Below are positions 1-46,851 of a stretch of DNA of 46,851 bases, one piece after another. The stretch is taken from positions 1 to 46,851 of the forward strand of contig PGXB01000029.1 of the NCBI GenBank assembly GCA_002838945.1, read 5' to 3'. Source of the DNA: a candidate division Zixibacteria bacterium HGW-Zixibacteria-1. Its GTDB lineage: Bacteria; Zixibacteria; MSB-5A5; GN15; PGXB01. Positions within the stretch are counted from its first letter, which is position 1. The number at the start of each line of letters is the position of its first letter. Below the pieces are notes generated by a model that was not told the origin of the DNA, did no database searches, and worked only from the letters and a program-made list of their open reading frames with translations. A program made the translations under genes and the position numbers.

Positions 1-83
1 AGGCTTAAAAACCTGAGGGAAGGAACAGTTTCATCCCGGTCCGCTTTAATATATCAATTCCTTTGAGAATAAGATACAAGGGA

Positions 84-122
84 AGGATCCGATATTCCGC
101 CATCAGCGGAATGAGCGATCCT
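84..122. repeat. Palindrome left of the restriction-modification gene
   Basis: Two-part stem: AGGATC (84-89) pairs with GATCCT (117-122), and inside a 4x4 internal loop ATTCCGC (94-100) pairs with GCGGAAT (106-112). It is followed by GCC and a T/A-rich run (126-135), so it could also terminate transcription coming from the left. A palindrome of the same design, in opposite orientation, lies just after the gene at 3541-3584. The rest of positions 1-235 shows no gene, only a possible TATAAT box at 191-196. Confidence 0.6.
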
Positions 123-235
123 GCCTATTTTATAAATTATCGTAAAACCACCTCAAAAAACATTGTTGCCAAAAAATTATGTTTAATGTATATAATTCCA
201 ACTATAAGCCATAAAAGTAAGGCGTTTATCAAAAA

Positions 236-3200
236 ATGTTGATATTAAAGGCCCTGCAGAGATTCGCCGGTGATGTGACAGCGAAACTATCACAAGTAAC
301 TGCCGGCGATCCGGAAGATCAACTTCGAGGTCCCTTCGAGAATCTAATGTCCGATGCGGCTTTGGAATTGGCACATAATCTTGTTTGTACCGGCGAGGCC
401 AGGCTTGCAGGACGCTTGGGACGCCCCGATTTTGCCGTTCATCTAAATAAACTCTTGGTCGGTTACGTGGAACTAAAAGCACCCGGTACAGGAGTAAACA
501 CAAGACGCTTTACAGGGCATAATCGAGAACAATGGAAACGGTTTCAGTCTCTGCCCAATCTGCTCTATTGCGACGGCAATGAATGGGCTCTGTATCGTAG
601 TGGCGTTCTTATTGATAAAGTGGTAAAACTCTCCGGCGATGTTACATCAAAGGGCAAGAATGCTGTTAAGGCTGATGATGCCGATGACATTGCGAAAATA
701 ATACGGAAATTTCTGGCTTGGGAGCCTTCTATTCCCACTGGCAGAAACAATAAAATAGATCTCTTGGGTTTTGCCAAATTACTGGCACCACTTTGCCGGC
801 TATTACGAGATAATGTCACAGATGCCCTGAATGATACCGAATCCCCATTGGTTGAGCTTGCCAAAGACTGGCGAAAATTACTTTTCCCTGATGCCTCTGA
901 CGAACAGTTTGCGGACGCGTATGCCCAGACCGTTGCTTTTGCGCTTCTTCTGGGCCGTAGCGAGGGAGCTGATCCACTCACTCTTTCAAGTGCGGTCGAA
1001 ACTTTGGCGGCGCAACATAGTCTTCTTTCTCGCGCCTTGCAAGTCCTCACCGATCCCCGGGTACATACGGAAATATCCTCATCTCTTGACTTATTGATTC
1101 GTGTCATTGCAGTGGTGCCACCTGCTACACTCAGCGGACCCGAAGACCCATGGCTTTATTTTTACGAAGACTTTCTGGCCACCTATGACGCGAAATTGCG
1201 TAAGGACGCCGGGGCTTATTATACTCCCGTGGAAGTTGTCCGTGCGCAGGTGCGGCTGATTGACGATCTTCTGGTCAATCGCCTTGGTAAAAGATTAGGT
1301 TTTGCCGATAGTGAAGTCGTCACATTGGATCCAGCCACCGGAACTGGTACTTATTTGCTGGGAGTTATTGAACATGCTTTGAACCGTATAAGGTTGGAGC
1401 AAGGCGCTGGCGCGGTGCCGGGTCGGGCATCATCCATGGCCGCGAATCTATACGGTTTTGAAATTATGGTGGGGCCATTTGCCGTCACTGAATTACGTGT
1501 CAGCCGCGCCCTGCGCGACCAGGGCGCCGAACTTCCAAAAGATGGAACCCATATTTATCTTACGGATACATTGGAAAGCCCGGATGTTGTACCGCCGCAA
1601 CTTTCATTATACCTGAAACCAATTTCGGATCAGCATGCTCGTGCCCTTGAGGTTAAAAGCAAAGTCCCTGTCATCGTATGTCTGGGAAATCCGCCGTATG
1701 ACAGGCATGAAGCCGCTGTTTCCGGCAATAAAGCACAAACAGGCGGATGGGTGCGCTGGGGTGACGATGGCGAGGGTAAAGGAGCACTCTTTCGCGATTT
1801 TCTCGATCCCGCACTGGAAGCAGGCCACGGTGTTCATGTAAAAAATCTATATAACCTGTATATTTATTTCTGGCGTTGGGCTTTATGGAAGGTTTTTGAA
1901 CATGAGATCGCTCATGGGCCCGGTATCGTCAGCTTTATCACAGCTTCCAGTTACCTTGAAGGCAATGCCTTCAGTGGAATGCGTGAACACATGCGCCGGG
2001 TCTGCGATGAAATATGGATAATTGATCTTGGCGGCGAGGGGCGCGGAACACGCAAATCAGAAAACGTTTTTGCTATCCAAACACCGGTTGCGATTGCAGT
2101 TGCCATGCGCTCCGGGAAGTTAAAGAATAAACAGCCGGCAAAAGTGCATTATGCGCGCATTGAGGGTGGCCGTAAAGAGAAATTGCAATCACTCAATGAC
2201 CTACACATTCTCGCGTCACTAAAATGGCAAGAGTGCTCTAAGGGTTGGCAGACGCCATTTAAGCCTGAAGGAAAGGGCGAGTATTTCTCCTGGCCATTAT
2301 TAACAAATATTTTACCATGGCAACATTCAGGGATTGAATGTAAACGAACTTGGCCTATAGGTCCCGATAAGGAGACTTTGAAAAAAAGGTGGCGCAAGCT
2401 TCTAAATGCGGAAAATCGCGCCACTCTATTTAGAGAAACACCGGATCGATTGGTATCAGGCAAATATAAAATTGCTTTAACCTCTAATTCTTCATCGACG
2501 CCTATAGCTCAGTTGCCCAAAAATGCCCCCTACCCTCCTATTTATATGTGCGCATTCCGTTCTTTCGACAGACAACATATAATTGCGGATGCTCGCCTCA
2601 TGTCACGACCCAGACCTGACCTTTGGCGATGTCATGGACAAAAACAAGTGTATATGACAAGCCTTTTAAACCACCCATTGGGAAGAGGGCCAGCCTTAAC
2701 ATCTTGTTCCGAGATTCCAGATCGCCATCATCTCCGCGGCTCTTACGGCGGTAAAGACATATTGCCATTATATCGAGACGCGAAGTCGGCAGAAGCTAAT
2801 ATCCTACAAGGTTTGCTTGAAATGCTTGAAAAGGAATACAAGACAAAAATCTTACCGGAAGAGTTTATTGCTTATATATATGGCACTCTCGCCCAGCCTG
2901 CTTTTACCGAGAGATTTAGTAAAGAACTGATAACGCGCGAATTGCATGTTCCAATTACAAAAAACAAGATTCTTTTTAAAAAAATACGCGATATTGGCGC
3001 ATATCTACTCTGGTTACATACCTATGGCGAACGATTCATACCCAAGACCGAGCGCAAAGGCAGCATACCGCCCGGCGCTGCCAGATGTATCAAAGCAGTT
3101 CCTGGTAATCCTGATGAATATCCCGAGGGATTTGTATTTGATGAGACAAAGAAGAAGTTGTATGTCGGTTGCGGGGAATTCAGCCCTGTCCAACGCGAGG

Positions 3201-3523
3201 TGTTTGAATTTGAAGTATCGGGGTTGAAAGTAGTACAATCCTGGCTTAAGTACCGCATGAAAAAAGGCGCAGGCCGAAAATCATCACCGCTTGATGATAT
3301 TCGACCCGAACGCTGGACGAGTCAATTCACCACCCAATTGCTGGAATTGTTATGGGTTTTGGAAGCAACCATCGCAATTTATCCTAAACAGGCCAAACTG
3401 CTTGAAGATGTCATCGCTGGAGCCTGTTTCAAGGCTGCCGAATTGCCTAAGGTCCCGGAAAGAATGCGCAAACCGCCCGCTTCCCGCAAAGCCGACCATG
3501 ACTTGTTTGACAATATGAAATAA
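236..3523 (+). CDS. Single-polypeptide restriction-modification enzyme (type IIG / type ISP-like nuclease-methyltransferase)
   Basis: Predicted to methylate adenine N6 in a recognition sequence and cut unmodified DNA. The N-terminus has a PD-(D/E)XK-type nuclease signature: Asp65 in GRPDF, then Glu79-Leu-Lys81 in VELKAPG. The central gamma-class methyltransferase has motif I DPATGTGTY near residue 365 and motif IV NPPY at 485-488. The last ~350 residues (YPEGFVFDE, LKVVQSWLKYRM) resemble the specificity region of type ISP enzymes such as LlaGI/LlaBIII. I see no helicase Walker/DEAD block between nuclease and methylase, and at 1095 residues it is much shorter than true ISP enzymes, so it is closer to type IIG in layout. 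ATG start with a weak, distant AAGG; a TATAAT box lies at 191-196. It stands alone on its strand with no separate R, M or S gene. Fusion order and family are well supported; the recognition site is unknown. Confidence 0.85.
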   Translation: MLILKALQRFAGDVTAKLSQVTAGDPEDQLRGPFENLMSDAALELAHNLVCTGEARLAGRLGRPDFAVHLNKLLVGYVELKAPGTGVNTRRFTGHNREQWKRFQSLPNLLYCDGNEWALYRSGVLIDKVVKLSGDVTSKGKNAVKADDADDIAKIIRKFLAWEPSIPTGRNNKIDLLGFAKLLAPLCRLLRDNVTDALNDTESPLVELAKDWRKLLFPDASDEQFADAYAQTVAFALLLGRSEGADPLTLSSAVETLAAQHSLLSRALQVLTDPRVHTEISSSLDLLIRVIAVVPPATLSGPEDPWLYFYEDFLATYDAKLRKDAGAYYTPVEVVRAQVRLIDDLLVNRLGKRLGFADSEVVTLDPATGTGTYLLGVIEHALNRIRLEQGAGAVPGRASSMAANLYGFEIMVGPFAVTELRVSRALRDQGAELPKDGTHIYLTDTLESPDVVPPQLSLYLKPISDQHARALEVKSKVPVIVCLGNPPYDRHEAAVSGNKAQTGGWVRWGDDGEGKGALFRDFLDPALEAGHGVHVKNLYNLYIYFWRWALWKVFEHEIAHGPGIVSFITASSYLEGNAFSGMREHMRRVCDEIWIIDLGGEGRGTRKSENVFAIQTPVAIAVAMRSGKLKNKQPAKVHYARIEGGRKEKLQSLNDLHILASLKWQECSKGWQTPFKPEGKGEYFSWPLLTNILPWQHSGIECKRTWPIGPDKETLKKRWRKLLNAENRATLFRETPDRLVSGKYKIALTSNSSSTPIAQLPKNAPYPPIYMCAFRSFDRQHIIADARLMSRPRPDLWRCHGQKQVYMTSLLNHPLGRGPALTSCSEIPDRHHLRGSYGGKDILPLYRDAKSAEANILQGLLEMLEKEYKTKILPEEFIAYIYGTLAQPAFTERFSKELITRELHVPITKNKILFKKIRDIGAYLLWLHTYGERFIPKTERKGSIPPGAARCIKAVPGNPDEYPEGFVFDETKKKLYVGCGEFSPVQREVFEFEVSGLKVVQSWLKYRMKKGAGRKSSPLDDIRPERWTSQFTTQLLELLWVLEATIAIYPKQAKLLEDVIAGACFKAAELPKVPERMRKPPASRKADHDLFDNMK

Positions 3524-3540
3524 TCTGGTAATACATAAAA

Positions 3541-3584
3541 GGCAGGATCACTGGTTCCGTCTGCACGGAACTGCGGATCCTGCC
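3541..3584. repeat. Palindrome right of the restriction-modification gene; possible terminator of the MmgE gene
   Basis: Outer stem GGCAGGATC (3541-3549) pairs with GATCCTGCC (3576-3584); inner stem TTCCGT (3555-3560) pairs with ACGGAA (3565-3570) across a 5x5 internal loop. Read on the minus strand it ends in GATCCTGCC followed by TTTTATG, so it can act as terminator for the minus-strand gene ending at 3609. It matches the palindrome at 84-122 in architecture and outer sequence but points the other way. Confidence 0.6.
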
Positions 3585-3608
3585 CTGCATCTAAAATCAA
3601 ATCTCTCC

Positions 3609-4976
3609 CTACACCACCAGGTTCCCCATGAAATCGGTTGCTTTCATGTTGTCGCAGGCGAAAATCATCTCCTGGATCAGTTTCTGGCGCTCCGGTGTCA
3701 GAAGCTCCGCCGACAACCCGTTGAACTTTGATTCGAGGTCCTCCATCGTCATCGGCTCGCGCGGATCACCTTTGGGATATTCGAGATACTCGGAATATTC
3801 CTTGCCGTCTTTGGTTCTCACGACCACTTTCGACGGCTGCTTGGCCGGGAACATCTTTTCGAACTCGACCGAGGCTTCGCCCTTGATCTTATCGATCACT
3901 TCCCAGATACGCGGGTCCTTCAGTTTCTCATCGGAAAACGACTGCGTCGAGATTGCATGATCGACCAGCACACAGGCGATGCAGTACGGCAGTGAATGGT
4001 CGGCTGTCTCTCTCGATTCCGGGCGGTACTTGTGCGGATCGAACAGAATGTCGCAGGCGCGCGCGATGGTGGTAATGGTAACTTTGTCGATCTGGTCATA
4101 GCTGATATTGTTTCCTTTGACCACTTTCAGCGTTGTCGATAGATGCGTATGTGTCAGCGCCTCGGTCGGGAAAGCTTTCATACTGCACTGGAGAATCCGG
4201 TATGACTCGCCCAGGCCGCCGACCAGCTTGTCAAGCGCCCAGTCCGGTCCGAACACATCCATCAAACCTTCCTTGCCCTCGAACACTTTCTCGGTGCCGG
4301 TGTAGCCGCGCTGGGCCATCAGCGCCGCGAATACCCCGGTCTGCACCGCCATCGGATCGACCGTGTTTTTCATCATGGTCAACTGCCCGGCGGTAGGGCA
4401 TCCGATTGTATGATTATGCGACCCGTTGATGCCGATCGCATGAACCATCTGATCGACCGTCAATCCCAGCAGCTTCCCGGCCACGATCGGCGAGACGAAT
4501 TGCGTCAGCGTGGCATGGTGCCATTTGCGCTCGCGCACACCCGGCACGGCAAATTCGCACAGCCGCTGTTCGAACTCATAGGCCAGCACAATCCCGACAA
4601 TGACATCCTTCATCGATGCCCCGACCATCTCGCCAACCGAAAGCGCCGCCGGAATGATGTCGGACGGATGCGATGGGTCCTCTTTCCAGTAAATATCATT
4701 GAAATCGAGCGCGCGGATCATTAGTGAATTGACCAGCGTCACATTGACCGCCGGCAGCCTGTCGCCGTAACCGAACACTGTCGCCTGGGCTTTGCCGCCC
4801 AGCCCGGTATAAATGTCATACAATATTTTCACATCCTTCGTATGATAACCGCCGTAGGCGCATCCAACCGAATCATACAGGTACCGTTTGACCTCATGCA
4901 CCACACTATCGGGGAGGTTTTCGTATTTCAGATTGACCGCAAACTCGGCAATCTGCCGGGAAATCGATTTGTCCAT
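3609..4976 (-). CDS. MmgE/PrpD family protein (2-methylcitrate dehydratase-like)
   Basis: Member of the MmgE/PrpD superfamily, which includes 2-methylcitrate dehydratase (propionate oxidation), cis-aconitate decarboxylase and related lyases. Visible family marks are the N-terminal helical segment with RYLYDSVGCAYGG, the active-site region LDFNDIYW followed by HPSDIIPAALSVGE, and the C-terminal lid with ACDILFDPHKYRPESRETADHSLPY, close to the PrpD consensus. Full length is about 455 residues, usual for the family. The open frame extends to a TTG at 4988 and an ATG at 4982; I prefer the ATG at 4976 because GAGG lies 6 nt before it. It begins 17 nt after the MFS gene stops, so the two are surely co-transcribed. 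Substrate is uncertain: no methylcitrate synthase or methylisocitrate lyase is visible nearby. Confidence 0.85.
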   Translation of the reverse strand: MDKSISRQIAEFAVNLKYENLPDSVVHEVKRYLYDSVGCAYGGYHTKDVKILYDIYTGLGGKAQATVFGYGDRLPAVNVTLVNSLMIRALDFNDIYWKEDPSHPSDIIPAALSVGEMVGASMKDVIVGIVLAYEFEQRLCEFAVPGVRERKWHHATLTQFVSPIVAGKLLGLTVDQMVHAIGINGSHNHTIGCPTAGQLTMMKNTVDPMAVQTGVFAALMAQRGYTGTEKVFEGKEGLMDVFGPDWALDKLVGGLGESYRILQCSMKAFPTEALTHTHLSTTLKVVKGNNISYDQIDKVTITTIARACDILFDPHKYRPESRETADHSLPYCIACVLVDHAISTQSFSDEKLKDPRIWEVIDKIKGEASVEFEKMFPAKQPSKVVVRTKDGKEYSEYLEYPKGDPREPMTMEDLESKFNGLSAELLTPERQKLIQEMIFACDNMKATDFMGNLVV

Positions 4977-4993
4977 CCTCATCCTCAATCTTT

Positions 4994-6283
4994 TTATGAA
5001 TTCAACTTATTACTTTCTGTTTCATCCGCTTTCACTTCGCACGCCATAAATTCGCGGAAGTGCCTGTTAAAGGCCATCATCAAATTTACCGCGGCCATCG
5101 TCAGGCCACAGATAATAAAAATAAGTGTTATGTTGTTGTCAAGTAAGTCCGCTATAACTCCGGCCAGGCCCATCCCAATCGGCGTCAGCCCGCCGACTAT
5201 CGTCCCCAGCAGCCCGAACACCCGCCCGCGGATTTCGCTCGGGGTGGTTAGTTGCAGGACCGTCACGATATTGATATTGATCGCCCCGGCCAGTATCCCG
5301 AAAAACAGCATCAGCGCCACCGACAGCGGCCCCGATTCGGACCACCCCAGAAGCGCCAGATCGACACCCACCAGGCTCAAAAACGAAATCAATACAAAGC
5401 TCCTGACCTTCCCCGAGACTTTGATTGTCCCGGCGGCGGTATATCCGATCAGCGCCCCGACGCCATTGGCGGCGATCAAAAAACCGAACCAGTCGGGTGT
5501 CAGATGCAGGTGATCCTCGATATAAAACGGCAGAAGAACCGCAATCGGCGATATCAGGAAATTCAGCAGCGTCGCCGTGAAAAAAACCGCCCGCATCCCC
5601 TTGTTGTTCCAGACATACTTGAACCCGATTCCGGTATCGGTCAGAAACTTCTTCATAATCGGCTTGAAGCCGGGTGCTCTTTCCGGTATTGTCTGCGGTA
5701 TCGTGATAAACATCTCACTGACGGCCGAGAACAGATACGTGATACCATCGATCAGGAAAAGCACCGGCGCCCCCAGTACCCGGAAAAGAACGCCGCCGGC
5801 TCCCTGTCCCATAAGTGACGATATCTGAAATGATGATTGGTTCATCGAATTGGCCGCCGCAATTTTATCGCGCGGCACCAGATCAGGTATGGCCGCCGAA
5901 ATGGCCGGTCTGAAAAAGGCGCTGACTATCCCCATGCCGATCCCGATCACAAAAAGCCAGACAATTGCCAGCGAAACATTATCCGGCGAATAAAAGAGAA
6001 TTCCGGCCAGCGCCAGAACAGCTATACCGGAAAGTATATCACTGATAACGATAATTTTTTTGCGGGAGAAATTATCAGCGAAGGTTCCGCCGAACGGCCC
6101 GAGAATTATGCCGGGAAGCATCGACAGCATCATGATGGTCCCCATCAGCGTGGCCGAGCCGGTGGCATGCTTGATCCAGAACATCATGGCGATGCTGTGC
6201 ACCTGGCTGCCGAGCTGGCTGACAAATTGCCCCTGCCAGAGCAGGAAATAATTTTTATTGAGAAGTCTGGATGGCTGGTCCAA
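4994..6283 (-). CDS. MFS transporter (MFS_3 / EntS-like exporter family)
   Basis: Twelve-helix major facilitator of 429 residues. The loop after the second helix carries GPFGGTFADNFSRKK, matching the MFS signature GxxxDRxxRR in this subgroup, and the same region is repeated weakly in the second half (SEIRGRVFGLLG). Sequence style fits the MFS_3/enterobactin-exporter-like group, often annotated as macrolide or siderophore efflux; the substrate cannot be told. AAGGATAATT precedes the ATG. It is the first gene after the terminator of the aconitase gene and is tightly coupled to the MmgE/PrpD gene, suggesting carriage of an organic acid related to that enzyme, although that is inference. Confidence 0.85.
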   Translation of the reverse strand: MDQPSRLLNKNYFLLWQGQFVSQLGSQVHSIAMMFWIKHATGSATLMGTIMMLSMLPGIILGPFGGTFADNFSRKKIIVISDILSGIAVLALAGILFYSPDNVSLAIVWLFVIGIGMGIVSAFFRPAISAAIPDLVPRDKIAAANSMNQSSFQISSLMGQGAGGVLFRVLGAPVLFLIDGITYLFSAVSEMFITIPQTIPERAPGFKPIMKKFLTDTGIGFKYVWNNKGMRAVFFTATLLNFLISPIAVLLPFYIEDHLHLTPDWFGFLIAANGVGALIGYTAAGTIKVSGKVRSFVLISFLSLVGVDLALLGWSESGPLSVALMLFFGILAGAININIVTVLQLTTPSEIRGRVFGLLGTIVGGLTPIGMGLAGVIADLLDNNITLIFIICGLTMAAVNLMMAFNRHFREFMACEVKADETESNKLNS

Positions 6284-6306
6284 TAATTATCCTTATAGAA
6301 TATATT

Positions 6307-6337
6307 TTAAAAAGAGAGGCGGGCCAAACCCGCCTCT
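6307..6337 (-). terminator. Rho-independent terminator of the aconitase gene
   Basis: Stem AGAGGCGGG (6315-6323) / CCCGCCTCT (6329-6337) with a 5-nt loop; on the minus strand it runs into a T-rich tail (TCTTTTTAAAA). It sits 13 nt after the aconitase stop codon and just before the MFS gene. Confidence 0.85.
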
Positions 6338-6349
6338 GCTTCATTTATG

Positions 6350-8326
6350 CTAACCTTTAAGCCTCTCCGTAACCCAGTTCTCCAGGCCGCCGACCAGAAT
6401 CAGTTCCTGCGCCGCCGCCCCCACCGGGCTGATCCGGTAACTCTTGCCGCCTGCATCGAGGGTTGACAGCTTGAAGTCGATACTGGCGTTGATACCGGTT
6501 CGCACCGTCAATTTTTTCGTGCCGAATTTTTCTTTCATATCGCGCACCAGCTCCGGCGCTTCGATAACCAGGTAACCGTTGTTAAGCGCATTGCGCTTGT
6601 ACGTCTCGGAAAATGATCCCGCCAGCACCAGCCGAATACCACGGTGTTTAAGGGCTGTCGCCGCCTGCTCGCGCGATGAGCCGCTCCCGAAATTGAACCC
6701 GCCGACCAGAATGTCACCTTTCTTCGCCAGCTTCTGGAACTCGGGATCATAGTTCTCCATCGCCACTCCCGCCTGCTGCGCCGCCGTGAAATCATCGATA
6801 TAGGTGTACTTGCCGGGATAAATGCCATCGGTATTCAAATTATCCTGATGACAGAAAATCAGTTCCCCTTCGATCACGGCCGGGAAGCCATCAAGAATCC
6901 GGACCGTCTCAACCGTCGCCGCTTTTTTCTGAAGAATCCGTATCTCACCCTTCGGCAGCGCCTGCTTGAATTCGTGAGGGGCCTCAATCTTTCCAGCCAC
7001 AGCCGAAGCCGCCACTACCGCCGGCGAAGCCAGGTACGCTTCCGCCGACCGCGAACCCATCCGCCCCTTAAAATTCCGGTTGGTCGCCGATATGCCGACC
7101 TCATTGTCGCCCAGCGTCCCCTTGCCCAGACCGATACATGGCCCGCATCCGGGCGGAAGCTCAATCGCGCCCGCTTCCAGAAGCGCCAGCCAGTCGCCGC
7201 GCTTCTCGGCCTCGGCCTGAACTTCGTTTGAGGCCGCCGATATATAAAACTCCACCCCCGGAGCAACCTTTTTACCCTTTACCACCGCCGCCGCTTCGGC
7301 GATATCCTCAACCCGGCTGTTGACGCAGGACACCAGATAAGCTTTGTGTATCTTGACATCTTTCTTGCTCATCTCCGCCACCGAGGTCATAACCTTGACC
7401 GTATTCGGCCCGGACACATGCGGAAGCACCGTGGCCAGATCGAGCGTCAATTCTTTGGCATAAACTGCATCATTTTCCGCTCTTAATTTACTCGCCGCAA
7501 GCTCATGGATTCGTTTCGGATTCATCCTCGGGTGAAACTCGCCGCCGTCGGCATCCGAAGGCACTTTCGCCGGCCCGCGCTTGACTATCGCCTCGGCCCG
7601 TTTTTTCAACCAGGCAATCGTGATCTCATCAATCGGGAAAACACCCGCCAGCGCCCCCCACTCGGTCGTCATATTGGCAATTGTCAGCCGCTGATCGACC
7701 GAAAGCGCCGCGATCCCTTCACCACCGAACTCGACCGCGTGATTGAGCACCTCATCATTATTGAAAAAACCGCACAGGGTGATTATGACATCCTTGCCGG
7801 TCACGCCCGGGCGAAGTTTCCCTTTCAGTTCCACTTTGGCCACCGGCGGCACTTGCCACCAGGTTCGTCCGGTCGCCCAGATAGCGGCCGCATCGGTCCG
7901 CACCACCGGCGTCCCCAGGCACCCCAGCCCGCCGTACATGTTGGAATGGCTGTCCGAAGCCACCGCCAGCGTCCCGGGCCAGGCATAGCCCTCTTCGCAC
8001 ATCACCTGGTGCCCGATACCGCGCCCGGCCGGATAAAAATCAACCCCCATCGACTTCGCGAAGGCTTCGATTTTGCCGTACTTGGCCAGATTTTCTTCGG
8101 TTTTGTTCTGGATATCATGATCCAGCGTGAAGACCACCTGCCGCGGGTTGGCGATTTTGGTCGCCCCGATTCCCTTGAATTTGGGTATTACCGCCCCACT
8201 GTTATCGTGAGTCATAACATAGGCAGGCCGAATCGAAAGATAATCGCCCGCCCGGACGACATGTCCCTCATCGAGCCCGACCGCGTGTTTCTGTGCTATT
8301 TTCTCAACTAAATTTTGTCCCGCCAT
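6350..8326 (-). CDS. Aconitase / homoaconitase family hydratase
   Basis: Iron-sulfur hydro-lyase of the aconitase superfamily, 658 residues from the chosen start. The 4Fe-4S ligands are Cys334 (VSCVNSR), Cys394 and Cys397 ([11 protein letters not shown]); the swivel domain with [13 protein letters not shown] follows in the same chain, so this is the single-chain form rather than a LeuC/LeuD pair. Motifs such as [12 protein letters not shown] are conserved. It most likely interconverts citrate and isocitrate, but the short form also resembles the fungal homoaconitase (Lys4) group, so homoaconitate or methylaconitate are possible. The start is set by evidence: a promoter at 8373-8402 lies inside the longer open frame (to 8395), and AGGGG is 8 nt before the ATG at 8326. 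It has its own terminator, so it is not in the MFS/MmgE operon. Confidence 0.9.
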
Positions 8327-8372
8327 TTCAACCCCTATAAGAATATGATTATTTCCGGTCTTAAGCCTTGCA

Positions 8373-8402
8373 ATTATATATGAGTTCACCCCCAAAAGTC
8401 AA
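8373..8402 (-). promoter_or_regulatory. Sigma-70-type promoter of the aconitase gene
   Basis: On the minus strand TTGACT (8402-8397), an 18-nt spacer and TATAAT (8378-8373). Start of transcription would be near 8366, giving a 40-nt leader before the ATG at 8326. The rest of 8403-8518 shows no gene. Confidence 0.7.
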
Positions 8403-8518
8403 CCGGAATATGCTATCGGTAAAACCTTCATGGAACGGATGATGAACCCGGACGGAAATAAGGCTGTTTTGATCTTCGGCAATCCGGCAGAATTACAGGT
8501 TGATGACAAGGCCCTTCA

Positions 8519-9550
8519 TCAAAATCCGGGCAGCAAATATTTCAGCAAAAGGAAGCATCCCGAAGATATAAGCGCCGCTACCGGGATAGTGAAAAGCCAT
8601 GCCCAGACAATACGCCCGGCCACTCCCCATTTTATTCCCGACAGCCTTGAGGTTGCCCCGACTCCGATAATGGAGCCCGTTATGGTGTGAGTCGTGGAAA
8701 CGGGAATGCCGAGATGTGTCGCCATAAAGAGTGTTGCCGCGCCCGAGGTTTCCGCGCAGAAACCGCCGACCGGACGAAGTTTCGCAATTTTCATGCCCAT
8801 GGTTTTCACGATCCGCCAACCCCCGAAGGCCGTCCCGATGGCCATGGCCAGATGGCAGGAGAGAATAATCCATAAGGTATCCCAATGCATGATTGAAAGT
8901 TGCGTGTCCGGCTTCATAAGCCCCCCGGCGATAAGCAGAGCCATGATGATTCCCATCGTCTTCTGGGCATCATTGCCGCCATGCCCGAGCGAATAAAGGG
9001 CGGCGGAGATAAGCTGCCCTTTGCGGAATAGGCGGTCGACCGAGGTCGGGCGCCAGCGACGAAAAATCCAGAAGATGGCGAGCATCATGGCGAAAGCAAG
9101 AACCAGCCCGATCACCGGGGCCAATGGTATAAATTTGACCGTCTTCCAGATATTGTCCCAGCGGATGACATCAATTCCGCGATAGGTCAAACCGGCGCCG
9201 GCAACACCGCCGATTAAGGCATGTGACGAAGATGTCGGCAAACCCAGCCACCAGGTAATAAGATCCCAGATGATCGCACCCAGCAACCCGCAAAAGACAA
9301 CATAAACATAAACGGAATCGGTACCGTCAATCCGAACAATCTTGGCCAGCGTATCGGCGACCCGCGGTGCAAAAACGAACATGGCGACAAAGTTGAAAAA
9401 TGCCGCCCAGAGAACGGCAATTTGCGGGCTTAACACTCGCGTCGAAACCACCGTGGCAATCGAATTGGCGGCGTCATGAAAGCCGTTTATTAAATCGAAA
9501 ATGAGGGCAATTCCCACCGTCGCAATAATGACATATATCAGGGGCGGCAT
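8519..9550 (-). CDS. pit: Inorganic phosphate transporter, PiT family
   Basis: Integral membrane phosphate permease of the PiT (Pho4/PitA) family, probably driven by proton or sodium gradient. The N-terminal signature GFHDAANSIATVV (residues 23-35) is repeated in the second half as GHGGNDAQKTMGII, and the second domain carries GIPVSTTHTITGSIIGVG; these are the family's duplicated phosphate-binding motifs. About ten hydrophobic helices, 343 residues, a typical short bacterial form without the large central loop. Only 2 nt separate it from the upstream PhoU-like gene, the usual pairing for low-affinity Pit systems. Confidence 0.93.
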   Translation of the reverse strand: MPPLIYVIIATVGIALIFDLINGFHDAANSIATVVSTRVLSPQIAVLWAAFFNFVAMFVFAPRVADTLAKIVRIDGTDSVYVYVVFCGLLGAIIWDLITWWLGLPTSSSHALIGGVAGAGLTYRGIDVIRWDNIWKTVKFIPLAPVIGLVLAFAMMLAIFWIFRRWRPTSVDRLFRKGQLISAALYSLGHGGNDAQKTMGIIMALLIAGGLMKPDTQLSIMHWDTLWIILSCHLAMAIGTAFGGWRIVKTMGMKIAKLRPVGGFCAETSGAATLFMATHLGIPVSTTHTITGSIIGVGATSRLSGIKWGVAGRIVWAWLFTIPVAALISSGCFLLLKYLLPGF

Positions 9551-9552
9551 AA

Positions 9553-10182
9553 TTATGAAGCCTCGATGACGATACCGGATATAATCTGGGCCACCTCCTG
9601 GCAGCGATCAGTGGCCCGCTCCAGACGCTCCAGGATATCCTTCCATTTGATAATATGGATCGGGTCGTTTTCGTCTTCGAAAAGATGCACCAAAGCCGAA
9701 TTCAATATCGCATCGGCTCGCGACTCGGCATCATACACATCATAGCAGTACTTCTGAATTTCGGCGCCCTTTTTCCTGAGCACGGGCAGACCCTTGATGG
9801 CGTGGTCGATTCCGTCGACGGCTTCAATTAAAGTCTTGATAAGAAGTTTCATTTCCGGGCGGATCGTGGTCACCCGATACATCAGCATTCGGGCCGCAAT
9901 CGAATCGACCGTGTCGATTATATCATCGAGTCGGCTTATCAGACGATGAATATCGGATCGATCGATCGGAGTAATAAAGGTGCTGTGAAGCGCATCGATA
10001 CAATGGCGGGTGACATCATCCGCCTGATGCTCGATATCTTTAATATGCCCCACGCGGTTTTCAAGATTGTCGGGATTGGCCGCCAGGGCATCGAGCTCGG
10101 CACAGGCTTGCTTCGACAGCCGGCTGTGCTGTTCGAAGTACTCAAAGAAACTGCCCGTCTTGGGTAGTAATTTTCTAAACAT
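9553..10182 (-). CDS. DUF47 / PhoU-like regulator of the Pit transporter
   Basis: Soluble all-helical protein of 209 residues. Family marks include LPKTGSFFEYFEQH at the N-terminus, IEHQADDVTRHCIDALHSTFITPIDRSDI near residues 50-80 and LDDIIDTVDSIAARM, the acidic metal-binding helices shared by PhoU and DUF47 proteins. DUF47 proteins are nearly always encoded next to Pit transporters and are thought to control them. First gene of a two-gene operon; AGGTG precedes the ATG and a good promoter lies at 10268-10296. Confidence 0.92.
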   Translation of the reverse strand: MFRKLLPKTGSFFEYFEQHSRLSKQACAELDALAANPDNLENRVGHIKDIEHQADDVTRHCIDALHSTFITPIDRSDIHRLISRLDDIIDTVDSIAARMLMYRVTTIRPEMKLLIKTLIEAVDGIDHAIKGLPVLRKKGAEIQKYCYDVYDAESRADAILNSALVHLFEDENDPIHIIKWKDILERLERATDRCQEVAQIISGIVIEAS

Positions 10183-10267
10183 AATGCACCTGCCTTAACC
10201 TGTCAGCATGATTTTCTTTTCGTTCGATCACTTTTTCCTTTCATCTATCCGGCAAAGAAACCGGGCT

Positions 10268-10296
10268 ATAATAAGCCAGACCTTCCTGGAAATCAA
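10268..10296 (-). promoter_or_regulatory. Promoter of the PhoU-like/pit operon
   Basis: Minus strand TTGATT (10296-10291), 17-nt spacer, TATTAT (10273-10268). It leaves a leader of about 80 nt before the ATG at 10182. Confidence 0.65.
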
Positions 10297-10448
10297 TAGG
10301 ATTTCCGAAATTGAGACTATATTTATGATACGCCCGACCGGCCTTTCGCAAAATATCATAAATAAAGCCATCCGGCTCCTGATTACAGCATAACTCTCTT
10401 ATAGATAACAACATCCGGCAAGGCAAGTTGGCTTTCCGAGTCCTTGAG

Positions 10449-10860
10449 TCGAATCTAATTTGCCGGGTGCCCCATCCGCCCCGGCGGACTGTGGGTTCGA
10501 ATCTAATTTGCCACCGAAGCTCCACTCCGGCCCCTCACCCAACAAGCCATGGGTAGCTCGAAATCCCCGCAGACCCCGGTTTTCATCGGGGGCGAATGGG
10601 TTTCGACATCCTTAAGTGGTGTCGGGTCCCTGTCAAAGACCCTGAATGAAATGAAGGGCACCCGACACCACCTTTGTTGTGGGCATCCCGCCGCGGCGAG
10701 TCCCCGTCTGCCGGGGTGCCCCATCCGCCCCGGCGGACTGTGGGTTGGATTGCTATGGCAAGAATCCTAATTTGTCCTTTGGGCGGCGAATCCTCGTCTG
10801 CCCCCATTCCAAAGTTGCGGCGGGTCTTATCTCCCGATAATAATCGGGGGATGTGACCTG
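10449..10860. repeat. Repeat-rich intergenic block
   Basis: No convincing gene between 10183 and 11061. The block contains a 16-bp direct repeat TCGAATCTAATTTGCC at 10449-10464 and 10497-10512 (a diverged copy GAATCCTAATTTG near 10762), an identical 33-bp segment at 10465-10497 and 10714-10746 (starts GGGTGCCCCATCC, ends GACTGTGGGTT), a perfect 11-bp inverted repeat GTGGTGTCGGG (10616-10626) / CCCGACACCAC (10661-10671), and the motif GGCGA(G/A)TCC(C/T)CGTCTGCC twice (near 10695 and 10785). Looks like a cluster of dispersed REP-like or MITE-like units. Short open frames here are just these repeats translated. Confidence 0.7.
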
Positions 10861-11061
10861 CCGCATCACCACACCCAACGCCCCCCAACTTTCCCCTTGC
10901 CATTTCCTTAAATTTACATATCTTTTTCAAAGTGGATATATCCATCATCGACTGACACCTCGGCAAGAATCCACAAAAAGAAAGCTCTTGAGTAAATGGC
11001 TCCTGAACTTCAGGGTTATAATTAGCGTAATAGCGATAGCATTTTGAGAAAGAAATTTGGT

Positions 11062-11697
11062 ATGAAGACAAAATTTTCGATATCAATTCTAAGCATTCTA
11101 TTGATTATTGTCCACATTGTTCGGCCAGATATAAAAATCGATATGACTACAGTGGTCTTAATCGTAATTGCCATACTTCCATGGTTGTCCGCTATAATAC
11201 GATCAGTTGAGCTTCCAGGTGGATTCAAAATCGAACTTCAAGATGTCAAAGCAGCTACGGAGAAAGTGACATCGGGAACGACAGCAAGGGCTGCTTTACA
11301 GTTGCCTCCCGGTAGACGAGAAGAGAATCTTGAATTACTTCGCGAGGTTGCCAAAGCCGATCCCAATCTTGCACTTGTTGGCCTTCGCATAGAAATTGAG
11401 AAACGGCTATCGCAAATCGCATTAGATCTAGGAATTTCAACAGATCGTCGTTCAGCTAGCGCTATGTTACGTGAGTTGATCTCTCACGAACGTATAGATA
11501 GAGATACTGCCTCAGGCCTTGCTGATCTCATTGCACTTGGTAATAAAGCAGCACACGGCGCCGGGGTTTCATCTAGTGCTGCAACTTGGGCTATTCATAA
11601 AGGGCCTCTTGTACTGGAATTATTGGATAGCCTAATTATCAATAAATTGGATGGAAAAAGGAACAGCCAACACGATACTGAAAAAAAGACAACCTAA
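11062..11697 (+). CDS. Membrane-anchored HEPN/DUF4145-like protein
   Basis: Function unknown. From the ATG at 11062 (212 residues) there are two hydrophobic helices (about 5-20 and 29-47), a linker, and a cytoplasmic helical domain. That domain has the DUF4145/HEPN pattern: a helix with ALVGLRIEIEKRLSQIA, then ASAMLRELISHERID and a final DLIALGNKAAHG with Gly160, Asn161 and His165. The Arg of the HEPN RNase motif R-x4-6-H is not present before this His, so nuclease activity is doubtful. The open frame also reaches a TTG at 11044. It is followed 52 nt later by another DUF4145 gene, and both sit between repeat clusters in DNA that is more AT-rich than its neighbours, which suggests a small accessory module. 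HEPN proteins are common in defence and stress modules; that role is inference here. Confidence 0.75.
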   Translation: MKTKFSISILSILLIIVHIVRPDIKIDMTTVVLIVIAILPWLSAIIRSVELPGGFKIELQDVKAATEKVTSGTTARAALQLPPGRREENLELLREVAKADPNLALVGLRIEIEKRLSQIALDLGISTDRRSASAMLRELISHERIDRDTASGLADLIALGNKAAHGAGVSSSAATWAIHKGPLVLELLDSLIINKLDGKRNSQHDTEKKTT

Positions 11698-11749
11698 ATT
11701 TCCAATATCCCTTTCAGCTTTCTGTTGGCAATAAATGGGAGATCAGATA

Positions 11750-12421
11750 ATGGCGTATAATAAATATGTTGCTCCGTCATTCGAATCGAGAGCATTTACG
11801 TGCCCGCATTGCGATGTATTCTCAAACTTTGAATGGCAACAGCTCTATCGTGCGAAAGGTGAATTTTCACCTACTTATATTTACATTGCATTTTGCAGTC
11901 ATTGTGATAAATTTACAATTTGGCTTAAGTTTAATGGGATGATGATATGGCCACAAGACATATCTGCGGCTCCTTTGCCAAACCCCGATATGCCAGAAGA
12001 TATCCAAGCAGACTATATTGAAGCACGAAGCATTTCAGCGACTTCACCCCGCGGAGCAGCGGCGCTTCTTCGCTTATGCATACAAAAACTTTGCAGGCAT
12101 CTTGGGGAGCTGGGTAAAGACATAAACACCGACATTGCAAGTCTTGTGAAAAAAGGACTACCCATTCAAATACAAAAGGCACTTGACATTGTGCGCGTGA
12201 CTGGGAATAATGCAGTCCACCCCGGCGAAATGCAATTACAGGAGGATCCAAAGACGGTATCACTGATTTTTGAATTGGTCAATTTGATCGTTGAGCACCA
12301 GATATCACAGCCGAAGGCCGTGGAGGAGATGTATGGCAAACTGCCGCAAGGTGCTGTGGATGCAATAAAAAAAAGGGATGGGAATACTAACGCCGGTACT
12401 TCATCCAGCGGCGAAGTTTGA
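11750..12421 (+). CDS. DUF4145 (HEPN-type) protein with N-terminal zinc ribbon
   Basis: Soluble 223-residue protein. An N-terminal zinc ribbon (Cys18-x2-Cys21 in CPHC, Cys49-x2-Cys52 in CSHC) is followed by a short beta region and a helical DUF4145 domain (about 80-180) with SPRGAAALLRLCIQKLC and RVTGNNAVHPGEM, where Arg149, Asn153 and His157 mark the HEPN-type motif. This is the classic DUF4145 layout; such domains occur alone, in restriction-like systems and in defence islands, with no fixed biochemical role. Start chosen at 11750 because GGGAG is 9 nt upstream; an in-frame ATG at 11735 has no ribosome site. Probably co-transcribed with the preceding membrane HEPN gene. Confidence 0.8.
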   Translation: MAYNKYVAPSFESRAFTCPHCDVFSNFEWQQLYRAKGEFSPTYIYIAFCSHCDKFTIWLKFNGMMIWPQDISAAPLPNPDMPEDIQADYIEARSISATSPRGAAALLRLCIQKLCRHLGELGKDINTDIASLVKKGLPIQIQKALDIVRVTGNNAVHPGEMQLQEDPKTVSLIFELVNLIVEHQISQPKAVEEMYGKLPQGAVDAIKKRDGNTNAGTSSSGEV

Positions 12422-12487
12422 CATTAACCAGTCATACTGTCACAATTATCTTGCTATCAAGCCGGCTAACATAAGATATTGCCGTAG

Positions 12488-12577
12488 GGGCGTATTGCAT
12501 ACGCCCGCCTTGAAACCAATTTGCCAAGAGCAGGGCGTATATTCCTTCCTTTGTCAGGATCTTCGACAATACGCCCT
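12488..12577. repeat. Nested inverted repeats of a GGGCGTAT motif
   Basis: GGGCGTAT (12488-12495) pairs with ATACGCCC (12499-12506) as a tight hairpin; AGGGCGTAT (12532-12540) pairs with ATACGCCCT (12569-12577). The four arms carry the same 8-bp word, so several alternative foldings are possible. Typical of a dispersed REP-like intergenic repeat. No gene is seen between 12422 and 13202. Confidence 0.65.
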
Positions 12578-12730
12578 TACCGGTACAATTTCACCACCAC
12601 TTTGTTGTTAATTCGTGCGCGGGGGTATTATAGAGGGAACATGCTATGAGTACGCCCATAAATGCATCAATATCACCAATTATTATTCCGATAACGGGCA
12701 TCTGCCATCCCGTTATAAACACCGTAGCGA

Positions 12731-12818
12731 CAGGGCACTGCCCTGACACAACACTCCTGAAATGTGATCGGCGGGTTCTCAAACCCGCCGCGGTCGGTCC
12801 GAGGACCGACCGATCACA
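12731..12818. repeat. Compound palindrome with cruciform/three-way-junction potential
   Basis: A small hairpin CAGGG/CCCTG (12731-12745) is followed by a compound palindrome: outer arms TGTGATCGG (12763-12771) / CCGATCACA (12810-12818), enclosing two perfect hairpins, CGGCGGGTT (12769-12777) / AACCCGCCG (12782-12790) and CGGTCGGTCC (12791-12800) / GGACCGACCG (12803-12812). The arms overlap by a few bases, so either a three-way junction or two side-by-side hairpins can form. Likely a dispersed repeat. Positions 12819-13202 hold nothing else I can support. Confidence 0.7.
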
Positions 12819-13202
12819 ATATTCTGAAATGTCCAAAATATACCATCCGCACCATTTGTCATTCCTACATATCCCAGCCACTAATCAAGCAGAATGTTGT
12901 GATATGGTAGACCAAAGGCCAAAAGGCGCTATTGCGCCCAATTTCGCTAACAAAATGAAGTCGAAACTTTAAAAATGGGAAAACGAACCCAATTCCCCGT
13001 AACTAATAGGACGCCTGCTATTTACGGGGCAAATTGTGCCAAAAACGCTGCAAAAACGATAGTAATTTGATGTTAATTCGCTACGCAATCATATACGAAA
13101 TCCCGTGTCGATTAAATTCGGCATGAACCTAATGACAACGGTTCTTATGGCTGGAAATATGGATATTTTTAAATATTATAACTCATCGCCCCCGAGAAGA
13201 TC

Positions 13203-15758
13203 TTATTTCATCAGCACGATTTTGCCGCCCAGATCGGTCCCTTCGACAAACCAGAGATATGTCCCCGAAGCCACCACCCTGCCAGATTCATTGGTGCCGT
13301 CCCAGCTCAGATCCTCCTCGCTCACATTGCTCCACTGCCGGACCGTCGCACCCGATACCGACATCAGCACCACGTTGGCGCCGTCGGGCACTTCGGCAAA
13401 ACGGACCTCTTCGGTCTCGGACAGCTTGAACGGATTGGGGTAGGCATGCGGCGACGGTTGCACCATGAACGCCGATGTCACACAGTAACTGTTGTCGTTG
13501 GCTTTGGCGCGCCAATAGTACGTTCGATCGGCCTGGAGGTCGCCGTCGACCTTCCAGGAAGAGATATCGCCCCCCATTTGAGCGATGGGAGGCGATATTG
13601 CGGCAAGATTCATAAAAAACGAGTCAGCCGCCACCTCGAAATAATAGACATTATCCGTCGTTGCGGAAATGTTGGTGACGGCCAATGTGGGATGTGAAGA
13701 ATGCAGAACCGCATTGGGGGAGGGTCCGACCGGCTCCACATCTTCACCGTCTATGTCAAGAACAATGTCGAAGCCGGCAACACAAGCCACGACATTGGAA
13801 AGGTTCGAGCAATTCAGGCATTCATCGTACGCCTTGATACCGACATAGTACCTCTCGCCCGCATTCAACCCCTCCATCACAACCGCCTGGCCGGAGCCGG
13901 GCGGTTGCGGGATAACGTACTCTTCATAAACAGTCGCCAGATCCCAGTTGGTGCTGTTGATCATTTGCGTCGAATACCTGATCAGGTAAGCGCTGACCAT
14001 GCCGCTATTATTATCATCGCCGGGGGCCGTCCACGACAGCGAGATATTGCCGTTGAGCGGCCCGGTCTCGGCGCTGAGATCCATAATCGGCGCCGGCGGT
14101 GTCAGGTCGGCCGGGGTGGCGCTGACCACATTGGACAGACTCGATGTATTGCCGTCCTCGTCGATCACGCGCAGCGCAAAGTAGTACATCTGAGCCTGGT
14201 TGAGATTGGCGATCGTAAAGCTCTCAGCCGAACCGGCCGCCTGCGGGGTCGGTTCATTGGCCGCTTGCGACGCCTGGCTCCAGTTTTGCGCCGTGATGGC
14301 TGTCAAGGAATAGCGGATATCATAATTCGCGGCGGTCCCGGTGCCGCCGTCATCACCACTGGCGGTCCAGGTAAGCCTGATTTCGCCGTTGTTGGTACCT
14401 GCCTGCGCGCCCAGGTTGGCCACCGGCGCGGGTACGGTCGTGTCGCGCGTCGTGAAACTGCGCGCCGTACTGAAAGCGCTCCAGCCGCAGTCATTGCCGG
14501 CGCGAACCTGCCAGTAGTACGTAACGCCGTCGTCAAGACCGGTTACGATGTAAGTCGTCCCCGACATGGTCTGGTTCGTGAGCGGGCTCGAAAAGTTGGA
14601 GGCATCATCGACCCAAAGATGATAATTGGTCGCCCCGCTGACCGTCGACCAGCTGACGGTGACCGGCATCGTCAAGTTGTCGGCATTGTTGATCGGGCTC
14701 GCCAGAACCGGCACGCCCGGAACGGGACATTCGACACTGAAGTTTCTCACTGTACTCCAGTCGCCCCAGCCGACACTATTATGCGCACGAACGCGCCAGT
14801 AATATGTATCGCCGCCCTGCAGACCGGCCACATTACAATTGGAGGCGGTCATGCTTGAGTCGCAGACCAATGAACCAAATGAGACATTGCTATCCACCTG
14901 CAGTTCATAGAGGTCGGCGCCGGTCACATCCGACCAGTCAGCATAGACCGGCAGGCTCAAGTTGGCGGCGCCGTTGGCCGGACTGACCAGAAGCGGTGCC
15001 GGCGGTGGAGTCGGGATTGCCGAAGTCGTGCCGCTGGCAATATTGGAAATACCCGACCAGTTCGGTACTTCGTCGGCGGTCTTGACGGCAAAATAATAGG
15101 CGGTATTGGGATTAAGACCGGTCACGGTGAAATTTTCCACCGTTCCGGCTGCCTGCGGCGACGGCTCGCCGCTGACCTGAATGGCTCCATCCCAGGCCGC
15201 GACCACGCTTGATGATGTCGCATACCTGATGTCATACTGCGCGGCGGTCCCAATAGTACCGTCATCACCGGGTGCGGTCCAGCGAAGCGCGATGCTTCCG
15301 GTGGTCGGATTGAGCGTGATAAGGTTGGCAATTGCGGCCGGCGGAGTATTTTCCGGCTCGGTCGCCTTGGTGACAACGTTCGATATGGTCGACCAGTTGG
15401 GGACCTCATCGGCGGCTTTGATGGCAAAATAATACGTTGTCCCCGGCGTCAGCCCGGTGACATCAAAAGTTTCCGTTGTACCGGCCGATTGAGGAGTCGG
15501 TTCTCCGGCAACCTGAGTAACACTGTTCCAGTTGGCATCGGTAATAGTACTCAGGGAATAACGGATGTCATACTGTGCGGCGGTCCCATTAGTGCCGTCA
15601 TCACCCGGCGCGGTCCAGTTTAATGTGACCGAATTGGGTGTCGCAGCCGGAGCAGTAAGCGGCTCCTGGGCGGCCATAACGGGTCCGGCAAATCCAAGGC
15701 TTATGCTGAAAATAAACGCGGCCATAATTAGCCGCAATAATCCATTAGATTTGATCAC
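13203..15758 (-). CDS. Secreted multi-FN3 protein with FlgD/type-9-like C-terminal domain
   Basis: Exported, probably cell-surface protein of about 850 residues. After a signal peptide (hydrophobic stretch ending GPVMAA) come at least six fibronectin type III-like domains with recurring SVTLNWTAPGDDGTNGTAA, YDIRYSL and GTTYYFAIKAADE; domains 3 and 4 are of a different subtype (YWRVRAHNSVGWGDWS, YWQVRAGNDCGWSAFS). The last ~85 residues (HAYPNPF, then WDGTNESGRVVASGTYLW) form the FlgD-like Ig fold used as type IX-like sorting or anchoring tail in FCB-group bacteria. The frame opens with ATG at 15773, but AAGGGG lies 6 nt before a GTG at 15758, which I take as start. The FN3 domains make it likely to bind polymers or other surface proteins; no catalytic domain is visible. 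Confidence 0.87.
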   Translation of the reverse strand: MIKSNGLLRLIMAAFIFSISLGFAGPVMAAQEPLTAPAATPNSVTLNWTAPGDDGTNGTAAQYDIRYSLSTITDANWNSVTQVAGEPTPQSAGTTETFDVTGLTPGTTYYFAIKAADEVPNWSTISNVVTKATEPENTPPAAIANLITLNPTTGSIALRWTAPGDDGTIGTAAQYDIRYATSSSVVAAWDGAIQVSGEPSPQAAGTVENFTVTGLNPNTAYYFAVKTADEVPNWSGISNIASGTTSAIPTPPPAPLLVSPANGAANLSLPVYADWSDVTGADLYELQVDSNVSFGSLVCDSSMTASNCNVAGLQGGDTYYWRVRAHNSVGWGDWSTVRNFSVECPVPGVPVLASPINNADNLTMPVTVSWSTVSGATNYHLWVDDASNFSSPLTNQTMSGTTYIVTGLDDGVTYYWQVRAGNDCGWSAFSTARSFTTRDTTVPAPVANLGAQAGTNNGEIRLTWTASGDDGGTGTAANYDIRYSLTAITAQNWSQASQAANEPTPQAAGSAESFTIANLNQAQMYYFALRVIDEDGNTSSLSNVVSATPADLTPPAPIMDLSAETGPLNGNISLSWTAPGDDNNSGMVSAYLIRYSTQMINSTNWDLATVYEEYVIPQPPGSGQAVVMEGLNAGERYYVGIKAYDECLNCSNLSNVVACVAGFDIVLDIDGEDVEPVGPSPNAVLHSSHPTLAVTNISATTDNVYYFEVAADSFFMNLAAISPPIAQMGGDISSWKVDGDLQADRTYYWRAKANDNSYCVTSAFMVQPSPHAYPNPFKLSETEEVRFAEVPDGANVVLMSVSGATVRQWSNVSEEDLSWDGTNESGRVVASGTYLWFVEGTDLGGKIVLMK

Positions 15759-15773
15759 AATTAACCCCTTCAT

Positions 15774-16119
15774 AATATATTCGCTTCAACTTGCCCTAAA
15801 CGTATGTAGTCGAAATATGGAGTATTACAAATTGTATGCCCGGGCGAGCCCTATTCTTAATTGCCGGAGCCGCTTTGAGATATGAAGCACCGAAAAAATT
15901 ACTGGTCAAAATCGACACTTCGAAATCGTCCAAATATTGGACAGTGCGTAATTTTTAAACAGGCCGGATAATTTCCACTAATGTGATATTATTACAGTAC
16001 AATAGCTTCGTATAATCGACATTGAATCGAAAATTTAAGTGACTGAAATTGCATCCATCGCCTGATTCATGCTCGGTCAAGCTTGCTTATATATTTAATA
16101 TTGCTATAATAGTGTTAGC
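15774..16119. promoter_or_regulatory. Intergenic region with operator-like palindrome and queG promoter
   Basis: No gene seen. GTCCAA-ata-TTGGAC (15928-15942) is a perfect 6-3-6 palindrome of operator type. For queG on the plus strand there is TTGCTT (16083-16088), a 16-nt spacer and TATAAT (16105-16110); transcription would begin about 2-3 nt before the queG ATG. Confidence 0.5.
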
Positions 16120-17076
16120 ATGAATGATGAGAGATTATTGAAATCAGAAGCAGTCAAGGCATTGGCTCTGCAGCTTGGAGCTGATGTTGTCGGCATAGCC
16201 CGGGCTTTGCCGGTAAAGCAAACCCACCGCTATTTAAAATGGCTTGATGACGGCTGTGCCGGGGATATGACTTATTTGTCGAAATACGCAGAGCAGCGTT
16301 TCGATCCGGGTTTACTTCTTCCCGGCGCCCGTTCCGTTATTGTCACTGGTTTCAACTACTATCCTTCACCCGCGGATATTGAATCAATGAAAATGCCTTA
16401 TAAAGTAGCCCGGTACGCCTGGGGATTGGATTATCATGATGTCCTCCGGCGGATTCTCCGCCGTCTCAGGGCGGCCTTGAAAAAAAATGTCCCCGATCTC
16501 AAGGCCCGAATTTGTGTCGACACGGCCCCCTTTATGGATAAATACTGGGCTCAGGAAGCGGGCCTTGGCTGGCAGGGAAAGCACAGCAATCTTGTCTCGA
16601 AGGATTTCGGCAACTGGCTCGTTATAGGCAGCCTTGTCATTGACGCCGAAGTGGATACTTACGAAAAGATACATAATGATCACTGCGGCAAATGTACCGC
16701 CTGTATCGATGCTTGCCCGACCGGGGCCATTGAGAGGCTTTATACTGTCAATGCCACGAAATGTATCAGTTACTGGACAATCGAGGCCAAATCGGATCAT
16801 ATCCCTGATGATATATCCGCTGACATGCAGGACTGGGTCTTTGGCTGTGATATCTGCATTTCGGTCTGTCCTTTTAACCGGTTTCAGAAGCCGCATAAGG
16901 AAGGGACATTTTCACGAATCGGGAATATAGGATTGGTGGAGACCGGCAAAGTGATGGAATTATCGGAAAGTCAATTTAATGAGAAGTTCAAATCCAGCCC
17001 GATCTATCGCCCTGGACTGGCGGGCCTTAGAAGGAATTTAACCGCAATCAGCCGATTCAGAAGCGGCCGCCAATAA
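16120..17076 (+). CDS. queG: Epoxyqueuosine reductase
   Basis: Cobalamin- and Fe-S-dependent reductase performing the last step of queuosine synthesis, epoxyqueuosine to queuosine in tRNA wobble position 34. The N-terminal cobalamin-binding half has ADVVGIARA, LPGARSVIVTGFNYYP and AQEAGLGWQGKHSNL; the C-terminal ferredoxin-like half has Cys189-x2-Cys192-x2-Cys195-x3-Cys199-Pro and Cys243-x2-Cys246-x3-Cys250-Pro, with a further Cys in KCISYW. At 318 residues it is the short form without the HEAT-like tail of some homologues. Stands alone; no other queuosine genes are in the window. The -10 box ends only 9 nt before the ATG and there is no ribosome site, so the mRNA may be nearly leaderless. 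Confidence 0.95.
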   Translation: MNDERLLKSEAVKALALQLGADVVGIARALPVKQTHRYLKWLDDGCAGDMTYLSKYAEQRFDPGLLLPGARSVIVTGFNYYPSPADIESMKMPYKVARYAWGLDYHDVLRRILRRLRAALKKNVPDLKARICVDTAPFMDKYWAQEAGLGWQGKHSNLVSKDFGNWLVIGSLVIDAEVDTYEKIHNDHCGKCTACIDACPTGAIERLYTVNATKCISYWTIEAKSDHIPDDISADMQDWVFGCDICISVCPFNRFQKPHKEGTFSRIGNIGLVETGKVMELSESQFNEKFKSSPIYRPGLAGLRRNLTAISRFRSGRQ

Positions 17077-17203
17077 TTTTCTGTCCAATTATTCATTAAT
17101 ATCGTATTATAATTACCGATTTAATCTAACTACGTGGGTCATTTAAGTCCACTAAAAGAGATTGAAATCAGTCTTTAAATAAAGTATTATTATTGGAGGA
17201 CCA

Positions 17204-17647
17204 ATGACCGTTTTACTGAGAATGAAAAATATTTTGCTTATGAGCCTGCTGGCAGCGGTCATGTCATCGGGCGCAGGTTTGGTAAAGGCGGACACGGTTG
17301 ACGTCAATATTCCCGGTTTGAATTTCAATCCGGCCGCACTGACCATAAATACCGGAACGACCGTACGCTGGACCAACAACCATTCCCTGCCGCATACGAC
17401 CACATCCGATAATGCTGCCTGGGATTCGGGCACGTTGTCAACCGGGCAGTCATTTTCCTATACTTTTGACACGGCCGGCGAATTTCCTTATCATTGCAAT
17501 ATTCACCCTTCCATGACCGCCTCCATTACTGTTAACCAAGGCCGTCCGGTTCCGTCGCTAAGTTCATACGCCTTTATAGCCTTATGGCTGATTATTATTG
17601 TTCTTGCCTGGGGAACTTATCGCCGACGGGCGGCGACATTAGGTTAA
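17204..17647 (+). CDS. Membrane-anchored cupredoxin (plastocyanin/azurin-like) with IPTL-type C-terminus
   Basis: Exported blue-copper protein of 147 residues. Signal peptide to about residue 29 (GLVKA-D), then one cupredoxin domain with type 1 copper ligands His64 (SLPHTTT), Cys98 (YHC), His101 and Met104 (NIHPSM). The C-terminus is tripartite: PSLSSYAF (117-124), a hydrophobic helix (125-138) and a YRRR basic end, resembling the IPTL-CTERM sorting signal. Likely a periplasmic or surface electron carrier held in the membrane. GGAGGA ends 3 nt before the ATG. A GC-rich hairpin at 17683-17708 follows. The protein starting at 19244 has a very similar C-terminus. Confidence 0.88.
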   Translation: MTVLLRMKNILLMSLLAAVMSSGAGLVKADTVDVNIPGLNFNPAALTINTGTTVRWTNNHSLPHTTTSDNAAWDSGTLSTGQSFSYTFDTAGEFPYHCNIHPSMTASITVNQGRPVPSLSSYAFIALWLIIIVLAWGTYRRRAATLG

Positions 17648-17682
17648 GATACTGAAATTTATACAATTAGGAAAAGAACTCC

Positions 17683-17708
17683 CCGCCACGGCCATTATGG
17701 CCCGGCGG
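17683..17708. repeat. GC-rich hairpin after the cupredoxin gene
   Basis: CCGCC (17683-17687) pairs with GGCGG (17704-17708) and inside it GGCC (17690-17693) with GGCC (17699-17702). It may end cupredoxin transcription, although no T-run follows. Confidence 0.45.
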
Positions 17709-17720
17709 ATCAATTCTTCC

Positions 17721-17749
17721 TTGACAAAAGAGTCTTATTTTCTTATCAT
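17721..17749 (+). promoter_or_regulatory. Strong sigma-70-type promoter without an obvious gene
   Basis: TTGACA (17721-17726), exactly 17 nt, TATCAT (17744-17749). Transcription would begin near 17756. The next plus-strand gene starts more than 700 nt away and has its own promoter at 18276. Confidence 0.55.
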
Positions 17750-17867
17750 TTTGTTAACTGGGATCCAGGATTTTCTTTAAATATCTTTTCGAGTTAACGG
17801 CATTTTTTGTTTATAAAGATTTACGATATTCAACGTGAATCTCAGTAAATCCGCCATCCTGCGGATT

Positions 17868-17907
17868 GGAATTGAACCGATGCCGCCGGAATCGAATGTA
17901 AGACCGG
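17868..17907 (-). pseudogene. tRNA-like fragment (tRNA-Val 3'-half-like)
   Basis: On the minus strand CCGGTCTTACA (17907-17897), as in the anticodon arm of tRNA-Val(TAC), is followed by CCGG and then a T-arm-like GGTTCAATTCC (17878-17868). The anticodon loop has about 4 extra bases, the T stem has a mismatch, and there is no D arm or matching 5' acceptor strand. It is not a working tRNA. It could be a relic of an integration site or chance. Confidence 0.3.
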
Positions 17908-18146
17908 TATTTTAATAAATGTCCGGAATATAGATCAGTCTTTCATCGGAAATATTATTGCAGGCGGTTTTACGATTTTCTCGATGATCATAATTATCGA
18001 AAAGGCCTTTCTTAATGGTAAAGACCCGGAAACTGAAGAAAAGCAATTGTGTGAGGTCCTGGATCCTTTTCGTCGGCTCCGGGTTCTTTACCAATAGATT
18101 TCCCCATATTGCGTCAAGACGATAACCTTTCTGCAGATTATAAAAA

Positions 18147-18171
18147 AAGGGCGGGAACCATTCCCGCCCTT
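18147..18171. terminator. Terminator-like hairpin
   Basis: AAGGGCGGGAA (18147-18157) / TTCCCGCCCTT (18161-18171) with loop cca. The T-run is strong on the minus strand (7 T) and weak on the plus strand (TTCTATATAG). Nearly identical to the hairpin at 19775-19803, so the two may be copies of one element. Confidence 0.65.
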
Positions 18172-18275
18172 CTATATAGCTACCCGATTTAATTTTATGA
18201 CGATTTTCAGAGTACAATATTTATCACTATTATATTCAACCGGGAATCATAATTTCTAAATTTTATAATAATAAC

Positions 18276-18304
18276 TTGACAGACTAATCCTCATTTGATA
18301 TTTT
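18276..18304 (+). promoter_or_regulatory. Promoter upstream of the Lnt-like gene
   Basis: TTGACA (18276-18281), 17-nt spacer, TATTTT (18299-18304). It leaves a leader of about 170 nt before the start at 18484. Confidence 0.55.
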
Positions 18305-18483
18305 ATAACCAGGTTCCAGTTTTTCACAGTTAATAGCATTTTCACATCTAGAAGGATGGCCTTATAGCCAAAAAGTCGGCTGTACAAATTTGGCAGGTTG
18401 TCTGACACCAATTGATTACTCCAGCTGCCAAAAGTTGCATCTGAACTCGAAAAAATACTGTAGACCAGATTCACACCACTGTG

Positions 18484-19215
18484 ATGAATAAACAGTCATA
18501 TTTGTCTGCCATGAAGAGTGGAAAAAGATCTGCGGCTTCTATAATTCGAAGATGGGCGGAATCTTATTTATATGCAGGTTCCTCCACTATTCTCTTATGT
18601 CTATCTATTAGTTATCAGGACTGTTGGTACTTTTGTTTTTTTGCCCTGGCTCCTTTCTTATATCGCGTATCAACGACAGATTCCAAAGAAGGAGCGAAAA
18701 CCGGTTTTCTATTTGGCTCGACGCTTTTTATTATGTTTATCAGTGAGCCAATATTGTCGCTCAGCTTCAAGGCTATTGCTCATTTGATTCTCGGTATTGG
18801 ATTACTAACTGGATTCGGATGGCTGGCCGGCAAAATATGGCAGAAGTGGGGAAGAAATGCCGCTTTGCTTGCCTTATTTTGGACTGCTATGGAGTCAGCC
18901 TTGTACTTTTCTGGTGTCAAAGATGGGTTACTTCTGGGGCACAATGTAACATCTCCATTAATAGATAAGTTCATCATTGTTACGGGCATACTTGCCGCCT
19001 CTGCGGTAATCGTAATGATAAATGCAATTCTTGCAATTCTGATAGATAAAATATTCTCGTCGGCAACTGCCCGGCGGTATTATAGCAAAGAAAGTGAAAA
19101 ACACTGGAACCTTTTCTATTTGGCCGGGCGGTTTGCCTTTTGTAGGTATTCCATTAGTGAAAGCCGAGCTCCCCCCTATATTTATTTATGGAGTTGTAAT
19201 GAAATTTTCAAATAA
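18484..19215 (+). CDS. Lnt-like integral membrane protein lacking the nitrilase domain (possible fragment)
   Basis: 243-residue membrane protein with about six hydrophobic helices. The run ISYQDCWYFCFFALAPFLY, then KEGAKTGFLFGSTLFIMF and ALLALFWTAMESAL, follows the N-terminal membrane part of apolipoprotein N-acyltransferase, where a helix with LAPLL, a short loop, GFLFG and a W-x-x-x-E region occur in that order. The catalytic nitrilase domain of Lnt (another ~280 residues) is absent. The last ~35 residues (after SSATARRYY) look unlike a membrane protein and may be out-of-frame sequence; the neighbouring frame is also open there. No clear ribosome site; ATG at 18484 chosen over GTG at 18481. 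It lies between two proteins with IPTL-like C-termini. Could be a true short membrane protein, perhaps a processing partner of those anchors, or a decayed lnt. Confidence 0.5.
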   Translation: MNKQSYLSAMKSGKRSAASIIRRWAESYLYAGSSTILLCLSISYQDCWYFCFFALAPFLYRVSTTDSKEGAKTGFLFGSTLFIMFISEPILSLSFKAIAHLILGIGLLTGFGWLAGKIWQKWGRNAALLALFWTAMESALYFSGVKDGLLLGHNVTSPLIDKFIIVTGILAASAVIVMINAILAILIDKIFSSATARRYYSKESEKHWNLFYLAGRFAFCRYSISESRAPPYIYLWSCNEIFK

Positions 19216-19243
19216 TAATTTAGCTAAGCATACAGGAGTGAAC

Positions 19244-19756
19244 ATGTTAAGATTTTCAAAATACTTTGTCGCTTTGTTGTTTCTGATTTTGCTTGCCGCG
19301 TCCCCGGCTTTCAGCCAGGATAAGGGTGAATCCGTCCAGATAATTGATAATAGCGGCAACCCGGTTTTCAATAAACCCTGGGTGCACCTTGCCATACCAA
19401 CTGGCATGACTGATGACGTGGTATTCGCTAATCAAAATACTTATTCGGTCGAGTTGCTTAATGATAAATGGCCGGCAGGACGCACGCAAAAAACCGCTGG
19501 AGGGGGGGATGTCCTGACGACCACAGCCCCGGGCAATTCAAAACAGTATATTTTTAGTCCTGAAGACAGGGGTCGCTGGATGTTTCTTGTGAAAAAACAA
19601 GGGCAGCCGACATATACGGATACGCTATGGATATATGTCAATGTCCCGGCGCCTGTATCCTCGTTGACACCTTATGGAATTATTGTCCTACTAATCCTGC
19701 TGATTGCGTCGGCGGTATGGATATTGACAAGAAAACGAGTCGCTGCGACAACATAA
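19244..19756 (+). CDS. Exported protein with IPTL-type C-terminal membrane anchor
   Basis: 170 residues from the ATG at 19244, which has AGGAGTG just upstream; the open frame reaches further left (19094) but without support. Signal peptide ends ASPAFS-Q. The middle ~110 residues form an unrecognised beta-rich domain (VQIIDNSGNPVF, YIFSPEDRGRWMFLVKK), loosely cupredoxin-like in style but with no copper ligands. The end is tripartite: SSLTPYG (139-145), a hydrophobic helix (146-162) and a TRKR basic end, closely matching the tail of the cupredoxin at 17204. Probably membrane-anchored on the outer face of the inner membrane or sorted by an unidentified enzyme. Confidence 0.75.
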   Translation: MLRFSKYFVALLFLILLAASPAFSQDKGESVQIIDNSGNPVFNKPWVHLAIPTGMTDDVVFANQNTYSVELLNDKWPAGRTQKTAGGGDVLTTTAPGNSKQYIFSPEDRGRWMFLVKKQGQPTYTDTLWIYVNVPAPVSSLTPYGIIVLLILLIASAVWILTRKRVAATT

Positions 19757-19774
19757 TTGTGTGATGTGTCTTAT

Positions 19775-19803
19775 AAAAGGGCGGGAATCATTCCCGCCCT
19801 TTT
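19775..19803. terminator. Bidirectional terminator
   Basis: AAAAGGGCGGGAA (19775-19787) / TTCCCGCCCTTTT (19791-19803), flanked by A-run and T-run on both sides, between two converging genes ending at 19756 (plus) and 19825 (minus). Confidence 0.85.
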
Positions 19804-19824
19804 ATATATTACTCAATATTTATT

Positions 19825-20523
19825 TTAATGAATTATGTCCAAGAGACGGCTCCATCTGACACGTTCCGGGAAATGAACGACATTATATAAAAATAATCTT
19901 GGGACCGACAAGGGATCGGTCACGGAAACCTCGGGTGATTTTTCATCCGGTTTCCAGGACCAGTGAATGAACATGGCCTGGCCCAGAATTAGATCCCTGT
20001 GAACAACACCCCAGAAACGGGAGTCATAAGAATTGTCACGATTGTCCCCCATCATAAAAAAACAATCCCTGGGGACCACAACCGGCCCGTAATTATCCCT
20101 GGTATTGTCGCCGTTGGGGGGTCTTGAGATCATTGGTTTGGTAAATTTGGAATGAGTTGGATTTGGGAAAACCACTCCATCTACATATAATACCTTATCT
20201 CTGACCTCGACCGTCTGCCCTCCGACTGCGACACAGCGCTTGATATAATTGGTAACACCGTCGCCGGGCCATTTAAAAATGACGATATCGCCGGGCTGCG
20301 GATCCCTGAAAGCCGGTAACTGCCAGTTGACAATCGGCATCCTGGCGCCATATTTGAATTTATTGGCGATCAGAAAGTCACCGACAAGAAGAGTATCCTC
20401 CATGGAAGCCGAAGGAATCTTGTAGGCTTCGACTATCGACGTCTTTATAATTACCGCAAGAACGACGGCTATCAGTAATGATTTAACATTTTCCCAAATT
20501 ATGTCAAAAGCGCTCTTGGACAT
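19825..20523 (-). CDS. lepB: Signal peptidase I
   Basis: Inner-membrane leader peptidase that removes Sec/Tat signal peptides. N-terminal membrane helix (about 13-30), then the catalytic Ser40 in IPSASMEDTLL, the general base Lys95 in YIKRCVAVGG, and the conserved box GDNRDNSYDSRFWG. Length of 232 residues fits the single-helix form. GAGAGG precedes the ATG. Third gene of a dxr-rseP-lepB run with a 28-nt gap after rseP. Confidence 0.96.
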   Translation of the reverse strand: MSKSAFDIIWENVKSLLIAVVLAVIIKTSIVEAYKIPSASMEDTLLVGDFLIANKFKYGARMPIVNWQLPAFRDPQPGDIVIFKWPGDGVTNYIKRCVAVGGQTVEVRDKVLYVDGVVFPNPTHSKFTKPMISRPPNGDNTRDNYGPVVVPRDCFFMMGDNRDNSYDSRFWGVVHRDLILGQAMFIHWSWKPDEKSPEVSVTDPLSVPRLFLYNVVHFPERVRWSRLLDIIH

Positions 20524-20551
20524 TTATACCTCTCGCTTTATTTTTATACAC

Positions 20552-21604
20552 TTAACGTAAACGGAATATATCATTAAAAGTTACAAAAACAATCAGTATC
20601 AGCATAAAGGCCAGGCCGACCTGCTGGGCAACCAGGCGCGCCTTGATTGAGAGCGGTTTTCCCTTTAGTTTTTCCACGATCAGAAAAAGCATATGACCAC
20701 CGTCAAGAACCGGAATCGGCAATATATTCAGAACCGCAAGATTAACCGAGAGGAGTGCCATAAATTCAAGCAGTACGTCAAATCCGGATCGGGCCGTCTG
20801 TCCGGCCAGCTGGCTGATAAATATCGGGCCTCCGATTCCGGAGGGATCGACCCTTCTGGTAATAAGATCATAGACAAAGCCAAACACCATTTTGACATAA
20901 AATATCGATTGACTGAAACCTTCACCAAAAGCCGAAACGATATTCATACGTGAGTAAATGACCTTGGGATTGATACCGATCAGCCCAATCTGAACCGAGT
21001 CACCGGAAGCGTTTTGCGCCCAGCTTTTTATGGTGGTCATGGTCTTTGTATAAAGCTGTCCGTCCCGTTCCCAGGTGACCGTTACCGGCTGCTCAATTTT
21101 GGGGTAGATAATCGAATCGGCCATATGGCGGAACGAATTTATGGCGACGCCGTCGATCTCGACAATCCTGTCACCCGGCAGAATGCCGGCCATGGCCGCC
21201 GGACCGGTTTCATCGACTCCCCTGACGATAACGGCATTATCGACCGCTTCGCCGCGGATCGAATAAACGCCGGCCAGGACCAAAACGGCCAGGGCGAAAT
21301 TCATGAACGGCCCGGCGAATATAACCAGAAACCTTTTCCAGACCGGTTTTGACATAAATTCCCACGGTTCGCCGCTGGCTTCTTCATCGGGATTTTCTCC
21401 GGCCATTTTGACATAGCCGCCAAGCGGTATGGCGCCGATGGCATATTCGGTTTCGCCCCATTTTCTTGACAATATCGTCGGGGGAAAACCGAGCGAAAAT
21501 TTATCGACCCTGATCCCTGATTTTTTGGCGACCAGGAAATGTCCTAATTCATGGAAAAATATCAAAACACCCAAAACAAAAATTGTCGCCAATGCTGTAA
21601 TCAA
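20552..21604 (-). CDS. rseP: Site-2 RIP metalloprotease RseP
   Basis: Zinc intramembrane protease that cuts anti-sigma factors and leftover signal peptides within the membrane. Active-site HELGH at residues 18-22, the second zinc motif NILPIPVLDGGH near residue 290, and one PDZ domain (about 110-185, GPAAMAGILPGDRIVEIDG) between them. 350 residues, usual length for a one-PDZ form. Start codon is TTG with GAGGTG upstream; no other start fits. It begins 4 nt after dxr stops. Confidence 0.95.
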   Translation of the reverse strand: MITALATIFVLGVLIFFHELGHFLVAKKSGIRVDKFSLGFPPTILSRKWGETEYAIGAIPLGGYVKMAGENPDEEASGEPWEFMSKPVWKRFLVIFAGPFMNFALAVLVLAGVYSIRGEAVDNAVIVRGVDETGPAAMAGILPGDRIVEIDGVAINSFRHMADSIIYPKIEQPVTVTWERDGQLYTKTMTTIKSWAQNASGDSVQIGLIGINPKVIYSRMNIVSAFGEGFSQSIFYVKMVFGFVYDLITRRVDPSGIGGPIFISQLAGQTARSGFDVLLEFMALLSVNLAVLNILPIPVLDGGHMLFLIVEKLKGKPLSIKARLVAQQVGLAFMLILIVFVTFNDIFRLR

Positions 21605-21608
21605 AACA

Positions 21609-22760
21609 TCACCTCATTATTTCTAAAGCAACTTTGCGGGCCCAGCGATCCGCCTCAAAAATATCCTCAAGATTCGGCTTTTCGGCAGGCTTATGTTTTT
21701 CGACCGTATTTATTATTATATCGGGAATAGCCCGAAATTCAATAGTCTCCTTTAAAAAGGCCGCCACAGCCACTTCATTGGCCGCATTATAAACGGCCGC
21801 AGTCGTTCCCCCCGAACGGGCGACCTTAAAGGCCAGTTTAAGTAAAATAAACTTTTCATAATCCGGTTTATAAAAATTCAACTTTCCCACTTCCGTCAAG
21901 TCTATATAACCATTATTACCGGCAACTCGTTCAGGAAAAAATAAGGCATAGGCAATCGGCAGCCTCATATCGGGGCTGGAAAGCTGGGCGATTATCGAGG
22001 AATCAATAAACTCGACCATGGAATGAATCACCGACTGGGGGTGAATAACGACATCAATTTTATCGATCGGAACCTGGAACAGATGCATCGCCTCAAGTAT
22101 TTCCAGACCTTTATTCATCATGGTGGCTGAATCAATTGTTATTTTCGGACCCATTTTCCAGGTCGGGTGGCTCAGGGCCTGCTCCCTGGTAATTTTATCG
22201 AACTCGGAGAGCGGAACATCGCGGAAAGGTCCGCCGGAACCGGTTAGAATAATTTTTTTGATTTCCCGTTTTTGACCCGCAAATAGGGCCTGCCAGATGG
22301 CCGAATGTTCGGAATCAACCGGAATAATTTCGGCCCCGGTGCGGGCGGCAGCCTCATTTATTAGGGGTCCGCCGATGACCATCGATTCTTTGTTGGCCAG
22401 GGCCAGTCTTTTGCCGGCCAAGACCGTTTTCAGCGAGGCCGTCAGCCCGGCGGCGCCGACCACGGCATTGAGGACAATGTCGGCCTCCTCGAGCCCGGCC
22501 AGTTCCTCGACCCCGGTTTCGGCCTTAAATAGCCTGATATCATCCGCTTGGGAGGAATTTCGAAATTGTCGATAAGCATCCGGGTCGGTGACGGCCACAT
22601 ATTTCGGCTTGAATCTGGCAATTTGATCCCGAAGTAAATCGATATTCGAATGGACCGATAGGCCGACAACTTCGATTCGGTCAATGTTTTTCTCAACCAC
22701 ATCGAGGGCCGATTTGCCGATCGAGCCGGACGAACCAAGTATGACCAATCGTTTTTTCAT
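21609..22760 (-). CDS. dxr: 1-deoxy-D-xylulose 5-phosphate reductoisomerase
   Basis: NADPH-dependent enzyme of the MEP isoprenoid pathway converting DXP to MEP. NADPH-binding GSSGSIGKSALDV (9-21), LANKESMVIGG, metal/substrate-binding VDSEHSAIWQ and SGGPFRD, and SHPTWKMGPKITIDSATMMNKGLE are all present. Full length (383). The C-terminal region is normal. The ATG follows a terminator hairpin by only 13 nt and shows no ribosome site, so how it is expressed is unclear. Heads the dxr-rseP-lepB set. Confidence 0.96.
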   Translation of the reverse strand: MKKRLVILGSSGSIGKSALDVVEKNIDRIEVVGLSVHSNIDLLRDQIARFKPKYVAVTDPDAYRQFRNSSQADDIRLFKAETGVEELAGLEEADIVLNAVVGAAGLTASLKTVLAGKRLALANKESMVIGGPLINEAAARTGAEIIPVDSEHSAIWQALFAGQKREIKKIILTGSGGPFRDVPLSEFDKITREQALSHPTWKMGPKITIDSATMMNKGLEILEAMHLFQVPIDKIDVVIHPQSVIHSMVEFIDSSIIAQLSSPDMRLPIAYALFFPERVAGNNGYIDLTEVGKLNFYKPDYEKFILLKLAFKVARSGGTTAAVYNAANEVAVAAFLKETIEFRAIPDIIINTVEKHKPAEKPNLEDIFEADRWARKVALEIMR

Positions 22761-22773
22761 CTATTTAAATAAA

Positions 22774-22790
22774 CGGGGCCAAAGGCCCCG
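22774..22790 (-). terminator. Terminator-like hairpin between the cyclophilin gene and dxr
   Basis: CGGGGCC (22774-22780) / GGCCCCG (22784-22790) with loop aaa; on the minus strand followed by TTTATTT. It ends cyclophilin transcription or acts as an attenuator in front of dxr. Confidence 0.6.
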
Positions 22791-22828
22791 TGTTCCAATC
22801 AAAAATTTCTATCCCTCTGAAATCGAGA

Positions 22829-23446
22829 TTACTCACCGGCCTCTTTTGTGACATCTTTGAGAATAGTTACTTTTCTCATAAAGACATCCTTGAGCGGTCT
22901 ATCCTGAGCGCCGGTCTGGACCTTTCCAATTTTGTGAAGGGTATCATAGCCATCCATAAGATGTCCAAAGATGGTATATTGGCCATCCAGATACTGAGCC
23001 GGAGCCAGGCAGATAAAGAACTGTGATCCGGCCGAATTGGGATTCTGGCTGCGGGCCATAGATAATGTACCTTCAATATGTTTGAGCTTGCTGAATTCAG
23101 CGGGAAGGGAATATCCCGGGCCGCCGGTGCCGTTTCCTTTCGGATCGCCGCCCTGAATCATAAAGCCGTCTATAACTCTGTGGAAGATAAGGCCGTCATA
23201 GAAGCCTTCACGAATGCGGGCAAGCATGGAATCGACATGAATCGGGGCGACATCACGGAAAAGCTCCAGTTTCATGGTTCCGAAATCGGTCTCGATGGCA
23301 ACTTCCGGATTATCCGCATTTCTCTTGGTATATTCGCTTTTTTCCACTATCTTATCCCCCTTCGTGTCTTTCGACTGCTCCTCTCCTGCCGACACCATGG
23401 AAAATACCAGGGTCATGGACAGCAGCAAGATGACAAAATACTTCAT
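22829..23446 (-). CDS. Exported cyclophilin-type peptidyl-prolyl cis-trans isomerase
   Basis: Catalyses cis-trans isomerisation of prolyl bonds, probably in the periplasm. Signal peptide (FVILLLSMTLVFSMVSAG), a short charged linker, then a compact cyclophilin domain with FHRVIDGFMIQGGDPKGNGTGG, the catalytic Arg in FHRV, the SMARSQNPNSAGSQFFICL segment and YTIFGHLMDG. 205 residues. A promoter lies directly upstream. It is separated from dxr by a hairpin. Confidence 0.95.
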   Translation of the reverse strand: MKYFVILLLSMTLVFSMVSAGEEQSKDTKGDKIVEKSEYTKRNADNPEVAIETDFGTMKLELFRDVAPIHVDSMLARIREGFYDGLIFHRVIDGFMIQGGDPKGNGTGGPGYSLPAEFSKLKHIEGTLSMARSQNPNSAGSQFFICLAPAQYLDGQYTIFGHLMDGYDTLHKIGKVQTGAQDRPLKDVFMRKVTILKDVTKEAGE

Positions 23447-23497
23447 GTGCGCTCTTTCCTTTCCTTCCAGTCAAATTCAAAACTGATTTAGACTAAT

Positions 23498-23526
23498 AAT
23501 ATACTTTCTCATTATACTACTGTCAA
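23498..23526 (-). promoter_or_regulatory. Promoter of the cyclophilin gene
   Basis: Minus strand TTGACA (23526-23521), 17-nt spacer, TATATT (23503-23498); about 50 nt before the ATG at 23446. Confidence 0.75.
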
Positions 23527-23574
23527 ACCTCAAATTTCGATGAAATTTTAATCAAAAAAATATAACAAAATTGA

Positions 23575-23603
23575 TTGACATCGGGCAAATAATGTGCCAT
23601 GTT
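23575..23603 (+). promoter_or_regulatory. Promoter of a candidate small RNA
   Basis: TTGACA (23575-23580), 17-nt spacer ending in an extended -10 TGC, then CATGTT (23598-23603). No plus-strand gene follows. Confidence 0.45.
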
Positions 23604-23609
23604 TAAGTG

Positions 23610-23704
23610 TAGAGCCCGAGAAGTTCTCGAATAGAGGGCTTCGTTCGCCTCTAGCAATAACAGCAAAAGCCCCGTGGAAACAACCTTTCGGGGCTTTTTT
23701 AATT
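23610..23704 (+). ncRNA. Candidate ~95-nt small RNA
   Basis: Bounded by the promoter at 23575 and the terminator at 23665-23698 and lying between divergently transcribed or minus-strand genes. Within it, UAGAGG (23632-23637) pairs with CCUCUA (23648-23653), and AGCCC (23613-23617) can instead pair with GGGCU (23636-23640), so two exclusive folds exist. It matches no family I recognise. Confidence 0.4.
23665..23698. terminator. Rho-independent terminator (both directions possible)
   Basis: AAAAGCCCCG (23665-23674) / CGGGGCTTTT (23689-23698) with a 14-nt loop and six T on the plus strand; on the minus strand it can also end transcription of the lipoprotein gene. Confidence 0.75.
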
Positions 23705-23749
23705 TATGAATAATACGAGAATTCAAATATTAAATTTCACCTGCCCATT

Positions 23750-24448
23750 TTACGGGCTGACGTACAATTCAAGGGCCAGGTCGGGCGGCCATTGTTCGTC
23801 ATATATGGATATTTTGCCTCCCCATAATTCAAGCAGGACATAACGGCAGGGATGTGCATAAAAGGCGCCCGGCAAATCATCGATAAAAATAAACCAACTG
23901 TATTTTTCCAGTATAATTTGCCCCCCCGACGGTCTGACTATTTTAGTTCCGGGAGCCAATATATTAGGCGCATAATAAAGGTCCTTCAGGGCCAGGCTGT
24001 CGAATAATATATCCGATATAACAGTCTGTATGGCGGTATCCAGATCATAATACAAATTCAGGGCATCATAAATATCGGGGGGCCACTGTTCATTTATGAC
24101 GCTGATTTTGGAGCCGCTGGCCGGAACAAAAATATAGCGGCACGGGTGGGCCCAGCGCATACCGGGAGCATCATCGATAAAGAAGAACCAGCTTGGTTCG
24201 GACGCTTTATATGGTTCGGTCGGCTGCGGATCCTGATAATATCCAACTTCGGCTCCGGAGGGAAGCCTGTCGGGGTATCTGTAAAAGGCCAGGCTGTCCA
24301 GGTCATTGTGGAGAATATCGGATAGGACTTTCTGAGTGGCCTCGTTGAGATCAAGCGGGCTGGCGTTTTGATCATCGGAACAGCCGATAAAAATCGCGAA
24401 AATTATTATCAAAATAAGGCCGCCCAAAAAAAATACCTTCTGGTTCAT
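23750..24448 (-). CDS. Lipoprotein with two copies of an unrecognised domain
   Basis: From the ATG at 24448 (AAGGGA 7 nt upstream) the protein has 232 residues and a lipoprotein signal with Cys23 in FAIFIGCS. The rest is two copies of a ~95-residue unit. Each has a leading helix (QKVLSDILHNDLDSLAFYR / QTVISDILFDSLALKDLYY), then WFFFIDDAPGMRWAHPCRY / WFIFIDDLPGAFYAHPCRY, and ends with ISVINEQWPPD / ISIYDEQWPPD. The invariant core is W-F-x-F-I-D-D-x-P-G...A-H-P-C-R-Y...E/D-E-Q-W-P-P-D. I do not recognise the family; the pattern is distantly like propeptide/PepSY-style modules of secreted proteases. Expected to be membrane-attached in the periplasm or surface. Own promoter at 24517-24546. Confidence 0.75.
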   Translation of the reverse strand: MNQKVFFLGGLILIIIFAIFIGCSDDQNASPLDLNEATQKVLSDILHNDLDSLAFYRYPDRLPSGAEVGYYQDPQPTEPYKASEPSWFFFIDDAPGMRWAHPCRYIFVPASGSKISVINEQWPPDIYDALNLYYDLDTAIQTVISDILFDSLALKDLYYAPNILAPGTKIVRPSGGQIILEKYSWFIFIDDLPGAFYAHPCRYVLLELWGGKISIYDEQWPPDLALELYVSP

Positions 24449-24516
24449 ATTAATTCCCTTTGACAAATTTGCTCCTCGCCTTATAAAAAGGCCCAGCTTT
24501 GACATATTTTTATACC

Positions 24517-24546
24517 ATAATGACGATTGACGCCATTATCTGTCAA
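24517..24546 (-). promoter_or_regulatory. Promoter of the duplicated-domain lipoprotein gene
   Basis: Minus strand TTGACA (24546-24541), 18-nt spacer, CATTAT (24522-24517); leader of about 65 nt. Confidence 0.6.
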
Positions 24547-24595
24547 GGAATATATAATATCTGCAGGCGCATAAGCTTAATAATTTAATAGTTGT

Positions 24596-25723
24596 CTAAA
24601 ACGATAAATTTATCTGCCAGTAATTGGTATTTGATGATTTATAGTCATCGGAACGGGCAAAATCGAATGAAATGTCAAGCTCATTTTTTATATCATTCAG
24701 GAAAGAACTGTCCGGGTTAGGATTGCGATGCAGTATATTCAACCGGCGCAATGCTTCCATTATGGAAAGACCAAATCCCCAGCTGAGATCATCGATATCT
24801 TCAATTTTGCCGGCCCTGAGAAATATCACGCCGGATAGACCGGTTTCGAGACCGAGCCTCCTTGTCCACAGGCTCTCAAGATGTCTCATTTGAAAGGCGG
24901 GCCGGAGTGACAATAGCTGGTGTTGATGGCGGGCCAGTGAATATATGAGAGAGAATCCAAGTGTTGTGGATGTTGGCAGCGGATTTTTTTCGGAGCCAAA
25001 CCCCATATCCTGCCCTTCATTGGCATGAACGAAAGCAAAAGAAAAGGTCAAATCATCCTGTATTTTGGCCGCATCGTTTACACTGCTCTCGCGGGCCGCC
25101 AATTGCGAAAGAGAGATTTCCGCCAGAAGTCCCAGATCATAAGCATGGCCGTCGGCAATTTCCATATCAAGTTTTTCTTTGACATATTTCCCTGAGATTC
25201 CAATTCCAAGCTTGAAACACCTTGATCCAAACCCGATACTCGCGGTAATGCCTCGAACAACATCACTGGCCCGGAAATATGAAAACTCCTGTGATGTATC
25301 CCCGATTGGATAACCATAGTCGGTTCTCAATATGACACTGGTGTTGAGGGTCTGCTGAAAATAAGTCAACGCACCGATGAATTTGTTGTTGGAACAGTGA
25401 ATTTCAGCGGGAACTCTAAGACCCGCCAAAAACGATTTCAATCTGAAATCGTCAATGATGTCGGGATAGAATTTAATGCTATTGGGAAGTGAAACGGCGA
25501 TTTGTTTGTTGAGGTAAAAAATGCCGGCTGCGCCGGGATTCATCATGGCGGACTGCTCATCGGTAATATTCGCCCAGCAGCCGCCCATGCCATTGGCCCG
25601 GGCCGAATTATAGATGTTAAGAAATCGCATGCCGGCCGTGCCGACTTTGGATTGTCCAAACAGGCTCTGGCCGGAGGCCGATAATAATATCAGGCATATA
25701 AAAACAGGTTTTAAATATTTCAT
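24596..25723 (-). CDS. PorV/PorQ-like outer-membrane beta-barrel protein
   Basis: Exported protein of 375 residues from the ATG at 25723 (GGTGGGG upstream; a GTG at 25732 is the alternative). Signal peptide ends GQSLFGQ. The start of the mature part, VGTAGMRFLNIYNSARANGMGG, then ITDEQSAMMNPGAAG, is the hallmark of the PorV/PorQ (UPF0164) family: G-x-x-x-L-x-I...R-x-x-x-M-G-G-x...A-x-x-x-N-P-A-G. The remainder is amphipathic beta strand and the chain ends in a terminal Phe (INLSF), as outer-membrane barrels do. Homologues act in type IX secretion or as fatty-acid-transporter-like barrels. Second family member in this window (see 32909), but standing alone here. Confidence 0.8.
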   Translation of the reverse strand: MKYLKPVFICLILLSASGQSLFGQSKVGTAGMRFLNIYNSARANGMGGCWANITDEQSAMMNPGAAGIFYLNKQIAVSLPNSIKFYPDIIDDFRLKSFLAGLRVPAEIHCSNNKFIGALTYFQQTLNTSVILRTDYGYPIGDTSQEFSYFRASDVVRGITASIGFGSRCFKLGIGISGKYVKEKLDMEIADGHAYDLGLLAEISLSQLAARESSVNDAAKIQDDLTFSFAFVHANEGQDMGFGSEKNPLPTSTTLGFSLIYSLARHQHQLLSLRPAFQMRHLESLWTRRLGLETGLSGVIFLRAGKIEDIDDLSWGFGLSIMEALRRLNILHRNPNPDSSFLNDIKNELDISFDFARSDDYKSSNTNYWQINLSF

Positions 25724-25848
25724 AATCCCCACCCTTGAAAGTCTATAGGCTTTGGATTCCTTACAACAAGCAATCCCTCACAATTAAGCTGGCCGACTTC
25801 GTTAAAGACATCTTTGACAAAAGAAAAATTATATTACTAAGATAGATC

Positions 25849-25877
25849 AATATAGAGGAAGAGACTATTCCTGTCAA
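25849..25877 (-). promoter_or_regulatory. Promoter of the PorV/PorQ-like gene
   Basis: Minus strand TTGACA (25877-25872), 17-nt spacer, TATATT (25854-25849); leader of about 120 nt. Confidence 0.75.
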
Positions 25878-26002
25878 GAAGCTGTGCAGGCAGGAAAAAT
25901 CACTTTTTCAACCTGATGCGGCGTAAGATAAAGGGCGGTGTCTCCGCAGGTCGCCGAATCACCCATGGATTTCACATTACCGGTTAAACTTGCCAAAAGC
26001 AC

Positions 26003-26030
26003 TTGATTTTCCGGATATTTTGTGTTTATT
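26003..26030 (+). promoter_or_regulatory. Possible promoter of the tRNA-Ala/SRP RNA/dnaX unit
   Basis: TTGATT (26003-26008), 16-nt spacer, TTTATT (26025-26030), followed by a G-rich start region (AAAGGGCTC) as is common for stable-RNA promoters. Nothing else is seen between 25878 and 26089. Confidence 0.35.
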
Positions 26031-26089
26031 AAAGGGCTCTAAGACAGACCGAATGGCTTATATATTCGGAATGGATTGGCAATTGAATT

Positions 26090-26162
26090 GGGCCAGTAGC
26101 TCAGCTGGGAGAGCACCACGTTCGCAACGTGGGGGTCGGCGGTTCGATCCCGCTCTGGTCCA
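26090..26162 (+). tRNA. tRNA-Ala (anticodon CGC)
   Basis: Complete cloverleaf of 73 nt without an encoded CCA. Acceptor GGGCCAG pairs with CTGGTCC and includes the G3-U70 wobble pair that identifies alanine tRNAs; D arm GCTCAGCTGGGAGAGC; anticodon stem CCACG/CGTGG around loop TTCGCAA (anticodon CGC at 26123-26125); T loop TTCGATC. It reads the codon GCG. It lies 21 nt before the SRP RNA. Confidence 0.97.
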
Positions 26163-26183
26163 ATAAAATATATAAGGGATTTC

Positions 26184-26451
<268 letters not shown>

Positions 26452-26476
26452 AAAATAGTAAAACAAAGAAATTCCG

Positions 26477-28159
26477 ATGTCATATCAGGTTCTGGCAAGA
26501 AAATACAGGCCGCAGCAATTCGACGAAATCGTCGCCCAGGAGCATGTCACCCGAACCCTGAAAAACGCCCTCAAATCGGGGCGGGTTTCATCCGGGTATC
26601 TATTCACCGGGCCGCGCGGCACCGGCAAGACGACGACCGCCCGGATTCTGGCCAAGGCTTTGAATTGTATCGACGGCCCGACACCGACGCCCTGCGGCAA
26701 GTGCCCCTCCTGCAAGGAAATAATCGCCAGTTCATCGCTTGATGTGCTCGAAATCGACGCCGCTTCCAATACCGGGGTCGATGATATCCGCACCCTGCGG
26801 GAAAATGTCCGCTATCTGCCGACTTCCGGGAAAAAGAGAATTTATATAATTGATGAGGTTCATCGGCTGTCCGGGTCGGCTTTCGATGCCCTGTTGAAGA
26901 CGCTCGAAGAACCACCGCCGCACGTGGTTTTTATCTTTGCCACCACCGAGCCTTTTAAGGTGCCCGAAACCATCCGTTCCCGAACCCAGAGATATGATTT
27001 CCATCGCGTTTCGGTCGGCAACCTGAGCGAGCATCTCAAAAAAATAGCCGAGTCCGAGAAGATCGAAATCGATGACGGGGCCCTGTTCATGGTTGCGCGC
27101 AAGGCGGATGGCTCGGTGCGTGACGGGATGTCGCTGCTGGATCAGATGTCGGCCTATGCCGGGGAAAAAATCACGGCACAGAGTGTCATCGAAGCGCTGG
27201 GCCTGATCGACAGGCAATTTTATTTCGATTATATTGCCGCGATTGCGGCCAAAGATGCCTCGTTGGCGCTCGAAATGATCAAGAAGCTGGTCGATTCGGG
27301 AATCGAGATTCCCGAATTTTGCCAGGGTTTGGCCGATCATTTCAGACATCTACTCATTCTGCAAAATGCCCGTGAACCGGAGAAACTGCTGGAATTGTCG
27401 GAATCGGAAATGGAATCATTTCAGAAGCAGGTCGACTATTTCACATCAGGTGATTTGCTTCGCATGATAAAAATTATTACGGACATGACAATTGACCTCA
27501 AGAGCGGCATCGATCCGCGTTTGTTACTTGAGACCAATACCTTAAAGCTGGCCACGATGGAATCGACGGTTCTGTTCGAAGATATTCTGGCCCATCTGTC
27601 CGAGAGCGAGGGAATCGAGGACGAGTCGGAAATTGAGTCCGACCTTTTTGGAACTCCGGCCACATCCAAACCTGCGCCGGTGCATCCCACGCCGGAAAAT
27701 TCGCCTGAGCCGGCGCCTCCGCCGGATCCGATCTCAATTCCGGGTGAGGTCAGGGCGATAAATCTGCCGATGGTGCAAAACAGTTGGCCGAATTATATCG
27801 AGAGTCTCAAGCGCAGCAACCCCATGCTCGCCGCGCTCCTGGCCATGGCGGAAATAAGGGAAGTCAGGGATAATGTTATTACCGCCGTTTTTTATAATGC
27901 CGGTGGAACCTCCAAACAGGTCGTGGAAAAGCCGCATTATATGTCGATTATTTCGGAAAGTTTAAGAGATTTTTTCAAAACCAATCTTAAAGTGAAATTC
28001 GAAGTTGATTTAAATAAAAAGAATAATATTGCCCCGAAAGCATCACCACAGCCGGAAAAGCTCGACACGGAAAAGTTGCTTGCTGAAGATGACAGACTTC
28101 GTAATATTGTTGAACGTTTCGATGGTGAAGTGGTGGGTCGAAAAAAAGTTGAAGATTAA
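26477..28159 (+). CDS. dnaX: DNA polymerase III subunits gamma and tau
   Basis: Clamp-loader ATPase of the replisome. Walker A GPRGTGKT (45-52), a zinc module with Cys64, Cys73, Cys76 and Cys79 (CGKCPSC), Walker B DEVH (126-129), sensor-1 region IFATTEPFKVPETIRSR with the SRC-like arginine. Domain III follows, then a Pro-rich linker (about 390-415, PAPVHPTPENSPEPAPPPDP) and a C-terminal tau-like domain. 560 residues. Its ATG is only 25 nt after the SRP RNA and is followed by ybaB and recR, a widely conserved order. A-runs at 27038-27044 and 28141-28147 do not produce a gamma of normal length by slippage. Confidence 0.97.
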   Translation: MSYQVLARKYRPQQFDEIVAQEHVTRTLKNALKSGRVSSGYLFTGPRGTGKTTTARILAKALNCIDGPTPTPCGKCPSCKEIIASSSLDVLEIDAASNTGVDDIRTLRENVRYLPTSGKKRIYIIDEVHRLSGSAFDALLKTLEEPPPHVVFIFATTEPFKVPETIRSRTQRYDFHRVSVGNLSEHLKKIAESEKIEIDDGALFMVARKADGSVRDGMSLLDQMSAYAGEKITAQSVIEALGLIDRQFYFDYIAAIAAKDASLALEMIKKLVDSGIEIPEFCQGLADHFRHLLILQNAREPEKLLELSESEMESFQKQVDYFTSGDLLRMIKIITDMTIDLKSGIDPRLLLETNTLKLATMESTVLFEDILAHLSESEGIEDESEIESDLFGTPATSKPAPVHPTPENSPEPAPPPDPISIPGEVRAINLPMVQNSWPNYIESLKRSNPMLAALLAMAEIREVRDNVITAVFYNAGGTSKQVVEKPHYMSIISESLRDFFKTNLKVKFEVDLNKKNNIAPKASPQPEKLDTEKLLAEDDRLRNIVERFDGEVVGRKKVED

Positions 28160-28177
28160 AATAAGGAGTTATGAGAT

Positions 28178-28504
28178 ATGAATAAAGGCGATCTTGGCAA
28201 TATGATGAAGCAGATTCAGAAGATGCAGGCCCAGATGGAACAGATTCAGGCGGAACTGGCGGAGACGCAGGTGGATGGAACCGCCGGCGGCGGAATGGTT
28301 ACGGCCGTGGTCAATGGCAAGCAGGATCTGCTGGAAATTAAAATCGATCCGGAAGTGGTAGATCCGAAAGATGTCGAAATGCTTCAGGATTTGATTGTTG
28401 CCGCAGTCAATCAGGCCCGCCAGAAAGCCCAGGAATTGCAGGCGGAGCGGATGTCCTCTCTGACCGGCGGTTTGAATCTTCCCGGAATGAATTTGCCGTT
28501 CTGA
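28178..28504 (+). CDS. YbaB/EbfC family nucleoid-associated protein
   Basis: Small dimeric DNA-binding protein of 108 residues. N-terminal coiled coil rich in Met/Gln (LGNMMKQIQKMQAQMEQ), then VDGTAGGGMVTAVVNGKQDL and LEIKIDPEVVDPKDVEMLQD, the conserved core. Ends GGLNLPGMNLPF, typical for the family. Lies between dnaX and recR with an AAGGAG site, the standard gene order. Confidence 0.96.
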   Translation: MNKGDLGNMMKQIQKMQAQMEQIQAELAETQVDGTAGGGMVTAVVNGKQDLLEIKIDPEVVDPKDVEMLQDLIVAAVNQARQKAQELQAERMSSLTGGLNLPGMNLPF

Positions 28505-28511
28505 TTCGGTT

Positions 28512-29108
28512 ATGTTTAAATCTGCTGAATCGGTTGAAAAGCTTATCAACCTTCTGGCCCGGCTTCCCGGGATCGGCCGGAAGTCGGCCGGCCGGCTGGC
28601 TTTTCATATCCTGAAAATATCCAAAGAGGAAGCGAATGAGCTGGCCGAAGCTATCCAGCTGGTTAAGGAGAAGGTCGGCTTCTGTTCGATATGCTTCAAT
28701 ATTTCCGAGCAGGATCCATGCTATATCTGTAATGATCCCGAACGCAGCCGCGAAATTATCTGTGTGGTCGAGCAGGCTTCCGATTTGGCCGCTCTGGAAA
28801 AAGCCGAAGGATTCAGGGGCCTGTATCACATTCTCGGCGGGCGCATCTCCCCTCTCGATGGAATCGGGCCGGATGATCTGAAAATCAAGGAACTGCTGTC
28901 AAGACTCGGCGATGATACCAAAGAATTGATCATTGCGACCAATCCCAATGTGGAGGGCGAGGCGACCGCTCTTTATCTGGCGAAACTGATCCGTCCGATG
29001 GGTGTAAAAATAACCAGGATCGCGCGGGGACTGCCGGTCGGAAGTGACCTTGAATATGCCGATGGGATGACTATTTCCCGCGCCATTGAAGGACGCCAGG
29101 AGATATAA
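28512..29108 (+). CDS. recR: Recombination mediator RecR
   Basis: Part of the RecFOR pathway that loads RecA at gaps. Helix-hairpin-helix RLPGIGRKSAGRLAFH near the N-terminus, zinc finger Cys58-x2-Cys61...Cys70-x2-Cys73, and a TOPRIM domain (about 80-175) with VVEQASDLAALE, LGGRISPLDGIGP and ATNPNVEGEATALYL; 198 residues, standard length. 7 nt after ybaB, and its stop codon abuts the next ATG. Confidence 0.97.
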   Translation: MFKSAESVEKLINLLARLPGIGRKSAGRLAFHILKISKEEANELAEAIQLVKEKVGFCSICFNISEQDPCYICNDPERSREIICVVEQASDLAALEKAEGFRGLYHILGGRISPLDGIGPDDLKIKELLSRLGDDTKELIIATNPNVEGEATALYLAKLIRPMGVKITRIARGLPVGSDLEYADGMTISRAIEGRQEI

Positions 29109-31202
29109 ATGAGCGAGAGAAAAAAGCTTTTTTCACTCAATCGAGAGGCCTTTTCAAATCCTCTGAATCTGACCGTTATAATTCTGGCTTTTATCATTTT
29201 GTTAGGACCTGTCCTCGGGCCGCTTTTAACACGCTTCAACTGGGGATTCAATGCCCTTAACTACCTGCCGAAACCGTTATATTATATCTGGTTCCCGGCA
29301 GCCGCGGTGGTGGCGGCGCTCTTTATTTTTGCGCCGCGTGAACATTTTATTTCGGCCCTGACCGCTCGTTATCTTTGGGGCGACAGAAAAATCATCGGGC
29401 GTCTGGCTGCAATTATCATTGCCCTGGCATTTTTTTTCCTGTTCAAGTATGAGGCCCATTTCTTCGGAAACGGTTATATACGAGTCGCCAATCTGACTCA
29501 GCGGACCATCCCCGTTTTTCGCTGGTTTGAATTCGGGGATACCTATCTCGCTTATCTTCTTTTTTCATTATTGGAAGCGGCGGGAACAACTAAGATTGCC
29601 GCGGCCATGTGGGCCTATCAAATATTATCATTTATTGCCGGACTTGTTTATATCAGTTTTTCATTCAAATTTTCCGAAAGCATCTTTGAAGGCGATGATG
29701 ACCGGCTGTTGTCGCTGCTGTTGCTGCTGTTTTCGGGCTTATTGTTTTTCTTTTTCGGCCTTGTGGAAAATTACCCCATTCTTCTTGCCGTCGCGATAAT
29801 TCTGATATATTTGTATGCACATTTAAGCGGTACGCGCCAGCGCAAATATCTTTATTTTATCTGGGCCTTGACCCTAATCGGTATGATTTTTAATTTTCAG
29901 ATCATCACTTTTATTCCGGCCAACCTCTATTTGACATTTAAGCATCTGATAAAAAGAAAATCATTCAGCAATTTTTTGGGTTCACTGTCGGCCTCGGTTT
30001 TTATTTTGGCGGCTGTCATTATTCTCTATTTTAAGGCCATCGGCAATCTTCCCCTGTCCAGTCATATTCTATTTCTTTCGGCCAAACTTCCCGATATTGG
30101 ATACTGGATGTTCAGCTTCCATCATCTTATGGATATCTTCAACCTGACATATATGATAATTCCGGTTTTCCTGATATTTATCTTTGTTTTGATAATGTCT
30201 TTCAAGTATCTGAAGAGCGAACGAATTTATATTACGCTCGGCTTTCTGACCATTTCTCAATTATTATATCTTCTTATTCTTGATCCCCGGCTTGGCATGG
30301 CCAGGGACTTTCCGATGTTCGGTCTGCTCTTGACCGGCTTGCTGGCCTGGGGGATATTTTCAATAATCAAGAGTCGCGGGATGCTTCGTCTGGACGGCAA
30401 TACTATCATGACTCTGGCGCCCCTCTCATTATTAATCATTCTGCCTTCATTGTACATACATCTGCATCCGCCGGCGGCAGAAAAATATCTTGATAATTAT
30501 ATAACATGCAATGAAACCAAGACGGAAGCCGCTCTTTATGCTTTCCGTGATTATTATGTTACGATCGGCGAGAATGAGGCCGCCGTTCTAAAGGAAAAAG
30601 CCATCAGCAAGGCTCCCGGGGCTCTTGAATCGCAGTTGGTCAACGATCTTTATGCTCATGAGAGATTCGACGAGTCATTTGAATATGCCTTGCGCCTGGT
30701 CGAAAGGTATCCTTATGTCGGCCAGTATCGTATGCAAATAGGAAATCTTCTCAAGCATTATAAAAGATATGGGGATGCCGAAAGAGAGCTTAAGGCCGCT
30801 ATAAAGCTCGACCCTTACAGACCTGATTTTTACCATTTCCTTTCCGAATTGTACCGCGAAATGAGACTGGAGCGCAAATGCTTTGAGGCCCTGGGACAAG
30901 GGATCGAGATCGATCCGCGCTCGACCATGCTCCTTATCGATCTGGCCGGCTATTCTTTCAGGGCACATCTTCCCGCCGAAGTCGACAGCCTGACCGACCT
31001 CGTCATGACGATCGACTCGACCGAGCCTTATGCCCTGATGTATAAAGGCCTGCTGGCCGATCAACGCGGTCAAAAGCAGGCTGCCCTGAATTATTTTGAA
31101 CGGTTCGTCGGGGCTAATGACCGACTGCCGGAAGTGCCGGTGATTCGCAAAAGAATGAACTCAATTGTTCTGGAGCTTCGCGATACCACGTCAGCGCAAT
31201 AA
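29109..31202 (+). CDS. Polytopic membrane protein with C-terminal TPR domain
   Basis: 697 residues. The first ~450 are a membrane domain with roughly 11-12 hydrophobic helices and few charged loops (GFLTISQLLYLLILDPRLGM and so on); a loop with KYEAHFFGNGYIRVANL precedes a segment RWFEFGDTYLAYLLF reminiscent of GT-C type glycosyltransferases, but no clear catalytic Asp motif can be assigned. The last ~220 residues are TPR-like helical repeats (YGDAERELKAAIKLDPYRPD, ALGQGIEIDPRST). ATG directly follows the recR stop, so translation is coupled, but the link to DNA repair is probably positional only. Converges on the next gene with 2 nt between stop codons and no terminator. Confidence 0.7.
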   Translation: MSERKKLFSLNREAFSNPLNLTVIILAFIILLGPVLGPLLTRFNWGFNALNYLPKPLYYIWFPAAAVVAALFIFAPREHFISALTARYLWGDRKIIGRLAAIIIALAFFFLFKYEAHFFGNGYIRVANLTQRTIPVFRWFEFGDTYLAYLLFSLLEAAGTTKIAAAMWAYQILSFIAGLVYISFSFKFSESIFEGDDDRLLSLLLLLFSGLLFFFFGLVENYPILLAVAIILIYLYAHLSGTRQRKYLYFIWALTLIGMIFNFQIITFIPANLYLTFKHLIKRKSFSNFLGSLSASVFILAAVIILYFKAIGNLPLSSHILFLSAKLPDIGYWMFSFHHLMDIFNLTYMIIPVFLIFIFVLIMSFKYLKSERIYITLGFLTISQLLYLLILDPRLGMARDFPMFGLLLTGLLAWGIFSIIKSRGMLRLDGNTIMTLAPLSLLIILPSLYIHLHPPAAEKYLDNYITCNETKTEAALYAFRDYYVTIGENEAAVLKEKAISKAPGALESQLVNDLYAHERFDESFEYALRLVERYPYVGQYRMQIGNLLKHYKRYGDAERELKAAIKLDPYRPDFYHFLSELYREMRLERKCFEALGQGIEIDPRSTMLLIDLAGYSFRAHLPAEVDSLTDLVMTIDSTEPYALMYKGLLADQRGQKQAALNYFERFVGANDRLPEVPVIRKRMNSIVLELRDTTSAQ

Positions 31203-31204
31203 TC

Positions 31205-32785
31205 TTACTTCAAAATCCGGTAGGATGAAAAATCGGTGGAAGCCCCTCCAATCAGTTCCAAATCAAAATAAGCGGTGATTTTATTCTCCGTGCTGTCATA
31301 GTACGGCGACTCGATACCGGGGTCATCGATGAATTTCGCTTTGATCTGATTGACCGCATAATCATAAAGCCCGATTTCATTCTTATCGAATTTTATGCCA
31401 AAACGGAATCCCTCAAAACCATAATTCGTTTTATATTGTTCATCGAACAGCATCGATTTTTTGTCGGCCAGTTGCGGTTCTTTGTCCAATAGAAGATTCA
31501 TTTCCATTCTATTGTCCGATTCGTTCCGATATTCGATTTTCAGCCATTTATCCGAGACCGACAGGACCAGGCCGCTGTCGTTTATGAGGACTTTTTCCGT
31601 GGTGGTTTCGCCGGGATAAATGAGACCGTGGCGGGAGCGGCGTTTTTCCATGAAATCAAGAAAGCCGGATTTAATATCGGGCCACGGCTGATTCAGCGCC
31701 ATTTCGATTGTTCGCTTGATATCATCGCATGACAGACTACTGACAGTCTTATAATCTCCCGACAGCGACCGATAGAGATCAAAGAAACGTTCTTCGCCCA
31801 GTTGCGAATAAATATATTTGGCCAGACACGCCCCCACCGGGTTGGTAATATCACCGCTGGTCTTATCGAGAAACTGATCATATGTCAAAATCGAGTCCAG
31901 TTCGACAATATCATATTTCAGAATATAATCGCCGAAATCAAAGACAACCTCCGGGGCTCGTTGCCATTGCCCGACAAAACAGGTGGCCAGCCCCTCCCGA
32001 ATCAAGGGCAGAGTAAACAAAGGGGGATTCTGGAGTTCGTAATTCAGCAGCAGGAGAGCGACTTTATGGAAATCGGGTATGAACCGGGTAATTATAATAT
32101 CAAACCCACGGTCATATCCTTCTTTATTGTTCATCCCGGATAAATTTTCCGCCTCGCGATCATCAAGGCATAAATAGTAATCTATTTTCTTATCCGCCAG
32201 CAGATTCAACTTTTCATCCGACATTATTAATTCGGCTGCCAGTGATTCGACCATATCATCCAGCGAACGGGCAATTAATTCATTATAGTGGCTTAATCGA
32301 TCGGGATTAATGAAGAATCGAAAGTATTTTGACTCGGTGACCGGCCATCCTTTTGAATAATAATAATGAGGCGGGATAATCCAATAATAATCGCCAATCA
32401 GAGTTGTATAGTAATAATATGTAATCTTTTCACTGTCAAGCGCGCCTTCCAGCTTCCACCTGATGGTATTGCTGTCGAGAACCGCCTTTGCGACGATACC
32501 ATCGGGAAGAAATATTTTCATGTTTTCATAATTATATACAAAGGGAGAAACACAGTCAGCCTTTATGGGGATTCCATCGTACTTAATACCCAGGCGATTC
32601 GACTGCTCCAGGCAGGACGGCTCCCATAATCCTGCAGCGGATTCAAAATTGCCCGATCGAAGCAGATCCAGATAATAGTAAATAATTTCCTGAGCTTTGG
32701 TCTCGTCCGCCGCAATCCCTTGCGCCGTCCAGAAAACAATCGCCGCCCCCGCTATAACAGATTTTAATATTTGCTTTAAAGACAT
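31205..32785 (-). CDS. Secreted peptidase_MA-like protein with apparently inactive metal site
   Basis: 526-residue exported protein: signal peptide ends QGIAA, N-terminal region with helical and beta parts (KAQEIIYYYLDLLRSGNFE), then a domain with the layout of gluzincin metallopeptidases. Where HExxH is expected the sequence is FHKVALLLLNYE, so the first His remains but the Glu is Lys and the second His is Leu; the downstream PLIREGLATCF matches the glutamate-bearing helix (usually P-x-W-x-x-E-G-x-A), and ACLAKYIYSQLGEERFFDLYRSL matches the next helix. The C-terminal ~150 residues are beta-rich. Probably a pseudo-enzyme with a binding role. Role unknown. No other gene is convincingly co-transcribed. 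Confidence 0.65.
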   Translation of the reverse strand: MSLKQILKSVIAGAAIVFWTAQGIAADETKAQEIIYYYLDLLRSGNFESAAGLWEPSCLEQSNRLGIKYDGIPIKADCVSPFVYNYENMKIFLPDGIVAKAVLDSNTIRWKLEGALDSEKITYYYYTTLIGDYYWIIPPHYYYSKGWPVTESKYFRFFINPDRLSHYNELIARSLDDMVESLAAELIMSDEKLNLLADKKIDYYLCLDDREAENLSGMNNKEGYDRGFDIIITRFIPDFHKVALLLLNYELQNPPLFTLPLIREGLATCFVGQWQRAPEVVFDFGDYILKYDIVELDSILTYDQFLDKTSGDITNPVGACLAKYIYSQLGEERFFDLYRSLSGDYKTVSSLSCDDIKRTIEMALNQPWPDIKSGFLDFMEKRRSRHGLIYPGETTTEKVLINDSGLVLSVSDKWLKIEYRNESDNRMEMNLLLDKEPQLADKKSMLFDEQYKTNYGFEGFRFGIKFDKNEIGLYDYAVNQIKAKFIDDPGIESPYYDSTENKITAYFDLELIGGASTDFSSYRILK

Positions 32786-32862
32786 TTGTATAACTCCGGA
32801 ATATTGATTTAGCCAACCGTATCATAATATATATTTTATACCAACGGTTGTCCATAGCGAGC

Positions 32863-32891
32863 AAAAAAAAAGCCCGCCGGAGGCGGGCTTT
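32863..32891 (-). terminator. Terminator of the TonB/FlgD-tail/PorV operon
   Basis: AAAGCCCGCC (32869-32878) / GGCGGGCTTT (32882-32891) with loop gga; on the minus strand it ends in a run of nine T, 18 nt after the operon's last stop codon. Confidence 0.92.
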
Positions 32892-32908
32892 AAAGGCAGA
32901 TGTGTCAA

Positions 32909-33913
32909 TTAAAATGTGATACTGGCTGAAAAGCGATGAACCGAGTCGAAACGGCCATAATCGACCCAGGCATAATCGAGAATGAGACCGGTGGATTCGG
33001 TCAGACTTGTCCGGAATCCCCCGCCCAACCCGATATTTTCCTCTTCGTAATTCAGCTTATATCCGGCGCGCAGGAAATACTTGTCCTGATAATTGTATTC
33101 GGCGCCGATCGAACCCTGCTGTTCATTATCATTAGGGTGCTTGGCCTCGAATGACATGACCAGCTTGGAATCGTTACTGAAATCAAAATCGTAAGCCATA
33201 CCCACCCTGAACGTCAGGGGCAGGTGATACGGGTCGACATTCAGATTTCCGGCATATGGATCCTGATTGGGATTTGACTGATCAGGGTCATAGGCCACAT
33301 CCAGGTCGGGACCGTCGAATTTCATATCGGGTCCCATGTTGGATATATTCATGGCCAGGCGCAGGGACCTGTATCCGGTATAAAGGAGAGTCCCGAAATC
33401 GAATGCGAAGCCTCGGGCATCCTCATGATAAATCCGTTCATCGATATACTTGAAGCTGACTCCGAACGAGAATTGAACCGTCAACTGGCGGGCATAGCTG
33501 AGCTGCAGCGCATATGACGATACGGAGTAGTTCAGGCCGGTGCCGTCCGGTTCATCGATCGTGGTGATTTCCTGGTCGGCCATGGAAAGGACGGTCGCGG
33601 ACAGACCGAAGACCCCGATATCATTGAAATTTCTGGCATAAGCGACATAATTCAGGCTGACATCGGTGACATAATTGACATAGGTAAAGGCAATCTCATT
33701 TCCGGAGACATTGGTCAGTCCGGCCGGATTCCAGTACATGGCATAGATGTCATCGGCAGTGGCGACGCAGGCTTCACCGAGCCCGTTGTATCTGGCGCCG
33801 ACACCGATCTTCAGAAATTGAGCTCCGGCGGTACCGGTCTTGGAGAATTCGCCGGCCAGCGCCGTAGTGCTCAACAGAGCTGTAAGTAAAAATATTACTA
33901 TTTTTCTATTCAT
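32909..33913 (-). CDS. PorV/PorQ family outer-membrane protein
   Basis: 334 residues. Signal peptide ends STTALA-G; the mature start FSKTGTAGAQFLKIGVGARYNGLGEACVATADDIYAMYWNPAGL is the full family signature (shown here as consecutive elements: TAGAQFLKIGVGAR, NGLGEA, YWNPAGL). The remainder alternates amphipathic strands and ends in Phe (SASITF). PorV binds type IX cargo signals; PorQ/UPF0164 relatives are fatty-acid transporter-like barrels. AGGAG precedes the ATG. Last gene of the operon, 11 nt after a protein with a FlgD-like tail, which supports a secretion-linked role. Confidence 0.88.
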   Translation of the reverse strand: MNRKIVIFLLTALLSTTALAGEFSKTGTAGAQFLKIGVGARYNGLGEACVATADDIYAMYWNPAGLTNVSGNEIAFTYVNYVTDVSLNYVAYARNFNDIGVFGLSATVLSMADQEITTIDEPDGTGLNYSVSSYALQLSYARQLTVQFSFGVSFKYIDERIYHEDARGFAFDFGTLLYTGYRSLRLAMNISNMGPDMKFDGPDLDVAYDPDQSNPNQDPYAGNLNVDPYHLPLTFRVGMAYDFDFSNDSKLVMSFEAKHPNDNEQQGSIGAEYNYQDKYFLRAGYKLNYEEENIGLGGGFRTSLTESTGLILDYAWVDYGRFDSVHRFSASITF

Positions 33914-33924
33914 GGCGTTTTCTC

Positions 33925-36606
33925 CTATTTAATCACAGCAAAGCGGCCGGTTTTATCGCCGTATTGCGACTCTACATGGTAAAGGTAAACACCGGAAGCA
34001 ATACCCAGGCCGTCCTCGGATTGCATGTCCCAGGCCTCGGTTCCACCGTTGCTGTCATGCTGCAATGTCTTAACCAGATCTCCGCCCAGGGTGTAAACCC
34101 TGATGACACAGATTTCCGGCAGATTGACAAATTCCAGTCTCCGGTAGAAACGACTGACTTCCCACTCGGCGCGGCCGATGTATGGATCGGGGACGACCTT
34201 GATACGGCTCATCTCCGACTGTGCGGCACTGGTACTGACACCATCGGTCTTGAAAGTAAAGACATCTTCGGCGCCGTTGACCGGGGCCCCTTCGACAGTC
34301 ATGATATCGCCGACGGCATAATCCGTATCGGTATCGCCGATTCGGAAAAACCAGGCATGGTTATAGGGAAATGCCTCGGGATGCGGATTGCCGTCATAAG
34401 GTGTATTGACAATAACGATATAGTCTCTATCATCGGGTTCCCATACCTGATCAAAATCCTGATCGTAAATTTCGGCGAGAACCTGATACCCGAAAGTGAC
34501 ATTCCAGACTTCGAATGGCAGCGCCACCGGGGTGACGTCATCGTAGAACCAGTAGCCTTCGGAGCCGCTTTCGGTGAAACGCAACTCATAGGTCGACCTA
34601 AAATGTTTGTCTGATCCGCGAGGATACCCGAAGAGGTCACCCATTGGTCCGTAATTGAATCCGAAATGCAGGGTGGTATCCCCTTCCACGGCAAAGCCGG
34701 TCTGGATAAAATCGCGCGGGATGCGATCGCCGTTACGAACGACGGGGCGAATCCCCTCAGCCACTTCATATATATTGGGGTCACCTTCCTGAGTCGTTTG
34801 ATCAGCCAGGGCAAAAACGGTATCTCCCGATGTCCCGTCCACGCGTATGAGATGCCATAAAGTACTTTCATCATCTTCCGTGAAGATGACGCTGTATTCA
34901 TCTCCAACGACCTGATTTTCATCGAAAATAATGGGGTAAACCAGGCCGGCGGAGGGGTCGCCCGTTCCCAGGTATATATGATCTATGCTTGAGAAGGCAT
35001 CGAAAAATCCGGCAGGATCGGAACGCGGTACAACTTTGACCACATTCAAATCACTGCCCGGTTTTCCAAAACCGTTCTGCAGGGAACTAATCGGGACCGA
35101 ACTGTCTCCGGAGTCATAGGCCACCAGGCAGTACCAGTATTCCTTGCCGTTTGTCAAACCGCTGTCGATAAAGCTGTGCGCGATCGGCTCGCCGGGATTT
35201 TCCACCTGATAAGCGGCCAGCGGCAGATAATCGATATCCAGACAGCTATTGTTGGATGACCTGTCTTCAAATCCCCAGCTATATCCCTGGTTAGTGGATT
35301 TGTAGAGCTTATATCCGCTGAAATCGACAACACCGGACATCGGGTCAATATCGATTTCAGACGTGTCATTCCAACTCAGATAGACCTTATGATCGCTCAC
35401 GCGGGCCGTCAGGGTCGGCATGGCCGGAGGCTGCGGACCGACAAAATGGTTGTCATACAGAACCTGGGCGGTGTTGGCATTGGCAAAAAGCTCGGCCTCA
35501 TCCTGGCCGGCCACAATGGCATAAACGACGCGGACTGTCTTGCCGGCACTGAGATTGATCCCGCGGGTGCACTGCAGGTAATACTGATCGGTCGGAGGCA
35601 GCGAAGCATCAAACTGCTCCGAATTAATCAGTTCATAGCGGTCGGCATCATTATCAGGAAGCAGTTCCCACTGGCCGGTTCGAAACGCCGTCATACCGAT
35701 CCCATCAGGGGTTTCCAGATACTTGGTGCCCATGATGCCGGTTCTGACCAGAGGGCCCCAGCCCGGATCATAGCCGTCTTCATCATAAGTCCAGGCCAGA
35801 TTGGCGGCCAGATCGGACGCCACCAGGTCGCCCAGTCTTCCGTTTTCGCCGGTACCATCGGGACCGCCGACGTCATAATCACTGTAAATCGCGAAGGCGA
35901 AATCGGTGTAATCGACGTCCGAAGTATTGGTGATTTCAAGGATCACAAAAAGCAAATCTTCATTATAGCAGTAATTCCACTGACAAATCGTCTGCGAAAC
36001 CAGCAGGCCGAGACTGGCCGGGCCGTTTTCATCGGTATAACGGCAGAAAGACTGCTGCATACCGATCGGTCCACCGGGATGAAAGGCCGAATCGATCGGC
36101 GAATAAACCTGATTGTAGGTCAGGGTTCCGGTGCTGTCATATATCTGCCAGCCAAAGGCCGGGTTGCCGAGGCCGAGCCCGGTTGTATCGCTGGCGTCAT
36201 AATCAAAGCGGGCGGTGTCGGTGGACAGCCTGATCGTGTATGATTCCACCCCGCTGACAATATCAATCAAGGGCAGAAAATCTTCATCCGAATCGGCAAC
36301 AATAGTGTCGCCGTCCGGGGTTATCGCCCCCATCCAGAACTTCATCTCCCCGATATAATTATGGCCCGAATTGCGCGGCCACTCGCCCGACGGCAGTTCA
36401 TAAGGATAACTGTAGCCGCCGATGTAGCCCCAATTGTCGACTGTCGTAATAATATTACCCTTATCATGGGTGATACGGTCGACAACATTGGGCGGGGGAG
36501 CTGTCGATTCGAAGGTCCTTGACCAGAGACTGCCGGTCAACAGCAAAAGAAGGACTATGGCCATCAGACCAACGAGGTATTTCGAATGTGTTGAATTCAT
36601 TTTCAT
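33925..36606 (-). CDS. Large secreted protein with FN3 domain and FlgD/type-9-like C-terminus
   Basis: 893 residues. Signal peptide with a strong hydrophobic core (VGLMAIVLLLLLTG). About 380 residues of beta-rich extracellular sequence with acidic motifs (DYDVGGPDGTGENG) then an FN3-like domain near 395-490 (KVYLSWNDTSEIDIDP, GYKLYKST, EYWYCLVAYD), a second unrecognised beta region, and a tail from about 800: VVPDPYIGRAEWE, IRVYTLGGDLVKTLQ, WDMQSEDGLGIASGVYLY, which is the FlgD-like sorting fold. Second gene of the operon after the TonB receptor (12-nt gap) and before PorV. Family recurs in FCB-group genomes beside such receptors; function not known. Confidence 0.83.
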   Translation of the reverse strand: MKMNSTHSKYLVGLMAIVLLLLLTGSLWSRTFESTAPPPNVVDRITHDKGNIITTVDNWGYIGGYSYPYELPSGEWPRNSGHNYIGEMKFWMGAITPDGDTIVADSDEDFLPLIDIVSGVESYTIRLSTDTARFDYDASDTTGLGLGNPAFGWQIYDSTGTLTYNQVYSPIDSAFHPGGPIGMQQSFCRYTDENGPASLGLLVSQTICQWNYCYNEDLLFVILEITNTSDVDYTDFAFAIYSDYDVGGPDGTGENGRLGDLVASDLAANLAWTYDEDGYDPGWGPLVRTGIMGTKYLETPDGIGMTAFRTGQWELLPDNDADRYELINSEQFDASLPPTDQYYLQCTRGINLSAGKTVRVVYAIVAGQDEAELFANANTAQVLYDNHFVGPQPPAMPTLTARVSDHKVYLSWNDTSEIDIDPMSGVVDFSGYKLYKSTNQGYSWGFEDRSSNNSCLDIDYLPLAAYQVENPGEPIAHSFIDSGLTNGKEYWYCLVAYDSGDSSVPISSLQNGFGKPGSDLNVVKVVPRSDPAGFFDAFSSIDHIYLGTGDPSAGLVYPIIFDENQVVGDEYSVIFTEDDESTLWHLIRVDGTSGDTVFALADQTTQEGDPNIYEVAEGIRPVVRNGDRIPRDFIQTGFAVEGDTTLHFGFNYGPMGDLFGYPRGSDKHFRSTYELRFTESGSEGYWFYDDVTPVALPFEVWNVTFGYQVLAEIYDQDFDQVWEPDDRDYIVIVNTPYDGNPHPEAFPYNHAWFFRIGDTDTDYAVGDIMTVEGAPVNGAEDVFTFKTDGVSTSAAQSEMSRIKVVPDPYIGRAEWEVSRFYRRLEFVNLPEICVIRVYTLGGDLVKTLQHDSNGGTEAWDMQSEDGLGIASGVYLYHVESQYGDKTGRFAVIK

Positions 36607-36618
36607 ATGGCTACCTCA

Positions 36619-39291
36619 TTAGAAGTTGAATTCGAGCCCCACACGCACCTGGCGGGGAGCGGAATAATTCCGAGGATCTTGTGATAACAATCTATAATAT
36701 CTATTGGCGTCTTCTGCTGTCTGAGGGCCGTCCCCGTCGGGATCGGCGGTCAATTCATAACGTCTTCCATCATCATCGGGTCTTCCCGTGTTTGTATAAA
36801 CATTCACGGCGTTGCGGCGATCAAACAGGTTTTCGACTTCGACAAAGAAGCTGAAGAAATTCTTGCTGTTCCTAAGGAAGATGTCTTTATTAAAGCGAAA
36901 ATCAACCGAGAAAACCGAAGGCATCCGTCCTTCATTAAGACTGCCATAGCGGACGCCGTTGATATCGGTAAGGGTGTAGGGCAGGCCGGACCCGTAATGG
37001 GCAATCATATTCATTCCCCATGCTCCAGGAACATTCATACCCATGAATTTGCCGGTCCAATCGCGCGGGACGTAGTAGTTCATGGTTATGGTGGCCGTGT
37101 GCCGCTGGTCGAAATCAAGCGGATATTCCTGAACCGGTTTGACCGTGTCGGTAGTGTTCGCTATATAATTGTAATAACCGTCATAAGCCGAAGAGGAGTT
37201 ACCCATGGCACTCATATAAGAGTAAACCAGCGATCCGGAGAAATTGCCCCGGGCGATTTTCTCGATGGTTACATCAACACCTTTGACCGAGCCAAAGTCT
37301 TCGTTGACAAACTGGGTGACCGGGTTCCCGCCGACAAGACCGATTTCGGTGGTGGCAATCAGGTTCTTTATATCCTTTATATATAATGTGACATCGAGTC
37401 GAATATCATCGCTGACCATATGATTCAGGCCCAGTTCATAGGCAATGGTTTTTTCCGCTTTAAGCGCCGGGTTTCCAACCAGCGGCAAGCCCGAATTCAG
37501 GTTGCCGTCGAGGTTCGTATACATATAAATGTAATTGGGAACCTGGAAGAAATAGCCGTAGTTAAAGCGAATCATGGACCGGTCGGAAATCGGATGTGAC
37601 ACGCCGAGTCTGGGCGATATTTGCGACTGAGGCTCGGATTTGACCTTTGTATCCGACTTGGTCATTACATCCGGCCAGTATTCCACCTCCGAATTGAGAT
37701 AATCCCATCTCAAACCGGCATTTATGACAAAGTCACGGAATTCCAGTTTATCCTGGACAAAGGCCATCGCATATTTCGGCGATTGTTCATATTTCTCTCC
37801 ATAGGGAGAAAAATTAAAGAACTGCTTCTGATCCCAGAATATTTTGTAGTCGCGGAACTCGACGCCCGATCGGATCTGATGGAACTTGTTCATTTGGCTT
37901 GTAAAATTCAGGGCGACAGCATTATAGTCGGTATAGCGTTCACGGTAAACCGGCAGAAAATCTTCACCGGATGTAAAGCCGGTAAGGCAATAATCCTGGG
38001 AAAGCTGGTAATTATCGTTCTGTATAGTACCATTATATACGCCGTTTGCGTCCTCGGAATATCCCGGCCATTGTTTCCAGTACGTATCAAACAGACTTTC
38101 GGGAGCGCTCTTGGTCCAGGTATAAAAATGATTATAGGAGAAACCGAGAATCGACTTCTCATTCAGATTATAATTACCTTTCAGGCCGTACAGGTAAGCT
38201 TCCGATTTGGAAATGGTCAACCCATCCAGATTGAAATCATACGAGAGGTTATTGACATCACGATGGATATAGTCGTCGGAATTGCTTCGATAATAACTTC
38301 CGATAGCCGTAAGTTTCAGGTTCGGGGCCGGCTGGAACCCAAATTTCCCCGCTTGAGTATATTGTTCCAGTCCATTATGAGGCAGGTATCCATCGTCGCG
38401 GCGAAGTTCACCGGCCAGGAAGAATGTCGAGCGCCGGCTGAACAGGCGCGGCATCGGGCCCGAAAAATTATAACTGCCGGCATTATTATTGGTCCGTGTC
38501 AGGTTACCGTAGTCGCCGGTATTGACATCATATTTGCGGCTGTAACCGTCATACAATTTCAGTTTACCATGATAATCCATGGTTCCTTCGCGGGTCACGA
38601 CATTAACGATACCGGATAAGGCATCGCCGTACTCAGCCGGGAAACCACCCGAAGTCAGGTTAATTTCCTCCAAGGCATCCGGCATGATTCTTATTCCGGA
38701 ATTTCCGGCAAACGGATCCTGGACCGAAAACCCATCATATAAATAGGTAATCGTACCGGCCCGTCCGCCGCGGACGTGCAAATTATTGTAATGATCCACG
38801 ATGGTTCCGGCCATATTCGAGATGACGCTCTGTACCGTCAGATTATTAGGCGTATAATTGAGACGATCGGCTGTCATGATCGTGCGAGATGCGGTCAGAT
38901 CCTTTTGAATCGGGGGGCGTTCGGCATAGACCCGAACCAGCCGCTTCAAAGGCACTTCGACCTGCTGGAGCGTGAAATCAACCGGAGTCGTCAGATCCAT
39001 CAGGACCCTGACGTTTTCCTTCTCAATCGTCTGGAAACCGATGATTGAGACCATCACGGAATAAGTTCCGGCCGGAAGGTTGATGATGAAATATTCACCG
39101 TCAAGATCGGTTTGAGTGGCAACATCGTATCCGGTGATTCTGATCGTCGCCCCGGGAATCGGTTCTCCCGTTCTCTCATCCTCGACAATACCGGCAATTT
39201 TGCCCGATGTTCCGGCCGACAGCAGCACGGGCAGCAGCAACAGAATTGCTATTGCCATACATAATTGCAGTGCGCGATTATGAGTATTCAA
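36619..39291 (-). CDS. TonB-dependent outer-membrane receptor with CarboxypepD-like N-terminal domain
   Basis: About 890 residues. Start taken at the TTG at 39291, since GGAGGG lies 6 nt upstream; the ATG at 39366 has no ribosome site and would put 25 polar residues ahead of the signal peptide. The mature protein begins with a carboxypeptidase-regulatory-like beta sandwich (GKIAGIVEDERTGEPIPGA...LDGEYFIINLPAGTYSV), then a plug domain (NLHVRGGRAGTITYLYDG, GDALSGIVNVVTREG) and a 22-strand-type barrel ending in LEFNF. No classical TonB box is evident. Likely imports a large ligand, or acts with the secreted and PorV proteins of the same operon. Ligand unknown. Confidence 0.9.
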   Translation of the reverse strand: MNTHNRALQLCMAIAILLLLPVLLSAGTSGKIAGIVEDERTGEPIPGATIRITGYDVATQTDLDGEYFIINLPAGTYSVMVSIIGFQTIEKENVRVLMDLTTPVDFTLQQVEVPLKRLVRVYAERPPIQKDLTASRTIMTADRLNYTPNNLTVQSVISNMAGTIVDHYNNLHVRGGRAGTITYLYDGFSVQDPFAGNSGIRIMPDALEEINLTSGGFPAEYGDALSGIVNVVTREGTMDYHGKLKLYDGYSRKYDVNTGDYGNLTRTNNNAGSYNFSGPMPRLFSRRSTFFLAGELRRDDGYLPHNGLEQYTQAGKFGFQPAPNLKLTAIGSYYRSNSDDYIHRDVNNLSYDFNLDGLTISKSEAYLYGLKGNYNLNEKSILGFSYNHFYTWTKSAPESLFDTYWKQWPGYSEDANGVYNGTIQNDNYQLSQDYCLTGFTSGEDFLPVYRERYTDYNAVALNFTSQMNKFHQIRSGVEFRDYKIFWDQKQFFNFSPYGEKYEQSPKYAMAFVQDKLEFRDFVINAGLRWDYLNSEVEYWPDVMTKSDTKVKSEPQSQISPRLGVSHPISDRSMIRFNYGYFFQVPNYIYMYTNLDGNLNSGLPLVGNPALKAEKTIAYELGLNHMVSDDIRLDVTLYIKDIKNLIATTEIGLVGGNPVTQFVNEDFGSVKGVDVTIEKIARGNFSGSLVYSYMSAMGNSSSAYDGYYNYIANTTDTVKPVQEYPLDFDQRHTATITMNYYVPRDWTGKFMGMNVPGAWGMNMIAHYGSGLPYTLTDINGVRYGSLNEGRMPSVFSVDFRFNKDIFLRNSKNFFSFFVEVENLFDRRNAVNVYTNTGRPDDDGRRYELTADPDGDGPQTAEDANRYYRLLSQDPRNYSAPRQVRVGLEFNF

Positions 39292-39632
39292 GATGAACCC
39301 TCCTTGCAAACGGTTGCTATCGCCAAAGCGTTTTTTTAATTTCATGGTTGCATTCTTTAATGACATTTTATCTGCCTGACCAGAAACTTCTGGTTTCTCC
39401 TACATTGTATCGACTTTCGTTCAGATTTTTTAACACACTTTATATAGATTTTTTTATTAATTACCGGCCGCCGGAATTTGGTTATGAACCTTAAATTATT
39501 TTATCGGCGGAAATCAAGTTTTTGTGCAATAACCCGATAATCAAATTGAAGTATGCCCCAACTTTGGAGACAGGGACAAGGTGGACTACACATTAATGGA
39601 TTCATGCCTTATAAATCTGAGGAAACTGGACA
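39292..39632. other. Divergent intergenic region between the outer-membrane operon and the sensor operon
   Basis: AT-rich. On the minus strand TATATAAAG near 39440 could be a -10 for the TonB operon; no matching -35 is convincing. CCGCCGG / CCGATAAA-type partial palindromes near 39465-39510. No gene is seen. Confidence 0.4.
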
Positions 39633-40592
39633 TTGAGGTCATTTAAGGTAAAAATATCTTTATTAGTATTTTTTACTGTTATCGTTTTCGGTCTTGTCAG
39701 CGATGCCCTGGCCGAACCGATTCATCTTTCTATTGTCTATTCAGATAGTCTCAAAACCACGTTGCGGACCATGCGGGGCATTACCAGCTCTATCGGCGCA
39801 AAATACGCGGAGGCGGTTTTTACCGAATACCTGCTGACCTCTGATGAGACACAAATTCAAAGTCAAATAAACGCTGTTAGAAGTACCGATCCCCTGCTCA
39901 TTATAACCGTCGGCTCATTTGCCACCAAAATGGTTTCGGGTCGCATAAAGGACAAACCGATTATTTTCTCGGCGGTCCTTAACCCTGAAACATCGGAATT
40001 CGTCAATTCATTGCAGCATCCGGGCGGGAATATTACCGGGGCATCCCTCGATATTCCGCCTGATATTCAGTTCAATTATTTCAAGAAGATAATCAAAAAT
40101 TTAAAGAAGATAGGTGTTCTCTATACCGAAGAGACTCAGAACCTGATCCCTCCGGCCAAAATATTGGCGCAAAACGCCGGCTTGGAACTTCACGCCGTGC
40201 GTATCGCCTCTGAAAAGGATATTCCCAAAGCGCTTGACAGTCTTAATCAAATCGTTGAGGGCTATTGGTCGGTGGCGGACGGTCAGATTTATTCGCCTCG
40301 CTCAACCCGTTTTATCCTCCTCAACACTCTTCGTAATGCCAAGCCGTTCATGGGCTTTTCGGGGAATATGGTAGAGTCCGGGGCGCTTTTCGGGTTGGAC
40401 TATGACTATAAGGATATCGGTCGACAGGCCGGTAAAATTGCCTGTGAAGTACTATCGGGGAAAAAACCGGCCGATATTCCGGTGGCGGTGCCGACCATAA
40501 TCTGGTTTCACTATAATGAGAAAACCGCCAAACATATTGCCATTCAAATACCTGATGATTTAGCAGCCGTGGCCAAGGGGGTGTACAGATGA
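39633..40592 (+). CDS. ABC-type solute-binding protein (ABC_sub_bind / TrpX-like), sensor partner
   Basis: Periplasmic binding protein, 319 residues, with signal peptide (FTVIVFGLVSDALA-E). Two Rossmann-like lobes: the first with LLIITVGSFATKMVS and IIFSAVLNPETSEFV, the second with KKIGVLYTEETQN and KPFMGFSGNMVESGALFGLDYDYKDIGRQAG, a pattern matching the ABC_sub_bind (PF04392) family. TTG start with GAGGA upstream. No permease or ATPase gene follows; instead its last 4 bases overlap the start of a histidine kinase. It therefore probably delivers a ligand signal to that kinase rather than to a transporter. Confidence 0.88.
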   Translation: MRSFKVKISLLVFFTVIVFGLVSDALAEPIHLSIVYSDSLKTTLRTMRGITSSIGAKYAEAVFTEYLLTSDETQIQSQINAVRSTDPLLIITVGSFATKMVSGRIKDKPIIFSAVLNPETSEFVNSLQHPGGNITGASLDIPPDIQFNYFKKIIKNLKKIGVLYTEETQNLIPPAKILAQNAGLELHAVRIASEKDIPKALDSLNQIVEGYWSVADGQIYSPRSTRFILLNTLRNAKPFMGFSGNMVESGALFGLDYDYKDIGRQAGKIACEVLSGKKPADIPVAVPTIIWFHYNEKTAKHIAIQIPDDLAAVAKGVYR

Positions 40593-42232
40593 GCCTCTTT
40601 GGATCGGTTAAAAGGTTTGGTCTTCGGGAACAGTTCGTGACAGTCGTATCCCTGGTCATCATTGCCAGTATGCTGATAATAGGCGGTTACCTGATCAAAC
40701 GGCAAAGCGAAATTTACACTAACGAGCTGGAAAAACGCGGACAGGCATTGGTGGCAAACCTCGCTTATAATGCCGAATACGGTGTTATTCTTGAATCCAC
40801 AACCGAGCTTGAAAACTTAATTAAGGGTGTGGCCCGTGCCAATGACATAATTTTTGTCAAAATCCTGACAATCGACGGCCGTGTTCTGGCCGAGACGGGC
40901 AGCGAGTCATATGCCAATGCAAAAATCAAAGGCAAGCCCGAAGAATCAGCTTTGACCACCGGCAGGTTCCAAAAAACGGATTATATTGCCGCCAACGGCA
41001 GCGACTTCATGGAGCTGTCGTATCCGGTGGAGACGGTTCGGCAAACGGCCTCCCGCGAAAATCTGGGTTCAATTTATGACTATTCCTCCGGGGAAAACAG
41101 TTATGTCCGGGAAGTTATCGGTGAAGTCCGGATCGGATTGACCTATTCCAATCTCAGCCGCGAGGTTACCAAGTCGCAAACAGCCTCGATTTTGCTGACC
41201 TTTATTGTTGTGCTTTCCGCCATTATCCTGATGACGGCTTTTGTGAGAATTATTACCCGCCCGATCGAATCGCTGGTGGAAGTGACCGACCAGATATCCA
41301 AGGGTGACCTGACCAAGACCGTGGATATTAATCGAAGCGATGAAATCGGCCTTCTTGCCGAATCATTCAACCGCATGATCGAATCGCTTAAGAAATCTCA
41401 GGATGAAATCGAGGAATATAATAGAAATCTGGAAGAGAAAATTATTGAGCGCACCAGGGAGCTGGAAGAAGCCCAGACACAGTTGATACAGTCCGAAAAA
41501 ATGGTCGCAATCGGTCAGCTTGCCGCAGGCGTGGCGCACGAATTAAACAACCCGCTGGGCGGTATCCTTGGCTATGCACAGTTCACGCTGGAAAAAATTC
41601 AGAACAAATGCGCCGACAACATCAGCGACAAAGATATTGAATCCTACAAACGTTATCTACGCGATATCGAGACGCAGTCGCGCCGTTGCAAGGCCATTGT
41701 TCAAAATTTGCTCAAATTCTCGAGAACATCGCAAACGGTCAAATTCGACGACGTCGATGTCAATGCCGTAGTTGAAGATACGCTGACATTCGTGGAACAT
41801 CAGCTGATGATGAATCAGATCACGCTGGTAAAGAATCTGGATCCCAGCCTGCCTAAAATCAAGGGACATCCCAGTCAGCTCCAGCAGGTCTTTACGAATA
41901 TTATTATCAACGCCATGCACGCTTCCAATCCGGGGTCCGAGGTGACCCTGACCACCCGTTTCGCCCCGCCGCTCGGCGAATTCAATGGAACCGTGGAAAT
42001 TGCGGTAGTCGACTCGGGCAAGGGCATCAGGGAAGAACACCTCAAGAAAATATTCGAGCCGTTCTTCACAACCAAGGATATCGGTAAGGGTACCGGTTTG
42101 GGCCTGTCGGTAAGTTATGGAATAATTAAAGAACATGGCGGCGAAATAAGGGTCAAATCGAAACTGGGAGAAGAGACTACCTTTACCGTTATAGTTCCGG
42201 TGGAGAAAATCACCTGTTCAGCCGACAATTAA
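40589..42232 (+). CDS. Membrane sensor histidine kinase with HAMP domain
   Basis: 547 residues. TM1 about 17-38, a ~155-residue extracytoplasmic sensor region (double-Cache-like in style, with [20 protein letters not shown]), TM2 about 197-220, HAMP ([26 protein letters not shown]), a long coiled coil ([19 protein letters not shown]), HisKA with His317 in [18 protein letters not shown], and the ATPase domain with N box ([12 protein letters not shown]), GKGI and [14 protein letters not shown]. Start ATG overlaps the solute-binding protein stop (ATGA), indicating translational coupling. Signals presumably pass to the receivers encoded next. Confidence 0.94.
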
Positions 42233-42262
42233 GTCATAGGTAACTTATAAAGAATTTGGAAT

Positions 42263-42676
42263 ATGCAAGATATCGCAACAAAAAATATTCTGGTCGTCGA
42301 TGATGAGCAGGTCATGCGCGAGTTCCTCGCCGATGTCCTGGAAGACTTCAACGTCGACAAAGCCGCCGATGGCGATGAAGCGATAGAGAAGCTTAAGATC
42401 GGGAAATATGATCTCATAATCACCGACATGAAAATGCCGCGGGTATCGGGCGAGGAAGTCGTCAAGTTCGCCAAAGAGGCCTACCCCGATTCGAAGATCA
42501 TAGTCATTTCCGGTTATTCATCGCTTTTTTCGATGAGTAATACGCTGGGTTATGGTGTATGCGCTTTTCTGTCGAAGCCCTTTACCATAAAACAGATCAG
42601 GGCCGAGGTCGAGAAATCCCTGGGACTCGGCGACATTAACAGTCCCGGGGGAATCGAGTTGGATGATGGCATCTAA
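42263..42676 (+). CDS. Single-domain response regulator
   Basis: 137-residue receiver domain alone (CheY-like). Acidic pocket DDE at 12-14, phosphoacceptor Asp55 in IITDMKMP, Ser/Thr in VISGYSS and Lys in SKPF. No output domain; C-terminal tail GLGDINSPGGIELDDGI is short and polar. 30 nt after the sensor kinase. Its last 14 bases overlap the start of the next receiver. Confidence 0.93.
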   Translation: MQDIATKNILVVDDEQVMREFLADVLEDFNVDKAADGDEAIEKLKIGKYDLIITDMKMPRVSGEEVVKFAKEAYPDSKIIVISGYSSLFSMSNTLGYGVCAFLSKPFTIKQIRAEVEKSLGLGDINSPGGIELDDGI

Positions 42677-43041
42677 AGTTCTTATCATAGACGATACCCC
42701 TGTCATCCGGGACTTCCTGACCGAAGTCATGAATGACGCCGGTTTCGAAGTGGATATTGCCATCAACGGCCGGGTGGGATACGAAATGGCCGTCAACCGG
42801 GATTATAATGATATTCTGCGATGTCCACATGCCTGTGATGAACGGCCTGGAGGCGATCAAAAAAATAAAAGCTGCAAAACCGGAAATGCCGATTGTCATG
42901 ACCGATTCATTTCCGGATAAGATGGCCGAACTGGCCACCGAGGCGGGGGCCATGTGTTGTCTGGCCAAACCCTTTGCACTTGAGGATGTGCGGGAGACAA
43001 TCAACCGCATTATCGAGAGCAAAAAAATTAAAACGACATGA
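42663..43041 (+). pseudogene. Second single-domain response regulator, split by a frameshift
   Basis: Frame one from ATG 42663 encodes a normal receiver start (VLIIDDTPVIRDFLTEVM, NGRVGYEMAVNRDYND). From about 42813 the match switches to a second frame: FCDVHMPVMNGLEAIKKI with the phosphoacceptor Asp codon at 42820-42822, then AKPF and a C-terminal helix to the stop at 43041. Frame one stays open to 42920 in nonsense sequence. Bridging needs one base skipped or two restored, and the two-base option gives the normal spacing to the Asp. Either a sequencing/assembly error, a genuine disrupted gene, or a recoding site. The 3' part overlaps the next gene by 4 nt (ATGA), so the reading frame of the second half is still used for coupling. 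Confidence 0.85.
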
Positions 43042-44741
43042 CCCAGAAATCTCAAACTGAAGGAAGACCGATTAGAATTCTCATTGTCGATGACGAAGAG
43101 ATTGTCCTTTCTTTCGCCCGGGATGCGCTCGAAGACTCCGGATATGAAATCGAATTGGCCGGAGACGGCAATCTTGCCCTTGAAAAAATCAGACGCGAAT
43201 ATTTCGATTTTATCCTGACTGATATCAGAATGCCGGAATGCGACGGTATTGAACTGGCCAAGCTCGCCCGCGAGATCATTCCCTCGGTCGGTATTATATT
43301 TATGACCGGCTACGCCAACCTGAATTCAGCCAAGGACGCCATCAAAGAGGGGGCCTACGACTACATCATGAAGCCGTTTGAGCTCAAAGAAATTCGCCAG
43401 GCCGTCAAAAACGCCATCAGCAAGCGGCAAAATGACGCGGAAAAGACTTTATCCAGCGAACTTAACCGCCTTTCGGATCTGAATCAGATTATGTACACCG
43501 TCTCCGACAGCCGCTCACTGATGAGACTGTCGCTCGGTTTCGCTCTTATGCAGGGTAAGACGACCCTTGGAAGCGTCGTATTCAGAACCGGACATAAAAA
43601 TGAAGTCGGCGTGATTACGGTCGACAATGCCAACGAAAACGGATTTGAAGAATCAACCAGGAAGTATGATACCGATTTCTTCAATATAGACACCAGGGAT
43701 CTCAAAGCTCCCTTCATCGTGAAATCAATCGAAGAGCACCCCCTTTACGCCAAGTTTTCCGATGAGAAAGTGGCCTCGATTCTTACCCCGGTATGGTTTA
43801 AAAAGGGTTTCGCGCTGGTTAATATCGCTTTGAAACGGGGACCCAAGCTTTATGGATTTCTTATTCTCGGTTTTGTCCCCGACTCCGATGAAATCAAGCA
43901 AAGCGAATTGAAGCTTTTGGGGATTACCGCCAGCCAGATTGCCATTTCGCTGGAAAATATAATTCTGCTTGAAGAAAGCCGCGATGCCTACAAGCGTCTA
44001 AAAGATTTGCAGGACCATTCCCTCCAATTGGAGAAAATGGCGGTCGGGGGAAAAATGTCGGCGGAAATAGGTCATGAGCTGAACAATTTCCTCGGTGTGA
44101 TCATGGGAAATCTGTCCCTGATGCAACATCATCTGGCGGAAAAAGAATTTGACCAATTGGAAAAGCATCTTCTGGCCGTTATAAATAATTTCGATAATAT
44201 CAGGAAGTTTACCGATAGTCTGGTTGATTATTCCGGTGTTAATCCCAACCGTGAATATTGTGACTTGAATGTTACCGTGCGCAATGTGACGGAGTACCTC
44301 AAAGCACAGAAACATTTTCAGGACATCGAGATCAAATTGAATCTGGCCGAAACCCAAATCTTATCTTTTATTGACACAACGCAAATGCAACAGCTTCTCT
44401 ATAACCTCACTAACAACGCGGCCGAGGCCGTTTTGGACAATGACTCTGCAGAGAACAAAAATATCGAAATCAGAACCTCATTTAATAAACAGAGCGACAG
44501 TTTTGCCATTCATATTAAGGATAATGGCAGCGGCATCGATCCGGAACTGCTGCAGAAGGCCTTCAATGAGCGCTTCACTACCAAGAAATCCGGACATGGT
44601 TACGGATTGCTTATCTGTCGCAAAATAATCGACAATCATCAGGGTCACCTTCACATCGACTCCAGTCCCGGTCAGGGAACCACCATTAGTATCGAATTTC
44701 CCCGTCAGGTTCCGGTATCCGAACCAATCCCGGTGGCATAG
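43038..44741 (+). CDS. Hybrid REC-GAF-like-histidine kinase
   Basis: 567 residues, no membrane segment. Receiver domain at 13-130 with DDEE and phosphoacceptor Asp62 in LTDIRMPECDG, Thr and KPF; a GAF-like sensor region (about 165-305, KTTLGSVVFRTGHKNEVG...GLLILGFVPDSDE-type pattern); HisKA with His346 in AEIGHELNNFLGVIMGNL; ATPase domain with LLYNLTNNAAEAVLDND, DNGSGIDPELL and GHGYGLLICRKI. Receives phosphate or signals from the upstream kinase and passes them on; no DNA-binding domain is present in the operon, so output is probably phosphotransfer to an unlinked regulator. Overlaps the split receiver by ATGA. Confidence 0.93.
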   Translation: MTQKSQTEGRPIRILIVDDEEIVLSFARDALEDSGYEIELAGDGNLALEKIRREYFDFILTDIRMPECDGIELAKLAREIIPSVGIIFMTGYANLNSAKDAIKEGAYDYIMKPFELKEIRQAVKNAISKRQNDAEKTLSSELNRLSDLNQIMYTVSDSRSLMRLSLGFALMQGKTTLGSVVFRTGHKNEVGVITVDNANENGFEESTRKYDTDFFNIDTRDLKAPFIVKSIEEHPLYAKFSDEKVASILTPVWFKKGFALVNIALKRGPKLYGFLILGFVPDSDEIKQSELKLLGITASQIAISLENIILLEESRDAYKRLKDLQDHSLQLEKMAVGGKMSAEIGHELNNFLGVIMGNLSLMQHHLAEKEFDQLEKHLLAVINNFDNIRKFTDSLVDYSGVNPNREYCDLNVTVRNVTEYLKAQKHFQDIEIKLNLAETQILSFIDTTQMQQLLYNLTNNAAEAVLDNDSAENKNIEIRTSFNKQSDSFAIHIKDNGSGIDPELLQKAFNERFTTKKSGHGYGLLICRKIIDNHQGHLHIDSSPGQGTTISIEFPRQVPVSEPIPVA

Positions 44742-44771
44742 TCTGCAGAACTCTTAATAGATTTCATCCAT

Positions 44772-44808
44772 AAAAAACGGCGGAATCTTATTTTGTAAGA
44801 ACTCCGCC
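44772..44808 (-). terminator. Terminator of the four-repeat protein gene
   Basis: GGCGGA (44779-44784) / TCCGCC (44803-44808) with TCTTA/TAAGA inside, loop about TTTTG, then six T on the minus strand. It also lies 30 nt after the signalling operon but lacks a T-run on the plus strand. Confidence 0.8.
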
Positions 44809-44833
44809 CGGGAAAGGAAGAACAGGTAAAAAC

Positions 44834-46594
44834 TTATTCTTTGGTTATCGTAATCCCCCATTTATGCGGCTGATCCGGCCGCGAGGCATTGAAATTCGGG
44901 AAAGAATGGGAATCATCAGTTTCAAAATAGACATCATATTCTCCGGGTTCCAGAGTGATGTAGGTATCGACTTTTCGATTTTTCTGGTCGCCTCCGGCAT
45001 GACGGGTCTTCCGATAAGTCATCTCCCAGATAATATTTCCGGTAGATGAATTTTCAATCCAGCCGAAATCATACATCTCGCCGCCCTTGCCCTCGCCCAA
45101 GGCAAAAATATGAACCTTCTGACTGCGGTCAAGTTTGAAGGATTTCCGGACATTCTCGCCATCCCCTATCCCTGTAAGATTTACCAGGGTGTTGGTATTT
45201 GGGGGTAGTTCGTCGAAAGTCTTGACAATCGAGGCATCGAACTTCTTGCCGGCCCCGTAAATGGTTATTCCCCACATGGTCGGCTCGAAGGGGGCGGATT
45301 CATTCCACCGGCGATAAGCATGAGAACCATCAGTCACATAAAAGGCCATATAATTTCCGGCCGGAAGAGTGACGATCCCGTCAAACCGACGATTTTTCTT
45401 GCTTCCGCCGGCATGCTGAGTGTCTTCCTCTTTCATTTCCCAGACAATATTTCCATCATCCAGATTCTCGATCCATCCATAATCGACGAAGTCATCCTGA
45501 TAGCCGAACTCACCCAGCGCCACGATATGCAGACCGGCATCTTTTTTCAGCGTAAAGCCCTGAGATTTGAACTGATCGTTTCCCACCCGGTTAATTTGAA
45601 CGACAATCGGCTCGGTATAGTCGTCGACATATTCCGAGACATTCCCGGCCTCACCTTCCTTCACAAATGAAACCAACATCCCATAATGAAGCGGATCATA
45701 GGGAGGCATGACATTCCAATCGCCGAACGAATGACTGTCGTCAGTGACGAAATAAGCCACATAATTTCCGGCCGGCAGCGTCACGTCGCCATCAAAACCG
45801 CGGTTTTTCCGGCCGCCGCCCGCCCAGGAAGTATTCCATTTATCCATCTGCCATACCCGCTTGCGGGAATCGGCATCTATTATCCAGCCAAAATCGACAA
45901 AGACCCGGTCATCTGAAATATATTCGCCGATGGCTTCTATTTTCAGGGTCATTTCCTTTTTCAGAGTAAAGCCCTTCTTCCCGGCAAATTCGGCTTCGGG
46001 GCGGGTAAAATCGATGACCACATCTTTGCACAACTCAGGAATCGGATTAAATTTCGTAAATGATCCATCAGGCGCCTTTATCAGTAAAGCCAGATCCTCG
46101 ATATCCTCGGAGTAATATTCATATTTCTCATCATCATCCCGGAAGATATAATCCAGCAGGCCAATGGCCTCTTCCAGATCGCCTATGGAAATATTGATAT
46201 CGCCGAGGAAATAAGGTTTGCCCGCATAATAATAGATTTCATATCTGCCTGCGGGCAAAGTGATTTCATCTTTATACTCACGGATATTTTTTGTCTTTTT
46301 ATATCTTCTGGTTTCCTGCTCATTCAATACCCAGACCGGCTCCCTGCTGTCGGCATTAATAATCCAGCCGTATGCATACATATCATCAGATTGTTTCAGT
46401 TGAGCCCCAATAGCGTAAATAGAAAGTCTGGTTTCGGATTTCAGTTCAAATCCGTCAACGACAAGATCGCCCTCGTAAAAACCCCGCATATCGACAATAA
46501 CTTCTTCGGCCAGCGCCACCTCGACCCACGCCCCCAGGACCATCCCCGCTGCCAGAAAAGCAACACCATATTTCAGAATCTTACCCAGGCTCAT
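44834..46594 (-). CDS. Exported protein of four tandem copies of an unrecognised domain
   Basis: 586 residues. Signal peptide (LAAGMVLGAWVEVALA-E), then four ~120-residue repeats, at about 31-150, 188-310, 335-450 and 465-586, with a non-repeat insert (about 150-187). Each repeat reads: GFxLxKxxxLxIxAxGE, YGWIxNADS or similar, VWxM, T-x-x-A-G-G-x-x-K-N-R-x-x-D, TLPAGxY, Y-F-V-T-D-D-S-H-S-F, W-N-x-x-P-P, W-G-I-T-I. Repeat 1 is the most diverged and lacks the TDDSHSF/WGITI end. I do not recognise the domain; the beta-sandwich pattern with TLPAGxY is like carbohydrate- or ligand-binding modules. AAGGAG precedes the ATG. It faces the signalling operon tail to tail; no shared function is implied. 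Confidence 0.8.
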   Translation of the reverse strand: MSLGKILKYGVAFLAAGMVLGAWVEVALAEEVIVDMRGFYEGDLVVDGFELKSETRLSIYAIGAQLKQSDDMYAYGWIINADSREPVWVLNEQETRRYKKTKNIREYKDEITLPAGRYEIYYYAGKPYFLGDINISIGDLEEAIGLLDYIFRDDDEKYEYYSEDIEDLALLIKAPDGSFTKFNPIPELCKDVVIDFTRPEAEFAGKKGFTLKKEMTLKIEAIGEYISDDRVFVDFGWIIDADSRKRVWQMDKWNTSWAGGGRKNRGFDGDVTLPAGNYVAYFVTDDSHSFGDWNVMPPYDPLHYGMLVSFVKEGEAGNVSEYVDDYTEPIVVQINRVGNDQFKSQGFTLKKDAGLHIVALGEFGYQDDFVDYGWIENLDDGNIVWEMKEEDTQHAGGSKKNRRFDGIVTLPAGNYMAFYVTDGSHAYRRWNESAPFEPTMWGITIYGAGKKFDASIVKTFDELPPNTNTLVNLTGIGDGENVRKSFKLDRSQKVHIFALGEGKGGEMYDFGWIENSSTGNIIWEMTYRKTRHAGGDQKNRKVDTYITLEPGEYDVYFETDDSHSFPNFNASRPDQPHKWGITITKE

Positions 46595-46690
46595 TATTTA
46601 CACTCCTTTTCGAGTAGTCTATATTCCTATTTTACTTACGCTAAAACCGGAGTTCGAGTTTCGCAATAATAACTTTTATCAAAAATAAGC

Positions 46691-46718
46691 AAAAAGCCTC
46701 GCCAAAGCGAGGCTTTTT
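46691..46718 (-). terminator. Rho-independent terminator of the dockerin-protein gene
   Basis: AAAAAGCCTCGC (46691-46702) / GCGAGGCTTTTT (46707-46718) with loop caaa, 38 nt after the stop at 46756 on the minus strand. Confidence 0.9.
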
Positions 46719-46755
46719 GGGAAAACTGCCTGTTTTCTCATTGCCTTGATTTTGT

Positions 46756-46851
46756 CTAAGTCCCTGTCGTTCCGCAAATTGGCGTGCCGCCGCCCTTATA
46801 CAGATAACTGATCAAATAGGTCACATCAAGAATATTAATAACATTGTTGCC
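46756..46851 (-). CDS. C-terminus of a dockerin-domain protein (cut by the window edge)
   Basis: The last 31 residues of a protein whose start lies beyond the right edge. They read NNVINILDVTYLISYLYKGG followed by GTPICGTTGT: the calcium-loop-plus-helix repeat of type I dockerins (N/D-x-x-x-N-I-L-D-V-x-x-L-x-x-Y-L). Such tails are typical of large extracellular proteins in Zixibacteria-like genomes. Too short to say what precedes the dockerin. Terminator follows at 46691-46718. Confidence 0.85.
   Translation of the reverse strand, partial: GNNVINILDVTYLISYLYKGGGTPICGTTGT

Follow-up and report, generated by a model that had tools for sequence, protein, structure and literature searches.

Arrest peptides of the RAPP/RGPP type, represented by ApdA, ApdP and ApcA (PMC12992588, PMC10987492, PMC7897499, PMC10951233), are described in these papers as carrying C-terminal R-A/G-P-P after a membrane or export signal and as lying ahead of a gene whose product is exported or linked to export. 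The motif is presented in PMC12992588 as experimentally proven to arrest the ribosome, and the mutagenesis in section 7 of that paper gives the Arg as irreplaceable, Gly as equal to Ala and Ser as partially active, with Val at the same position listed only as weakly tolerated, in ApdP. MifM and SecM, as covered in PMC10987492, also couple arrest to insertion or secretion, but they do so without the RxPP of this family and upstream of the machinery genes yidC and secA, which they control. CruR/DUF2946 is described in PMC9426467 as a RAPP leader that controls the next gene, with a copper CXXC sensor, a spacer of 45 residues between sensor motif and RAPP, and a Rho-dependent step.

The locus considered here lies in a window of 46,851 nucleotides (the whole stretch of DNA that was analysed) from a candidate division Zixibacteria bacterium. 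The middle one of its three genes of interest, from here on the leader, resembles ApdA, ApdP and ApcA in its C-terminal motif, in the membrane signal before it and in the same-strand gene that follows. Whereas those peptides have a signal peptide or transmembrane segment and act on Sec, YidC and diverse genes, the leader has a whole six-helix domain and precedes a cargo of the exosortase-H type. With CruR it shares a presumed sensor part (here a membrane domain in place of the CXXC sensor), RAPP behind a spacer of some 45 residues that varies by no more than 1-2 and, as we propose, control of the next gene. The genome also resembles those with the exosortase H/IPTL-CTERM system (TIGR04177, TIGR04174, NF033207) in having exosortase H (XrtH) and tripartite tails. 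To our knowledge, no ORF like the leader is part of the definition of that system.

Our preferred reading, to which we give a probability of roughly 0.78, is that the middle gene encodes a polytopic arrest leader of the RAPP/RGPP type, which acts in cis to gate exosortase-H cargo.

The tails and their probable transpeptidase

All three open reading frames of the initial annotation are present (Table 1), and its view that the 19244 protein has a tail of the sorting-signal type was borne out. Motif, helix and basic cluster all stand at the C terminus, as in the tripartite definition of such tails given in PMC3237569. Earlier tail profiles had included this tail itself; against a profile built with both window tails left out, it scored 36.6 bits (E 5.5e-10 for 3500 proteins), a value matched by 0 of 5000 shuffled tails, and on its sequence it is clearly of the IPTL/exosortase-H type. 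The curated IPTL models did not report it (the TIGR04174/PF18203 cut-off), nor did any protein of its own genome exceed their cut-offs. Among relatives, 2 of 10 cargo proteins pass IPTL_CTERM and, unlike the described system, most tails in these genomes lie under the curated cut-offs; of the 44 cargo tails that go with leaders, 17 are part of our tail profile A4 and 27 are not.

The companion claim, that the cupredoxin shares this tail, fared less well. With the left-out profile its tail scored 0.7 bits (E 95), a level that 4 of 5000 shuffles also attained; against NCBIfam it reached 17.1 bits with midcut-by-XrtH (cut-off 45) and 7.6 bits with IPTL_CTERM (cut-off 20.5). P-S-L-S-x-Y, a helix and RRR are present and the usual Gly is absent, making the cupredoxin a possible, not a certain, member of the tail family. 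It has none of the leader family upstream.

The transpeptidase for the tails is likely to be XrtH, which is encoded elsewhere in the genome, separate from the middle gene, and scores 93.5 bits against an NCBIfam cut-off of 86. Its Cys104, Arg145 and His164 are invariant in eight aligned sequences, and we take them to be the catalytic residues. XrtH is found in 38 of the 42 genomes with tails and in 34 of the 36 with the leader family (Fisher 1.8e-17 for co-occurrence, uncorrected for shared ancestry).

Table 1. Features of the locus, in window coordinates
Feature	Position	Strand	Basis and remarks
Cupredoxin gene	17204-17647	+	147 aa; Pfam Copper-bind E 2.3e-10
Near-perfect hairpin ahead of the leader unit	18148-18170	.	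Terminator-like on - strand
Promoter-like site TTGACA-17-TATTTT, TG before -10	18276-18304	+	Consensus match only; not above chance (the region has 9 such sites, shuffles 6.0 on average)
LNT_N-like polytopic membrane leader, proposed arrest-peptide upstream ORF	18481-19215	+	244 aa; Pfam LNT_N, family profile, alignment
Last transmembrane helix of leader, about residues 167-188	18979-19044	+	Hydrophobic run (54 aligned members), low-confidence model; N-terminal limit estimated
Leader linker, constant in length, variable in sequence	19045-19164	+	Arg profile position; dN/dS
Putative arrest motif R229-A-P-P232	19165-19176	+	R-x-P-P in 54/54 members
Predicted P-site codon	19171-19173	+	By analogy with stall positions given in PMC12992588
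Predicted A-site codon	19174-19176	+	As above
Proposed regulated cargo gene; product exported, with IPTL-type tail	19244-19756	+	170 aa; left-out tail profile
IPTL-type C-terminal tail, SSLTPYG-helix-TRKR	19658-19753	+	Tail profiles
Hairpin 3' of cargo gene, almost identical to that at 18148-18170; possible terminator	19778-19800	.	Sequence

A probable six-helix protein with C-terminal R-x-P-P

The description of the middle protein as polytopic holds: a low-confidence AF2 model (mean pLDDT 50.6, with a helix at residues 161-199) and the charge pattern point to about six helices. The model is too weak for a fold search, and solved structures gave no match at E<=0.1. Pfam assigns it to LNT_N (40.6 bits, cut-off 27.1), as it does 19 of 24 family members at E<=0.01, and hhalign finds a weak match to the genome's own Lnt. 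The likeness to Lnt is confined to this membrane domain. The carbon-nitrogen hydrolase (nitrilase) domain is absent from the leader by Pfam and R-x-P-P is added, so acylation is not to be expected; the genome encodes a complete Lnt, which has both CN_hydrolase and LNT_N, at another place.

The family occurs in 36 of 132 genomes examined from the phylum, with several copies per genome, each next to its own cargo. We count 59 loci, a 46-codon match (G131:C341:993-1130) having been dropped from an initial 60, and the open frame of family matches never exceeds 359 aa. A search of contigs with the leader alignment returned three loci, all in Candidatus Zixiibacteriota; the same kind of search with the cargo protein returned no relatives. 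Among 24 members, A55, P58, R229, P231 and P232 are invariant and S35, G75, W134 and G169 nearly so, with no invariant Cys or His.

Of 56 complete ORFs found with a profile blind to the C terminus, 54 have R-x-P-P near the end; the remaining two are partial matches that cover only profile positions 13-58 and 10-48. The variable residue is Ala in 28, Gly in 23, Ser in 2 and Val in 1; Ala, Gly and Ser agree with the published tolerance. A median of 5 residues separates the motif from the stop codon, and 51 of 54 members have R[AG]PP among their final 45 residues, compared with 0 of 310 other gene proxies. The window's own leader ends in SRAPP followed by 12 residues, which the initial annotation had missed.

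The Arg lies at profile position 220 in 48 members, 221 in 5 and 219 in 1 (n = 54), and the last hydrophobic run ends at -41 from it. Counted to the predicted P-site Pro, the last helix is 43 residues away, with a spread within one residue in 54/54. The length is thus kept across a linker whose dN/dS runs from 0.33 to 1.24 (five computable pairs), compared with 0.06-0.23 for the membrane part (six pairs); values for the 12 residues around the motif are mixed (0.05-1.38). Since a K/R-rich stretch follows it, the last helix is probably N-out/C-in; section 12 of PMC10987492 gives spacer length as important for helices of this type.

In the window, the leader's stop at 19215 is followed on the same strand by a cargo start at 19244, picked by script and preceded by AGGAG. 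The initial annotation's linkage of the middle gene to tailed proteins is confirmed across the family, and the tie is to the downstream gene, a point which that annotation did not make: at 47 of 59 loci a tail is encoded on the leader's strand no more than 3 kb downstream, compared with 5/59 upstream on that strand and 1/59 on the opposite one. Five leaders, four in G033 and one in G129, precede tail-less proteins, and in six genomes XrtH lies further downstream of the leader.

A proposed switch in cis and its rivals

Because its terminus is a known ribosome-jamming sequence, the middle protein is probably a switch, not a tail-handling enzyme. The ribosome would translate the six-helix domain, which would insert into the membrane during synthesis, and would stall at Arg-Ala-Pro-Pro, its P and A sites occupied by the two prolines, at the point where the last helix would be just out of the translocon. 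As the domain inserts, folds or binds a ligand, it would then pull on the chain and release the stall, or fail to do so, and stall or release, whichever is the activating state, would set in cis the expression of the cargo gene and, in the six genomes mentioned, perhaps of XrtH. Several observations count against this reading: 66 of 116 tails lack a leader in the 3 kb before them, five leaders stand ahead of tail-less proteins, one member has Val in the motif, and dN/dS around the motif is mixed. In addition, leader-end pairing with the cargo Shine-Dalgarno was no stronger than in shuffles, and mean accessibility was 0.342 versus 0.341 (43 of 44 loci, one being omitted for length). The window junction was less structured than its shuffles (z +1.9), leaving a Shine-Dalgarno hairpin unsupported as the RNA step.

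A more specific version, which we offer tentatively and would at present lean against, has the whole Lnt-type domain sense the state of the sorting pathway during translation, while its last helix enters the bilayer. The input might be the lipid acceptor, XrtH or a backlog of cargo, and the stalled, membrane-bound ribosome would license, or even deliver, the cargo mRNA at the membrane. If so, exosortase sorting would have a nascent-chain switch.

A literature search returned nothing joining exosortase sorting with arrest peptides. If true, the arrest-leader reading would provide a testable link from ribosome arrest to the exosortase H pathway and would widen the range of arrest leaders to include an entire six-helix domain that is read out at a constant length. 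It would also supply a search rule for other nascent-chain sensors: a conserved domain, a fixed spacer, RxPP and a next gene.

The arrest peptide might instead monitor general Sec or YidC insertion in the manner of MifM. A short, constant spacer past a probably N-out/C-in helix is what YidC-monitoring leaders have, but the genes found downstream encode cargo and at some loci XrtH rather than Sec components or YidC, and there is no clear reason for cargo to follow a failure of insertion; we regard this as unlikely.

Less probable still is a handling partner in trans, such as a chaperone, an adaptor or a lipid presenter for XrtH, with R-x-P-P as its docking tail. It would explain the gene pairing, the co-occurrence with XrtH and the purifying selection on the membrane part. 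A docking tail, however, would have no need of a linker that keeps its length while its sequence varies, R-x-P-P is known from arrest peptides, and there are several copies per genome, each adjoining a cargo. By the refuting condition set in the initial annotation, an obligate partner of the tail is excluded: no homologue was detected in 9 of 42 tail-bearing genomes, and most tails (66 of 116) lack one in the 3 kb ahead of them. A cis-acting leader is preferred because it accounts for the terminal motif, the fixed distance from helix to motif and the copies beside their own cargo, and it may have a second role as partner.

A tail-processing enzyme, the other role suggested for the middle gene, would also be polytopic and linked to tails, but the lack of any invariant Cys or His rules out a sortase and, with a separate XrtH in this and nearly all tailed genomes, makes a new sortase-like protein scarcely credible. 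Decay of an apolipoprotein N-acyltransferase gene would explain LNT_N without the nitrilase half, but is equally hard to credit for a conserved family with short frames, low dN/dS and a complete Lnt elsewhere.

Other RxPP leaders before leaderless cargo were not seen in 20 regions, covering 26 of the 66 leaderless tails, and some further loci. Apart from leaders of the family, that search returned just five short RxPP-ending ORFs of 42-95 aa, which we take as chance; three of them run on the minus strand of their locus. In G033 (contig C6), a remnant of LNT_N precedes a cargo gene.

An LNT_N-like protein with a terminal RxPP motif

The gene between the cupredoxin and the protein at 19244 looks like an arrest leader of the RAPP type, on which stalling is predicted by analogy with known arrest peptides. 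Its product has LNT_N as its sole Pfam domain (40.6 bits, cut-off 27.1). LNT_N is the membrane half of apolipoprotein N-acyltransferase (Lnt), and a complete Lnt of 538 residues, with LNT_N and CN_hydrolase domains, is encoded on contig C8 of the same genome. Pfam is the basis for the probable kinship of the leader family with Lnt, with 19/24 members matching LNT_N at E ≤ 0.01; the family's match to the genome's own Lnt is weak (E 0.0072, probability 5.4). A search of solved structures gave no match for the leader, and confidence in its predicted structure is low.

Among 60 relatives searched, 11 genomes yielded 25 homologous places; most are in ORFs of ~220–310 residues, and in most cases a tailed protein is encoded after them. 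All 24 homologues readable to their ends carry R-[AGS]-P-P close to the C terminus, and because third codon positions vary among them, this conservation is at the protein level. A family profile truncated at residue 200 of the window protein, which is blind to the motif and therefore free of circularity, was then run over all loci collected by that point. It identified 60 distinct ORFs, 56 complete and 4 truncated where a contig or locus stops. RxPP is present in 54 of the 56 (24/24 of the profile's own sequences and 30/32 others), and the two ORFs lacking it match the profile solely at positions 13–58 and 10–48. Of these 54 proteins, 48 have the arginine at profile position 220, 5 at 221 and 1 at 219, and both prolines are invariant. 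R[AG]PP lies within the last 45 residues of 51/54 members, compared with 0/310 other gene proxies (the longest non-overlapping ORFs of ≥120 residues from the same loci).

Across the family, the last helix has a hydrophobic stretch that is followed by K/R-rich residues and stops 41 residues before the arginine and 43 before the proline predicted to occupy the ribosomal P site. The membrane part has dN/dS values of 0.06–0.23 (six close pairs). Those of the linker are 0.33–1.24 (five computable pairs; each covers ~31 codons, and synonymous changes are scarce in some); given the fixed position of the arginine, the linker is thus free in sequence yet constant in length. Values for the 12 residues around RxPP are mixed (0.05–1.38).

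These features can be compared with known arrest peptides. According to the main text of PMC12992588, proteomes avoid RAPP-like motifs, which tend to sit near the C termini of small secreted or membrane proteins upstream of diverse genes. Mutagenesis described there found that the arginine is irreplaceable, that ApdA and ApdP tolerate glycine in place of alanine or arrest more strongly with it, and that serine is partially functional; the family here has A28/G23/S2/V1 at this position. In the copper-sensing RAPP leader CruR, 45 residues, plus or minus one or two, separate the copper motif from RAPP (PMC9426467). YidC-monitoring leaders have short, narrowly distributed spacers, and distance is important for N-out/C-in helices (PMC10987492); the MifM median is 54.

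None of the papers listed by our literature searches links exosortases, IPTL tails or Lnt to arrest peptides. "Exosortase," "apolipoprotein" and "CTERM" do not occur in the main text of PMC12992588, nor does "sorting"; the first three are likewise absent from PMC10987492. The survey of RAPP/RGPP ORFs of <300 residues in PMC12992588 may include members of this family. Arrest leaders as a kind are already known; the proposed six-helix sensor and the exosortase-H-type output both appear new.

Tailed cargo and exosortase H

All three ORFs of the initial annotation are present, and the IPTL-like tail proposed for the outer two is solid in the protein at 19244 and weak in the cupredoxin. Against a profile built without both window tails, the former scores 36.6 bits, equalled by 0/5000 shuffled tails, and the latter 0.7 bits, reached by 4/5000, and falls under the NCBIfam cut-offs. 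Most cargo tails score below the curated IPTL cut-off (2/10 tested pass). Genome-wide, four places match the tail profile with E ≤ 1e-5, namely both window genes, one gene on C8 and one on C7; their E-values are not independent, as the profile contains all four tails. Three of the four have a leader, the cupredoxin being the one without. A fifth, degenerate tail lies on C2 (E 4.4e-5), with no leader in the upstream stretch read.

The membrane protein had been suggested as a possible processor of the tails, but the likely enzyme is encoded elsewhere. The genome has two proteins of exosortase fold: one is exosortase H (XrtH) by NCBIfam (93.5 bits, cut-off 86), and the other, adjoined by an EpsI-type protein, exceeds the general exosortase and exosortase-A cut-offs. 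Cys104, Arg145 and His164 of XrtH, which we take to be catalytic, are invariant across eight aligned sequences. At locus L002 (972–1484, minus strand), a 170-residue membrane protein with no NCBIfam or Pfam match adjoins exosortase H, as it does in genome G004 (L027).

Among 132 genomes of the phylum, the leader occurs in 36, tails in 42 (local profile, E ≤ 1e-5) and XrtH in 49 (E ≤ 1e-6; 39 over cut-off). For 47 of the 59 leader places a same-strand tail lies in the next 3 kb, compared with 5/59 for the same strand upstream and 1/59 for the opposite strand. XrtH is present in 34/36 leader genomes (the other two have a listed completeness of 86% and 69%). In six genomes (G018, G034, G061, G105, G106 and G128) XrtH follows a same-strand leader at a distance of no more than 6 kb. 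A second count, of complete ORFs, places a tailed ORF next downstream of 44/54 leaders (20/24 + 24/30), 17 of these tails being among the sequences of the tail profile and 27 not. That a genome can carry several leaders, each adjoining a cargo of its own, suggests that they act in cis. Fitting this reading less well, 66/116 tails have no leader, and in 20 regions holding 26 of the 66 no other convincing RxPP leader was seen.

The 12 leader places without a counted tail comprise one that is masked (G005), one where the contig end cuts inside a visible tail (G086), five at contig ends (G100, G094:C10, G101, G043 and G031), four in G033 (L113, L138, L139 and L140) followed by tailless proteins of 775–1973 residues, and one in G129 followed by a tailless protein of 493. 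Three of the four giant G033 proteins end in CRTGAAR. Elsewhere in G033 (C6; L174:2529–2813), a short LNT_N-like remnant (22.9 bits), possibly a decayed leader, lies upstream of a tailed cargo. One of the 47 tails (G018:C36; L100:5684–6811) is internal to a 375-residue ORF that continues after it, resembling the midcut-by-XrtH type.

Coupling and local organization

Pairing of the leader end with the cargo Shine-Dalgarno sequence, as might be expected of an arrest leader, did not exceed that of shuffled sequence in 43 loci: mean accessibility was 0.342 versus 0.341, and below shuffled in 24/43. Masking a stalled ribosome lifts accessibility to 0.46, as removal of pairing partners alone would do. 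The window junction is less structured than its own shuffles (z +1.9). Coupling may depend on Rho, the mechanism modelled for CruR, or on another route.

Features of the window around the leader and its cargo
Feature	Coordinates	Strand	Length
Exported protein	13203-15773	-	856 aa
Cupredoxin	17204-17647	+	147 aa
Hairpin before leader	18148-18170		23 bases
Promoter-like site (consensus match)	18276-18304		
Leader	18481-19215	+	244 aa
Tailed cargo	19244-19756	+	170 aa
Hairpin after cargo	19778-19800		23 bases

The two hairpins are almost identical, are the only two places in the window with this pattern, and enclose exactly the promoter-like site (the count of such sites does not exceed chance), the leader and the cargo, which we infer to form one transcription unit. 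Further upstream, the exported protein has, by eye, FN3-like repeats and a C-terminal end of the sort seen in secreted proteins that carry FlgD-like domains.
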